IMG/VR virus record: IMGVR_UViG_3300022932_000011
Location: 1 to 38,036 of that record
DNA from: a virus
Direction: 5' to 3' (one strand)
DNA: 38,036 bases
Shown: piece after piece, positions 1 through 38,036 of the stretch
How positions within the stretch are numbered: position 1 is the first letter of the stretch
How the letters are laid out: the number at the start of each line of letters is the position of its first letter
Translations under genes and position numbers: made by a program
Notes under the pieces: model-generated
The model's database searches: none
What the model was told of the DNA's origin: nothing
Seen by the model: the letters and a program-made list of their open reading frames with translations, nothing else

Positions 1-88
1 TAATGACTTATCCAAGATTGATGAAAATTCATTAAAAGATCTGGCAAAAACAGCGATACAATTTATCGAGAAAAAGGAAAAACAATGA
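1..88 (+). CDS. C-terminal fragment of candidate small terminase (split by window edge)
   Basis: This is the last 28 codons of the gene that is complete at 37686-37997. The reading frame enters at base 2 and ends at the TGA at 86-88. It is cut only because the circular genome was opened here. The stop overlaps the next start in an ATGA (85-88), so the two genes are translationally linked. See the full copy for the functional argument. Confidence 0.9.
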   Translation, partial: NDLSKIDENSLKDLAKTAIQFIEKKEKQ

Positions 89-127
89 GTCAGCAAAATA
101 CACCGATAATATACAGACCACCAACTC
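1..127. repeat. Terminal overlap, left copy
   Basis: Bases 1-127 are identical to 37910-38036. The overlap begins and ends inside genes: the tail of the candidate small-terminase gene and the start of the GNAT gene. A length of exactly 127 is a common maximum k-mer of short-read assemblers, so this most likely marks a circular contig rather than a biological terminal repeat. The true circle would be 37,909 bp. Confidence 0.95.
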
Positions 128-564
128 CAGATGATTTAACTTTCATTATGAGTTCTTGGTTAAAATCATATAGAAATTCAGATTTCGCTAATTTCTTATC
201 AAATGATGTATATTATAAATCACATGCAATCGTAATACAAGAAATACTAGATCGCAGCAATGTCGCAATGATTGTTGATCCACAAGATCCTAATCATCTT
301 TACGGATATATCGTATTTGAGAACTTTAAAGGAAGCTTTGTTCTTCATTATATTTATATAAAATACGCTTATCGTAATCTAGGACTTTGCAAAGATGCAT
401 TACAAGCTGCTTATCCAAATTTTAGGAAAAAGGAATTTTTCATAACTCACTTGGATAAAACAGTTCTTCGATCTGTGAACAACGATGTAAAACGTAGTTC
501 ATGGTTTATAAAGAAAAGAGATGATTATAAAATGATTCATAACATCTACTTACTGATACGTTAA
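85..564 (+). CDS. GNAT-like N-acetyltransferase fold protein
   Basis: A 159-residue protein. The opening RPPTPDDLTFI and a strand followed by YRNLGLCKDAL (about residues 96-106) match the GNAT pattern, in which an R-N-x-G-x-x loop after a beta strand holds the acetyl-CoA pyrophosphate. GNAT-like genes next to terminase genes are common in podoviruses; their substrate is unknown and some may be structural rather than catalytic. The start overlaps the stop of the upstream candidate small terminase (ATGA), so both should be made together. The second glycine of the acetyl-CoA loop is replaced by Cys (G-L-C), so activity is not certain. A second GNAT-like protein lies at 14352-14762. Confidence 0.65.
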   Translation: MSQQNTPIIYRPPTPDDLTFIMSSWLKSYRNSDFANFLSNDVYYKSHAIVIQEILDRSNVAMIVDPQDPNHLYGYIVFENFKGSFVLHYIYIKYAYRNLGLCKDALQAAYPNFRKKEFFITHLDKTVLRSVNNDVKRSSWFIKKRDDYKMIHNIYLLIR

Positions 565-596
565 GATAAATTAATAAAATAGAAAAGGAAAATACT

Positions 597-932
597 ATGT
601 CTAATAAAAAAGAAAAAAAAGGTTTTAAGTCACTTAATGAGCCAAAGCCAGAAGCAGCAGCTCCTGTACGCTCAACCGATGAGATTGTTGCTGAATATCG
701 AGCAGTTTGTTCTGATATTGGCAATCTTATGGTAGATTTCGACATCCAAAAAGGTTTGATGTTCCAACATATCAATAAACTTAATGTTGAAATGCAAGCA
801 GCTCGTGCAAAGGAATTAGAAGACGAGCAAAAGAAAATTCAATTAGTTGAATCATTAAAAGCTGCTCATGAAGAAATGAATCCAACTGCTGTTGAAGAAG
901 CAAAATCTGAAAAAGAAGAAGGAGCAGAATAA
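597..932 (+). CDS. Hypothetical charged, helical protein
   Basis: A 111-residue protein that I do not recognise. It has a basic N-terminus (SNKKEKKGFKS), an Ala/Pro linker, and a long predicted helix rich in Glu, Lys and Gln from about residue 27 onward, ending in an acidic tail (EEGAE). The ribosome site is AAAAGGAAA before ATG. Its stop shares one base with the next start (TAATG at 930-934), so it is coupled to the 85-residue gene. Its place just before the large terminase suggests a late packaging or head role, but nothing in the sequence shows one. Confidence 0.75.
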   Translation: MSNKKEKKGFKSLNEPKPEAAAPVRSTDEIVAEYRAVCSDIGNLMVDFDIQKGLMFQHINKLNVEMQAARAKELEDEQKKIQLVESLKAAHEEMNPTAVEEAKSEKEEGAE

Positions 933-1189
933 TGGATATTAAATCTGCTAAATTCCAACACGCTATTCAAATGAAGATGGGAGCTTACGCTCAAAACATC
1001 ACCTTCATTTCACCGGATAAATTTCCGAGCTTAACGATTGCAATGAGTTTTGATCCTACTACACAACTATTGACAGTAACTGTAGGAGCAAGTTCAGTCA
1101 TGGTTCCAGTAACTAATATCTTGTATATGGAAGAACTTCCAGCTCCAGTGGAATTTATGGTAACAGCGCGTAAAACATCAGCAAAATAA
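932..1189 (+). CDS. Hypothetical small beta-rich protein
   Basis: An 85-residue protein of unknown function. The middle (FPSLTIAMSFDPTTQLLTV) reads as alternating beta strands; there is no Cys, signal peptide or membrane segment. It is held between neighbours by one-base TAATG overlaps at both ends (930-934 and 1187-1191), so it is translated with the large terminase. A packaging-related role is inferred from position only. Confidence 0.7.
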   Translation: MDIKSAKFQHAIQMKMGAYAQNITFISPDKFPSLTIAMSFDPTTQLLTVTVGASSVMVPVTNILYMEELPAPVEFMVTARKTSAK

Positions 1190-2574
1190 TGGATCTGAAA
1201 TTAGCTACGCAAATTTTGCAAGAGGCTAAACGCCGTCAGGAGGTCAAATCTATTGATCTTCTGGCGGACTCATTTCCTGAACAAACTAATTTCGTCCAAG
1301 ATTTCAAGAAATACAAAGCAGCTTTAACTACCAGACGTGCAGGTAAGACAACATCAATCGCGATAATGCTTGCTCATTTCTGCGGACAAAATGAAAATGT
1401 AATTACACATTACATCGGATTAACAAAAGAATCAGCTAAAAACGTCTTAATGCCGATTATGAAACAACTTAATCGAAGATTTAAACTTAATCTTAAGTTC
1501 CTAAAATCACCAGCAAGTGTAATCTTTCCAAATGGTTCAGTTATCCTTTTCTTCGGAATCAATGATACTGAAGCAGAAAGAGAAAAGCTACTTGGTCAAA
1601 AATCTAAACTTACAGTCATTGATGAGTGCGCATCAATGACCATTGATCTTAAAGCGACGATACAAGAATTCATCGCGCCTACTCTGATCGATGATAACGG
1701 TCAGCTTGTTCTTATTGGAACGCCAGGTAATAATAGAAATTACTTCTGTGATATCACAGAGGATAGAGTACCTGGTTGGTCGGTGCACAAATGGTCAGCA
1801 TTGCAAAATCCTCATGTTGCAGCTAATTTCCAGGCTGAAATAGATAAACTAATCGCGGAATATCCAGATATCTATGATGATCCAGGTTTTCAACAACATT
1901 ATCTTGGTAAATGGACTATTGATTATAATGCTAAATGTTATAAAGCTAATCAAAAGAATTATATTCCATCATTACCACCAGGAAATTATCATTATTTCCT
2001 AGATATGGATATCGGCTGGGAAGATGATACGGCATTTGTAATCCAAGGTTTCTCTGATACAGATAAAACGTTGTATTTCGTTGAATCTTATTCTGCGCCA
2101 CATATGACCACAGAAGATATTATCGATCAAGTAAAGATTTATCAAGATAAATACAATATCGAAAAGTATATAATCGATTCAGCCAATAAACAATATGTAG
2201 AAGAACTTAAGCGTCGAACCAATATTCCTTTCTCGCCGGCATCAAAAACAGAGAAAATGAATTATGTCGCAATGATGAATTCAGATTTCATTAAGCAAAA
2301 AATCAAAATCGTAGAACCAGACTGTCAATCTCTTATCAAAGAATACGATATCCTAACGACGAAACGTAAACCAAATGGCACACTAGCTATCGTAGGAGAA
2401 GACCACAATGCCGATGCAGCTCTTTATGGTTGGCGAGCAGCTTATAATTATCTTTCCAACAATGTCATTACACCAGTTCTTACCATTGATGAACAAGCAG
2501 ATCTGTGGGAGCAAGAAGAAGCAGAACGTCATCAAAATTCCATGGATAGTGATTGGTTTGATGATATTTCTTAA
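1189..2574 (+). CDS. terL: Terminase large subunit (packaging ATPase and nuclease)
   Basis: A 461-residue DNA-packaging motor that docks on the portal, pumps DNA into the prohead and cuts the concatemer. The ATPase half shows a Walker A of the terminase type (TTRRAGKT, residues 47-54), a Walker B with catalytic Glu (LTVIDE, 141-146) and the coupling motif LIGTPG (175-180). The C-terminal RNase H-like nuclease shows DMDIGWEDD (272-280), IID (328-330) and HNADAALYGWR (406-416), giving acidic metal ligands at about D272/D274, D330 and D409. The length is normal for the family. Translation is coupled to the upstream gene (TAATG). The packaging strategy cannot be read directly; circular assembly would fit headful or concatemer packaging. 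Confidence 0.95.
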   Translation: MDLKLATQILQEAKRRQEVKSIDLLADSFPEQTNFVQDFKKYKAALTTRRAGKTTSIAIMLAHFCGQNENVITHYIGLTKESAKNVLMPIMKQLNRRFKLNLKFLKSPASVIFPNGSVILFFGINDTEAEREKLLGQKSKLTVIDECASMTIDLKATIQEFIAPTLIDDNGQLVLIGTPGNNRNYFCDITEDRVPGWSVHKWSALQNPHVAANFQAEIDKLIAEYPDIYDDPGFQQHYLGKWTIDYNAKCYKANQKNYIPSLPPGNYHYFLDMDIGWEDDTAFVIQGFSDTDKTLYFVESYSAPHMTTEDIIDQVKIYQDKYNIEKYIIDSANKQYVEELKRRTNIPFSPASKTEKMNYVAMMNSDFIKQKIKIVEPDCQSLIKEYDILTTKRKPNGTLAIVGEDHNADAALYGWRAAYNYLSNNVITPVLTIDEQADLWEQEEAERHQNSMDSDWFDDIS

Positions 2575-2613
2575 TTTCTCCAATAATCTCGGAATAAAAG
2601 GACATACATTTAC

Positions 2614-2790
2614 ATGAAAATTAATAATATAGATGAATTAGAAGAAATTTTAAAACTCGTTACTGAATATCAATTAGATTCATTAACCGTGGATAACATC
2701 ATCATAACCAAAACAAAACATAACCAGCTAATCGATTCAGTAACAATACCATTAAGAACATTAGAAGAAGATATTCTTAATATTGATTAA
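2614..2790 (+). CDS. Hypothetical 58-residue protein
   Basis: A short gene between terL and portal. ATG at 2614 follows an AAAGGA ribosome site at about 2597-2602, and TAA is at 2788-2790. The product is acidic and helical at the start (MKINNIDELEEILKLV) and ends RTLEEDILNID. It is not recognised. Support comes from the ribosome site, the fit between two late genes and the same base style as its neighbours. Confidence 0.6.
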   Translation: MKINNIDELEEILKLVTEYQLDSLTVDNIIITKTKHNQLIDSVTIPLRTLEEDILNID

Positions 2791-2815
2791 CCTGGGGTAA
2801 TAAGGAGCACAATTC

Positions 2816-4771
2816 ATGGTTTATAGATCACCGCAAGAGATACCAACAGAATATGTTAATGGTACAAAGCCACGTCAAACAGTTAATTCCGCTAAATGGT
2901 GGACATTGCCAGATGATCAGGCACATCAATCATTAATCTCTCTTGTTAATTACATCAAAGACAATCAGTCATATCGTCAGGACCAACATCTTCTTTATAA
3001 TAAGATGTATTCTAATAAGAATATGGCAGGTCTTACTGCGGATCAATATGCCAGAGATACTTCTAAAGGCAAATTAACTTATAACGTTTCCAAGTCTTGT
3101 GTTGATACTGTGTTTTCTAAAATAGGCAAGAACAAACCACGTCCGATGTTTCTTACTGAAGATGGTGATTATTCACTCCGTAGAAAAGCGGAATTACTGT
3201 CACAGTATATGGAAGGCGAGTTTGAGCGTACCAAGGTGTATGACCATGGCGGTCAATCATGTAAAGATGCTCTTATTTTTGGAACAGGAGCTCTCAAAAT
3301 ATTCATTGATACCAATGATATGCAGATCAAGGTGGAACGAGTTCTTACAGCGGAATTAATCATTGATGATGCAGAAGCGATGTATGGCTGTCCAAGGCAG
3401 ATGCATCAGGAAAAGCAAGTTGATAGAGATGTGCTTATGGAGATGTTTCCAAAGCATAAATCAAAGATTCAAGAAGCTAATCCTGTATCACAGAAATCAT
3501 ATACAGCCTCAATGGCAGATAACGTTCTTGTTACTGAATCATGGCGCCTTCCATCCAGCTCAACAGCATCAGACGGAAAGCATACCATTGCTATTGATGG
3601 AGCAACATTATTTTCAGAACAATATAATAAATCTTATTTTCCATTTGCGTTTCTTCGCTGGAATTCAGATGTTATAGGCTTCTGGGGCGTTGGTCTCTGT
3701 GAAGAATTAACAGGTATTCAGTCGGAAATAAATAAGACAATAAAAACGATATCCAAATCATTGGAATTAATGAGCAATCCACGTGTTTATATTGAATCAT
3801 CTTCTAATGTTAATCACAAAGATCTAACTAATTCCATCGGCGGCATTATAAAATACACCGGAACACTTCCATCACAAGCAACTCCAGCAGCAGTAAATCC
3901 AGAACTATACCAATATCTAGAAACATTGTATTCCAAAGCATATGAAATCACTGGTGTCTCAAGACTATCAGCTAATTCACAAAAGCCAGCAGGACTAGAT
4001 TCCGGCGTGGCATTAAGAGAATATCAAGATATCGAATCCGAGCGTTTCCAAATCTTTGGTCAGCAATATCAACAGTTTTATATTGATATCGCACATCAAA
4101 TGATTGATCTATCGAAGGAACTATACGATCTTAATAAAAAGAAAAGACAAAAGGATCCAGAATACAAACGTGAATTAGAAGTCAAGATAAGTCATTCACG
4201 TAATTCAGCTAAATTCATTAAGAAGATTAAATGGAAAGACGTTGATATGGATGAAGATCAATACGAACTATCGATCTTTCCAGTATCACAGCTTCCACAA
4301 ACTCCAGCAGGTAAATTAGCTTATATCCAAGATCTAATGAAAGGCAATCTAATTCCTGTAGAAGAAGGATTGAAGCTTCTTGATTTTCCTGACCTTGATT
4401 CATATATGCAACGAGCTAATGCTGATATTGATAATACCGAGCGCATTCTTGAAGCAATGATAGATACAGGAACCTATCAGCCACCAGAACCATTTATGAA
4501 TTTACCTCTTGCTCAAAAGATAACACAACAAACATATCTTCGTGCTCGTTGTGATAACTTATCAGAAGATCGTTTAGAATTACTACGTGAATTCATGGCA
4601 GATATTCAAGAACTATTGAATCCTGCTCCAGATCCTTCTGCCGCACCTCCAGCATTACCACCAATACCAGGAGGTCCAATGATGCCACCAGGAGCACCAG
4701 GACCAGGAATGTTACCAGAAACTTTACCAGGAATGCCTCCAGCAGGTCTTCCTCCTATGCCAATAGGTTAA
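2816..4771 (+). CDS. Portal protein
   Basis: A 651-residue protein forming the dodecameric ring at one capsid vertex through which DNA enters and leaves, and to which the terminase and tail adaptor dock. It directly follows the terminase and precedes the scaffold and capsid genes. The sequence has podovirus-portal character: an early WWTLPDDQAHQSL segment, a central helical stem region and a helical C-terminal part. The last 45 or so residues are a low-complexity Pro/Gly/Met tail (APGPGMLPETLPGMPP), which is unusual and may lie disordered inside the head. The ribosome site is AAGGAG ten bases before ATG. Confidence 0.88.
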   Translation: MVYRSPQEIPTEYVNGTKPRQTVNSAKWWTLPDDQAHQSLISLVNYIKDNQSYRQDQHLLYNKMYSNKNMAGLTADQYARDTSKGKLTYNVSKSCVDTVFSKIGKNKPRPMFLTEDGDYSLRRKAELLSQYMEGEFERTKVYDHGGQSCKDALIFGTGALKIFIDTNDMQIKVERVLTAELIIDDAEAMYGCPRQMHQEKQVDRDVLMEMFPKHKSKIQEANPVSQKSYTASMADNVLVTESWRLPSSSTASDGKHTIAIDGATLFSEQYNKSYFPFAFLRWNSDVIGFWGVGLCEELTGIQSEINKTIKTISKSLELMSNPRVYIESSSNVNHKDLTNSIGGIIKYTGTLPSQATPAAVNPELYQYLETLYSKAYEITGVSRLSANSQKPAGLDSGVALREYQDIESERFQIFGQQYQQFYIDIAHQMIDLSKELYDLNKKKRQKDPEYKRELEVKISHSRNSAKFIKKIKWKDVDMDEDQYELSIFPVSQLPQTPAGKLAYIQDLMKGNLIPVEEGLKLLDFPDLDSYMQRANADIDNTERILEAMIDTGTYQPPEPFMNLPLAQKITQQTYLRARCDNLSEDRLELLREFMADIQELLNPAPDPSAAPPALPPIPGGPMMPPGAPGPGMLPETLPGMPPAGLPPMPIG

Positions 4772-4805
4772 ACTGGCTACAACAATATAGAAACTAGGAA
4801 ATATT

Positions 4806-5732
4806 ATGTCTGACAATGAAATACCAACTATTCAAGTAAATAGCGATCCAGCTCCACGACCAACATTAGATATCAAAGAAACATCCGAGGTATCAGAAGC
4901 TATTGCAGCTCCAATAACAGAGACTGTAGCAGCTCCAGAACCAAAGAAGCAAGACGATCCAAAGTTTGCGAAGAAGTTTTCCGCGCTATCGAAGAAAGAA
5001 AAAGAACTCTATGAAAAGGAAACTTCATTAAAAGAAATCAAATCCAAGGCTGATGCTTATGAAGCTGCTATTAAAGAAGCTAAATCTAATCCAGAAGCAT
5101 TTCTTAAAGCCGTTGGTTTCAATGGAATAGAAGATCTTCTTGATTTAATTATCAATGCACCAGATCCAGCAGCTCCTCCTTCAGAGATGGATCTTATTAA
5201 AAAGCGCCAAGATGAATCAGATCGTAAGATCAAGGAATATGAAGACGCAGTAGCAGCACAAAAGCAAGCAGCACAAGCACAAAAACAAGCAGCAGAACGT
5301 GAGCAATGTGTTCAAGGCGTACATGAATTCCTGAAACAACCAGAAAATTTAGAAAATTATGATATGATCCATGCATATTCTGCAATGGATGATGTATGGA
5401 ACTTAATTGAGAAGGTTTATATTGAATCAAACTCTACTCAAATAATGACTATACAAGAAGCAGCTGATGTTATTGAAGCACATTTATTAGAAGATAGCAA
5501 ACAAGTATTAGCAAAAGCCGCCAACTCAAAGAAACTCGCTGGACAAGTACCGTCAATACAAGTCAACAACAGCAATCAAGAAGCCAGTAAATTAAACCAA
5601 GAAGATAGTAAACAGTACGTCACATTGACAAACTCAACCGGAGCAGGTTCTACAACTCCTCCTCCAAAAGGTTTATCCAGAGAAGAAAGCTTGGAATTCA
5701 TCAAGAAACAATTCTCGATATGGAAAGACTAA
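4806..5732 (+). CDS. Scaffolding protein (probable)
   Basis: A 308-residue, highly charged protein between portal and major capsid protein, the usual place of the scaffold that guides prohead assembly and leaves before packaging. It has an acidic N-terminus with Ala/Pro, a long coiled-coil region (KKFSALSKKEKELYEKET, about 57-74, continuing through a Gln/Ala-rich helix near residues 145-170) and a basic C-terminal helix (ESLEFIKKQFSIWKD) of the kind that contacts capsid protein in other phages. No protease domain is visible, so capsid maturation by a fused protease is not indicated. Confidence 0.75.
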   Translation: MSDNEIPTIQVNSDPAPRPTLDIKETSEVSEAIAAPITETVAAPEPKKQDDPKFAKKFSALSKKEKELYEKETSLKEIKSKADAYEAAIKEAKSNPEAFLKAVGFNGIEDLLDLIINAPDPAAPPSEMDLIKKRQDESDRKIKEYEDAVAAQKQAAQAQKQAAEREQCVQGVHEFLKQPENLENYDMIHAYSAMDDVWNLIEKVYIESNSTQIMTIQEAADVIEAHLLEDSKQVLAKAANSKKLAGQVPSIQVNNSNQEASKLNQEDSKQYVTLTNSTGAGSTTPPPKGLSREESLEFIKKQFSIWKD

Positions 5733-5762
5733 TAACAACTCTTTTAGAAAAGGTTTAATAAT

Positions 5763-7007
5763 ATGGCTCTAGATTTAGATAGTTTTGATGCGGCACTTAA
5801 AACGCACTATACCAATGACCGCGTAGTTGATATGACTTATGACCAACATCCATTACTTGCGATGTTACCAAAGATGTCAGATTTCACCGGACGTGATCTT
5901 GTAATTCCAGTTCTTCGTGGTAATCCACAAAATCGTTCGATTGAGTTTTCAGTAGCACAAGCTGGTGTTTCAACTTCAGAAGTTGATGCATTCACCATTA
6001 AACGTGTTCACGACTACTCACTCGCAGTAATCGATAACGAAGCTATGTTAGCTTCTAAAGGTAATCCAGGAGCATTTCTTGATGCAACTACTACCGAAAT
6101 CGACGGTGCAATCAACTCACTTTCACGCTCACTTGCTACCAAGCTTTACAAAGATGGTTTCGGCTGGGTCGGTCGTGTAGCTGGTGCAGTTACTGGTGAT
6201 ACTCTAACACTTGAATCAGCTGACTCTGTCACTGCATTCGAAGTTGGACAAGTTATTCAGTTCGCTGCTCTTCCAGGTTCAGGCGCACTTAAAGACGGTG
6301 GCGATAAGCTTACTGTAGTTGGTGTTGACCGTTCATTAGGCAAACTCAAGGTCAGTCCTAATTTAGAAAACATCGCAGGTATCGCTGTTGGCGATTACAT
6401 CTTCTTCGAAGGTGACCGTGATAATCTTTCCTCACCACGTCGTAAGGCGATTGCTGGTCTTGATGCATGGATGCCTTACGGTGGTCCATCAGCATCACTC
6501 TTCTTCGGTGTTGATCGTACTGTTGATACTCGTCTATCTGGTCTCTGGATGGATGGTACTAACATGCCAGTTGAAGAAGCACTTATCAAGGCTGCATCAC
6601 TTGTTTCACGCGAAGGCGGAAACGTTGATTATGCTTTCATGAGCTTCTCACAATTCGCACAACTTGAAATCGCTCTTGGTGCATCAGTAATGCGTACCAA
6701 TCTAAAGGTTGGCGAAATTGGTTTCTCAAGCCTCCGTGTAAACGGACCAAAAGGTGAAATCAAAGTCGTAGCTGATCAAGATTGTCCAGAAGATGATTGC
6801 TTCATGTTAACCATGAAGACTTGGAAGCTTTACTCACTCGGTGGTAAACCAATCCGTAACATCGGCGAGACTGATGGTAATGGCAGAATGCTACGTAAAT
6901 CAAATGCAGATGCAGTCGAAGTTCGCTACGGCTACTATGCACAACTTGGTTGTTCAGCTCCTGGTCACAACATCCGCATCAAATTAGCCAAGCCAGTAGG
7001 CTTCTAA
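5763..7007 (+). CDS. Major capsid protein
   Basis: A 414-residue protein in the capsid slot directly after the scaffold. The N-terminal MALDLDSFDAALKTHYT and the RDLVIPVLRGNPQNRS stretch resemble the N-arm and spine-helix region of capsid proteins in podoviruses with the HK97 fold. A mid-protein insertion rich in Gly, Asp and Val (about residues 140-220: VGDYIFFEGDRDN) looks like a surface domain. Codon use is cleaner and more biased to C-ending codons (TTC, ACC, GAC) than in its neighbours, as expected for the most highly expressed virion gene. Confidence 0.88.
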   Translation: MALDLDSFDAALKTHYTNDRVVDMTYDQHPLLAMLPKMSDFTGRDLVIPVLRGNPQNRSIEFSVAQAGVSTSEVDAFTIKRVHDYSLAVIDNEAMLASKGNPGAFLDATTTEIDGAINSLSRSLATKLYKDGFGWVGRVAGAVTGDTLTLESADSVTAFEVGQVIQFAALPGSGALKDGGDKLTVVGVDRSLGKLKVSPNLENIAGIAVGDYIFFEGDRDNLSSPRRKAIAGLDAWMPYGGPSASLFFGVDRTVDTRLSGLWMDGTNMPVEEALIKAASLVSREGGNVDYAFMSFSQFAQLEIALGASVMRTNLKVGEIGFSSLRVNGPKGEIKVVADQDCPEDDCFMLTMKTWKLYSLGGKPIRNIGETDGNGRMLRKSNADAVEVRYGYYAQLGCSAPGHNIRIKLAKPVGF

Positions 7008-7014
7008 TAAGTTT

Positions 7015-7074
7015 GAGTGAGGTTGCTCCTGGTTACGGTGCATTAATTAGATATTTCGAATATCAGCCTCATTC
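7015..7074 (+). other. Two-level stem-loop after the capsid gene
   Basis: The gap between the capsid gene and the next gene holds an outer pairing (GAGTGAGG 7015-7022 with CCTCATTC 7067-7074, one G-U) around an inner hairpin (GATATT 7050-7055, loop TCG, AATATC 7059-7064). There is no U-run directly after it, so it may be a weak attenuator or a 3' end that stabilises capsid mRNA rather than a full terminator. Confidence 0.4.
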
Positions 7075-7107
7075 TCTTAACTCTTTTAACCTATAAGGAA
7101 TAAACAA

Positions 7108-7527
7108 ATGGCTAATCAAAACGACTCACCAGTAAAAGCACTTAACAAGAAAATAAGTATTCTATCTGGCTTACTAACACACTCTGCATCAGGTGCAGTA
7201 ACATCTACATATCAATTTCCAAGCACTGATTTCCTCGGCGCAGAAATTGTTAAATCAGCAACTGCTGAATATACTATTACATTAAAAGCTACAAGATTGA
7301 AGCTTATCAGCGCATCTTTAACTCCTATGTCAGGCGTTACTAATGCCAATGGTAACTGGAAAATCAAATCAGTATTAAACTCCGCAGGAACTACAGCAGT
7401 TAAAAACGAAAAGGTTAAGTCCATCGTTATTACTTGTACTAATTCCGCCGGTGTTCCTACTGAACAAGCTGTTGTTGGTGGTGTATTCATCACATTGTTC
7501 TTCAAAGATACCACAGCGGCAGGCTAA
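7108..7527 (+). CDS. Probable virion-associated beta protein (decoration or head fibre candidate)
   Basis: A 139-residue Thr/Ser/Ala-rich protein with alternating beta strands (YTITLKATRLKLISASLT, KVKSIVITCTNSAG, GGVFITLFFKD). It follows the capsid gene with a good AAGGAA ribosome site. The composition suggests a compact beta-sandwich on the outside of the particle. The family is not recognised; position and fold type are the only grounds for calling it a decoration protein. Confidence 0.55.
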   Translation: MANQNDSPVKALNKKISILSGLLTHSASGAVTSTYQFPSTDFLGAEIVKSATAEYTITLKATRLKLISASLTPMSGVTNANGNWKIKSVLNSAGTTAVKNEKVKSIVITCTNSAGVPTEQAVVGGVFITLFFKDTTAAG

Positions 7528-7529
7528 TT

Positions 7530-7751
7530 ATGGCATTAGATATAATCGCATTAGCCAAAAAGGTAAAGGAAAAAGCTAAATCACCAGAAGCTTCCAGTGA
7601 TCATCCATTGATCGTTGAGGCAGATGATGTTTCCGATGAGGAATCAGACGTTGGTTTAGAAGCGGCTGCTGAAGAAATGATGGAAGCAATTAAATCAGAA
7701 GATGTCTCATCTTTTGTTTCAGCGCTCAAATCATTTATGGAGCAATGTTAA
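7530..7751 (+). CDS. Hypothetical small acidic protein
   Basis: A 73-residue protein starting two bases after the preceding stop (TAATT ATG). It has a basic helix at the start (IIALAKKVKEKAKSPE), then a strongly acidic stretch (EADDVSDEESDVGLEAAAEE) and a C-terminal helix (VSSFVSALKSFMEQC). It is not recognised. It is the last gene before the terminator at 7777-7807, so it belongs to the head operon. A head-associated or assembly-factor role is an inference. Confidence 0.65.
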   Translation: MALDIIALAKKVKEKAKSPEASSDHPLIVEADDVSDEESDVGLEAAAEEMMEAIKSEDVSSFVSALKSFMEQC

Positions 7752-7776
7752 GATACAAATCAAATAAATAATGTAT

Positions 7777-7807
7777 AAAATAGCATTCTATAGACGGATG
7801 CTATTTT
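7777..7807 (+). terminator. Rho-independent terminator after head genes
   Basis: AAAATAGCAT (7777-7786) pairs fully with ATGCTATTTT (7798-7807) around an 11-base loop. The 10-bp stem ends in a T-run. It separates head genes from head-tail and tail genes and would lower transcription into the latter. Because the arms begin AAAA and end TTTT it could work in both directions. Confidence 0.8.
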
Positions 7808-7830
7808 GCGTTTAATATAAAGGCACAGAA

Positions 7831-8454
7831 ATGATAACACTAACACAACTCCGAAATCGCTGTTTATCACGAGCTGATATGGCTAACTCTAATTTCCGTA
7901 ATACAGAAGAATTAGATTTCCTAATTACTACATCTCTTGATGAATTATATGATCATCTTGTTGGATCTTATGAAGACTATTTCGTTCAGGAAATGACAAT
8001 CAATATTGCATCAGGACAAGATAGTTATCTATTCGCAGCTGATGTTTATAAATTACTTGGCGTAGATACTAACACCGGCGCTGGATATGAGGAAATAGAT
8101 CCTTATGTCTTCTCTGATCGTAATACCATTATTGGATATGACCACCTTCGATATCGTTGGCTAGGTAAATCATTGAAGTTTCTTCCGAAAGAACATGCAG
8201 CAGGTGAATATCGAATCTATTACATTCCAAGATTAGTTCTTGACGGTGAAGATATTCCACCAGAATTAGAACAATATATTGATTATGTTGTTATTGATGT
8301 AGCTATTAAATTACTACAACAAGAAGAATCAGATCCAAGTGTTCTTATGGCACAAAAAGCTGAAATGAAACAACGTATTAAATCCATGGCAGCTAACAGA
8401 GATGCAGGTAATCCGCTAACTGTACGACAAACTCGCTGGGAGCGTTGTTTCTAA
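7831..8454 (+). CDS. Head-tail adaptor protein (gp4-like, probable)
   Basis: A 207-residue helical protein with short beta strands, in the place of the adaptor that binds the portal and connects it to the tail (P22 gp4 / T7 gp11 role). The N-terminal MITLTQLRNRCLSRADM and the helix-rich EELDFLITTSLDELYDHL are typical of this group, followed by a beta region with YLFAADVYKLLGV and a C-terminal helix with KAEMKQRIKSMAANRDAG. The ribosome site is AAAGG. The stop overlaps the next ATG (TAATG at 8452-8456). Confidence 0.7.
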   Translation: MITLTQLRNRCLSRADMANSNFRNTEELDFLITTSLDELYDHLVGSYEDYFVQEMTINIASGQDSYLFAADVYKLLGVDTNTGAGYEEIDPYVFSDRNTIIGYDHLRYRWLGKSLKFLPKEHAAGEYRIYYIPRLVLDGEDIPPELEQYIDYVVIDVAIKLLQQEESDPSVLMAQKAEMKQRIKSMAANRDAGNPLTVRQTRWERCF

Positions 8455-8765
8455 TGAATAAGTTTACTAAATTCAAATCATTGAATAAAGAGATTGATGA
8501 TCTTCAAAACAACATCGATAAATCATTAAGTCCGTTGTTAAAAGATATTTATCTAGAAGGCAATATCATTACATCAATTAAACTACTTGCTAATCAAGAT
8601 AATGTCATCAATCACCAACTACAAAGACGTCTTACCGGCTGGGAGATAGTTAGAAAGAAAAGCTTCGCTGATATCTGTGACAATCAAGACCGCAATAAAA
8701 CTCCGGAACTAACCTTGATACTACGAACCACAGACGATGTAACAATAGATATACGAGTTTTTTAA
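8454..8765 (+). CDS. Conserved phage structural protein
   Basis: A 103-residue protein. I take the ATG at 8454, which forms TAATG with the preceding stop, rather than the upstream TTG at 8445. The second half follows a pattern I recognise from small podovirus structural proteins near the adaptor: N-x-I-N-H-x-L-x-R-x-L-x-G-W (here DNVINHQLQRRLTGWEIV), then D-x-Q-D-x-N, then a closing strand set (LTLILRTTDDVTIDIRVF). It is probably a beta-sandwich virion component. The exact role is unknown. Confidence 0.65.
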   Translation: MNKFTKFKSLNKEIDDLQNNIDKSLSPLLKDIYLEGNIITSIKLLANQDNVINHQLQRRLTGWEIVRKKSFADICDNQDRNKTPELTLILRTTDDVTIDIRVF

Positions 8766-8778
8766 AAGGATATAGGAA

Positions 8779-10155
8779 ATGGCAAATACTCACCAAACAG
8801 ATAAAATGAATTTAGTACTACCAGATGTTGGTGTGCAAACAGGTCCTCAATGGAGTCAAGATCTTGACAATGCATTTGAGAAGATCGATGAGCATGATCA
8901 TTCCAGCGGCAAAGGTGTTAAGGTTCCAACCGCTGGACTAAACATCAATGACGATTTACCATTTAACTCCAATGATGCAATCTCATTGCGATCTACTCAA
9001 TTCACAAATCAAATATCTACATTACCTAATTCCGATATTCGAGCATTGTATGTAGCTTCTGGTAATTTGTATTTCAATAACAACTCTGGCGCTCCGATTC
9101 AACTTACTACTGGTACCAACATCAATACCGGAGCTTTGGCATTAAATATCTGGAGTTATCTTCCAATTAATACCAATACCACAATACCAGCAAACTCACC
9201 AGCTATTTACCTCGCAGTAAATACCGGATCTTCATCAAAGACAATAAATCTTCCATTAGCTAATTCAGTTACAGCTGGAAGATATTTCATTGTTAAAGAT
9301 AAAAATGGTTTGGCAGGAACTAATATCATTTATGTTAGTCCACAAGGAACAGATTCTATAGAAGGACTCACATCTTTCGTTGAACAAATCAATTACAACT
9401 ATGGTTCAACGATGTTTGTTTCTGATGGTGTTAGCAACTGGTCTACATTTAAACAACGTACTGATGCAGCTACTGGTGTGCAACAAGGTTCTATTCGTCT
9501 TGGTGGAGATCTTGCTGGTTCAGGATCAACTGCTAATGCACCACGAGTTGTTGATGCAACAGCTTCTGTAAAAGGCAAATTAGCATTAGGAGGTGATCTT
9601 AACGGAGATGGATCGTCATCCACAACTCCTACTATTGGTAAACTAACCGGTATTTCTGGCGCAGTTAGTCTTGGCAATACTCCATCAACGGCATCAAATT
9701 TCGGTGGTTTTAAACTCTCCGCTCCTTCTGCTCCTAATAGTTATTTCACTGGTATGTCAGTTCGTAATACCAGCAATTCCGGAAATGTTAATTTGGTTTG
9801 TTTAAGTTTAAATAATGAAGTTGAAATATCATCTACTGATACAGTTTCAATTCGTCGTGGTGGAGCCAAAGAAGAAGTTCATACCGTTACAACTACTTAT
9901 ACAGTAGATTCACGAGCAGGTTTTAAAGACAATATTATTCTTGTCAATCAAACAAATTCAAGTCAATTTATAATTACATTACCAGCTGTACCAAATAGAG
10001 TATTACAATTCAAAGATATTTCTGGTCAAGCTAACTTCGTATTAAACTGCGCAGGTAAAACAATAGACGGTTTGTTAGGTGGTCGTAGATTTTGGTCAAA
10101 CTATAATTCATGGAAACTCGTATCTGATAATAACTCTAACTGGTGGATACTTTAA
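8779..10155 (+). CDS. Tail fibre / adhesin with GGDL repeats
   Basis: A 458-residue fibre-like protein. The N-terminus has the IDEHDHSSGKG segment (about residues 36-46) found in many phage fibre N-terminal domains that attach to the virion. Two LGGDL...G...P..V units (RLGGDLAGSGSTANAPRV and LGGDLNGDGSSSTTPTI) sit mid-protein and are the same module repeated in the 582-residue fibre at 23515. The C-terminal part (VDSRAGFKDNIILVNQTNSS onward) is a beta domain ending in Trp-rich SNWWIL. The leader carries AAGGATATAGGAAA, identical to the leader of the 23515 gene. Confidence 0.75.
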   Translation: MANTHQTDKMNLVLPDVGVQTGPQWSQDLDNAFEKIDEHDHSSGKGVKVPTAGLNINDDLPFNSNDAISLRSTQFTNQISTLPNSDIRALYVASGNLYFNNNSGAPIQLTTGTNINTGALALNIWSYLPINTNTTIPANSPAIYLAVNTGSSSKTINLPLANSVTAGRYFIVKDKNGLAGTNIIYVSPQGTDSIEGLTSFVEQINYNYGSTMFVSDGVSNWSTFKQRTDAATGVQQGSIRLGGDLAGSGSTANAPRVVDATASVKGKLALGGDLNGDGSSSTTPTIGKLTGISGAVSLGNTPSTASNFGGFKLSAPSAPNSYFTGMSVRNTSNSGNVNLVCLSLNNEVEISSTDTVSIRRGGAKEEVHTVTTTYTVDSRAGFKDNIILVNQTNSSQFIITLPAVPNRVLQFKDISGQANFVLNCAGKTIDGLLGGRRFWSNYNSWKLVSDNNSNWWIL

Positions 10156-10173
10156 AGGAAATAGGAAATTAAT

Positions 10174-10974
10174 ATGGCAAAAAAAGCATCAATTTTATTT
10201 ACAGGTGGAGGCGGATGGACCGCTCCTGCAGGCGTTACATCCATTGAACTTACTATCGCAGGAGGAGGCGGTGGTGGAGCAGGCGGAAATATCGCTGCCA
10301 ATACTACTTCTATTCGTGCAATCGGAGGCGGTGGAGGTGGAGCTGCGATTGTTAACTACATCAATAACTTTCCAGTAGTTCCTGGTACAGCATATGCGAT
10401 TAACATCGGAGCAGGAGGAGCTGGCGGAGTTTATGTCGACGGTTCGGACGGTGGTACCTCTTCATTTGGAACTGTTATCGCGCAAGGTGGCTGTGGCGGA
10501 AAGAATTCCAATGCTAATCCTGCAGGTGGAACATGTCTTCCTGGTAAATATCGAATCTTTAATTTAAACTCCGTGTTTTATGACGGTATTGACGCAACTC
10601 CTGGAGCCGGAGGTCATGGTGGATATAACACCGTAGCTCCTGCTGCGATTGCAGAAGAAGGATGTGGTTGGTCAGTTTCATTCGGTGGTTCTGCAGGAGT
10701 ATTTGGTTCTGCATCAGGCAGCTATCTTGGAGGATCTGGAGGAGGAGGCGGTGGAGGCGCAAACTTTCCTGGCTGCACTGGAGGTGCAGGTGGAAGTGGT
10801 GGAAATGGAAATTCCGGAGGTTTAGGTGGTCCTGGAGGTAATGGTTCGCCAGGTGTTCTTTATGCCGCTGGTGGCGGTGGAGGCGCAGGAGGCGGAGCTG
10901 GAACTACAGGAGGAGCTGGATCAATCGGAGGTGCCGGAGCACCAGGTTTTGTTATCATCAGCTGGATAGAATAA
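10174..10974 (+). CDS. Glycine-rich adhesin-like tail protein
   Basis: A 266-residue protein about one third glycine. It opens with a WTAPAGVTSIELTIAGGGG segment (about residues 15-33), a known signature of phage glycine-rich fibre-tip domains, followed by many GGGG loops and a closing strand GAPGFVIISWIE. Such glycine-rich stretches form polyglycine-type helical bundles with exposed loops that bind receptors in T-even gp38-type adhesins. It lies next to the first fibre gene with a short gap, so it may be the fibre's tip. Cysteines (such as GGCGGK and EEGCGW) are unusual for the class. Confidence 0.65.
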   Translation: MAKKASILFTGGGGWTAPAGVTSIELTIAGGGGGGAGGNIAANTTSIRAIGGGGGGAAIVNYINNFPVVPGTAYAINIGAGGAGGVYVDGSDGGTSSFGTVIAQGGCGGKNSNANPAGGTCLPGKYRIFNLNSVFYDGIDATPGAGGHGGYNTVAPAAIAEEGCGWSVSFGGSAGVFGSASGSYLGGSGGGGGGGANFPGCTGGAGGSGGNGNSGGLGGPGGNGSPGVLYAAGGGGGAGGGAGTTGGAGSIGGAGAPGFVIISWIE

Positions 10975-10986
10975 TAAAGGAAAACA

Positions 10987-13900
10987 ATGGCATTACAAAA
11001 GCAAAAATTTGATGTTTCTCTTAACGGAACATTAGATACTAAAACAGATTCTAAAGCAGTTATACCTGGTAATTTCCTTGAGCTTACTAATGCCGTTTTT
11101 ACTAAACCAGGTGCATTAGTTAAACGCAATGGTTTAGATCAGTTATCACAAACTATTGATTACAGTGATGGTAAGATTATACAAGGTCAAGCGTTATCAC
11201 GTTTTCAAGATCAGTTATTACTCTTTACCGGCAGCGAAGCATATAGCTATTTACCACACAATAGCAAATGGACTAGTAAAGGTGCAGTAAGTTCTATTAT
11301 CAATAACAGTTTTCAAGTTATAAGAAATTCATTTACTCAATCTAATCCTGATCGTAATGTTCTTAATAACGTCGAGTGTTACGCCTGGGAAGATTCACGT
11401 GGTGGTATTCGTTATTCCATCGTAGATAAAATCTCTGGCAACTTCATTGTAGCAGATAAATTACTAGCAACTACAGCAAAGCAACCTAAAGTTCTTGTGA
11501 TGAGCGATCATTTCTTGATATTATATGCAATCGATAATGTTATAAACTATTCACGTATTTATCTTAATGCTTTATCAATAGATCCTGTATTAGAATCTTT
11601 GACAAATAATTATAGCGGCAAGAAATATGATGCCTGTGTTTCTAATAACGTTTTGTATCTTGCTTATTCTGCAGCGAAATCAGAGGCTCATGTTATTTCA
11701 TTAAGCAATAATAATGTTTTTCAATTAACCTTCGGCGGTTCAAACGGAACTGATACAACTAAAATCGGTGTTACACCTCATCCTATTGATGGATGTTTGA
11801 TATCTTATGTTAACGATCTAACTAATACTTTAAATCTGGTTATTGCTACAGCATCATCGGCATCAACTCAAACTGTTAATCAAGATATTGAATTAAATAG
11901 AATAAGAAATATCGCTTTAATACATGATGGCTTACCATTTACTGATCAATATAATCTCAAGATTTTTTTTGAATTTGAAGCTAATGTAAATAATCCAACT
12001 ATTCAATATTGTCGTGTTGCTAATTTACAGGTTAATAGCACATCTAATTCAGGTCTTAATGGAGTTGTATTGAAAAAAGGTATTGGTTTATATTCTAAAC
12101 CATGGAATCATAATCTTAAAACTTATATTACTTGTATTCATGCCAGTGAATTTCAACCTACTTACTTTTTAATGAGTGATGAATTAAAAGTAGTTTCAAA
12201 AGCAAATCAAAATCAATCCGGAGGCTTAAGAAATTTCCAGCTTTGTGAAGCGCCTAATGAATCCAACGGTATTCTTTCAATTCCAACATTGAAAAAAGGT
12301 AAATTAGAATCAGAAGATAAGACAATCTTTTCACCTCTTGGTGTTGTGCGATCTTCTTTTGACTTCGTAAGTCCTAATCACTTCCTATCAGCGAGTATAA
12401 ATGATAATCTTTATGTCGTCGGTGGTGTTCTTCAAAACTATGACGGTAATAAATTTACCGAAGCAGGCTTTCATCTTTATCCAGAAGCTATTGAAATTAA
12501 TTCCGATAAATTTTCTTCTGCTATTCTCGCTGTTGGTACCTCAACAGCGGCACAAATATCAGAAATAGTTTTTGCCAATAGCAGCAGAATAGTTCCTGGC
12601 AGTTATTTCACCGCCTCTGGTGCTGAAAATGCTATTCAATATTATTTCTGGTTCAAGGTCGATGGCATTGGAAACGATCCTAATATCGAAAACATGATTG
12701 GTATTCCTGTAATATTGCAATCCTTTTTCACTGCAGATGAGGTAGCAGAAGCAGCAAGACTATCTATTGCATCGTTATTGGAATTTTCCACAACACGAAT
12801 TAACAATAAACTTATTATAGCTAATACCAGTAATGGAAATTCCGATGGTGTTCTTATTGGTAATATGAATTCAGGTAATGTACAACCAGGTACATATCAA
12901 TACGTATGTCTTTGGAAATATGTAGACAATGCAGGACGTATTCATCGTTCAGCCACCTCTCTTCCTGTTACCAAGATATTAAATCAAACAGGATCCATTT
13001 CTATAACCGTACCACTACTATCGCCAACAGCAAAAGATAATGTTGTGTTAGAGGTTTATAGAACAGAAAATCTCGGACAACAGTTTCGTCGTATTACACC
13101 GTTATTGAATCCGGTATTTAATATCCAAAATAATAATCCTGATTATACATCCATCAGTTTCATTGATATCTATTCAGATAATGATCTTATTGCAAATGAG
13201 TTATTATATAATACTGGTTTTGTTCTTGATAACGATTCTCCTCCACCTTGCTCTCTTATAGCTAATTATAAAAACAGATTGTTTATCGCTGGTTTGGATG
13301 AAAAGAACTTAATTCAATATACTAAAATCATTGATCCTGGTGAGAAAAGCTTTATCGCAGGTTTCAGTGATGCATTGTATATTGAATTAAATACCGAAGG
13401 CGGCGAGATTACAGCTCTTGCTGGTATGGATGATAAACTTATCATCTTTAAAGAAACTCAAATCTATTACATCTCTGGTGATGGTCCAAACAATACCGGC
13501 ATTGGTGAATTTAGTGAACCACAGTTAATCTCTACTGACGTTGGTTGTAGTAATGCAAACTCCGTGGTATTAACTCCAAATGGTTTATTGTTTAAATCTC
13601 CAAAAGGTATTTATATCCTTGGTCGTGGTTTGGAAGTTCAATATATCGGAGCACCAGTTGAACGTTATAATTCACTGACAATCAGTTCTTCTATACTACT
13701 TAATGAACAAAATCAAGTCCGCTTCCTAACAGAAGATGGTGTTGCCTTGGTTTATGATTATTATGTACAGAAATGGACTACATTTAGTAATTATTCTGGC
13801 ACTGATTGTGAAAACTATCAAGGAGTCTTTCATCTCCTTCGTGCTGATGGCAAGGTTATGAAAGAAAACAAAATCTGGAAAGATCAAACTGATAATGGTT

Positions 13901-14352
13901 ATCAACATATTCCATTGAGCTTTGAAACGGCTAACATCGCTACCGCTGGTATTCTTGGCTTTCAAAGAATTTACCGCGCCATGATGTTAGGAGAATATCT
14001 TGGACCTCATAAAATTAAAATGAGCTTTGCTTATGATTACTCACCAATCTTTGTTGATGTTGTAGTTTTTGATGCCGCATCAACATTAGGTCAAAATACC
14101 TATGGATCCGTAAGTCCATACGGTTCAGAACCTATTTATGGCGGCAGTTTTAATCCATATTTCTTTAGAACTCATTTAGATCAGCAAAAATGCACATCTA
14201 TTCGCATTAAGGTAGAAGATATTCAAGAATATTTACCAAGTCAAACAGAGAATTTTAATGAAGGTTTTTCGATCTCTGGACTGACATTAGAATTTGGTAT
14301 CAAATCTGGTAATCTTAAAACATCTTTCAATAAAACTCTAGGATCTAAATAA
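10987..14352 (+). CDS. Tail nozzle / tubular-B-like (DNA stabilisation) protein
   Basis: A 1121-residue protein, the largest here. The N-terminus (DTKTDSKAVIPGNFLELTNA, about 17-36, then KPGALVKRNG) matches the start of podovirus proteins that play the P22 gp10 / T7 gp12 role, closing the tail below the adaptor. Later segments (ITALAGMDDKLIIFKETQIY, LLFKSPKGIYILGRG and DGVALVYDYYVQKWTTFSNY) are the beta-propeller-like blades typical of this group. It is longer than P22 gp10 (about 470) or T7 gp12 (about 800), so it probably has inserted domains in residues 150-560. The stop overlaps the next start (TAATG). Confidence 0.7.
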   Translation: MALQKQKFDVSLNGTLDTKTDSKAVIPGNFLELTNAVFTKPGALVKRNGLDQLSQTIDYSDGKIIQGQALSRFQDQLLLFTGSEAYSYLPHNSKWTSKGAVSSIINNSFQVIRNSFTQSNPDRNVLNNVECYAWEDSRGGIRYSIVDKISGNFIVADKLLATTAKQPKVLVMSDHFLILYAIDNVINYSRIYLNALSIDPVLESLTNNYSGKKYDACVSNNVLYLAYSAAKSEAHVISLSNNNVFQLTFGGSNGTDTTKIGVTPHPIDGCLISYVNDLTNTLNLVIATASSASTQTVNQDIELNRIRNIALIHDGLPFTDQYNLKIFFEFEANVNNPTIQYCRVANLQVNSTSNSGLNGVVLKKGIGLYSKPWNHNLKTYITCIHASEFQPTYFLMSDELKVVSKANQNQSGGLRNFQLCEAPNESNGILSIPTLKKGKLESEDKTIFSPLGVVRSSFDFVSPNHFLSASINDNLYVVGGVLQNYDGNKFTEAGFHLYPEAIEINSDKFSSAILAVGTSTAAQISEIVFANSSRIVPGSYFTASGAENAIQYYFWFKVDGIGNDPNIENMIGIPVILQSFFTADEVAEAARLSIASLLEFSTTRINNKLIIANTSNGNSDGVLIGNMNSGNVQPGTYQYVCLWKYVDNAGRIHRSATSLPVTKILNQTGSISITVPLLSPTAKDNVVLEVYRTENLGQQFRRITPLLNPVFNIQNNNPDYTSISFIDIYSDNDLIANELLYNTGFVLDNDSPPPCSLIANYKNRLFIAGLDEKNLIQYTKIIDPGEKSFIAGFSDALYIELNTEGGEITALAGMDDKLIIFKETQIYYISGDGPNNTGIGEFSEPQLISTDVGCSNANSVVLTPNGLLFKSPKGIYILGRGLEVQYIGAPVERYNSLTISSSILLNEQNQVRFLTEDGVALVYDYYVQKWTTFSNYSGTDCENYQGVFHLLRADGKVMKENKIWKDQTDNGYQHIPLSFETANIATAGILGFQRIYRAMMLGEYLGPHKIKMSFAYDYSPIFVDVVVFDAASTLGQNTYGSVSPYGSEPIYGGSFNPYFFRTHLDQQKCTSIRIKVEDIQEYLPSQTENFNEGFSISGLTLEFGIKSGNLKTSFNKTLGSK

Positions 14353-14762
14353 TGGAAATAGAATTAAAATTACGTAAAGCAGATTTAACAAAAGATCTTA
14401 AAACAATTAATCGTTGGTATAATGATTGGAAGATGAATAGCGTCGCAGATTGGTATTTTCCAGAAGATGTCTTTATTATTGATGGAGTTATTTGCGCATC
14501 ATACTATAAGACTAATTCTAAAATCGCATATATGGAAAACGTTATATCTAATCCTGATTGTCCAAGCGAAATTCGTAAAGCAGGTCTTGGACTTATTGGA
14601 GATTATATTTTTAAACAAGCCAAATCAGATGGTTTTAAAGTTGTTATTGGTTGGACTGATAATAACTCTGTTTCAAAAACATCACAGGAACACGGTATGA
14701 TTATTTCAAAACATCAATATGCATTTATGATAAAGAACTTAAACGATAAAGGAGATAAATAA
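14352..14762 (+). CDS. GNAT-like acetyltransferase, second copy
   Basis: A 136-residue protein with GNAT layout: a strand region with YMENVISNP, then SEIRKAGLGLIGDYIFKQAK (the acetyl-CoA loop and helix), then FKVVIGWTDNNSVSKTSQEH, which resembles the 'N..a...yek.GF' motif B. It is embedded in the tail operon, with one-base TAATG overlaps at both ends, so it is made in step with virion proteins. GNAT genes in this position occur in other podoviruses without known substrate. It shares little sequence with the GNAT at 85-564, so it is not a recent duplicate. Confidence 0.65.
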   Translation: MEIELKLRKADLTKDLKTINRWYNDWKMNSVADWYFPEDVFIIDGVICASYYKTNSKIAYMENVISNPDCPSEIRKAGLGLIGDYIFKQAKSDGFKVVIGWTDNNSVSKTSQEHGMIISKHQYAFMIKNLNDKGDK

Positions 14763-17566
14763 TGAGTGGAGTAGCACATTCCGTTTTTGGTACCGGTGAA
14801 TATGAACCAGAACAACGACAAATTCAAAGTGATCAATTTGTCGGAGAAAAGGTCGATGCAGGCTATGATGCTGCACGTGCAAATTTAAATGATCGTCAAG
14901 GAACAATAGACAATCGTCAAGGTCCAACAGCTCAAGCTGCTCAAACTGATTTAAGTCAATTATATAAAGCACAGTTGCAAAATGCTCAAACTGCCTCTGC
15001 TGCTGGAGTTAATCTTTCTCCTGCAGAACGAGTTGGTCAAGTTAATATCGGTAATGTTTCACAAGCACAAGGAGCTCAACTAGGTGCAGCGGCACAAGCA
15101 ACAGCAGCTCAACTTAATAGTCAAGATGCACAGTTCCGCAATAACCAAGTTGCATTAAGTAATCAACTAACTAATCAAATGAACGGACAAGGTCCTTCGC
15201 TTGCTGGCAATCAATATCAAGAAGCGCAAGAACGAAACCTCGCCGGACAAATGGGCGCAGCAGCTGCGCTCGGTGGTCGTAATGCTGGTCTTCAACAACG
15301 TCAACTGGCAATGAGCGCCGCTCAACAAGGTCAAGCTACTGCGCGAGATGTTGCTAATATCAGAACTCAAGAACAACTTGCCGCAACACAACAACTTGCT
15401 GGCGTATCTGCACAAGGTCGTGATCAAGATATTAATCTTGCTTCACAAAATGCTCAACTACAACAACAAGCTGCATTGGCTAATCAAGGAGCTACTAATC
15501 AATTTGGTTTAACACAAGCTCAAATGGCTCAACAAAATAGTCAGTTCAACGCTGGTGCACTTAATGCTCGTCAATCAGAACAAGCTCAATTAAATCAACA
15601 AGCTAATTTAGCTAACCAAGCTGCTGGTAATTCATTTGCTCTTCAACAAGGTCAAATGAGTCAGCAAAACAATCAGTTCAATGCCGGCGCACAAAACCAA
15701 GCGTTCCTTCAAAATGCTCAATTACAAGCAGCTAATGAAGCTAATTACGGTAGCCAATACAATCAAACTCTTGGACAAAATACACAAAATCAACAAGGTG
15801 TTAATTTAGCCAATCAACAAGCTACATTGCAACAACAACAACAAAACGATGCAATGAGTCAATTCTATCAGCAACAAATTCTTGGTCAAAATACTGAACA
15901 AGCTAATCGTGCTATGGCATTGGAGCAAATGAAAACCGAGCAAGATAATGCTCGTATTCAATCAGAACAAGCTGCTTATGAAGCTTCACGTGGAGCTCTT
16001 GGTTCTACAGTCGGTTCATTTGCAGGCGCTGGTGCTGGTGGTGTTGCAGGTGCCGCTGCTTCTTCAGATAGCCGTGGTAAATCAGGAATTAAATCTGGTG
16101 ATGAAAAGATTAAAGATTTCTTTTCTAATTATAAGAAAAATAATAACGCTAATTCAACAAGTCTTTTAAGCTCTTCACCGGCTGAAAAAAAAAATAAGAT
16201 TGATCCGATAACTCCTGCTCCAGTTGTTCCAGCTGGAGGTGTAAATACAGTTTTTAGTCCTCCTTCTGTAACTCCAGCTGCTCCGGTAGTTGCTGGACAA
16301 GGATCAACAGTTGTTGTTCAAGCTCCTGCTCCAGTTACACCTACAACCACTACTCCAGTAGCTCCAGCTCCGGCTGTTCCTGCTCCTAGCACACCTTCTT
16401 CCTCATCATCTGAATCAGAAAGACAAAAGAAAGATGATGAACGATGGAAAGCTATTCTAAAAGGATATCAAAATCAACAACCAGCTGCAGCAAGTGGTTT
16501 TGGTGGATCATTAATCGGTGGTATTGGAACTGGTATGAGTCTTGTAGATAAAGTAAGAGAAGGAAGAGGAAATTCTAGCTCACAAAAGATCGCAGCTCAA
16601 ACTCATCAAGCTCGTGTTCGTGAAATTCAAAATAATAATGCTAACAATGTTATGATGCGTCCAAACGCAGCACTAACAACTGGCATGACTCAACAAGAGA
16701 TTAATGCCGCTACTGCTAATATGCCAGTAGTTCAAAACAATCAAACTCCAGGTATTCCTGTGTCAACAGCTGGTATGCGAGTTGCTCCTCCAATAGCAAG
16801 CTCGGATATTAAATCTAAAACAGATATTACATCTTCTTCACCTGCTGGAGCAAAGACAGGAATTAGTTCTGGTGATATGAAAATCGGAAATTTCTTTTCA
16901 TCTCTTCGTGGTAATAATATGGCGACTGATGATACTCCGATTATGTATGATAAATTCAACGGTGCAGGCTCAATGGATGTTCGTGGATCGATGCAAAATC
17001 ATAGTAATACTGCAACTGCTTATCAAACTAATCCAGCAAATTATTCCGATCATCCTGGATCTAATTATCGAGGTCCAGCTGGAGTAGCTGCAGGTGGTCC
17101 AGTAGCTAGTAATAATCCTGCAAACTATGCAGGTCCAAAGATTGGCTCTGATGTTTCTGCAGGCTCAATATCTGGTGCAGGAGAAATGTTTGGTCAAGGT
17201 CTTGCAGGACTTGCAATGAGTGATAAAAACACCAAGAAAGATATCAAAACTGCTATTGATAATCAGGTCGGTGATTTTATGGATAACCTTCACGCTTATG
17301 AATATCAATACAAAGATCCAAACAAGCCAGGAGCTGGCGAAGGAAGATTTGTCTCACCAATGGCACAAGAATTAGAACAAACTGAAATAGGTAAATCAGC
17401 TGTTATTGAAACTCCTGAAGGTAAAATCGTGGACTATGGCAAATTATCTGGTGCGATGTTAGCTGGTATTGCTTATCTTAATGAGCGCATGAATAATGTC
17501 GAAGGCAAACCAAATAAACCAGTGATGGATATTCCTGAAGAAGATCTATTAAAAACAAATAAATAA
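14762..17566 (+). CDS. Q/A-rich ejection (internal virion) protein with C-terminal S74-type chaperone domain
   Basis: A 934-residue protein. Residues 1-410 are Gln/Ala/Asn-rich helix with a 44-residue tandem repeat (231-274, 275-318 and a partial third from 319). A Gly-rich segment (415-433), a Pro/Thr linker (480-545) and a Gly/Asn region follow. The C-terminus (820-910: SDKNTKKDI, PMAQELEQTEIG, VDYGKLSGAMLAGIAYLNER) matches the peptidase S74 / intramolecular chaperone pattern, with a possible Ser-Lys pair S820/K825. Two partial look-alikes of its opening occur at 435-459 and 681-717. It lies first of three large proteins where podoviruses encode DNA-ejection proteins. An A10 run at 16185-16194 could allow slippage to a roughly 480-residue form. 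Confidence 0.75.
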   Translation: MSGVAHSVFGTGEYEPEQRQIQSDQFVGEKVDAGYDAARANLNDRQGTIDNRQGPTAQAAQTDLSQLYKAQLQNAQTASAAGVNLSPAERVGQVNIGNVSQAQGAQLGAAAQATAAQLNSQDAQFRNNQVALSNQLTNQMNGQGPSLAGNQYQEAQERNLAGQMGAAAALGGRNAGLQQRQLAMSAAQQGQATARDVANIRTQEQLAATQQLAGVSAQGRDQDINLASQNAQLQQQAALANQGATNQFGLTQAQMAQQNSQFNAGALNARQSEQAQLNQQANLANQAAGNSFALQQGQMSQQNNQFNAGAQNQAFLQNAQLQAANEANYGSQYNQTLGQNTQNQQGVNLANQQATLQQQQQNDAMSQFYQQQILGQNTEQANRAMALEQMKTEQDNARIQSEQAAYEASRGALGSTVGSFAGAGAGGVAGAAASSDSRGKSGIKSGDEKIKDFFSNYKKNNNANSTSLLSSSPAEKKNKIDPITPAPVVPAGGVNTVFSPPSVTPAAPVVAGQGSTVVVQAPAPVTPTTTTPVAPAPAVPAPSTPSSSSSESERQKKDDERWKAILKGYQNQQPAAASGFGGSLIGGIGTGMSLVDKVREGRGNSSSQKIAAQTHQARVREIQNNNANNVMMRPNAALTTGMTQQEINAATANMPVVQNNQTPGIPVSTAGMRVAPPIASSDIKSKTDITSSSPAGAKTGISSGDMKIGNFFSSLRGNNMATDDTPIMYDKFNGAGSMDVRGSMQNHSNTATAYQTNPANYSDHPGSNYRGPAGVAAGGPVASNNPANYAGPKIGSDVSAGSISGAGEMFGQGLAGLAMSDKNTKKDIKTAIDNQVGDFMDNLHAYEYQYKDPNKPGAGEGRFVSPMAQELEQTEIGKSAVIETPEGKIVDYGKLSGAMLAGIAYLNERMNNVEGKPNKPVMDIPEEDLLKTNK
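15452..15715 (+). repeat. 132-bp in-frame tandem repeat in the ejection protein
   Basis: Two copies of a 44-residue unit (15452-15583 and 15584-15715), each running AQL.QQA.LANQ to QQN.QFNAGA, followed by a diverged third start at 15716 (AQLQAANEANYGSQYN). The nucleotide copies are diverged at synonymous sites, so the protein repeat is older than a simple assembly or slippage artefact. Confidence 0.8.
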
Positions 17567-17587
17567 CGGAAAAAAAGGCATATAATC

Positions 17588-19573
17588 ATGGCATTTAAAT
17601 TAGATGAGTCAAGACTTAATGGTCTTTTAGAAAAAGGTTTAGTAAGTACAGAATTCGCAGAACGAGTATCTGGTAAATCTGCTGCGCAACAAGCAAAAGC
17701 AATCGATGAGGTTGCAAAACCAGAAACCAGAAATCCAACAGCTGAAGAAATGGATGCTGATTTCAGTGCGCAAATAGCTGAACAAAAACGTAATGCTACA
17801 TTGCTAGCAAGCAATGAGCCATTTACTGGTGGCAGTTATACTCCATCAGCAGACGGCTCTGCACCTGCTACGCCAGCACCAGAACCTGCTCCTGCTGCAC
17901 CTCCTGGTTTAACTCAAGAACAAGAAGTTGCCAATGCACGCTCTTTAGAAGCTCGTCAACTTGAATTAGATACACCAATGAATGCTACATTTGGTGGCGC
18001 AGACGCTGTTCCAAACGCACCTCCACAACTTACAATGAATGGAACACGTCAAATCACTAAAGCTGGTGGCACTGATCCTAGTAATGTTGCCGGAGGAGCT
18101 CCACAATTAACATTAGATACTCCACAAACTGGTGTACCATTTATTAAACCAAGCGAACAACCAACTCCAAAACCTGCCGCAGGAGGAGGATCGTCAGGTC
18201 CTTCTGGCGCTCGCATGATGTTAAATGCTCAAAATGCAGCTACCGGACAGCGTGCTGTTCTTGGTCAACAAGCAACTGATGTTCAAATGCGAGAAGATCA
18301 AAGTGTAGCTGCTGCAGCTGCTGCAAATGCTGAACGTTATGCAGAACAAATGCGCGTTCAAGATGAAAGAAATAAAGAACAATTTCAATATCTTCAAAAA
18401 GATTTAGATCAATTACAAGCAGATGCTATTGCTCAAGGAAATCAAGAAGTCGATCCACAACGTGGTTCTCCATGGGCGGATAACAAATCAACTGGTTCTA
18501 AAATCATGTCAGCTGTTGGTTTATTCCTCGGTGCATTTGGTCAAGCCGGTATGATGGCTGGCGGAAATAAAAATGCTAGTAATCAAGCTATGGATGTTAT
18601 TAATCAAAACATCGAACGTGATATCAAAGCACAAGAATACAATATTAAAAACAAAGGTAATTCAATTTCAGAACGTCGTGGTATTTACGCACAGAAATTA
18701 CAAACTTATGGTGATGAACGTCTTGCCTATCAAGCATCGATGATTCATGGCTTACAAGATACTGAAAACCGAGTTAAAGCTATTGTTGCTGGTAATGCTA
18801 GTGATAAAACTCAAATTCGTGGACAAGAATTACTCGTTGGTCTTGAAGAAGAACGAGCAAAACGTGAGGCACAATTTAAAATCGCAGCAGAACAACGAGC
18901 TGCAGCTGTAGCTGCACAGGCAGCTGCAAGACGTGAAAAAGATCGTGTCGCTAACGATGCTGCATTACGAACTGCATGGCAAACATCACAGGATGCAAAT
19001 GGTAATCGACCACCTCTTGAAACGTTTATGCAAAATCCACAAGCATATAAAAGTGATCATGCTGTTGCTACTGCCGCTGCCGTTGCCAAAGAAAAAGGCT
19101 CTGGAGAACCTGCATTAGAAGTTCTTGATAGTGATGGTAATCCAACACAAGTCCAACCAAGAAATAAAGAAGCTGGAACTAAAATAGCAGCAGCAGCTGC
19201 AGCAAGAGATACTCTTCGAGGTCAAATTAAACGAGCTCAAGAATTACGCGCTCAATATGGTGGCGAAACATTTCCAACCGCAGCTAAAAAGGAAATGGAA
19301 ACATTGACTAATGATATGATTACTACATGGAAAGATATCAAAGGTCTTGGAGCTCTTTCTGGTCCTGATCTTAATCTTGCACAAACTGCTGTTCCTGATT
19401 TAACTGATTGGAATATCATAGGTCGTGATACAGTAGCTGCTCAATTAGATCAGTTAACTACTTCAGCTAATCAAGCTGTTGATTCTGCAATACGAGCTAA
19501 TAAGGTTGCCGGAACAACTCCAAAAACTGAAGCTGGTGGCGGAACTAAATTAGATGCTAAACCAAATAAATAA
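17588..19573 (+). CDS. Internal virion / ejection protein 2 (probable)
   Basis: A 661-residue protein, Ala/Gln/Pro-rich, with a disordered Pro/Ala region (about 83-200), a coiled coil (230-285), one hydrophobic Gly/Met segment (SKIMSAVGLFLGAFGQAGMM, 304-323) and a second long charged helix (about 330-450). This combination of a helical rod plus an amphipathic or membrane-active segment fits podovirus ejection proteins, which leave the capsid with the DNA and form a channel across the envelope. The start has a 16-base leader, AGGCATATAATCATGG, shared exactly with the gene at 27465. No lytic domain is visible. Confidence 0.6.
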   Translation: MAFKLDESRLNGLLEKGLVSTEFAERVSGKSAAQQAKAIDEVAKPETRNPTAEEMDADFSAQIAEQKRNATLLASNEPFTGGSYTPSADGSAPATPAPEPAPAAPPGLTQEQEVANARSLEARQLELDTPMNATFGGADAVPNAPPQLTMNGTRQITKAGGTDPSNVAGGAPQLTLDTPQTGVPFIKPSEQPTPKPAAGGGSSGPSGARMMLNAQNAATGQRAVLGQQATDVQMREDQSVAAAAAANAERYAEQMRVQDERNKEQFQYLQKDLDQLQADAIAQGNQEVDPQRGSPWADNKSTGSKIMSAVGLFLGAFGQAGMMAGGNKNASNQAMDVINQNIERDIKAQEYNIKNKGNSISERRGIYAQKLQTYGDERLAYQASMIHGLQDTENRVKAIVAGNASDKTQIRGQELLVGLEEERAKREAQFKIAAEQRAAAVAAQAAARREKDRVANDAALRTAWQTSQDANGNRPPLETFMQNPQAYKSDHAVATAAAVAKEKGSGEPALEVLDSDGNPTQVQPRNKEAGTKIAAAAAARDTLRGQIKRAQELRAQYGGETFPTAAKKEMETLTNDMITTWKDIKGLGALSGPDLNLAQTAVPDLTDWNIIGRDTVAAQLDQLTTSANQAVDSAIRANKVAGTTPKTEAGGGTKLDAKPNK

Positions 19574-19589
19574 AATAAGAGAGAATTAA

Positions 19590-22265
19590 ATGGCTGAAAA
19601 AATAGATCGAGTAATTACCAAAGCAGAACCTGTGGAAGTTCCATTCCGCGCAGATAGACCATTGGACCAACAAGTTCCTGTGGATGTACCTACGCCTGCT
19701 GAAGCGCCATTAGTTCCTAATGCAGGTCCTACATCAATTTCTGCAACAGCGGCTCCATTACCTCTTGCTTATGATACCAAAACAGGAGAACAAGCAGCTA
19801 TTCCATTTGAAGCCTTACCAGATGCTATTGCTGCTGGTAACGTAGGTTTCAAAATCGGTGAACGTATTGATATGATTGGTCAAGATGGTAAATCATATAA
19901 TTTACCTGCCGAAGAAGTGCGTGATGCTTTATCTTCTGGATATCGTTTAGAATCACCAGATGAGATTTCAACACGAAAATATGTCGCAGATAATGCCGGA
20001 GTACAAGGAACATTAAAGGTCGGAGCTGGACAAGCTGTTGATGAATTACTTGGTGGTATTCCTGAAATTGTATTTGATCATGTTGCCACTCCATTAGAAC
20101 GTGAAAAGAAAGATGCCTTGAAAGCTGATCATGAGGTCGCAAATACCGTCGGTGGAGTTGCAGGTTTCGCCGGATCTTTGTTCGTTGGAAGTGAATTATT
20201 CAAAGGCGCCTCTGTTGCTGGTAATGTAACTGAACGAGCGGCTGCTAAATTACTTCGTACTGAAGGTGAAGCATTAGTTGCACAAGAATTAATCGCTGGT
20301 GGTATGAGCGCAGCAAAGGCAGCTAAAGCCGCAACTCCGTTATGGAAAACGGTTGCGACTAATGCAGCTGGAGCTGGTGTTGAAAACTTAACTCAAGAAG
20401 TTCCAAAGATTATAACTGAATTAGCTCTTGGCGATACAGATGCCGCAGCAGAACATGCTAAATATGCAATCGGTGTCGGAGCTGCATTTGGTGGTGTTAC
20501 TGGCGCAATAGGCAAAGGTTATTCTGGTTTAAGTAAATTAGTATCAGAATCTAAAGCTGCTACTGTTGCCGAAGGTGCGCCTGCTGAAAGCTGGATGACT
20601 AAATTAAAAGATCTTGCAGAAGAATATTCTTTCAAAATTCAAGCTAAAAATGCTGGAGCTTTAAAATCCAATGTTTCTAAAATAGGTGCTGAAGGTGTTG
20701 TTGATAGCTCACGTATTCTTTCTGAAGCTGGTTTATTAAACAATGGTGTTAAAAATTCAGAAGCTGTTGCTGCAGATATTGCTACTGGTCTTGAGCGAGG
20801 CTGGCAGCAAATGGACTCTGCTATTTCTGGTCTTGATGCACGTGCCGGTGAAATTAAAGCTTTGGCAGCTGAACCAGAACAACTAGGCGTTATTGGTAAA
20901 TTAGAGGAAATGAAAGATAAATTCAAATATGCTTCTGATGCTGATAAAAGAAAAATCATTGACGAAGCTATTGATAATTTTGAATCTGATGCTGGTTTGA
21001 TTGCTTCTTCAGAAACTCCGTTGAAAGAATTACATAATATCCGACGTTCCATGGATGATAAACTAGCGTTCAATGCCGCAGATACTAAACCACTGACTAA
21101 ACTCAAGGAACAAATTAGAAATGTTTATTCAGGTGAGTTAAATAAATTCATTGATAATGTGTCAACGAAATTAGAACAACCAGAATTAGCAACTGCTTGG
21201 AAAGAAGGAAACAAATTATATTCTGCCGCTGCAGACTATCGTAAATTTCTAACTAACGAACAAAATTCTTTCATTGGTAACAGGATGTTTGGTTTGACTG
21301 ATAACATCGCTGGAGCAGCAGGTTTAATGTCTGTTGCTGCCGGTAATCCAGCAGGACTTATTGGTATTGCTGGAAAAAAAGCATTGGAAAGTTCATACGG
21401 ACAAACCGCAATCGCAAGTCTTCTTTATAAATTCTCTCAATCAGGAGGAGAAAATGCCGGACTGTTATTGGCTCAAAAAGCATTGCAACATGGTGAATCT
21501 CAAATGAAAAGAATTCCGGAGATATTAGGATCAAAGATTTCTGTTCCAATCGCTACTTCGGCTCCGATGTATGCTGTTACCAGATTCCTTGGTAGTAATT
21601 CTTCACCACGTTCAATGCAAGAACGTCAAAAACAAGTAGATGATCTTGCAATGAAGGTGCGAGAATTAAACTCTAATCCACAGAAATTAACAGATAAACT
21701 TGCTGAATTAAGCGATCCATTGAATCTTGGCGCTCCTAACGTTGGTCTTGCGTATACACGCCAAATGCAAGAACTTTATCAGCACATTGAATCTATTGTT
21801 CCAAAGAACAAAAAAGAAATCAATCCATTCAAAAAAGCTGTAATGAAATACACTGATACTGAATTAACTGAATTTGAACGTAGATTAGCAGTTATTGAAG
21901 ATCCATATTATGTTCTCGAAGGTATTCAAAACAATACACTAACTCGTGGACAAGTAGATACTTTGAAATTAATCTATCCAAAGATTTATGTCAATTTAGT
22001 TAAAGGAGTTACTGAAGCGGCAAATGATCAGGAAAAACCTATTCCATATTCACGTCGATTGAAATTAAGTCTTCTTCTTGGAGAACCTATTGATAAATCA
22101 GTTGAAAACGTTGCTCAATATCAAGCGACATTTTCAGGATCACAAGAAGATGCTCAACCACAAGCTCCGCAAATCTCATCCGGAAAACCAAGAACAGCTA
22201 AACTAGATGTTGTTGGAAAAGATAACAAATTTATGACCGCCACAGATAGATTATCAAACCGATAA
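19590..22265 (+). CDS. Internal virion / ejection protein 3 (probable)
   Basis: An 891-residue protein. The N-terminus is Pro-rich (1-60). It is followed by two copies of a short 'G....I..DG....P..E...AL.SGY' type motif (about 67-120), then amphipathic Gly/Ala segments that could insert into membranes (VANTVGGVAGFAGSLFVGSE, 183-202, and AIGVGAAFGGVTGAIGKG near 293-310), a long helical middle and a charged C-terminus. Size and position as the last large protein before the adhesins match the biggest ejection protein (T7 gp16 / P22 gp16 role). No transglycosylase catalytic motif is apparent. The 3' end is partly duplicated just beyond the stop (22241-22300). Confidence 0.6.
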   Translation: MAEKIDRVITKAEPVEVPFRADRPLDQQVPVDVPTPAEAPLVPNAGPTSISATAAPLPLAYDTKTGEQAAIPFEALPDAIAAGNVGFKIGERIDMIGQDGKSYNLPAEEVRDALSSGYRLESPDEISTRKYVADNAGVQGTLKVGAGQAVDELLGGIPEIVFDHVATPLEREKKDALKADHEVANTVGGVAGFAGSLFVGSELFKGASVAGNVTERAAAKLLRTEGEALVAQELIAGGMSAAKAAKAATPLWKTVATNAAGAGVENLTQEVPKIITELALGDTDAAAEHAKYAIGVGAAFGGVTGAIGKGYSGLSKLVSESKAATVAEGAPAESWMTKLKDLAEEYSFKIQAKNAGALKSNVSKIGAEGVVDSSRILSEAGLLNNGVKNSEAVAADIATGLERGWQQMDSAISGLDARAGEIKALAAEPEQLGVIGKLEEMKDKFKYASDADKRKIIDEAIDNFESDAGLIASSETPLKELHNIRRSMDDKLAFNAADTKPLTKLKEQIRNVYSGELNKFIDNVSTKLEQPELATAWKEGNKLYSAAADYRKFLTNEQNSFIGNRMFGLTDNIAGAAGLMSVAAGNPAGLIGIAGKKALESSYGQTAIASLLYKFSQSGGENAGLLLAQKALQHGESQMKRIPEILGSKISVPIATSAPMYAVTRFLGSNSSPRSMQERQKQVDDLAMKVRELNSNPQKLTDKLAELSDPLNLGAPNVGLAYTRQMQELYQHIESIVPKNKKEINPFKKAVMKYTDTELTEFERRLAVIEDPYYVLEGIQNNTLTRGQVDTLKLIYPKIYVNLVKGVTEAANDQEKPIPYSRRLKLSLLLGEPIDKSVENVAQYQATFSGSQEDAQPQAPQISSGKPRTAKLDVVGKDNKFMTATDRLSNR

Positions 22266-22300
22266 TCATACACAGACAGATTAACAAACCAATAATATTC
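22241..22300 (+). repeat. 30-bp imperfect direct duplication across a stop codon
   Basis: Copy 1 (22241-22270) starts CACAGATAGATTATCAAACC and includes the TAA of the preceding gene. Copy 2 (22271-22300) starts CACAGACAGATTAACAAACC and is non-coding. About 24 of 30 positions match. It looks like a local duplication of the gene's last ten codons, now part of the leader of the next gene. Confidence 0.7.
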
Positions 22301-22331
22301 TGTCATTACACATAAGGATAAAGGAAATACC

Positions 22332-22685
22332 ATGGCACGTACAGCATTAAAAGAATACAAAAATTTATCAATGGCAGCAAATACCAAAACCGAACCATTT
22401 CTCATTGAAAATACATTTGGTTTTGCAATTCATGTTACATGGACAGGAACACCAAGTTCCAAAATCTATGTTCAAGGATCTTGCATGAGCCAAAAACCTA
22501 CTGAAGATCCTGGTCAATGGATAACTTTAAATGATGCAGTTGATACTTCAGATGCAAAACATTTAACTGACAAATATCATTTGTTTAATTCCAGCGGCGC
22601 TGGTTATCGTTGGATACGAGTAGTAAGTGAATTTACTTCTGGCACAGGATCATTAAATGTAATTATTTCCGTTAAAGGTGTTTAA
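22332..22685 (+). CDS. Small beta-sandwich virion protein
   Basis: A 117-residue protein with a pattern known from small phage structural proteins: a strand with IHVTWTGTPSSKIYVQGSC, then P...PGQWITLNDA, then YRWIRVVSEFTSGTGSLNVI with closing VKG. This G-T-P-x-x-x-I-x-V-Q-x-S and Y-R-W-x-R-x-V layout recurs in podovirus and siphovirus particle proteins of uncertain role. It begins after AAAGGAAATACC and ends with a TAATG overlap into the next gene, so it is part of the adhesin operon. Confidence 0.55.
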   Translation: MARTALKEYKNLSMAANTKTEPFLIENTFGFAIHVTWTGTPSSKIYVQGSCMSQKPTEDPGQWITLNDAVDTSDAKHLTDKYHLFNSSGAGYRWIRVVSEFTSGTGSLNVIISVKGV

Positions 22686-23488
22686 TGGCAAAAAACTATA
22701 CAGATTTGGATGCTAAAGTTGGCAGCAAGAATTATACCAATCTTGATCTTGATGGTATTGGATCTGGCACTCCGGCACCTATAGATCCAGCTACTTTGAA
22801 TTTACGTTCTTATTTCAAAGCAGAAAATTATAACTTCGGAGCAAGCACGTGGACATCTTCAGCTTCTGCCGGAGATTCAGGAACTCGTTCAGTTTCTACA
22901 TTAGGAACAAATGCTCCAATCGCTGGAACAATTAACGGCAAACCTGCTATCAATCAACCTGGAACTGCTGGTTTTTGGCTTCGATTACAAATGGTATCTG
23001 AAAATACCGGACAACCTTCGAGCGTTATTTCTCAACCTGATTTTATGCTTACCATTGTTTGTGAGGTAACAGGACCAGTTCTTGGATCGCAAAATGCTGG
23101 CTTTTCCGTTTTGCTAAATGAAAGCTCAACTCAAATCGGCGTCAATATGTATCTTGATGGTGGCGTTCCAACGATTAATGGTTTTATTGTTAGTCCTATT
23201 TATTGTAACGTAGCATTACCATTGCCTGCTTATGGCACACCATTTGTTTTACAATATGGAATCATCAGCAATCAAGTAGCAATGAGATTTAATAAAAATC
23301 CATTTACATATGCTGCAATTCCGCCTGGAACCGGAAATCCAGCTTATCAAAACTTTCACGTTGGTTATGCCGGAGCAAGTTTATATCCAGGAAAACTCGG
23401 AGATTATTACGGAACTCTTGGAAGTAGAACTCTTCAACAACATGATGATCTTGTAAATGCAGCAATGGTCAAATACTCAATTACATAA
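22685..23488 (+). CDS. Receptor-binding protein with concanavalin/LamG-like domain
   Basis: A 267-residue protein. It begins MAKNYTDLDAKVG with a second NYTNLDLD at 17-24, nearly the same N-terminus as the 582-residue fibre at 23515, suggesting a shared docking peptide. Residues about 37-267 follow the beta-jellyroll lectin pattern: LRSYFKAENYNFG, GDSGTR, INGKPAINQPG, then FHVGYAG and a closing helix (LQQHDDLVNAAMVKYSIT) typical of LamG-like modules. The same module forms the C-terminus of the GH5 spike at 25274. It probably binds a surface glycan; no catalytic motif is seen. Confidence 0.6.
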   Translation: MAKNYTDLDAKVGSKNYTNLDLDGIGSGTPAPIDPATLNLRSYFKAENYNFGASTWTSSASAGDSGTRSVSTLGTNAPIAGTINGKPAINQPGTAGFWLRLQMVSENTGQPSSVISQPDFMLTIVCEVTGPVLGSQNAGFSVLLNESSTQIGVNMYLDGGVPTINGFIVSPIYCNVALPLPAYGTPFVLQYGIISNQVAMRFNKNPFTYAAIPPGTGNPAYQNFHVGYAGASLYPGKLGDYYGTLGSRTLQQHDDLVNAAMVKYSIT

Positions 23489-23514
23489 AACAAATAAGGA
23501 TATAGGAAACAAAC

Positions 23515-25263
23515 ATGGCAAAGAATTATACAAATTTAGATACAAGTGAAATAGTAGCATCTGGTGGAGGTGGATCTGGCTTTACTGCTGGTGGTGATCT
23601 TTCAGGAACGTCTACATCACAAACTGTTACTCGAATTCAAGGAGTTCCTGTATCGGCAACACTTCCAACAACCAATCAGGTTTTACAATACAACGGTACA
23701 AGTTATGTTCCTGCTACTGTATCTGGTGGTGCTGGAGCACCTGTTGATGCAAGCTATTTAACTCTTGGTTTAAATGGTACATTAACTACTGAACGAGTAT
23801 TAACAGCAGGTACTAATATAAGCTTTGTGGACGGAGGTGCTGGTGGTGCTTTAACTATCAATGGCACTTACACCTATACTCCAAGTGATGCTACTACAGG
23901 TGCAAAAGGTATTGTCCAACTTGCAGGAGACCTTGGTAACACCGCTGCACTTCCACGAGTGTTAAAAATAAATAACACTGCTGTAGCAACAGGAGCAACT
24001 GCAGGACAAGTATTACGAGCAACAGGTTCTTTAGTATCTTCTTTCGGTTCATTGGATCTTTCTCTTGCAGCTACTGTTGGAACATCTATTCTTCCTTCAG
24101 CCAATATGTTTCAAGCTACTAATGCAGCTTCTGGTGCAGTTCAACTTGCAGGCGATCTTGCAGGAACAGCTGCCAGTCCAAGTGTCGTAGCATTACGTGG
24201 TTCTGGTATTTCAGTTACCGCACCAACTGCTAATCAAGTTCTTCAATACGTTGGTTCTGCCTGGACTCCAACTTCGCTTCCAGCTGCTGTTAGCACTGCG
24301 GCAAGCTTTGTCACCATAGGTACGGATGCAAGTTTGTCAAACGAACGTGTTCTTACTGCTGGTACAAATATTTCTATCGTAGACGGTGGTGCAGGTGGTT
24401 CGGTCACAATTAACGGAACTTATTCATATACACCAACTGATGCTACTGGAGGCGCTAAAGGAGTTGTGCAACTCGCAGGTGACCTTGGTGGTAGTGCAGC
24501 TGCTCCGGCAGTTTTAAAGATTAACGGTGTGTCAGTATCAGGCACTCCTGCCGTAGGTTATGTTCCTACTGCTACTTCTTCTACTGCCGCTACTTGGCAA
24601 GCTCCTGCAGCTGGTGGTGGCGGAGCACCGGTTGGCGCTTCATATTTAACTCTTGGAACTGATGGTACACTAACTTCTGAACGCGTTCTAACTGCTGGAT
24701 CTGGAGTTAATTTCTCTGACGGTGGTGCAGGTTCGACATTAACTATTAACGCCGTTCCTAATGACGCTACAACTGGCGGAAAAGGTGTTGTTCAATTAAC
24801 TAATGACCTTGGTGGTACAGCTACAAGTCCAACGGTATTAAATATCACAGGCTCTTCTGGCACTACGGCAATAAAAGTAGCGGAGGTTACTAATAGCTCT
24901 GTTTCTGGTTTAGTCTTTAAGGATAAGAAATTCCAAGTTACTACTACAAATGCAACTACAACTAACATCGCTACTTTTGCATTGGCAACAAGTAATACCG
25001 CAATGGAAGTTGATGTTATTATCATTGCTAAAATAGCTGATGGATCTAAATCTGCATGTTTCAAACGTTCAGCTTTATATACAAATCGTTCAGGAGTTTT
25101 AGTTGTAACCGGTGCAGTTAATGACCTTGGCACTTCTAAAGACGATGCTCTTTGGAATGCTACTATTGCAGCTTCTGGTACCAATATCAACGTCAGTGTG
25201 ACTGGTGTTGCTGCAACTACGATTTCTTGGACCGCATCAATAACCACTCACTTCGTATCATAA
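23515..25263 (+). CDS. Repeat tail fibre
   Basis: A 582-residue fibre. The N-terminus MAKNYTNLDTSEI matches that of the preceding gene. Three copies of a roughly 77-80-residue module (75-154, 262-338, 371-447) each run from Y/F-L/V-T-L/I-G...ERVLTAG through DGGAG..LTING to K-G-V-V-Q-L..DLGG....P.VL. Extra short LAGDLAGTAASPSVV units occur between copies. The C-terminal domain (about 453-582) is unrelated beta structure ending TTISWTASITTHFVS and is the likely receptor-binding tip. Modules are shared with the fibre at 8779. Confidence 0.75.
   Translation: MAKNYTNLDTSEIVASGGGGSGFTAGGDLSGTSTSQTVTRIQGVPVSATLPTTNQVLQYNGTSYVPATVSGGAGAPVDASYLTLGLNGTLTTERVLTAGTNISFVDGGAGGALTINGTYTYTPSDATTGAKGIVQLAGDLGNTAALPRVLKINNTAVATGATAGQVLRATGSLVSSFGSLDLSLAATVGTSILPSANMFQATNAASGAVQLAGDLAGTAASPSVVALRGSGISVTAPTANQVLQYVGSAWTPTSLPAAVSTAASFVTIGTDASLSNERVLTAGTNISIVDGGAGGSVTINGTYSYTPTDATGGAKGVVQLAGDLGGSAAAPAVLKINGVSVSGTPAVGYVPTATSSTAATWQAPAAGGGGAPVGASYLTLGTDGTLTSERVLTAGSGVNFSDGGAGSTLTINAVPNDATTGGKGVVQLTNDLGGTATSPTVLNITGSSGTTAIKVAEVTNSSVSGLVFKDKKFQVTTTNATTTNIATFALATSNTAMEVDVIIIAKIADGSKSACFKRSALYTNRSGVLVVTGAVNDLGTSKDDALWNATIAASGTNINVSVTGVAATTISWTASITTHFVS
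23737..24855 (+). repeat. Three-copy fibre module
   Basis: In-frame modules at 23737-23976, 24298-24528 and 24625-24855 encode the ERVLTAG / DGGAG / QLAGDLGG repeat of the tail fibre. Copies are diverged in DNA but clear in protein. Copies 1-2 are about 560 bp apart and copies 2-3 about 330 bp apart, so recombination between them would shorten the fibre by one unit. Confidence 0.7.
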
Positions 25264-25273
25264 GGAGAAATAG

Positions 25274-27112
25274 ATGTTTATTAATGCTGCGCAACACATG
25301 GCGCCTAAAAAACCAACTCAAATCGCACTTCCGACGTATATCAAAGGAACAAATGTTAGTTCCATGACTACGTATTACGCTACTCAATTTCCTCCTAAAT
25401 ATTATCCAGAAGATTCAGGTAGCAATACATTTCCGATTAAACAAGCAGACGTAGATTACATCGCATCAAAAGGATTTAATTTCGTAAGATTATTGTTTAG
25501 TCATGAAATCATTCAACCTAATGGAGCTTTCACTGATTTTGATACCAAAGCAATAGGCTATCTAAAAGATCAAGTTGATATGTTTATGGCTAAAGGCAAT
25601 ATCCATGTTAGTTTAGCTGTTCACGCTGGAGATGATCCTGGTTTCGGAAAATACTATGGAAATACGTTTGTTAAAGGTGGAACTGTAAGTCCTGGAGCTG
25701 TACGTGCTGACTTCTATCGTCGTTTAGCTGAAATCTTTCGTAGTTATGATCGTTTGCATTGGAGTTTTGATAACGAGCCACAAGGTCAAAATATCAATAT
25801 CTTTTCCTGGATGCAGGAATGTATTAACGCCGTTGCTCATATCCACGGAGGTAAACACTTTATCAATGGTGGCTATTTCTCTGGTGGCGTTAGCTGGACG
25901 AATTCCGGCAGCGACCAAGGATCTCCTAAAATTTCTAATGCCACAGCGGCATTGACATTGACACATCCTTATGGAATAGATAATTTAATTTTCTGTACAC
26001 ATAATTACGCAAACTCCGCAGCTGGTGGTGGATCTACTGTTGTACCAACTACGACTGTATTAAAAGATGAAGCACAAGGCTTTTATCAATGGCTGGTTGA
26101 TAACAATAGATATGGCATTATCGAAGAATGGGGCGTACAACAATCGTCTACTAACGCCGTTGCTTGTTCACAAGATTTTATCAACTGGGTGAAATCAGTA
26201 TCTGTGACATTAGGCGGCAGATTATATGGTCAAGTTTGGTGGACATATGGACGTCCGATTGCATGGTCAGGATATCAATATACTCTTGCTCCAACTTCTA
26301 TGACATATGTAACTGATTCTGCTCAAATGACTATGATAACAAGTCAAGGTTATTTCACAGATCCAGTGGCGTTCGATCCTCTTACAGCTGTTCCTGGTAT
26401 TTATGCCAGACACCGTGCATCAGATTATAACGTTGGAACATCTACATTAGCTAACTCCGCAGGTGTTGGTGATTCAACTCGTAATATGGTTCTTGCAACT
26501 GGTGGTAACTTCGTAGCAGCGGACTTTTCAACATCTGATTCTGATTTCAATGGTCTTGCCAGTATTGGATCTACATCAGTTACTGGTGGTCGAAATGTTG
26601 GTTTGGTTAATGCCGGAGGTGCTAATTTAACAACAGCTATTTCTGGAGCATGTACTGTTTATGGTGTTTATTTCATCAATGCTGCACCTACACCTTCCAG
26701 TGCTTATCTTCGAAGCAATAGAACTATTCTTGCTGGTGGTTCTACAACCGCGCTGCTCGTAAACAGTCCTGGTTTGTATTACTTCTATAGCTATCAATCT
26801 ACACGAGATAACGTCAGCGTTGTAGGCGGTTCTACAGGAGCTTCTGGAGTTGGAACTGTTATTGGTGTTAAGATTATCTGTACAGTTTTAAACGGCGCCT
26901 CAAGCGCAACTTATGTTAATTCCAATACAGCATTGTCAACCGGTAATGCCGGAACAGCTTCGATTACCAGTCTTGGTTATGGAAATCCAAACGGACAAGC
27001 GGCTGTTTGGAGAATGAGTCAAACCTTGATTTATTCCGCAGCTCATACCACAGGTGAACGTACCAGCGTAATGAATTACCTTGGTCAATTATATGGAATA
27101 ACTATTGCATAA
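25274..27112 (+). CDS. Tailspike with GH5-like glycoside hydrolase and C-terminal lectin-like domain
   Basis: A 612-residue protein. Residues about 20-340 show the (beta/alpha)8 GH5 (cellulase-type) signature: VRLLFSHE with the conserved Arg (R72), WSFDNEPQ with acid/base E168 in the NEP motif, THNYANS with H243 and Y245, GIIEEWGV with nucleophile E285, and VWWTYGRP (W322/W323). All expected catalytic residues are present. Residues about 373-612 (YARHRASDYNVGTST, GDSTR, closing AAHTTGERTSVMNYLGQLYG) form the LamG-like module also seen at 22685. There is no signal peptide, so it acts as a virion enzyme. The likely target is a beta-glucan-type capsule or cellulose. Final gene of the adhesin cluster. 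Confidence 0.8.
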   Translation: MFINAAQHMAPKKPTQIALPTYIKGTNVSSMTTYYATQFPPKYYPEDSGSNTFPIKQADVDYIASKGFNFVRLLFSHEIIQPNGAFTDFDTKAIGYLKDQVDMFMAKGNIHVSLAVHAGDDPGFGKYYGNTFVKGGTVSPGAVRADFYRRLAEIFRSYDRLHWSFDNEPQGQNINIFSWMQECINAVAHIHGGKHFINGGYFSGGVSWTNSGSDQGSPKISNATAALTLTHPYGIDNLIFCTHNYANSAAGGGSTVVPTTTVLKDEAQGFYQWLVDNNRYGIIEEWGVQQSSTNAVACSQDFINWVKSVSVTLGGRLYGQVWWTYGRPIAWSGYQYTLAPTSMTYVTDSAQMTMITSQGYFTDPVAFDPLTAVPGIYARHRASDYNVGTSTLANSAGVGDSTRNMVLATGGNFVAADFSTSDSDFNGLASIGSTSVTGGRNVGLVNAGGANLTTAISGACTVYGVYFINAAPTPSSAYLRSNRTILAGGSTTALLVNSPGLYYFYSYQSTRDNVSVVGGSTGASGVGTVIGVKIICTVLNGASSATYVNSNTALSTGNAGTASITSLGYGNPNGQAAVWRMSQTLIYSAAHTTGERTSVMNYLGQLYGITIA

Positions 27113-27169
27113 ATAATAAATACGAAACTAAAATTGAAGATTTAACCTATAAGAGATGAAAGGATATAT

Positions 27170-27451
27170 ATGTTAACAAAATGTTTAATTTGTGGTTTGG
27201 TAAATGAGTTTGAGGAAAAGCGAGATAACATCAGACGATGTCCTAACATCTTATGTTTGAAAGAATTACGTTTTAATAAACTTTCATACGAAGCCAATTT
27301 CACACAATCTGGTGTCAGTCACACCTATATCCATTATTGGAGTAATTATAAAACTCTGTGTGATGGTGTAATGAAAGATGGTCAAGTAAGTTACAGAGAA
27401 CTTTTTCCATTGCAATACGCTCTTGGTGGTATGGTAAACAATATCACGTGA
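27170..27451 (+). CDS. Hypothetical small zinc-ribbon-like protein
   Basis: A 93-residue protein. It has C5-x2-C8 (TKCLICG) and C24-x4-C29 (RRCPNILCL), which could hold one zinc ion. The rest (YIHYWSNYKTLCDGVMKDG) is unassigned. It starts after GAAAGGATATAT with the same late-gene base style. It sits between the spike and the candidate lysis genes. Function is not known. Confidence 0.6.
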   Translation: MLTKCLICGLVNEFEEKRDNIRRCPNILCLKELRFNKLSYEANFTQSGVSHTYIHYWSNYKTLCDGVMKDGQVSYRELFPLQYALGGMVNNIT

Positions 27452-27464
27452 GAGGCATATAATC

Positions 27465-27809
27465 ATGGATAGAAATGGTAAAAATCCTCGTGATACTCAC
27501 GGTCGTATAGATAGCATGGAGCTTATACAAAAAGCTGACATGGCGATTATGCTCGCGGAAAATCGCAAAGCAATTCAATTAAAAGAAGAAATTAAATCTC
27601 AAAATGAACATATGTTAGAAAATCAATCTAATGCATTTAAATGGTTCACAAGTTTCGATGACAGATTAAAGAAACAAGATGAAAAGATTGAGAAATTAAT
27701 TAAGCAAAGCGAAGAAACTAATAGAGATTTATTCAAAATTCAGATTTTATTTCTTACTGGTGTAATTAGTATTATTATCCAGGTCATAAACATATTTTTA
27801 AAAAAATAA
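27465..27809 (+). CDS. Membrane-anchored coiled-coil protein (holin-accessory candidate)
   Basis: A 114-residue protein. Residues 15-90 are charged helix or coiled coil (such as LKKQDEKIEKLIKQSEET), followed by one C-terminal membrane segment (IQILFLTGVISIIIQVINIF, 92-111) and a KK end. This soluble helix plus C-terminal anchor layout is that of XhlA-type haemolysin/holin accessory proteins, next to a multi-span membrane protein at 27995. The leader AGGCATATAATC is identical to that of the gene at 17588. Lysis role is inferred from layout and location. Confidence 0.5.
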   Translation: MDRNGKNPRDTHGRIDSMELIQKADMAIMLAENRKAIQLKEEIKSQNEHMLENQSNAFKWFTSFDDRLKKQDEKIEKLIKQSEETNRDLFKIQILFLTGVISIIIQVINIFLKK

Positions 27810-27864
27810 TAGAAATAACAGATAATTTAATATAATACTATGGAAGATATTGAAAGACATAAAC

Positions 27865-28017
27865 ATGGAAAATAAGATGCAAACAAAAATGACACAAACA
27901 ATGACATGGCAAGAACTAAACGACTATCTTACAGTGGTATTAAAGAGAATAAAACTACGTCGTCAATTGAAAGATTTGGAAGGACTGGAATCTAATGAAC
28001 ATCTTCGAACACCTTAA
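27865..28017 (+). CDS. Hypothetical 50-residue basic helical protein
   Basis: A short ORF, ATG 27865 to TAA 28015-28017, overlapping the next gene's start (27995) by 23 bases. The product begins MENKMQTKMTQTMTWQELND and continues with a basic helix (VVLKRIKLRRQLKDLEGLES). A GAAAGA ribosome-like site lies about eight bases upstream. ATGs at codons 5, 9 and 13 are also possible starts. Coding status is plausible because it fills the gap and is coupled to the membrane gene, but it is not proven. Confidence 0.4.
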   Translation: MENKMQTKMTQTMTWQELNDYLTVVLKRIKLRRQLKDLEGLESNEHLRTP

Positions 28018-28321
28018 TACACCTCATTTTATCCTTATTTCATTAGGATGCTATGTCATTACATTTGTCGCACGTACTTTAATTGAATTTCATGCGCCGA
28101 TATTTAGTATAAGTCCATATTACAGGAAGGTAGTATTACCTATATTTCCTGTTATTTGTGGTTTATTTATATCTTTAAGTTTTGGTCCATTACTTATGGA
28201 TGCCACTATATCTGGCTATTATCCATTTGTCATCGCTTATGGAGCTGTTGCTGGTATGGTATCAGGCTTTATTTTTCGCTCTATTAAAGGTTTAATTCAA
28301 GCGAAGAATCAAAATGAATGA
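27995..28321 (+). CDS. Three-span membrane protein, holin candidate
   Basis: A 108-residue protein with three probable membrane segments (about 12-30, 46-66 and 75-95), a short N-terminus and a basic C-terminal tail (RSIKGLIQAKNQNE). Size, three spans and charged tail match class I holins, which open the inner membrane at the end of infection. It lies in the late operon after the virion genes, beside another membrane protein (27465). No specific holin family is recognised. The stop overlaps the next gene's start. Confidence 0.5.
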   Translation: MNIFEHLNTPHFILISLGCYVITFVARTLIEFHAPIFSISPYYRKVVLPIFPVICGLFISLSFGPLLMDATISGYYPFVIAYGAVAGMVSGFIFRSIKGLIQAKNQNE

Positions 28322-28574
28322 TTGTGAAATTAATCCATTTAAGCTTCAAAAGCTCGCTGATAATATGAGAGATCTTAATACGATTTTAAATGACTGGATG
28401 TTTCATTGTAATGTCTATGGTTTCAATGGCACAGAGGTTAATGAACAAATCTTGGCACGAGCTGAATTTGTCTTTGCTTATTTATTCAAGCATGATTTTT
28501 CTACAGAAGAAGAATATACTGCGCTGTTAATAAAAGCAAATATGAAATATCGTAAACTACAAAATTTTAAATAA
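28314..28574 (+). CDS. Hypothetical 86-residue protein
   Basis: The gene starts at ATG 28314 and overlaps the stop of the membrane protein by eight bases. The product is helical and slightly acidic (NDCEINPFKLQKLADNMRDL; EEYTALLIKANMKYRKLQNF) with two Cys and no membrane segment or signal. It is not recognised. It is in the late rightward operon downstream of the holin candidate, so a lysis-control role is possible but unsupported. Confidence 0.6.
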   Translation: MNDCEINPFKLQKLADNMRDLNTILNDWMFHCNVYGFNGTEVNEQILARAEFVFAYLFKHDFSTEEEYTALLIKANMKYRKLQNFK

Positions 28575-28602
28575 GAACGCTATAAATGAAAAGAATAGAA
28601 AT

Positions 28603-28911
28603 ATGAAATACAATCAATTAGAAATGCAAATATTAACTGGTGTATTGAAACAATACATCGAAAACGAAGAACTTAAAGCTATGATCTTTGATCTTATTTC
28701 CAGTAGTTATGAAATAGCTCCAATGAAGGTCCGCGTTGAGCGCGTTGATGTTCATGACTATGTTTGTGATAAATTAAGAATAACTCATTCCAAATACGTA
28801 CACAAGATCATAAGATTAAGTCTAAATGATCTTGGTGTTAAGTTAAGAAAGATTGAAGGTTATTATTATTTCCTTGGTTTAAGGAAAAAAGAAATTACTC
28901 AAAATCAATAA
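28603..28911 (+). CDS. Hypothetical protein with winged-helix-like C-terminus
   Basis: A 102-residue protein and the last rightward gene. The N-terminal helix (QLEMQILTGVLKQYIENE) is followed by VHDYVCDKLRITHSKYVHK and LNDLGVKLRKIEGYYYFLGL, which reads as helix-helix-beta wing, as in small winged-helix DNA-binding domains. The ribosome site is weak (AAGAATAGAAAT). Its 3' end overlaps the leftward nuclease gene by 17 bases, tail to tail. It could be a late regulator or a phage-type wHTH; confidence in function is low. Confidence 0.55.
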   Translation: MKYNQLEMQILTGVLKQYIENEELKAMIFDLISSSYEIAPMKVRVERVDVHDYVCDKLRITHSKYVHKIIRLSLNDLGVKLRKIEGYYYFLGLRKKEITQNQ

Positions 28912-29428
28912 CTTTAAATTCTTTTACAGCTGATTTTTTATTTGATAAATCATTAAGTGTCATTAATACATTTTGACGATTATTAAATTTATCAAGCTCT
29001 GTAATCGTCCAGCTTTGTTTATATTGAACTTTTCTTAAAAGACATTCAAACTTATAATATTCTCGATGAGAAAGATGTAATATATTACCGAATTTATATT
29101 TTGCCATAAATTCTTTTGCAATACTATTTGCAGCAATGATAATATAATTTACATGTCCAGCAAATTGAGTATCATCGATTAGCATGAAAAAAGGTATTTC
29201 AAGTTTGTTTGCCATCTTACGATGTACTCTCATTTGTTTTGTATTAAGATCCAGTGTAGACTTATTAAGCTCATTGGAGTGTTTGATTTCCAACATAGCT
29301 ATTGCGTCTTCTGAATTATAATCATATAGATAAAAATCTACGTCTTGCATTGCACAATTTCCTGGTAATTTTCGATGTAAAACTGAAACACTGTTATCGC
29401 GAATTGTTGTTTTTTCGTATGATGCCAT
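28895..29428 (-). CDS. PD-(D/E)XK-like nuclease (probable)
   Basis: A 177-residue protein. QDVDFYLYD (28-36, D29/D31), AMLEIKHS (44-51, E47-x-K49) and Q65 in NTKQMRVHRKMANKLEIPFF follow the restriction-endonuclease-like fold, in which D, E-x-K and a downstream Gln form the metal site. It may act as a junction resolvase, VRR-type nuclease or host-DNA nuclease. It lies downstream of a leftward terminator (29513-29540), so it needs its own promoter; a TATAAT box is present at 29468-29473. No clear Shine-Dalgarno precedes the ATG. Converges with and overlaps the 28603 gene. Confidence 0.65.
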   Translation of the reverse strand: MASYEKTTIRDNSVSVLHRKLPGNCAMQDVDFYLYDYNSEDAIAMLEIKHSNELNKSTLDLNTKQMRVHRKMANKLEIPFFMLIDDTQFAGHVNYIIIAANSIAKEFMAKYKFGNILHLSHREYYKFECLLRKVQYKQSWTITELDKFNNRQNVLMTLNDLSNKKSAVKEFKVIDFE

Positions 29429-29467
29429 ACGTAAATGCGATAAATTTAACTGTTTTATATAATTAAT

Positions 29468-29473
29468 ATTATA
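29468..29473 (-). promoter_or_regulatory. Possible -10 box for the nuclease gene
   Basis: A perfect TATAAT on the minus strand (29473 to 29468), preceded by TCTGA, about 40 bases before the ATG of the leftward nuclease gene and downstream of the terminator. No convincing -35 at the right distance; the AT-rich background makes chance likely. Confidence 0.3.
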
Positions 29474-29512
29474 TCAGATGTCGATTTTTATTTTAATGTC
29501 GATTCGGAAATA

Positions 29513-29540
29513 CAAAAAATCCAGCTATTTCTAACTGGAT
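29513..29540 (-). terminator. Leftward rho-independent terminator
   Basis: Read on the minus strand: ATCCAG, ten-base loop, CTGGAT, then TTTTT. The six-bp stem with U-run closes the leftward transcripts from 30.1 kb and separates the secreted-peptide cassette from the nuclease gene. The 29541-29669 stretch between it and the next gene shows no supported gene. Confidence 0.65.
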
Positions 29541-29669
29541 CATTTGCAACAATTCCAAATTACTCAAGACCATCAAGAGAATTAGTAGACCGATGAGCTT
29601 ATTTAAACATCGATCCATACATTATATATATCGTTATTACCTGATTTCAGGAGAAATTTCCAATCTTTT

Positions 29670-29813
29670 TCAATGGATGAAAAAACTAAAAATCATTCCG
29701 AGTCCACCGAGGCAAGTAAGATAATTCCAGTTCTGATGAGCTGTGGTATCGGCGTATGTAAATGACGCTCCAAGAATACCAAGCACCATCATGATTACAA
29801 ATAAAACGATCAT
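29670..29813 (-). CDS. Small two-span membrane protein
   Basis: A 47-residue protein from the ATG at 29813, whose A-T-G-A overlaps the stop of the secreted-peptide gene (29810-29813). Alternative starts are ATG 29828 (52 residues) or TTG 29855 (61). Two hydrophobic stretches (MIVLFVIMMVLGILGASFTY and LTCLGGLGMIFSFFIH) flank a short polar loop. The ATGA coupling argues that it works with the secreted peptide, for example as a partner, transporter part or immunity-type protein; the pairing is seen, the role is inference. Confidence 0.5.
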   Translation of the reverse strand: MIVLFVIMMVLGILGASFTYADTTAHQNWNYLTCLGGLGMIFSFFIH

Positions 29814-29992
29814 CTTGGACCTGTGCATTGAGTAATGCTGCCAGTAACGATACAAGTAGTACCGTTAGAACAGAAAATAGTGTTTCCTACGCGCTGGCAA
29901 GTCACAGACTGCGCTTGCGCCTCTGTAGCAGCGAAGAGTGCGATAACAGAAAGAGAGAGAATAGAGACGATTAGTTTTTTGATGTTGTTCAT
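29810..29992 (-). CDS. Secreted four-cysteine peptide with signal peptide
   Basis: A 60-residue protein. The start is the ATG at 29992, after AAGGAAATCAA, rather than the upstream start at 30052. Residues 1-27 are a textbook Sec signal (NNIKK, then LIVSILSLSVIALFAA, then TEAQA) with cleavage after AQA27. The 33-residue mature peptide has cysteines at 32, 41, 47 and 56, spaced 8-5-8, in two TCxxxGxxxxC half-repeats (TCQRVGNTIFC and TCIVTGSITQC), so two disulfides in the periplasm are likely. The gene has a near-consensus promoter and richer G+C upstream, as expected of an acquired 'moron'. Function is unknown; superinfection exclusion or envelope modification would fit. Confidence 0.7.
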   Translation of the reverse strand: MNNIKKLIVSILSLSVIALFAATEAQAQSVTCQRVGNTIFCSNGTTCIVTGSITQCTGPR

Positions 29993-30051
29993 TTGATTTC
30001 CTTGTTTTGTTCTTGTTTCGCGGCGGTTTGTCGTAGCCTCGGTAGGTGTCA

Positions 30052-30080
30052 TACATAGTCAGTGGATGATGAGGTGTCAA
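30052..30080 (-). promoter_or_regulatory. Sigma70-type promoter of the secreted-peptide cassette
   Basis: On the minus strand, a perfect -35 TTGACA (30080-30075), a 17-base spacer and TATGTA (30057-30052, weak -10). Transcription would start near 30045 with a leader of about 50 bases before ATG 29992. The leader is rich in G+C for this genome (ACCGCCGCGAAAC). Confidence 0.6.
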
Positions 30081-30098
30081 GAGGCATGACGCAGCGCG

Positions 30099-30176
30099 TT
30101 ATTTAAAATTCTTCCGCCATAGAGTTGGATGTATCCAAACATAATAAACTGATGCTGCCATTATAAATGTAATCAT
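30099..30176 (-). CDS. 25-residue membrane microprotein
   Basis: ATG at 30176 overlaps the stop of the 71-residue gene as ATGA (30173-30176); TAA is at 30099. The product starts MITFIMAASVYYVWIHP and ends in a basic tail (LWRKNFK), a single short hydrophobic helix. It continues the chain of 1- and 4-base overlaps of this operon, the main reason to call it a gene. No homolog is recognised. Confidence 0.45.
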   Translation of the reverse strand: MITFIMAASVYYVWIHPTLWRKNFK

Positions 30177-30388
30177 TTGAAATTCTTTAGTTTATAGTCT
30201 TCTTTAATTTGTTCGTATAATTTCAATATTTCTTCATCAATAGTTTTATTGATTGATGCAATGAATTCTGATTTAGTTCCAAATTCATTTCCATTTTGGT
30301 CGCGATATCGATTTCCTGTTTCTAATTTACTTACTGACTCAATCATTTCTGCGATATATTCGATTGTTATTTTAACTCTATTCATCAT
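30173..30388 (-). CDS. Hypothetical 71-residue protein
   Basis: A charged helical protein (MMNRVKITIEYIAEMIESV; EEILKLYEQIKEDYKLKNFK). The middle, DQNGNEFGTKSEFIASINKT, resembles the C-terminal TKDEFITKSEFKKLIEK of the zinc-ribbon protein at 32986, suggesting a shared small motif. ATGA overlaps at both ends bind it into the leftward operon. Not recognised. Confidence 0.65.
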   Translation of the reverse strand: MMNRVKITIEYIAEMIESVSKLETGNRYRDQNGNEFGTKSEFIASINKTIDEEILKLYEQIKEDYKLKNFK

Positions 30389-30783
30389 TTGTAAACCGCC
30401 AATTTATAATTTTTAATAATTAATCTTTTTGCCTGAATCCAGTTAATAGTAGTATCTTTTCCTGATATCCAGTTGTCTGAATTATCATCATCAATATTAT
30501 CTAATGTTTCGTTAATAACTAAACCATCTCGATTAATTTTTAAATAACATTGCGTGCTTTCTAAATAGGTTCGCATATAACCTTCACGCATCTGCCACTT
30601 TAATGATTCATCTTTACAAATTAAATTCATTACAACTAATTGTTTGGCGGTTGGAGTCAATAATTCCATTTGTTTTTGTATAGCTTCTTTTGCCATCTTA
30701 AAATATTTTGAATTAAATGAACCAATAATGTTCTTGCCATACTGTTTTTCTAATGCATTTTCAAAAGAATTAAAGTCAATCAT
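30385..30783 (-). CDS. Hypothetical 132-residue protein
   Basis: A mostly helical protein (FENALEKQYGKNIIGSFNSK; KEAIQKQMELLTPTAKQLVV) with an acidic DNIDDDNSDNW segment and a C-terminal NWIQAKRLIIKNYKLA. The last motif resembles NWIEAHRTLMELWYRK in the protein of equal length at 31625, so the two may be distant paralogs. ATGA overlaps with both neighbours. Function unknown; early leftward position suggests host take-over or replication support. Confidence 0.65.
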   Translation of the reverse strand: MIDFNSFENALEKQYGKNIIGSFNSKYFKMAKEAIQKQMELLTPTAKQLVVMNLICKDESLKWQMREGYMRTYLESTQCYLKINRDGLVINETLDNIDDDNSDNWISGKDTTINWIQAKRLIIKNYKLAVYK

Positions 30784-31004
30784 TTTTTACTCTCTTGTTT
30801 CATCGCTGCATTGATTTTAGATAAAAGATCATTTACTGTTTCTAAATCTTTAAGTAATTGTTTTCGAATTTCATTATTAGCTTTAAACGCTTCAACTAAA
30901 TATTGGTAATTAGGACTTGCAGTTACTGGCATTGATTCTTCATCATTTAGTTTAATTGTTTTCATTTTCTTTACTATCTTTTTTAATTGCTTCTTTGTTT
31001 TCAT
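30780..31004 (-). CDS. Hypothetical basic coiled-coil protein
   Basis: A 74-residue protein with a strongly basic N-terminus (KTKKQLKKIVKKMKTIK) and an amphipathic helix (FKANNEIRKQLLKDLETVND). The make-up suits a small nucleic-acid-binding or dimeric protein. ATGA overlaps at both ends. Not recognised. Confidence 0.65.
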   Translation of the reverse strand: MKTKKQLKKIVKKMKTIKLNDEESMPVTASPNYQYLVEAFKANNEIRKQLLKDLETVNDLLSKINAAMKQESKK

Positions 31005-31297
31005 TTTACACCTAATGGTTTTAATTTATATCTTGGACAATACACGTCAAATCTTGTTGATAGATCTTTATCTGAAATGAATTTCCAATTTAGTTTTTGA
31101 AGTTTATCAACAGGATCAGGAGTTCCAAATGCGTAAAATACTACTTCTTCAATTTTATCAGGAACTCCTTCATAACTTTCTTCAGATACAAAATACTCTG
31201 TTCCATTTGAATCTATCGCATAGTTTCCATTCATCTTTTCAATCCAAAACATATATTGCCTTGAAGATAAAGCGGCTAAATAACATCCTTTTTTCAT
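31001..31297 (-). CDS. Hypothetical 98-residue protein
   Basis: A mixed alpha/beta protein (YLAALSSRQYMFWIEKMNGN; DKIEEVVFYAFGTPDPVD; LNWKFISDKDLSTRFDV). The frequent Trp/Tyr/Phe and 'W-I-E' pattern recall other small genes of this operon but give no family. ATGA overlaps at both ends. Confidence 0.65.
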   Translation of the reverse strand: MKKGCYLAALSSRQYMFWIEKMNGNYAIDSNGTEYFVSEESYEGVPDKIEEVVFYAFGTPDPVDKLQKLNWKFISDKDLSTRFDVYCPRYKLKPLGVK

Positions 31298-31491
31298 ATC
31301 TTAAATCCTATGAATATCATATTTTGTAATGCTTCGTTAATTTCTTTTATTTGACTTTCAAGTTTTTCTAATTGAAATTTTTCTACATCAAGCTGATGCT
31401 GTAAATCATCTCTGAATCTAATAATATCTTCTATTGAATTTAAACTTGATGGTAAGAACGTTGGATACATTGGTTTCATTTCCATACTCAT
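31294..31491 (-). CDS. Hypothetical 65-residue coiled-coil protein
   Basis: The N-terminus is Met/Pro-rich (MSMEMKPMYPTFLPSS), followed by a long amphipathic helix (RFRDDLQHQLDVEKFQLEKL, then ESQIKEINEALQNM) that should form a coiled-coil dimer. ATGA overlaps at both ends. Not recognised. Confidence 0.65.
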   Translation of the reverse strand: MSMEMKPMYPTFLPSSLNSIEDIIRFRDDLQHQLDVEKFQLEKLESQIKEINEALQNMIFIGFKI

Positions 31492-31625
31492 TTTATTTCC
31501 TTAACCAAAATTTTAATGAATCGATAACCTTTGATGTATTCAGGCTCTTTTTCAAATTCCTTGACTTCGTATTTTACGCCATCAATTATAATTTCTTTAC
31601 TATCTTTTTTCTCAATTAATTCCAT
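31488..31625 (-). CDS. Hypothetical 45-residue protein
   Basis: ATG at 31625 shares one base with the preceding stop (TAATG), and the stop overlaps the next ATG (ATGA at 31488-31491). The product starts MELIEKKDSKEIIIDGVKYE and ends KGYRFIKILVKEIK: a compact charged beta/alpha peptide. The perfect coupling at both ends makes it a real gene. Confidence 0.65.
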   Translation of the reverse strand: MELIEKKDSKEIIIDGVKYEVKEFEKEPEYIKGYRFIKILVKEIK

Positions 31626-32023
31626 TATTTTACATTCCATATATCGTTTTTCCAACTCATCATTACTTCATATTCCGCAACTGTCAAACCAACTTCCAAA
31701 GCCTTTTCTTGTTTTGATCTAGAAGCTTCAAGTTTTCTAACTGACTCTTTCCTATACCATAGTTCCATTAGTGTTCTATGAGCTTCGATCCAATTAACTG
31801 GATACTCATTAGGAGAATGAGCCGGTGTATTCATCCAACGAACAATATGCTTTCTATCATTTCCATAAACGAATAGAAATTTATCGTCAAGCTGAATTCT
31901 AACACATCCAACTTCAGTTCCTGGTTCAACAAAGAATTCTCCACCAACTTCAACTGCTAACTTCTGAAGCTCACTCATGTTTCTTTTACAATAATCTGTT
32001 AATTCTTTACTAATTGTTCTCAT
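31625..32023 (-). CDS. Hypothetical 132-residue protein
   Basis: An alpha/beta protein: helical N-terminus (KELTDYCKRNMSELQKLAVE), a beta region (GGEFFVEPGTEVGCVRIQLD, DKFLFVYG) and a C-terminal half with NWIEAHRTLMELW and LEASRSKQEKALEVGLT. It shares the NWI.A.R motif with the protein at 30385. Coupled by ATGA upstream and TAATG downstream. Function not known. Confidence 0.65.
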   Translation of the reverse strand: MRTISKELTDYCKRNMSELQKLAVEVGGEFFVEPGTEVGCVRIQLDDKFLFVYGNDRKHIVRWMNTPAHSPNEYPVNWIEAHRTLMELWYRKESVRKLEASRSKQEKALEVGLTVAEYEVMMSWKNDIWNVK

Positions 32024-32223
32024 TTTTTTTCTCCGTATACTTTATTTGAAAGATGATCGTGTTGTTGTTTTAAATAACTTACAAGATGTTCGTTATCACT
32101 AACTGATTGTTTTAAGAAAATAATTATTTGTTCTTGATTATTCATTTGTTTTTTAATAACATAAATTGTAATTGATGTTATTATTGATGCTAATGCTAAA
32201 ATTGCCACTACTAATGTACTCAT
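32020..32223 (-). CDS. Small membrane-anchored helical protein
   Basis: A 67-residue protein with one N-terminal membrane segment (LVVAILALASIITSITIYVI, 4-23), then KKQ and a long polar helix (FLKQSVSDNEHLVSYLKQQH). The layout resembles an inner-membrane spanin or a membrane-tethered coiled coil. Its place among early-type leftward genes rather than the lysis region argues against a spanin. ATGA overlaps at both ends. Confidence 0.6.
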   Translation of the reverse strand: MSTLVVAILALASIITSITIYVIKKQMNNQEQIIIFLKQSVSDNEHLVSYLKQQHDHLSNKVYGEKK

Positions 32224-32486
32224 TTGTATTTCCTACCTCTTTTTTGGCTTACTATCCAATAATATTGTTTATTCATATCAATGACGAAATAGATATCCAT
32301 GACATAATCGCCAAGGATAACATCAACTCGCTGTATGGCATTGGTATACATCATATTCTTTTTAATCTCAATATCACAGTGGTCGTAAACCTGTCTGCTC
32401 AATATCGGATCCATGCCGTTTTTGTTTTTGCTAGTTCGTGGTTCAATGAACCAGTATTTCACAAATTTTCTATTATCTTGTTTCAT
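32220..32486 (-). CDS. Hypothetical 88-residue protein
   Basis: A beta-rich protein with frequent Tyr and Ile (IQRVDVILGDYVMDIYFVID; QYYWIVSQKRGRKYK) and a basic C-terminal tail. The ribosome site AAGGATGAAAATAG precedes the ATG. It is the first larger gene of the overlapping operon, preceded by a 37-residue hydrophobic ORF. Not recognised. Confidence 0.65.
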   Translation of the reverse strand: MKQDNRKFVKYWFIEPRTSKNKNGMDPILSRQVYDHCDIEIKKNMMYTNAIQRVDVILGDYVMDIYFVIDMNKQYYWIVSQKRGRKYK

Positions 32487-32504
32487 CTATTTTCATCCTT
32501 ATTA

Positions 32505-32618
32505 TCAGTAGCATCTGGCTACCTCTGTCTTCCTATAAATATACCATTTCAGTGATAGAAATGCTAAAAAATAAATAAAATAATTAAAATAAAATAGTAG
32601 AAATAGAAGACCGGTCAT
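32505..32618 (-). CDS. 37-residue membrane microprotein (candidate operon leader gene)
   Basis: ATG at 32618 follows AAAGGAG with five-base spacing, one of the best ribosome sites in the window; TGA is at 32507-32505, 18 bases before the next ATG. The product is one hydrophobic helix (GLLFLLFYFNYFIYFLAFLS, residues 3-22) with a basic, polar tail (KWYIYRKTEVARCY). An alternative ATG at 32622 gives only 12 codons and is too close to the ribosome site. It may be a membrane-acting effector or a leader peptide. Confidence 0.5.
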   Translation of the reverse strand: MTGLLFLLFYFNYFIYFLAFLSLKWYIYRKTEVARCY

Positions 32619-32669
32619 TCATTCTCCTTTTCAGGATCAGAAAAACCGGTTTGCAGTAAAACTTCTACT
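32596..32669. repeat. Nested inverted repeats upstream of the small-gene operon
   Basis: AGTAGAA (32596-32602) pairs with TTCTACT (32663-32669). Inside it, TAGAAG (32604-32609) can pair with CTTCTA (32662-32667) as an alternative, and two ACCGGT palindromes lie at 32610-32615 and 32645-32650. The element includes the ribosome site and start of the 37-residue gene, so pairing could control its translation. Confidence 0.45.
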
Positions 32670-32916
32670 CTCAACTTTTAGAGAATCTACTTCGTTTCGT
32701 TTTAAGTCAACCTATACTTGAGGAGTCTGTACTTATCTTCAGCTTCTGTCTAACTCGCGCTAGATTTGTTCATCAGATTTTCTGCGGCGCCACTGTTTCT
32801 AAATCGTGCCTAACTAACTTTTGGATATCTCCTAAATCGAGATATAGATATATTATTCTATTACCTACTTCTTTGTAGTTCTGCAGTGCAGAAAATAAAG
32901 AATAAGAAAGAAACAA
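32619..32916 (-). other. Non-coding leader region of the leftward small-gene operon
   Basis: Nearly 300 bases without a supported gene, between the terminator of the helicase operon and the microprotein gene. It holds a possible promoter (32682-32710), hairpins TTCTGC-AGT-GCAGAA (32879-32893) and ATATCTC...GAGATAT (32825-32845), and a GGCGCC palindrome near 32786. It may be a structured leader RNA or promoter/operator zone; nothing more can be seen. Confidence 0.5.
32682..32710 (-). promoter_or_regulatory. Possible promoter of the small-gene operon
   Basis: On the minus strand TTGACT (32710-32705), a 17-base spacer and GATTCT (32687-32682). The -35 is good and the -10 poor. A start near 32675 would give a leader of about 57 bases before ATG 32618. 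A promoter is needed here because a terminator lies just upstream at 32912-32945. Confidence 0.35.
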
Positions 32917-32945
32917 AAACACCAGGAACGGAGGACCTGGTGTTT
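32912..32945 (-). terminator. Leftward terminator of the helicase operon
   Basis: AAACACCAGG (32917-32926) pairs with CCTGGTGTTT (32936-32945), a 10-bp stem with a nine-base loop. On the minus strand the second arm runs into TTTTTGTTTC. It ends the helicase / zinc-ribbon transcript 40 bases after the stop at 32986. Confidence 0.8.
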
Positions 32946-32985
32946 CTATATGCCAAGACGTATTCAATGTCTTACAAATTATATA

Positions 32986-33453
32986 TCAAGCAAAGTTAGC
33001 TAATCTTTTGTATTTTTCAATTAATTTTTTGAATTCTGATTTAGTTATAAATTCATCTTTTGTATTTTGAAATCTAATTATTGTTGATCGATTTTCTGGT
33101 GTGTCAATGGCACAAACTTTCCATTTTATTTTTAAAATATCAAACAATATTATTGATCCTTCGGAAGGATAATTATCTACTGATACTTTATAACCAAGAC
33201 CATCTACATATTCTTTAAATAAAATATGAGCTGGTAAATATTTATGAGCAGCTTCTCCACTCCATCTAAAACCTTTATCTAAAATTTCATAATCAACTTC
33301 TTTGAAATTTGGATAATTTGTTTTGAAAGCATCATGATCTTTGCAGTTAGCACAAACTGCCATACCTTCATAGTCAGCTGGAACATCTTCATTTGGCATA
33401 TGATATCCAACTATTTTATATTCTCCGCACATTTTACAAGCACTTAATTCCAT
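32986..33453 (-). CDS. Zinc-ribbon protein downstream of the helicase
   Basis: A 155-residue protein. Cys pairs CKMC (6-9) and CANC (34-37) form a four-Cys zinc ribbon at the N-terminus. The rest is mixed alpha/beta with a C-terminal basic helix (FITKSEFKKLIEKYKRLANF). The start shares one base with the helicase stop (TAATG), and both end at the terminator at 32912-32945, so it is probably a partner of the helicase in DNA replication or recombination. Family not recognised. Confidence 0.65.
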   Translation of the reverse strand: MELSACKMCGEYKIVGYHMPNEDVPADYEGMAVCANCKDHDAFKTNYPNFKEVDYEILDKGFRWSGEAAHKYLPAHILFKEYVDGLGYKVSVDNYPSEGSIILFDILKIKWKVCAIDTPENRSTIIRFQNTKDEFITKSEFKKLIEKYKRLANFA

Positions 33454-34820
33454 TATTTATCTCCTAAATTTTTTAAATACACAGTTCCTTTATTTGTGTG
33501 TTTGCTAAACCATCCTAATGAAACCATTATTTGGCTCACCTTCTGTGGATACACCTTGGTTTTTGGATCATAGCCTTGTGCTATGGAATTTGCATCTAGT
33601 CCAGAAATTCTTCCAAGCTCATTATAATCTTCTAATTTAGAAATCATCCAATCAGTCAATGGATCTGATTCCATAAATTGTTCATTTGAAATATTAAGCA
33701 TTTCACTTTCTTCTTCATTTAGAAAGTGACTTTCACCAGATTCGTATGCTTGAACAGCTTCTGACCAAAGTGCTTCTTTAATTTCTTTTAATTTATCAAG
33801 ATCTACTTTTTGATTTCTTTCAACTTCAACACACCAAAATCTACGATTGCCTGTTTTATCAACAAGGATATTCATGTTATTTGAGGTTCCGCCAAATACC
33901 ATCATGCGAGGAACATTAACAGAATCATTTTCAAATTTAGGAACATAAGTATCAACTGAATTAGTTAAATAATCTTTAACACTTTCTAATTCATTTTTCT
34001 TAAACGAACTTAATTCACCGAATTCAATAAGAAACTTACCACGAAATGTTTGAGTTGCTTTTTGAATATTATCAAGATCAACTTTACCAGAAATATAATA
34101 TTCAGGTTTAGGATTTAATATTTTAAAGAAGCTGGTCTTTCCTGCGCCTTGATCTCCGCAAAAGATCAATGCACTATGAACTTCAGTTCCTGGTACCATT
34201 GCACGAGCAACGGCACTGATAAGCCATTTACGACCAAGAATACGATTGATTGGCGTATCCTTTACCTTACAGATATCAACCAAATAATTATTTAAATAAT
34301 CAGTTTTGCATTTTGGTAATTTTGTAAAATAATCTTTCAATGGATTAAATTCATTTTGTAAAGCAACATGATTAACAACTCGTTTAAGAATATCGTTATT
34401 TATACTTCCACCAAGATAAAAATTATTCATTGCGATTTCAATATCACCACGTAATTTAGTGCTTAATGGTTTGGAATCAATATAAATACGACCATCAAAA
34501 ATGGAATAAGCTAATTTTGGAAATAAGTGTTTCATTACTAAAACATAGTTATTGAAATTAGGTATTAAAGTTATAGTGTTTTCTTTTTTAAAGAAACGCA
34601 TCGCCTCATCATAATAACCATATTTACGGATGCAATTTTCTTTTAATTCGTTTTTAACATTTTCTTTCTTTTGATTAATATTAAAAACCTTGGCTGCTGC
34701 TTCTTTTTCAGCAGCAATAACTTCTGGACTGTCTGGAATATAATAAACCTCTGAATCATCAGAATCGTTTAAGTAGTCAGAAAAATTGAGAATATCTGTA
34801 TCATTACATTTGTTGTGCAT
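33453..34820 (-). CDS. VapE/VirE-type replicative helicase (P-loop NTPase)
   Basis: A 455-residue protein. I take ATG 34820 (after AAGGAAATTTATA) rather than the in-frame GTG at 34874. The virulence-associated E ATPase domain is clear: Walker A GDQGAGKT (222-229), Walker B-like FLIEFGEL (263-270), GGTSNN (310-315) and the arginine-bearing GNRRFWCVEV (324-333). The C-terminal 60 residues (MISKLEDYNELGRISGL onward, ending GTVYLKNLGDK) look like a winged helix that could bind DNA. No primase motif is seen in the N-terminal part. It sits next to the iteron array, a layout like that of SaPI Rep initiator-helicases, so self-initiation at the array is a testable idea. Confidence 0.85.
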   Translation of the reverse strand: MHNKCNDTDILNFSDYLNDSDDSEVYYIPDSPEVIAAEKEAAAKVFNINQKKENVKNELKENCIRKYGYYDEAMRFFKKENTITLIPNFNNYVLVMKHLFPKLAYSIFDGRIYIDSKPLSTKLRGDIEIAMNNFYLGGSINNDILKRVVNHVALQNEFNPLKDYFTKLPKCKTDYLNNYLVDICKVKDTPINRILGRKWLISAVARAMVPGTEVHSALIFCGDQGAGKTSFFKILNPKPEYYISGKVDLDNIQKATQTFRGKFLIEFGELSSFKKNELESVKDYLTNSVDTYVPKFENDSVNVPRMMVFGGTSNNMNILVDKTGNRRFWCVEVERNQKVDLDKLKEIKEALWSEAVQAYESGESHFLNEEESEMLNISNEQFMESDPLTDWMISKLEDYNELGRISGLDANSIAQGYDPKTKVYPQKVSQIMVSLGWFSKHTNKGTVYLKNLGDK

Positions 34821-34878
34821 TATAAATTTCCTTGTTGAAGAATAAAGAACTTCGTTGTGTGACCAGCTCTTCACAATA

Positions 34879-34906
34879 AATATATCATTATGTATAGATT
34901 TGTAAA
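34879..34906 (-). promoter_or_regulatory. Promoter of the helicase operon
   Basis: On the minus strand TTTACA (34906-34901), a 16-base spacer and TATATT (34884-34879) with an extended TG in front (TGATATATT). Start near 34872, leader about 50 bases. It lies just after the terminator at 34923-34970, so the helicase is transcribed separately from anything coming out of the repeat array. Confidence 0.6.
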
Positions 34907-34920
34907 ATAAAAATGAAAAT

Positions 34921-35057
34921 AAAAAACTGCTGGCTCAAACGTACGCACAACCATACTCGCCAGCAGTTTTACATTCTTCTTCAACAGACACAACAATCTC
35001 ACGATTGTATTACTTATATACCGCGAAATGCCTAACTTTATTATATTTTTTAATGTT
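34921..35057 (-). ncRNA. Possible short RNA from the array edge
   Basis: A minus-strand TATAAT (35069-35064) touches the first iteron, and the strong terminator lies about 135 bases downstream. Between them is no supported gene but a 6-bp hairpin with a four-base loop (ACAATC-TCAC-GATTGT, 34993-35008). A short transcript here could act as a replication primer or regulator. No good -35 is visible, so this is tentative. Confidence 0.3.
34923..34970 (-). terminator. Strong terminator beside the repeat array
   Basis: AAAACTGCTGGC (34923-34934) pairs with GCCAGCAGTTTT (34959-34970): a perfect 12-bp stem with a 24-base loop. On the minus strand it ends in TTTTTT. It shields the helicase promoter from leftward transcription out of the array, and can also stop rightward transcripts (GTTTTAC). 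Confidence 0.75.
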
Positions 35058-35072
35058 TCTGGTATTATAAAG

Positions 35073-35360
35073 GTGACAGACAATGGTGCCTCTGTCACTC
35101 CTCTGTCACCTTCTCTGTCACCTCTGATATCCTATGATTTACGATGTATTATTGCAAAAGTGACAGAGTGACAGAGAAAGTATGAAAAAGTTTACCGGCG
35201 CCAAAAGCATTCCTATACCTCTGTTCATCCGCCAGGAAAGATCAAACACCAAATTCTCTGTCACTCTGTCACTTTTTTCTTTAAGTAGCTGTTTTTATTG
35301 AAGAATGTCGGTGACAGAGAAGGTGACAGACACCTGTTTTCTCTGTCACTAGTGACAGAG
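35073..35360. repeat. Dyad-symmetric iteron array, candidate replication origin
   Basis: Twelve exact copies of GTGACAGA: forward at 35073, 35160, 35168, 35311, 35323, 35352; reverse (TCTGTCAC) at 35091, 35102, 35114, 35257, 35265, 35342. Eight lie in two nested inverted repeats with the same centre, 35216: an outer pair of 22-base arms (35101-35122 / 35310-35331, one mismatch) and an inner pair of perfect 23-base arms (35156-35178 / 35254-35276), 33 bases apart on each side. A perfect 20-bp palindrome, CTCTGTCACTAGTGACAGAG, lies at 35341-35360. The region has no gene and divides the two transcription arms. Iteron-type origin and operator are the main readings. Confidence 0.85.
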
Positions 35361-35380
35361 GATATTCTTGGCATTGAGGT

Positions 35381-35752
35381 ATGCACTATCTCTATGTTAT
35401 CAGAAATTCTTTAAACGGAAAGATGTATATTGGTAAATCTATTAATCCAATAAAACGATTAAAACAACACCTCGCGGACAAATCCTCTAAACGCCTTGCT
35501 AAAGCGATTCGAGCTGACGGTAAGGATAAGTTCCAGCTATACGTCATCGCAGAGTTTAAAACTGATTTAGAGGTATCTGTGGCTGAACTGTTGTTCATTG
35601 ACCAGCTCGGTACAGACGATCCAGATCTAGGTTACAACGGTTTAACAAACTGGAAATATATTTCTAAAGAAATAAGAAAACAATATAGAAAAAAGAAATA
35701 TGAATTATCAAAATCACCTTCAGAGATATTAGAGATATTACCTATATTATGA
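35381..35752 (+). CDS. GIY-YIG nuclease
   Basis: A 123-residue protein consisting of one GIY-YIG domain: LYV (4-6), YIG (16-18), catalytic-type R26, H30 (RLKQH), E69 in SVAELLFID and N86 in LGYNGL. A lysine-rich C-terminal helix (KEIRKQYRKKKYELSK) can bind DNA. It starts 21 bases after the 20-bp palindrome of the array, with a TTGAGG ribosome site, so array-bound protein could repress it. It may be a free-standing homing-type nuclease or have a role at the origin; no separate targeting domain is visible. Confidence 0.85.
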   Translation: MHYLYVIRNSLNGKMYIGKSINPIKRLKQHLADKSSKRLAKAIRADGKDKFQLYVIAEFKTDLEVSVAELLFIDQLGTDDPDLGYNGLTNWKYISKEIRKQYRKKKYELSKSPSEILEILPIL

Positions 35753-35762
35753 AATATCTATT

Positions 35763-36257
35763 ATGGAAAAGAAAGATTCAAAGGAATTAGATACCTCTAC
35801 CTGGGCGACTGTAATTTATAATGGTGATACTTACCTCGTTAATCCACTTTACATCGGTCCGGTTGGAATTCAAGAAGCTAAAACTATTGCTGACGGCTAT
35901 GGATGCGAGTTACCAAGTCCAGGTCTTGTAGATGCAATCTTTAAACAAGCTGACTGCCGCCTCAACGCTCTTGAATTCGTTCGCCAGCACAATGGCACAC
36001 CAGCAACGATGTCAAGTTTAAAGGTCCTCCAGGAGCAGCAAGAACATATCCGTAATTCATTAGGACAATGGATCCTAGCTAATGGACCATTTCAGTTATC
36101 AGCAGGCTATGGTAAGGATGTTGTTATTTCTAATGGCACATTAGGAATTTATGGCTGGCACCGTCTTAATGGAAAACCAATACAACCATTTTATGGAAAA
36201 CATTCTACATCATGGAAAGATTACAGTCAGCTTCTTCGGTTAGTTAAAAAAATATAA
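35763..36257 (+). CDS. Conserved protein of unknown function, possible lytic or hydrolytic enzyme
   Basis: A 164-residue protein. Conserved-looking blocks: EAKTIADGYGCELPSPGLVD (38-57), AGYGKDVVISN (114-124) and IYGWHRLNGKPIQP (129-142) followed by H147 and KDYSQLLRLV (152-161). I recall this block order from uncharacterised bacterial and phage proteins. The clustered invariant-type H133, H147, D153 and Y154 look like an active site. Because no standard endolysin is recognisable in this genome, this is one candidate for the wall-cutting enzyme; its location outside the late lysis region and lack of export signal weigh against that. Confidence 0.5.
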   Translation: MEKKDSKELDTSTWATVIYNGDTYLVNPLYIGPVGIQEAKTIADGYGCELPSPGLVDAIFKQADCRLNALEFVRQHNGTPATMSSLKVLQEQQEHIRNSLGQWILANGPFQLSAGYGKDVVISNGTLGIYGWHRLNGKPIQPFYGKHSTSWKDYSQLLRLVKKI

Positions 36258-36265
36258 GGATAATT

Positions 36266-36568
36266 ATGAAATCAGATTGGAAATGTTTATCAAAAGGTTG
36301 TAGCAATAAGAACTTTCATTACTCCGGCTTTATGAAATGTAAGATTTGTGATGCGCTCCATCATTCGAAACAAGATGGCAGTTATTCTTATTACTTCGTT
36401 AATCCTAATGACAGCTTCGCACAAGAATTCGATAAAATCATAACCTATGATAATGAAACAGGTAAAACAACTCTTTCTATTAGAGAAGGATCTAATCCTC
36501 CTGTTCTTTATACTGACCATGGTAAACTAACTGCCAATGATTTTACCAGAAATTTACTGGATAATTAA
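36266..36568 (+). CDS. Small RanBP2-like zinc-finger protein
   Basis: A 100-residue protein with DWKCLSKGC (C7, C12) and MKCKICDA (C25, C28) separated by a short loop with aromatic residues: the W-x-C-x4-C...C-x2-C layout is like RanBP2-type zinc fingers, which bind single-stranded RNA or proteins. The remainder (FVNPNDSFAQEFDKIITYD onward) is unassigned. It follows the 164-residue gene by eight bases (AAGGATAATT ribosome site). Confidence 0.6.
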   Translation: MKSDWKCLSKGCSNKNFHYSGFMKCKICDALHHSKQDGSYSYYFVNPNDSFAQEFDKIITYDNETGKTTLSIREGSNPPVLYTDHGKLTANDFTRNLLDN

Positions 36569-36693
36569 AATTAATTAAAACAAGAAATAGTTTCTCAATG
36601 TATAAACTTTATTTCGCCGATGAAAACTAATGTTTTTTAATTTCCATAGTAATCTCTCGACAAAACAACAAGACGAAACTTTCTTTTGCATGA

Positions 36694-36699
36694 TATACT
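36694..36699 (+). promoter_or_regulatory. Extended -10 promoter before the non-coding RNA
   Basis: TGATATACT gives an extended -10 (TG-N-TATACT, TATACT at 36694-36699). The -35 (AAGACG near 36670) is weak, which extended -10 promoters tolerate. It would start an RNA near 36706, and no gene follows before the terminator at 36887-36918. Confidence 0.5.
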
Positions 36700-36705
36700 C
36701 GAAGG

Positions 36706-36918
36706 AGTGATAACGAGTGAGAGGATGTCATGTTTTCTTTGAAGTAGTTAGGATCAGAGAAAAGAATCTCTGAATACTAAAGAGAGAAGAACTAGTATAG
36801 GCGCCAATATTATTTTCTCTTTGTTATATAGATCTGTGTAGTCATTGTATTTTTGTCATTATTTGTCCTCTGACTTCCAATAGAAGAACCTCCAGCCGTC
36901 ATCTCTGGAGGTTTTTCG
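36706..36918 (+). ncRNA. Candidate structured non-coding RNA of about 210 bases
   Basis: Between an extended -10 promoter and a strong terminator there is no ORF over about a dozen codons. The sequence folds locally: CAGAGA/TCTCTG (36755-36772, six-base loop); AAAGAGAGAA with TTTTCTCTTT (36779-36788 / 36813-36822, one G-U) with a 24-base loop carrying ACTAGT and GGCGCC; and the terminator hairpin. Promoter, order of hairpins and terminator together are what a phage small RNA looks like. A long structured leader for the downstream genes is less likely because of the terminator. The whole gap 36569-37017 is otherwise empty. Confidence 0.5.
36887..36918 (+). terminator. Strong rho-independent terminator
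   Basis: AACCTCCAG (36887-36895), a nine-base loop, CTGGAGGTT (36905-36913), then TTTCG: a 9-bp G+C-rich stem with a five-T run. It ends the rightward transcripts from 35.4 kb and the candidate RNA, about 100 bases before the 204-residue gene. Confidence 0.85.
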
Positions 36919-37017
36919 TTTCTATAATCTTAAACTAATCTGAACTATTTTAAACTATTTCAGACATTTCTATGATTTATCTTAACTATCTTATAGAAGG
37001 AAAGAAAAGAGAAGGAA

Positions 37018-37632
37018 ATGAAAACACGAACACCAAAGAAAAAGAAACCACTAGCCAAGACACGACAAGACAGCACAAAGAATAAATCACCAAAAGCTGA
37101 TATTAATTCCAAAACTGTAGAATTATTTGATTGTCCAAATTTCTGGCTAAAGAAATACAATGCAACAAAGATAAAAAGATTTATCTATAAAACCTCACGA
37201 TCATATTTTCTGTGGATGAGAATAGATTCTGATTATATTAATGAGAAATTTCAAACTCAAGAAGAAGCAGAAATCCAGCTTCAAACGATATTGAGTCGCC
37301 ATGACATTAAACCAGAATTAAAACTTGTTTCCAGTCACGGACTGCTCTTACCACAGGAGCCAATCAAAATCGATTCCACAGTCATTCTACGAGCAGCAAA
37401 CTGTAGTTTCACCGCCACTGACATCAGTCATCATCTGCAAGAACACTATTTCGATCTTACCAATAAGAATCTAACACCTGATCAACTTATTCTTCTTAAT
37501 ATCGCAATACGATTAACGAATAAAAATACTCTTCCAAAGATTTGGCTTAATGGTGTAATGAGTAATGAAGAATTACAAAGATCATTTCGTGATATGGACT
37601 ATAAAACTTTTTTGTCACTGATATCGAAATAA
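37018..37632 (+). CDS. Hypothetical protein with very basic N-terminus
   Basis: A 204-residue protein. Residues 1-27 are almost all Lys/Arg/Thr/Pro/Ser (KTRTPKKKKPLAKTRQD), probably disordered and DNA- or RNA-binding. A folded part follows with YKTSRSYFLWMRIDSDY, EEAEIQLQTILSRH and a C-terminal helical section (LTPDQLILLNIAIRLTNKN; SNEELQRSFRDMDYKTFLS). The ribosome site is GAGAAGGAA. It precedes the candidate small terminase and follows the terminator, so it may be the first gene of the late operon and a candidate regulator or packaging factor. Not recognised. Confidence 0.6.
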   Translation: MKTRTPKKKKPLAKTRQDSTKNKSPKADINSKTVELFDCPNFWLKKYNATKIKRFIYKTSRSYFLWMRIDSDYINEKFQTQEEAEIQLQTILSRHDIKPELKLVSSHGLLLPQEPIKIDSTVILRAANCSFTATDISHHLQEHYFDLTNKNLTPDQLILLNIAIRLTNKNTLPKIWLNGVMSNEELQRSFRDMDYKTFLSLISK

Positions 37633-37685
37633 ATTCCAATATCACTACATTAAAAGATATAAAATCAGTTAACAGATGTAAAATC

Positions 37686-37997
37686 ATGAATAAAACAGTA
37701 AAAGAAAGAAAAACTAAAAAGACCAAATCAAAAAATATCGATGAGATGTTTAATGATTGTACTGTTATTTTGTCCAAAGAAATAGATAAAATAGCCAAAT
37801 TACAATCTAACTCCGAAGAATTATTAGATCCAAAAGCTGTAGCTGTACTAACAGATACAATGAGAACATTTATTTCCTATAAAAAAGAAGAACGAGTTGC
37901 TTCGCTTAATAATGACTTATCCAAGATTGATGAAAATTCATTAAAAGATCTGGCAAAAACAGCGATACAATTTATCGAGAAAAAGGAAAAACAATGA
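37686..37997 (+). CDS. Candidate terminase small subunit
   Basis: A 103-residue protein: basic N-terminus (NKTVKERKTKKTKSKN), helical middle (IDEMFNDCTVILSKEIDKIA) with LDPKAVAVLTDTMRTFISYK, and a C-terminal helix (ENSLKDLAKTAIQFIEKKEK). The pattern 'DP..V..L...MRT...YKKEE......L..L....L..LA..AI' is like small helical terminase subunits, which form rings that recognise the packaging site. It is the nearest small helical protein upstream of terL, separated by the GNAT gene and two small genes. The call is from position and pattern, not a firm match. Confidence 0.5.
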   Translation: MNKTVKERKTKKTKSKNIDEMFNDCTVILSKEIDKIAKLQSNSEELLDPKAVAVLTDTMRTFISYKKEERVASLNNDLSKIDENSLKDLAKTAIQFIEKKEKQ

Positions 37998-38036
37998 GTC
38001 AGCAAAATACACCGATAATATACAGACCACCAACTC
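37910..38036. repeat. Terminal overlap, right copy
   Basis: Identical to bases 1-127. It ends inside the start of the GNAT gene (ATG at 37994, the same as 85). The repeat should be collapsed when the circle is closed. Confidence 0.95.

Follow-up and report, generated by a model that had tools for sequence, protein, structure and literature searches.

A compact iteron array with exact two-fold symmetry as a probable SaPI/PICI/P4-type replication origin in a tailed-phage genome

The array of 12 short iterons lying between divergently oriented helicase and GIY-YIG endonuclease genes of this phage is very probably the replication origin for the phage's own VapE-type self-loading helicase, as judged from the sequence and from a model of the helicase fold, and by analogy it is most likely an origin of the SaPI/PICI/P4 type. 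On this reading the layout is not new, contrary to what had been supposed from the letters of the DNA: inverted iterons beside the gene of a self-loading helicase are the known PICI/SaPI arrangement, and near-exact dyads are present in other VapE-helicase phages. The array is distinguished from the known kind by its compact and exactly two-fold form, its position upstream of the helicase gene and a spacer that is not AT-rich. The compact exact form and the upstream position, together with a spacing rule common with P4 for which priority is not claimed, are the points of interest.

Copies, layout and symmetry of the array

The window, that is, the whole stretch of DNA analysed, comprises the 38,036 bases of a virus record, and its 127-bp terminal repeat gives a circular map of 37,909 bp. 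The count of GTGACAGA showed 12 exact copies at 35073-35359 and just one more exact copy in the 38-kb window, at position 6225. No convincing gene was found within the array, in agreement with the sequence-only reading, which had described 12 copies in less than 290 bp without a gene. The iterons follow the orientation order +---++--++-+ and form two inverted sets, which begin about 250 bp away from the start codon of the helicase gene. As also proposed in that reading, the array sits where transcription diverges, with the helicase gene on the minus strand and the GIY-YIG gene on the plus strand. The coordinates of the features are given in Table 1. An ORF of about 39 codons (35183-35302, plus strand), which spans the dyad centre and has a purine-rich stretch before its ATG, probably arose by chance. 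Rfam matches over the array were rejected; their scores were below the gathering cutoff and they reflect the inverted repeats of the array.

Table 1. Coordinates of the array, its component iterons and the flanking features in the window.
Feature	Position	Strand	Remarks
VapE-type SF3/AAA+ helicase gene, likely initiator	33453-34820	-	C-terminal winged helix, residues 387-455
Intrinsic-terminator-like hairpin	34918-34975	-	12-bp perfect stem, U-run; between array and helicase gene; z -5.3
Iteron array, candidate replication origin	35073-35359		12 exact GTGACAGA
Outermost left iteron	35073-35080	+	35352-35359 mirrors its position, not its orientation
Extra left iteron	35091-35098	-	Outside the exact dyad
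Left flanking iteron pair	35102-35121	-	Inverted relative to inner pair; 12-bp spacing; lies 38 bp further out, in outer arm 35102-35122
Left inner tandem iteron pair	35160-35175	+	8-bp spacing; within 23-bp inner arm 35156-35178
Central spacer between the two half-origins	35176-35256		58% AT, not AT-rich for the genome
Right inner tandem iteron pair	35257-35272	-	8-bp spacing; within 23-bp inner arm 35254-35276
Right flanking iteron pair	35311-35330	+	Inverted relative to inner pair; 12-bp spacing; lies 38 bp further out, in outer arm 35310-35330
Right outer iterons, 35342-35349 (-) and 35352-35359 (+)	35342-35359		Short palindrome outside the exact dyad
Small GIY-YIG endonuclease gene	35381-35752	+	Start codon 21 bp from last iteron

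Eight of the copies had been assigned to an exact dyad at position 35216, and the coordinates bear this out, every mirrored pair summing to 70432. The inner arms are complementary at 23 of 23 positions, as described before. The outer arms, which had been given as 22 bp long, are perfect over 21 bp and differ by one terminal mismatch. The gaps between inner and outer arms measure 33 bp on both sides, corresponding to 38 bp when counted between iterons; they are equal in length and differ in sequence as claimed, with 10 of 33 positions matching against 8.9 ± 2.4 expected. The copies at 35091 and 35342 lie off the dyad. A sum of 70432 is reached by the outermost copies as well (35073-35080 and 35352-35359), but these have the same orientation and were therefore excluded.

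The symmetry of the array is real and beyond chance. When the inter-site distances were shuffled 100,000 times with the orientations kept, 57 of the shuffles gave at least four mirrored pairs (p about 0.0006-0.001), as did 11 of 100,000 random placements (p ~0.0001). We propose that the dyad is exact because one module of constrained spacing is present in the array twice, in inverted orientation. The AT content is 58% in the central spacer, 63% in the genome, 71-74% in the 38-bp gaps and 74% in the left flank.

The neighbouring helicase and the origin reading

The ATG at 34820, preceded by a good ribosome-binding site, is the likely start of the helicase gene, the GTG at 34874 being less likely. 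The protein matched PF05272 (VapE-like, E 8.7e-58) and PHROG 256 ('DNA helicase'), and in its 473-aa form PF05272 and DUF5906 were the sole Pfam domains. No primase domain was found in the helicase by Pfam, indicating that host or other phage factors must prime. Its only clear sequence relative in the PDB was 7pds (E 2.9e-27). An AlphaFold model of the helicase, for which 25 sequences were used (pLDDT 82), ends in helix-helix-helix-strand-strand, the winged-helix arrangement, and its best structural match was again 7pds, 'PriRep1 with dsDNA' of SaPI1 (Foldseek E 1e-22). The comparison of 7pds_F with the model gave Z 30.2 over residues 67-455 (374 aligned, rmsd 3.5 Å), the next match having Z 15. 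The protein is a VapE-like AAA+/SF3 helicase, and the likely initiator, by PF05272 and 7pds; its model shows the SaPI Rep fold with the C-terminal winged-helix DNA-binding domain, and by this modelled fold the helicase belongs to the SaPI Rep family.

In SaPI origins, oppositely oriented repeats direct two head-to-head hexamers (PMC9894130), and two sets of iterons are a constant feature of PICI origins (PMC6092414). In the phage analysed here, the C-terminal domains of the helicase would bind the iterons and each half of the array would nucleate one hexamer, the two convergent modules yielding two hexamers that face each other over the spacer of about 80 bp. The duplex may be opened between the hexamers in the spacer, or in the AT-rich flanks, and the two helicases could then set up divergent forks with host primase and polymerase. 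An origin with two facing helicase rings had been suggested from the sequence, and this suggestion is well supported by comparison, through the fold and the published SaPI Rep model.

Counted against the origin reading are the spacer that is not AT-rich, the position of the array upstream of the helicase gene and the course of the GC skew. A cumulative GC-skew plot had been named as a check of the origin and did not agree with it: its extrema fell at 30.1 kb (maximum) and 37.5 kb (minimum), none of them near 35.2 kb. The cumulative skew follows gene orientation. That the skew does not point to 35.2 kb would suit a true origin at another place in the genome, the array then serving for incompatibility or copy control or being a secondary helicase-bound site, and P4 by its annotation requires crr, as a separate locus, in addition to ori1. 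However, the exact 8-mer occurs just once elsewhere in the window, no second iteron cluster was seen there, and the array already has both half-modules. We regard this explanation as the least probable of those weighed.

The transcription signals bear on a different alternative, an operator cluster for a transcription regulator of divergent promoters in place of an origin. Such a cluster would fit an array lying between divergent gene blocks, with its last iteron 21 bp from the GIY-YIG start codon and one weak promoter-like site overlapping the left gap. The best promoter-like site for the helicase, however, is at 34906-34879, outside the array and past the terminator-like hairpin, Pfam found no HTH repressor in the neighbouring genes examined, and in other phages the module lies 3' of helicase genes, where it could not be their promoter operator. 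An operator cluster is unlikely on these grounds, if less so than the other alternatives. The hairpin and the promoter-like site both separate the array from the helicase gene and may insulate transcription of that gene, and the array as the helicase's own operator was set aside for the same reason; autoregulation by the helicase at the array may occur on top of the origin function. The succession of hairpin and promoter-like site would also permit a short leader RNA or attenuation.

For the GIY-YIG protein, no extra DNA-binding domain was found by Pfam. Phage ICP1 has an origin-directed nuclease with a domain of the GIY-YIG superfamily (PMC8263062). Elsewhere in the window, the gene at 25274-27112 (plus strand), located beside the structural genes, specifies a glycosyl hydrolase family 5 (cellulase) domain, and its product is possibly a tail-associated enzyme degrading surface polysaccharide. 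At 28895-29428 (minus strand), a phage family of Holliday junction resolvases was matched weakly (PHROG 27407, E 4e-4).

Half-module spacing in other phages

Close relatives of the phage for a direct conservation test were not found by the searches made. The blastn search of the array region against phages gave no matches, scanning viral and genome collections with the helicase as the single query protein gave no relatives, and the strict DNA pattern of the inner dyad gave zero matches. The capsid relatives were mostly without such a helicase, and no comparable array was observed in the stretches examined. A comparable array was likewise absent from the stretches examined of RcSalem, Blf4 and Wrath, which have similar helicases and are the phages most like loci L177 and L176 among the published ones compared; this absence is weak evidence, the stretches of RcSalem and Wrath ending near the record end and Blf4 being circular.

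Many VapE-helicase relatives in viral contigs were found to carry clusters of other 8-mers, in both orientations and 3' of the helicase gene, at a typical distance of 380-650 bp. Four exactly mirrored pairs and 8-bp inner tandem pairs were observed in each of L096 and L120, and three exact mirrored pairs in Marinobacter phage PS3 (L010). Mirrored pairs exceeded the gap-shuffled expectation in 21 other helicase-associated arrays (Fisher p 0.0076 for exact pairs); when 1 bp was tolerated, the Fisher p was 4e-8 and 11 of the 21 arrays were below 0.05. The exact symmetry of the window is at the upper end of what was observed and is not unique (L187, L096, L120).

The DNA search with the GTGACAGA iteron only retrieved L176 and L177, in both of which the array directly follows a helicase gene, of the D5_N type in L176 and of the VapE type with primase in L177. 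The L176 helicase has no similarity to the window helicase detectable by BLAST; L176:1600-2400 carries the iteron core of the window and the half-module spacing on both sides, with gaps of 38 and 37 bp that differ in sequence, a likeness that may be due to common descent or to convergence.

The half-origin module consists of two tandem iterons 8 bp apart and then an inverted iteron after 36-40 bp. The pattern with which the viral and genome collections were scanned joined two tandem cores at 8-bp spacing, 24-54 free bases and an inverted core. The 104 non-redundant matches fell mainly into gap classes of 27-29 bp (24 matches), 36-42 bp (56) and 47-53 bp (15), about one helical turn apart, with few between. 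Since many of the genome matches (Bacteroidetes, Actinobacteria) lie away from helicases, the spacing test was restricted to helicase-associated loci. Outside the window, 16 of 20 helicase-associated modules have a gap of 36-40 bp where 24-54 bp was allowed (binomial p ~5e-10, an optimistic value because a few of the loci share ancestry). Gaps of equal length are mostly unrelated in sequence among these modules, the exception being the related pair L187/L198. The half-to-half distance varies from about 60 to 125 bp among phages and the distances within each half vary far less, suggesting that the half-module is the unit under selection.

A match of this spacing was also observed in P4. With offsets measured from the first G of GTGA, the annotated P4 sites lie at 0/9/47 in crr-a and crr-b and at 0/10/48 in ori1, and those of the window at 0/8/47 on both sides, so that on each side of the array a tandem pair is followed by an inverted iteron at the P4 distance. 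Further offsets in the same coordinates are 75/86/96 in P4 ori1 and 75/85/95 in L187. The recurrence of the half-module spacing in unrelated phages and in P4 strongly supports the earlier claim that position is conserved and not only sequence.

The symmetry might instead be the relic of an inverted duplication, its spacing having no functional meaning, and the iterons could still be origin sites. The arms are perfect over 23 bp (inner) and 21 bp (outer) including some bases outside the iterons, as if copied. The 33-bp gaps, by contrast, are equal in length and unrelated in sequence, the same gap class recurs in other phages and P4, and the two halves of L176 differ in sequence between gaps of 38 and 37 bp. 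A mere relic is accordingly improbable, somewhat more so than the operator cluster and less so than the copy-control locus; it is possible that the second half arose by duplication and that selection then acted on the spacing.

The motif alone is no proof of an origin, since similar GTGACAG spacing occurs in bacterial genomes away from such helicases. Tandem-plus-inverted GTGACAG spacing was observed in repeated, dispersed intergenic elements of Bacteroidetes genomes (L208, L210, L217, L219, L228, L234, L284 and others), mostly away from VapE-type helicases. Actinobacterial GTGACAG arrays (L209, L221, L227, L242, L253, L256, L260, L274 and others), including those of Amycolatopsis, Prauserella and Haloechinothrix, have a gap of 29 bp, about one helical turn shorter. 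Among the neighbours examined at two of these loci are an AAA_25 gene (L209) and a resolvase gene (L227), and the actinobacterial loci are possibly integrative elements with another initiator.

A general rule is put forward tentatively, with confidence a little short of even. Tandem iterons 8-10 bp apart with an inverted iteron 36-40 bp outward would serve phage SF3-type self-loading initiators, and would be common to VapE, D5_N and P4-alpha helicases, whose sequences have little or no similarity; compact origins would be two such modules face to face, and the P4 modules, kilobases apart, would be rejoined by looping. If the present reading of the array is right, the sequence alone would state the size and separation of the two helicase assemblies on the origin, and the placement of self-loading hexamers and the opening of DNA would become a question of spacing. 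Origins of phages and satellites with VapE- or D5-type helicases could also be located by such a DNA signature, and the split P4 origin would be linked to the compact ones.

Comparison with known systems

The origins of SV40 T antigen and papillomavirus E1 resemble the window in having two-fold binding sites for two viral SF3 helicase hexamers, and papillomavirus E1 was among the structural matches of the window helicase. In contrast to the window, DNA is bound there by an N-terminal domain (PMC7581432), the recognition sequence is unrelated and the helicase is far more distant. VapE phages with GTRGGACA iterons (such as Pseudomonas phage Haddon, L096 and L120) are like the window in having both orientations and 8-bp inner tandem pairs, and differ in iteron sequence, in flanking distance and in the location of the array, which lies 3' of a gene for a primase-helicase fusion, several hundred bases away.

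The P4 system (ori1, crr and the alpha primase-helicase) has a closely similar iteron, CTGTTCACC in P4 and CTGTCACC in the window. Its modules are kilobases apart, whereas those of the window face each other across about 80 bp, and P4 alpha combines a primase domain with the helicase, unlike the window helicase with no Pfam primase domain.

The SaPI/PICI Rep-ori systems (SaPI1 PriRep1, 7pds; E. coli PICIs, PMC6092414), the SaPI origins being compared by their published descriptions, share with the window a VapE-like self-loading helicase, with a common fold over residues 67-455, and an adjacent array with two short iteron sets in opposite orientation next to the rep gene, for which a two-hexamer model has been published. 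The SaPI/PICI origin is immediately 3' of rep, whereas the array of the window is 5' of the helicase gene, on its divergent side. In place of the AT-rich region described between the iteron sets of PICIs, the window has a spacer of 58% AT against 63% in the genome, and unlike a satellite without capsid genes it is the genome of a tailed phage, 38 kb long, in which terminase, portal and capsid genes are present. Compared with the SaPI/PICI origins, the two-fold symmetry of the window is exact to the base.

Follow-up and report, generated by a model that had tools for sequence, protein, structure and literature searches.

A strong terminator and a candidate promoter in the gene-less stretch upstream of the late operon of a circular phage genome

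Gene order on the circular genome

The window analyzed here, 38,036 nucleotides, is the whole of an IMG/VR record and is a phage genome. Judged from its sequence it appears to have no close known phage: the terminase showed about 23-24% identity to phage records among the matches listed, and the capsid had no match among phage records. The two ends of the record are identical over 127 bases (1-127 and 37910-38036), a repeat that is most likely an assembly overlap, which gives a closed circle of 37,909 bases. Because the record is a circle, genes cut at the 38,036 end continue at position 1, and the operon that begins at 37018 runs on into the terminase, portal, and capsid genes. Across the junction, the 37018 gene is followed by 37686-37997, then by 85-564, and then by the virion genes. 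A preliminary description had proposed a promoter-terminator unit between the rightward genes and the late operon. This placement was confirmed and sharpened by the circular gene order, which puts the unit directly upstream of the late (virion) operon, about 100 bases from its first gene. The features of the genome that matter for the argument are listed below.

1189-2574: terminase (family match)
2816-4771: P22-like portal (family match)
5763-7007: SU10-like capsid (family match)
33453-34874: VapE-type helicase, a member of the leftward gene set
35381-36568, plus strand: short rightward operon with a GIY-YIG nuclease gene first
36266-36568, plus strand: last gene of the short rightward operon, an open reading frame of 100 aa with four cysteines (C-x4-C, C-x2-C)
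36691-36699, plus strand: extended -10 element TGATATACT (TG-A-TATACT), seen in the sequence, with transcription expected to start at about 36706
36706-36918, plus strand: expected short leader transcript of about 213 nt, predicted from the promoter and the terminator
36755-36771, plus strand: local hairpin 1, CAGAGA...TCTCTG, from folding, not above chance
about 36780-36820, plus strand: local hairpin 2, from folding and inverted repeats, not above chance
36883-36917, plus strand: intrinsic terminator with 13-base arms, a 9-base loop and a T-rich tail, nearly bidirectional
37018-37632, plus strand: first late-operon gene, downstream of the terminator, an open reading frame of 204 aa

The last gene of the rightward operon occupies what we take to be the position at which lambdoid phages carry Q. 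Neither its product nor that of the first late gene (37018-37632) had a family match. The single-sequence structure model of the 100-aa protein was uninformative (pLDDT 37), and that of a 164-aa protein was unusable (pLDDT 36). The antiterminator profiles PF03589 and PF06530 had no match in the phage's own genome (0/1) at E values up to 10, and PF03589 had none in 30 relatives. Sites resembling boxA occurred at chance level in the search (17 found, 21.97 expected). Inspection by eye recognised no QBE, no clear pause element, and no direct repeat; the bases GATAAC at +4 to +9 agree with TATAAT at 4 of 6 positions.

Several other regions of the genome deserve mention in their own right. More striking than the promoter-terminator unit is the region 35073-35359, which holds 12 of the 13 GTGACAGA octamers of the window (0.78 expected) in a mirror-symmetric array centred near 35216. 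Its inverted arms are perfect over 23 and 21 nt, and it separates the helicase genes, which run leftward, from the rightward GIY-YIG gene; from its sequence it is likely an iteron-type origin, or else a divergent operator. A 75-aa open reading frame (34871-35098) overlaps both the array and an extended -10 element (34887) and may not be a gene, and the true start of the helicase may be an ATG some 50 bases downstream of the listed GTG. In a second gap, 32487-32985, a strong and nearly bidirectional terminator occupies 32906-32951; about 280 bases there carry no frame other than one of 64 aa that starts with TTG, after which comes a possible hydrophobic protein of 37 aa behind AAGGAG (32505-32618, minus strand). 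Part of another apparent gap is filled by a small hydrophobic leftward open reading frame (29670-29819), possibly encoding a membrane protein. The late-operon protein encoded at 25274-27112 has a glycosyl hydrolase family 5 (cellulase) domain (E 8.9e-23) and is possibly a polysaccharide-degrading tail enzyme. Finally, GGCGCC is present seven times in the genome, and the three copies in gaps (32786, 35197, and 36800) all read GGCGCCA while the four genic copies all read GGCGCCT, a pattern of small numbers that was noted post hoc.

Terminator, candidate promoter and predicted leader

The terminator at 36883-36917 is real. An inverted-repeat search gave its arms as 36883-36895 and 36905-36917, and the 51-base stretch that contains it folds at -19.1 kcal/mol (z -5.17), with none of 200 shuffles as good. 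In a genome-wide terminator scan it ranked first on the plus strand and, read backwards, second on the minus strand, and none of 200 shuffles of the gap sequence reached its strength. A consensus terminator scanner missed it because the loop has 9 bases and the limit of the scanner is 8. The strong terminator of the preliminary description is thus borne out, and it lies between the candidate promoter and the first late gene.

The sequence of the extended -10 element at 36691-36699 makes it a plausible promoter. No -35 was seen by eye at the usual spacing, and a sigma-70 scan listed no match at this position. When the 449-base gap was dinucleotide-shuffled 1000 times, an extended -10 with at least five of six matching bases arose in 163 of the shuffles, and 28 elements of such quality are present in the whole genome on both strands; the element alone therefore proves little. 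The stricter form TGNTATANT has eight sites in the genome, four of them inside genes. The other four are found where a gene or operon begins, on the correct strand:

36691, plus strand
34887, minus strand
32546, minus strand
29476, minus strand

In nine sense-strand gap segments (2,291 bases) we counted three TGNTATANT sites with 0.30 expected, a number reached by 10 of 2000 shuffles, where both the class and the nine segments were picked after the sites had been seen and the 34887 site, inside a predicted open reading frame, was left out of the count. The plus strand carries just the site at 36691 and one intragenic site (14415), and hence the class offers the late operon no other candidate promoter. 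A TGNTATANT-type class of extended -10 elements in this phage is plausible. The extended -10 promoter that had been proposed for the unit consequently stands in part: the element is present and sites of its class stand at the start of three further genes or operons, but it has no -35 and is weak when considered alone.

Transcription from this element to the terminator would yield a leader of about 213 nt. Both local hairpins that had been described in it exist, but without the terminator the leader (36706-36874) folds no better than its shuffles (z -0.37; 66 of 200 fold as well), so that the two hairpins are no evidence for a structured RNA. With the terminator included, the z score is -2.51. 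When 1264 windows of 120 bases were folded genome-wide, the plus-strand windows of the gap took ranks 78, 150, 318, 811, 847, and 1225. The absence of a protein from the unit holds, as there is no plus-strand open reading frame of at least 20 codons within 36700-36918; an 18-codon GTG frame at 36717-36773 lies behind AAGGAG, a Shine-Dalgarno sequence that straddles the expected transcript start (about 36706). An Rfam search gave no match at the gathering score, the weak matches being at chance level and far below it. A search for duplexes between the leader and 46 start regions in the phage's own gene set produced no clear partner, 2 of 40 shuffles being equally good. With structure beyond the terminator at chance and no Rfam match at gathering level, the earlier proposal of a dedicated phage small RNA was not upheld. 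A separate regulatory RNA has no positive support here, and the gene-less stretch is most simply a control leader or an operon boundary.

Homologues and related loci

Searches with blastn against phages returned no match for 35300-38036 and six matches at E 0.5, taken as chance, for 36560-37020; against plasmids 36560-37020 returned nothing. The exact terminator pattern had no occurrence in viral_contigs. Gap DNA had matches in 6 of 32 whole records at E values of at most 0.1, all of them short and rejected as chance. The best whole-record match (1.9e-4), in a bacterial assembly, was rejected on the same grounds; it covers only 36585-36642, an A+T-rich segment upstream of the promoter. The neighbouring proteins were similarly isolated. 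That of 36266-36568 had no homologue in viral_contigs or phages, and one of 33 records gave a partial match in a 677-aa frame at E 0.01. That of 37018-37632 was found neither in viral_contigs nor in any of 30 records, and that of 35763-36257 had a match in one phage record and, among 33 records, in one bacterial assembly, where it falls within a frame of 339 aa.

Relatives were found by their virion genes. Capsid patterns gave 3, the capsid alignment kept 80 of 147 plus 3 in genomes, and portal patterns gave 10, while TerL patterns and helicase patterns found no relative. The comparison set, all from the same broad group, comprises 85 loci and a later 10, taken from the capsid and portal searches, with roughly 40-52% identity in capsid and portal. 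None of these 85 + 10 loci carries the gap DNA (best blastn E values of 1.2 and 0.15, respectively) or the genes 35763-36257, 36266-36568, 37018-37632, and 37686-37997. From the rightward operon only the GIY-YIG gene was matched, in one of the 85 (L086).

L089 and L090 are among the closest relatives by terminase and portal. The record of L090 begins very near its late operon, and the upstream comparison rests on L089, in which a stretch of about 435 bases before the late operon (3376-3811) has no strong terminator, likely contains a leftward gene, and folds like its shuffles (z -0.12). Four other relatives have a conserved stretch of about 750-800 bases with several terminator-like hairpins just upstream of the late operon:

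L064, 2750-3545
L077, 3555-4312
L048, 1845-2631
L053, 1-763

In the alignment of these four sequences, a small sample, 17 of 180 predicted pairs are changed on both sides. The stretch of L064 had no match in the phage collection. None of the four stretches resembles the window; what they demonstrate is limited to the occurrence of stretches of this kind at this position in the group. From the company of these four relatives, our guess is that they are marine.

Readings of the promoter-terminator unit

We tentatively read the unit as a leader that serves the late (virion) operon, with controlled read-through, and regard this reading as possible rather than probable. Host RNA polymerase would start at the extended -10 element, synthesize the leader, and halt at the terminator. 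The late genes from 37018 on (terminase, portal, capsid, and tail) would be expressed once the polymerase passes the terminator, either with the help of a phage antiterminator from the upstream rightward operon or by partial read-through, and the short RNA would be a by-product of the late switch. A role of the unit in the timing of late expression is plausible, and we infer the transcript, the control of read-through, and the identity of an antiterminator. A late leader is supported by the strong terminator, which on the circular map precedes the first late gene by about 100 bases, and by the recurrence of the promoter class at other starts; the lack of a known antiterminator family, the weak promoters downstream of the terminator, and the lack of a comparable terminator in L089 count against it.

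The lambdoid PR'-tR' region under Q control (lambda 6S RNA, phage 21, and other cases) has the order of promoter, gene-less short leader, intrinsic terminator, and late operon that the unit would have with its candidate promoter and predicted leader, and each arrangement is preceded by a short operon that stops close to the promoter. There, the late promoter PR' and the terminator tR' give a short constitutive RNA, and termination is overcome by Q (PMC7873438, PMC6606751). The known QBE lies between -35 and -10 (PMC6606751), whereas the element described here is an extended -10 without a -35 or a recognised QBE, and no protein of the Q family was found. Since no known antiterminator family was detected, we do not class the unit as a lambdoid Q-controlled leader. 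The antiterminator AlpA has no sequence similarity to Q (PMC7969949), so that a missing Q match leaves an antitermination mechanism possible. In Stx phages the terminated late leader is processed to the trans-acting small RNA StxS, and thus a late switch and a small RNA need not exclude each other (PMC7873438). The predicted RNA would resemble StxS in being short and in spanning the interval from a late promoter to the terminator that follows it; StxS is, however, bound by Hfq, processed by RNase E, and has known targets (PMC7873438), whereas the RNA considered here is a prediction from sequence alone. IsrK of the prophage Gifsy-1 is a further comparable case, a short terminated RNA that adjoins an antitermination circuit and is read through into the genes downstream; unlike anything seen here, it targets its own longer form in trans (PMC4825925).

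A serious competitor, nearly as likely as the late leader, is a plain operon boundary. The terminator would then end the 35381-36568 operon, 36569-36882 would be a long 3' UTR, the extended -10 would be spurious or minor, and the late promoter, perhaps dependent on an activator, would lie within 36919-37017. Such a boundary fits the finding that 16% of gap shuffles contain an extended -10 of comparable quality, and it fits the order terminator, promoter, gene that is seen at 29509-29550 and 29476 of this phage. Beyond the terminator, a TATAAT is visible by eye at 36923-36928, and TTTAAA-16-TATGAT at 36949-36976 has 9 of 12 consensus positions, although the promoter scan that yielded it is at chance level and these post-terminator promoters fall outside the TGNTATANT class of the phage. 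An exact TCTGAA-N14-TTCAGA (36939-36964) also follows the terminator, but this inverted repeat is unremarkable (at two mismatches, 4 found and 3.78 expected). It speaks against a plain boundary that it would leave 314 bases between the stop codon and the terminator stem without an open reading frame of at least 40 codons in an otherwise compact genome.

The remaining readings carry less weight. A discrete, gene-less promoter-terminator unit of typical length would suit a dedicated small RNA acting in trans by pairing with mRNAs of the phage or the host, and StxS provides a precedent, but the leader structure is at chance level, neither an Rfam match nor homologues were found, and the 46 phage start regions offered no convincing partner; we consider this reading unlikely. 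Very unlikely, in our view, is a more specific combination, in which the phage is one of a little-known group that has a P22-like portal, the unit is a late leader, the antiterminator belongs to an unknown family with the 100-aa four-cysteine protein as the candidate, and the short RNA also acts in trans. The least probable reading is a DNA element (for example in replication, in packaging, or as an operator) instead of an RNA. The gap is gene-less and adjoins the late operon, and there are GGCGCC copies in gaps, but the geometry of the terminator is of the RNA type and the likely origin, the iteron array, lies elsewhere.

If the antitermination version of the late-leader reading is false, the unit would be an ordinary operon boundary. 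If it is true, the unit would represent a late-gene switch in phages without a recognisable Q, and the small cysteine-rich protein encoded just upstream would be a candidate new antiterminator.
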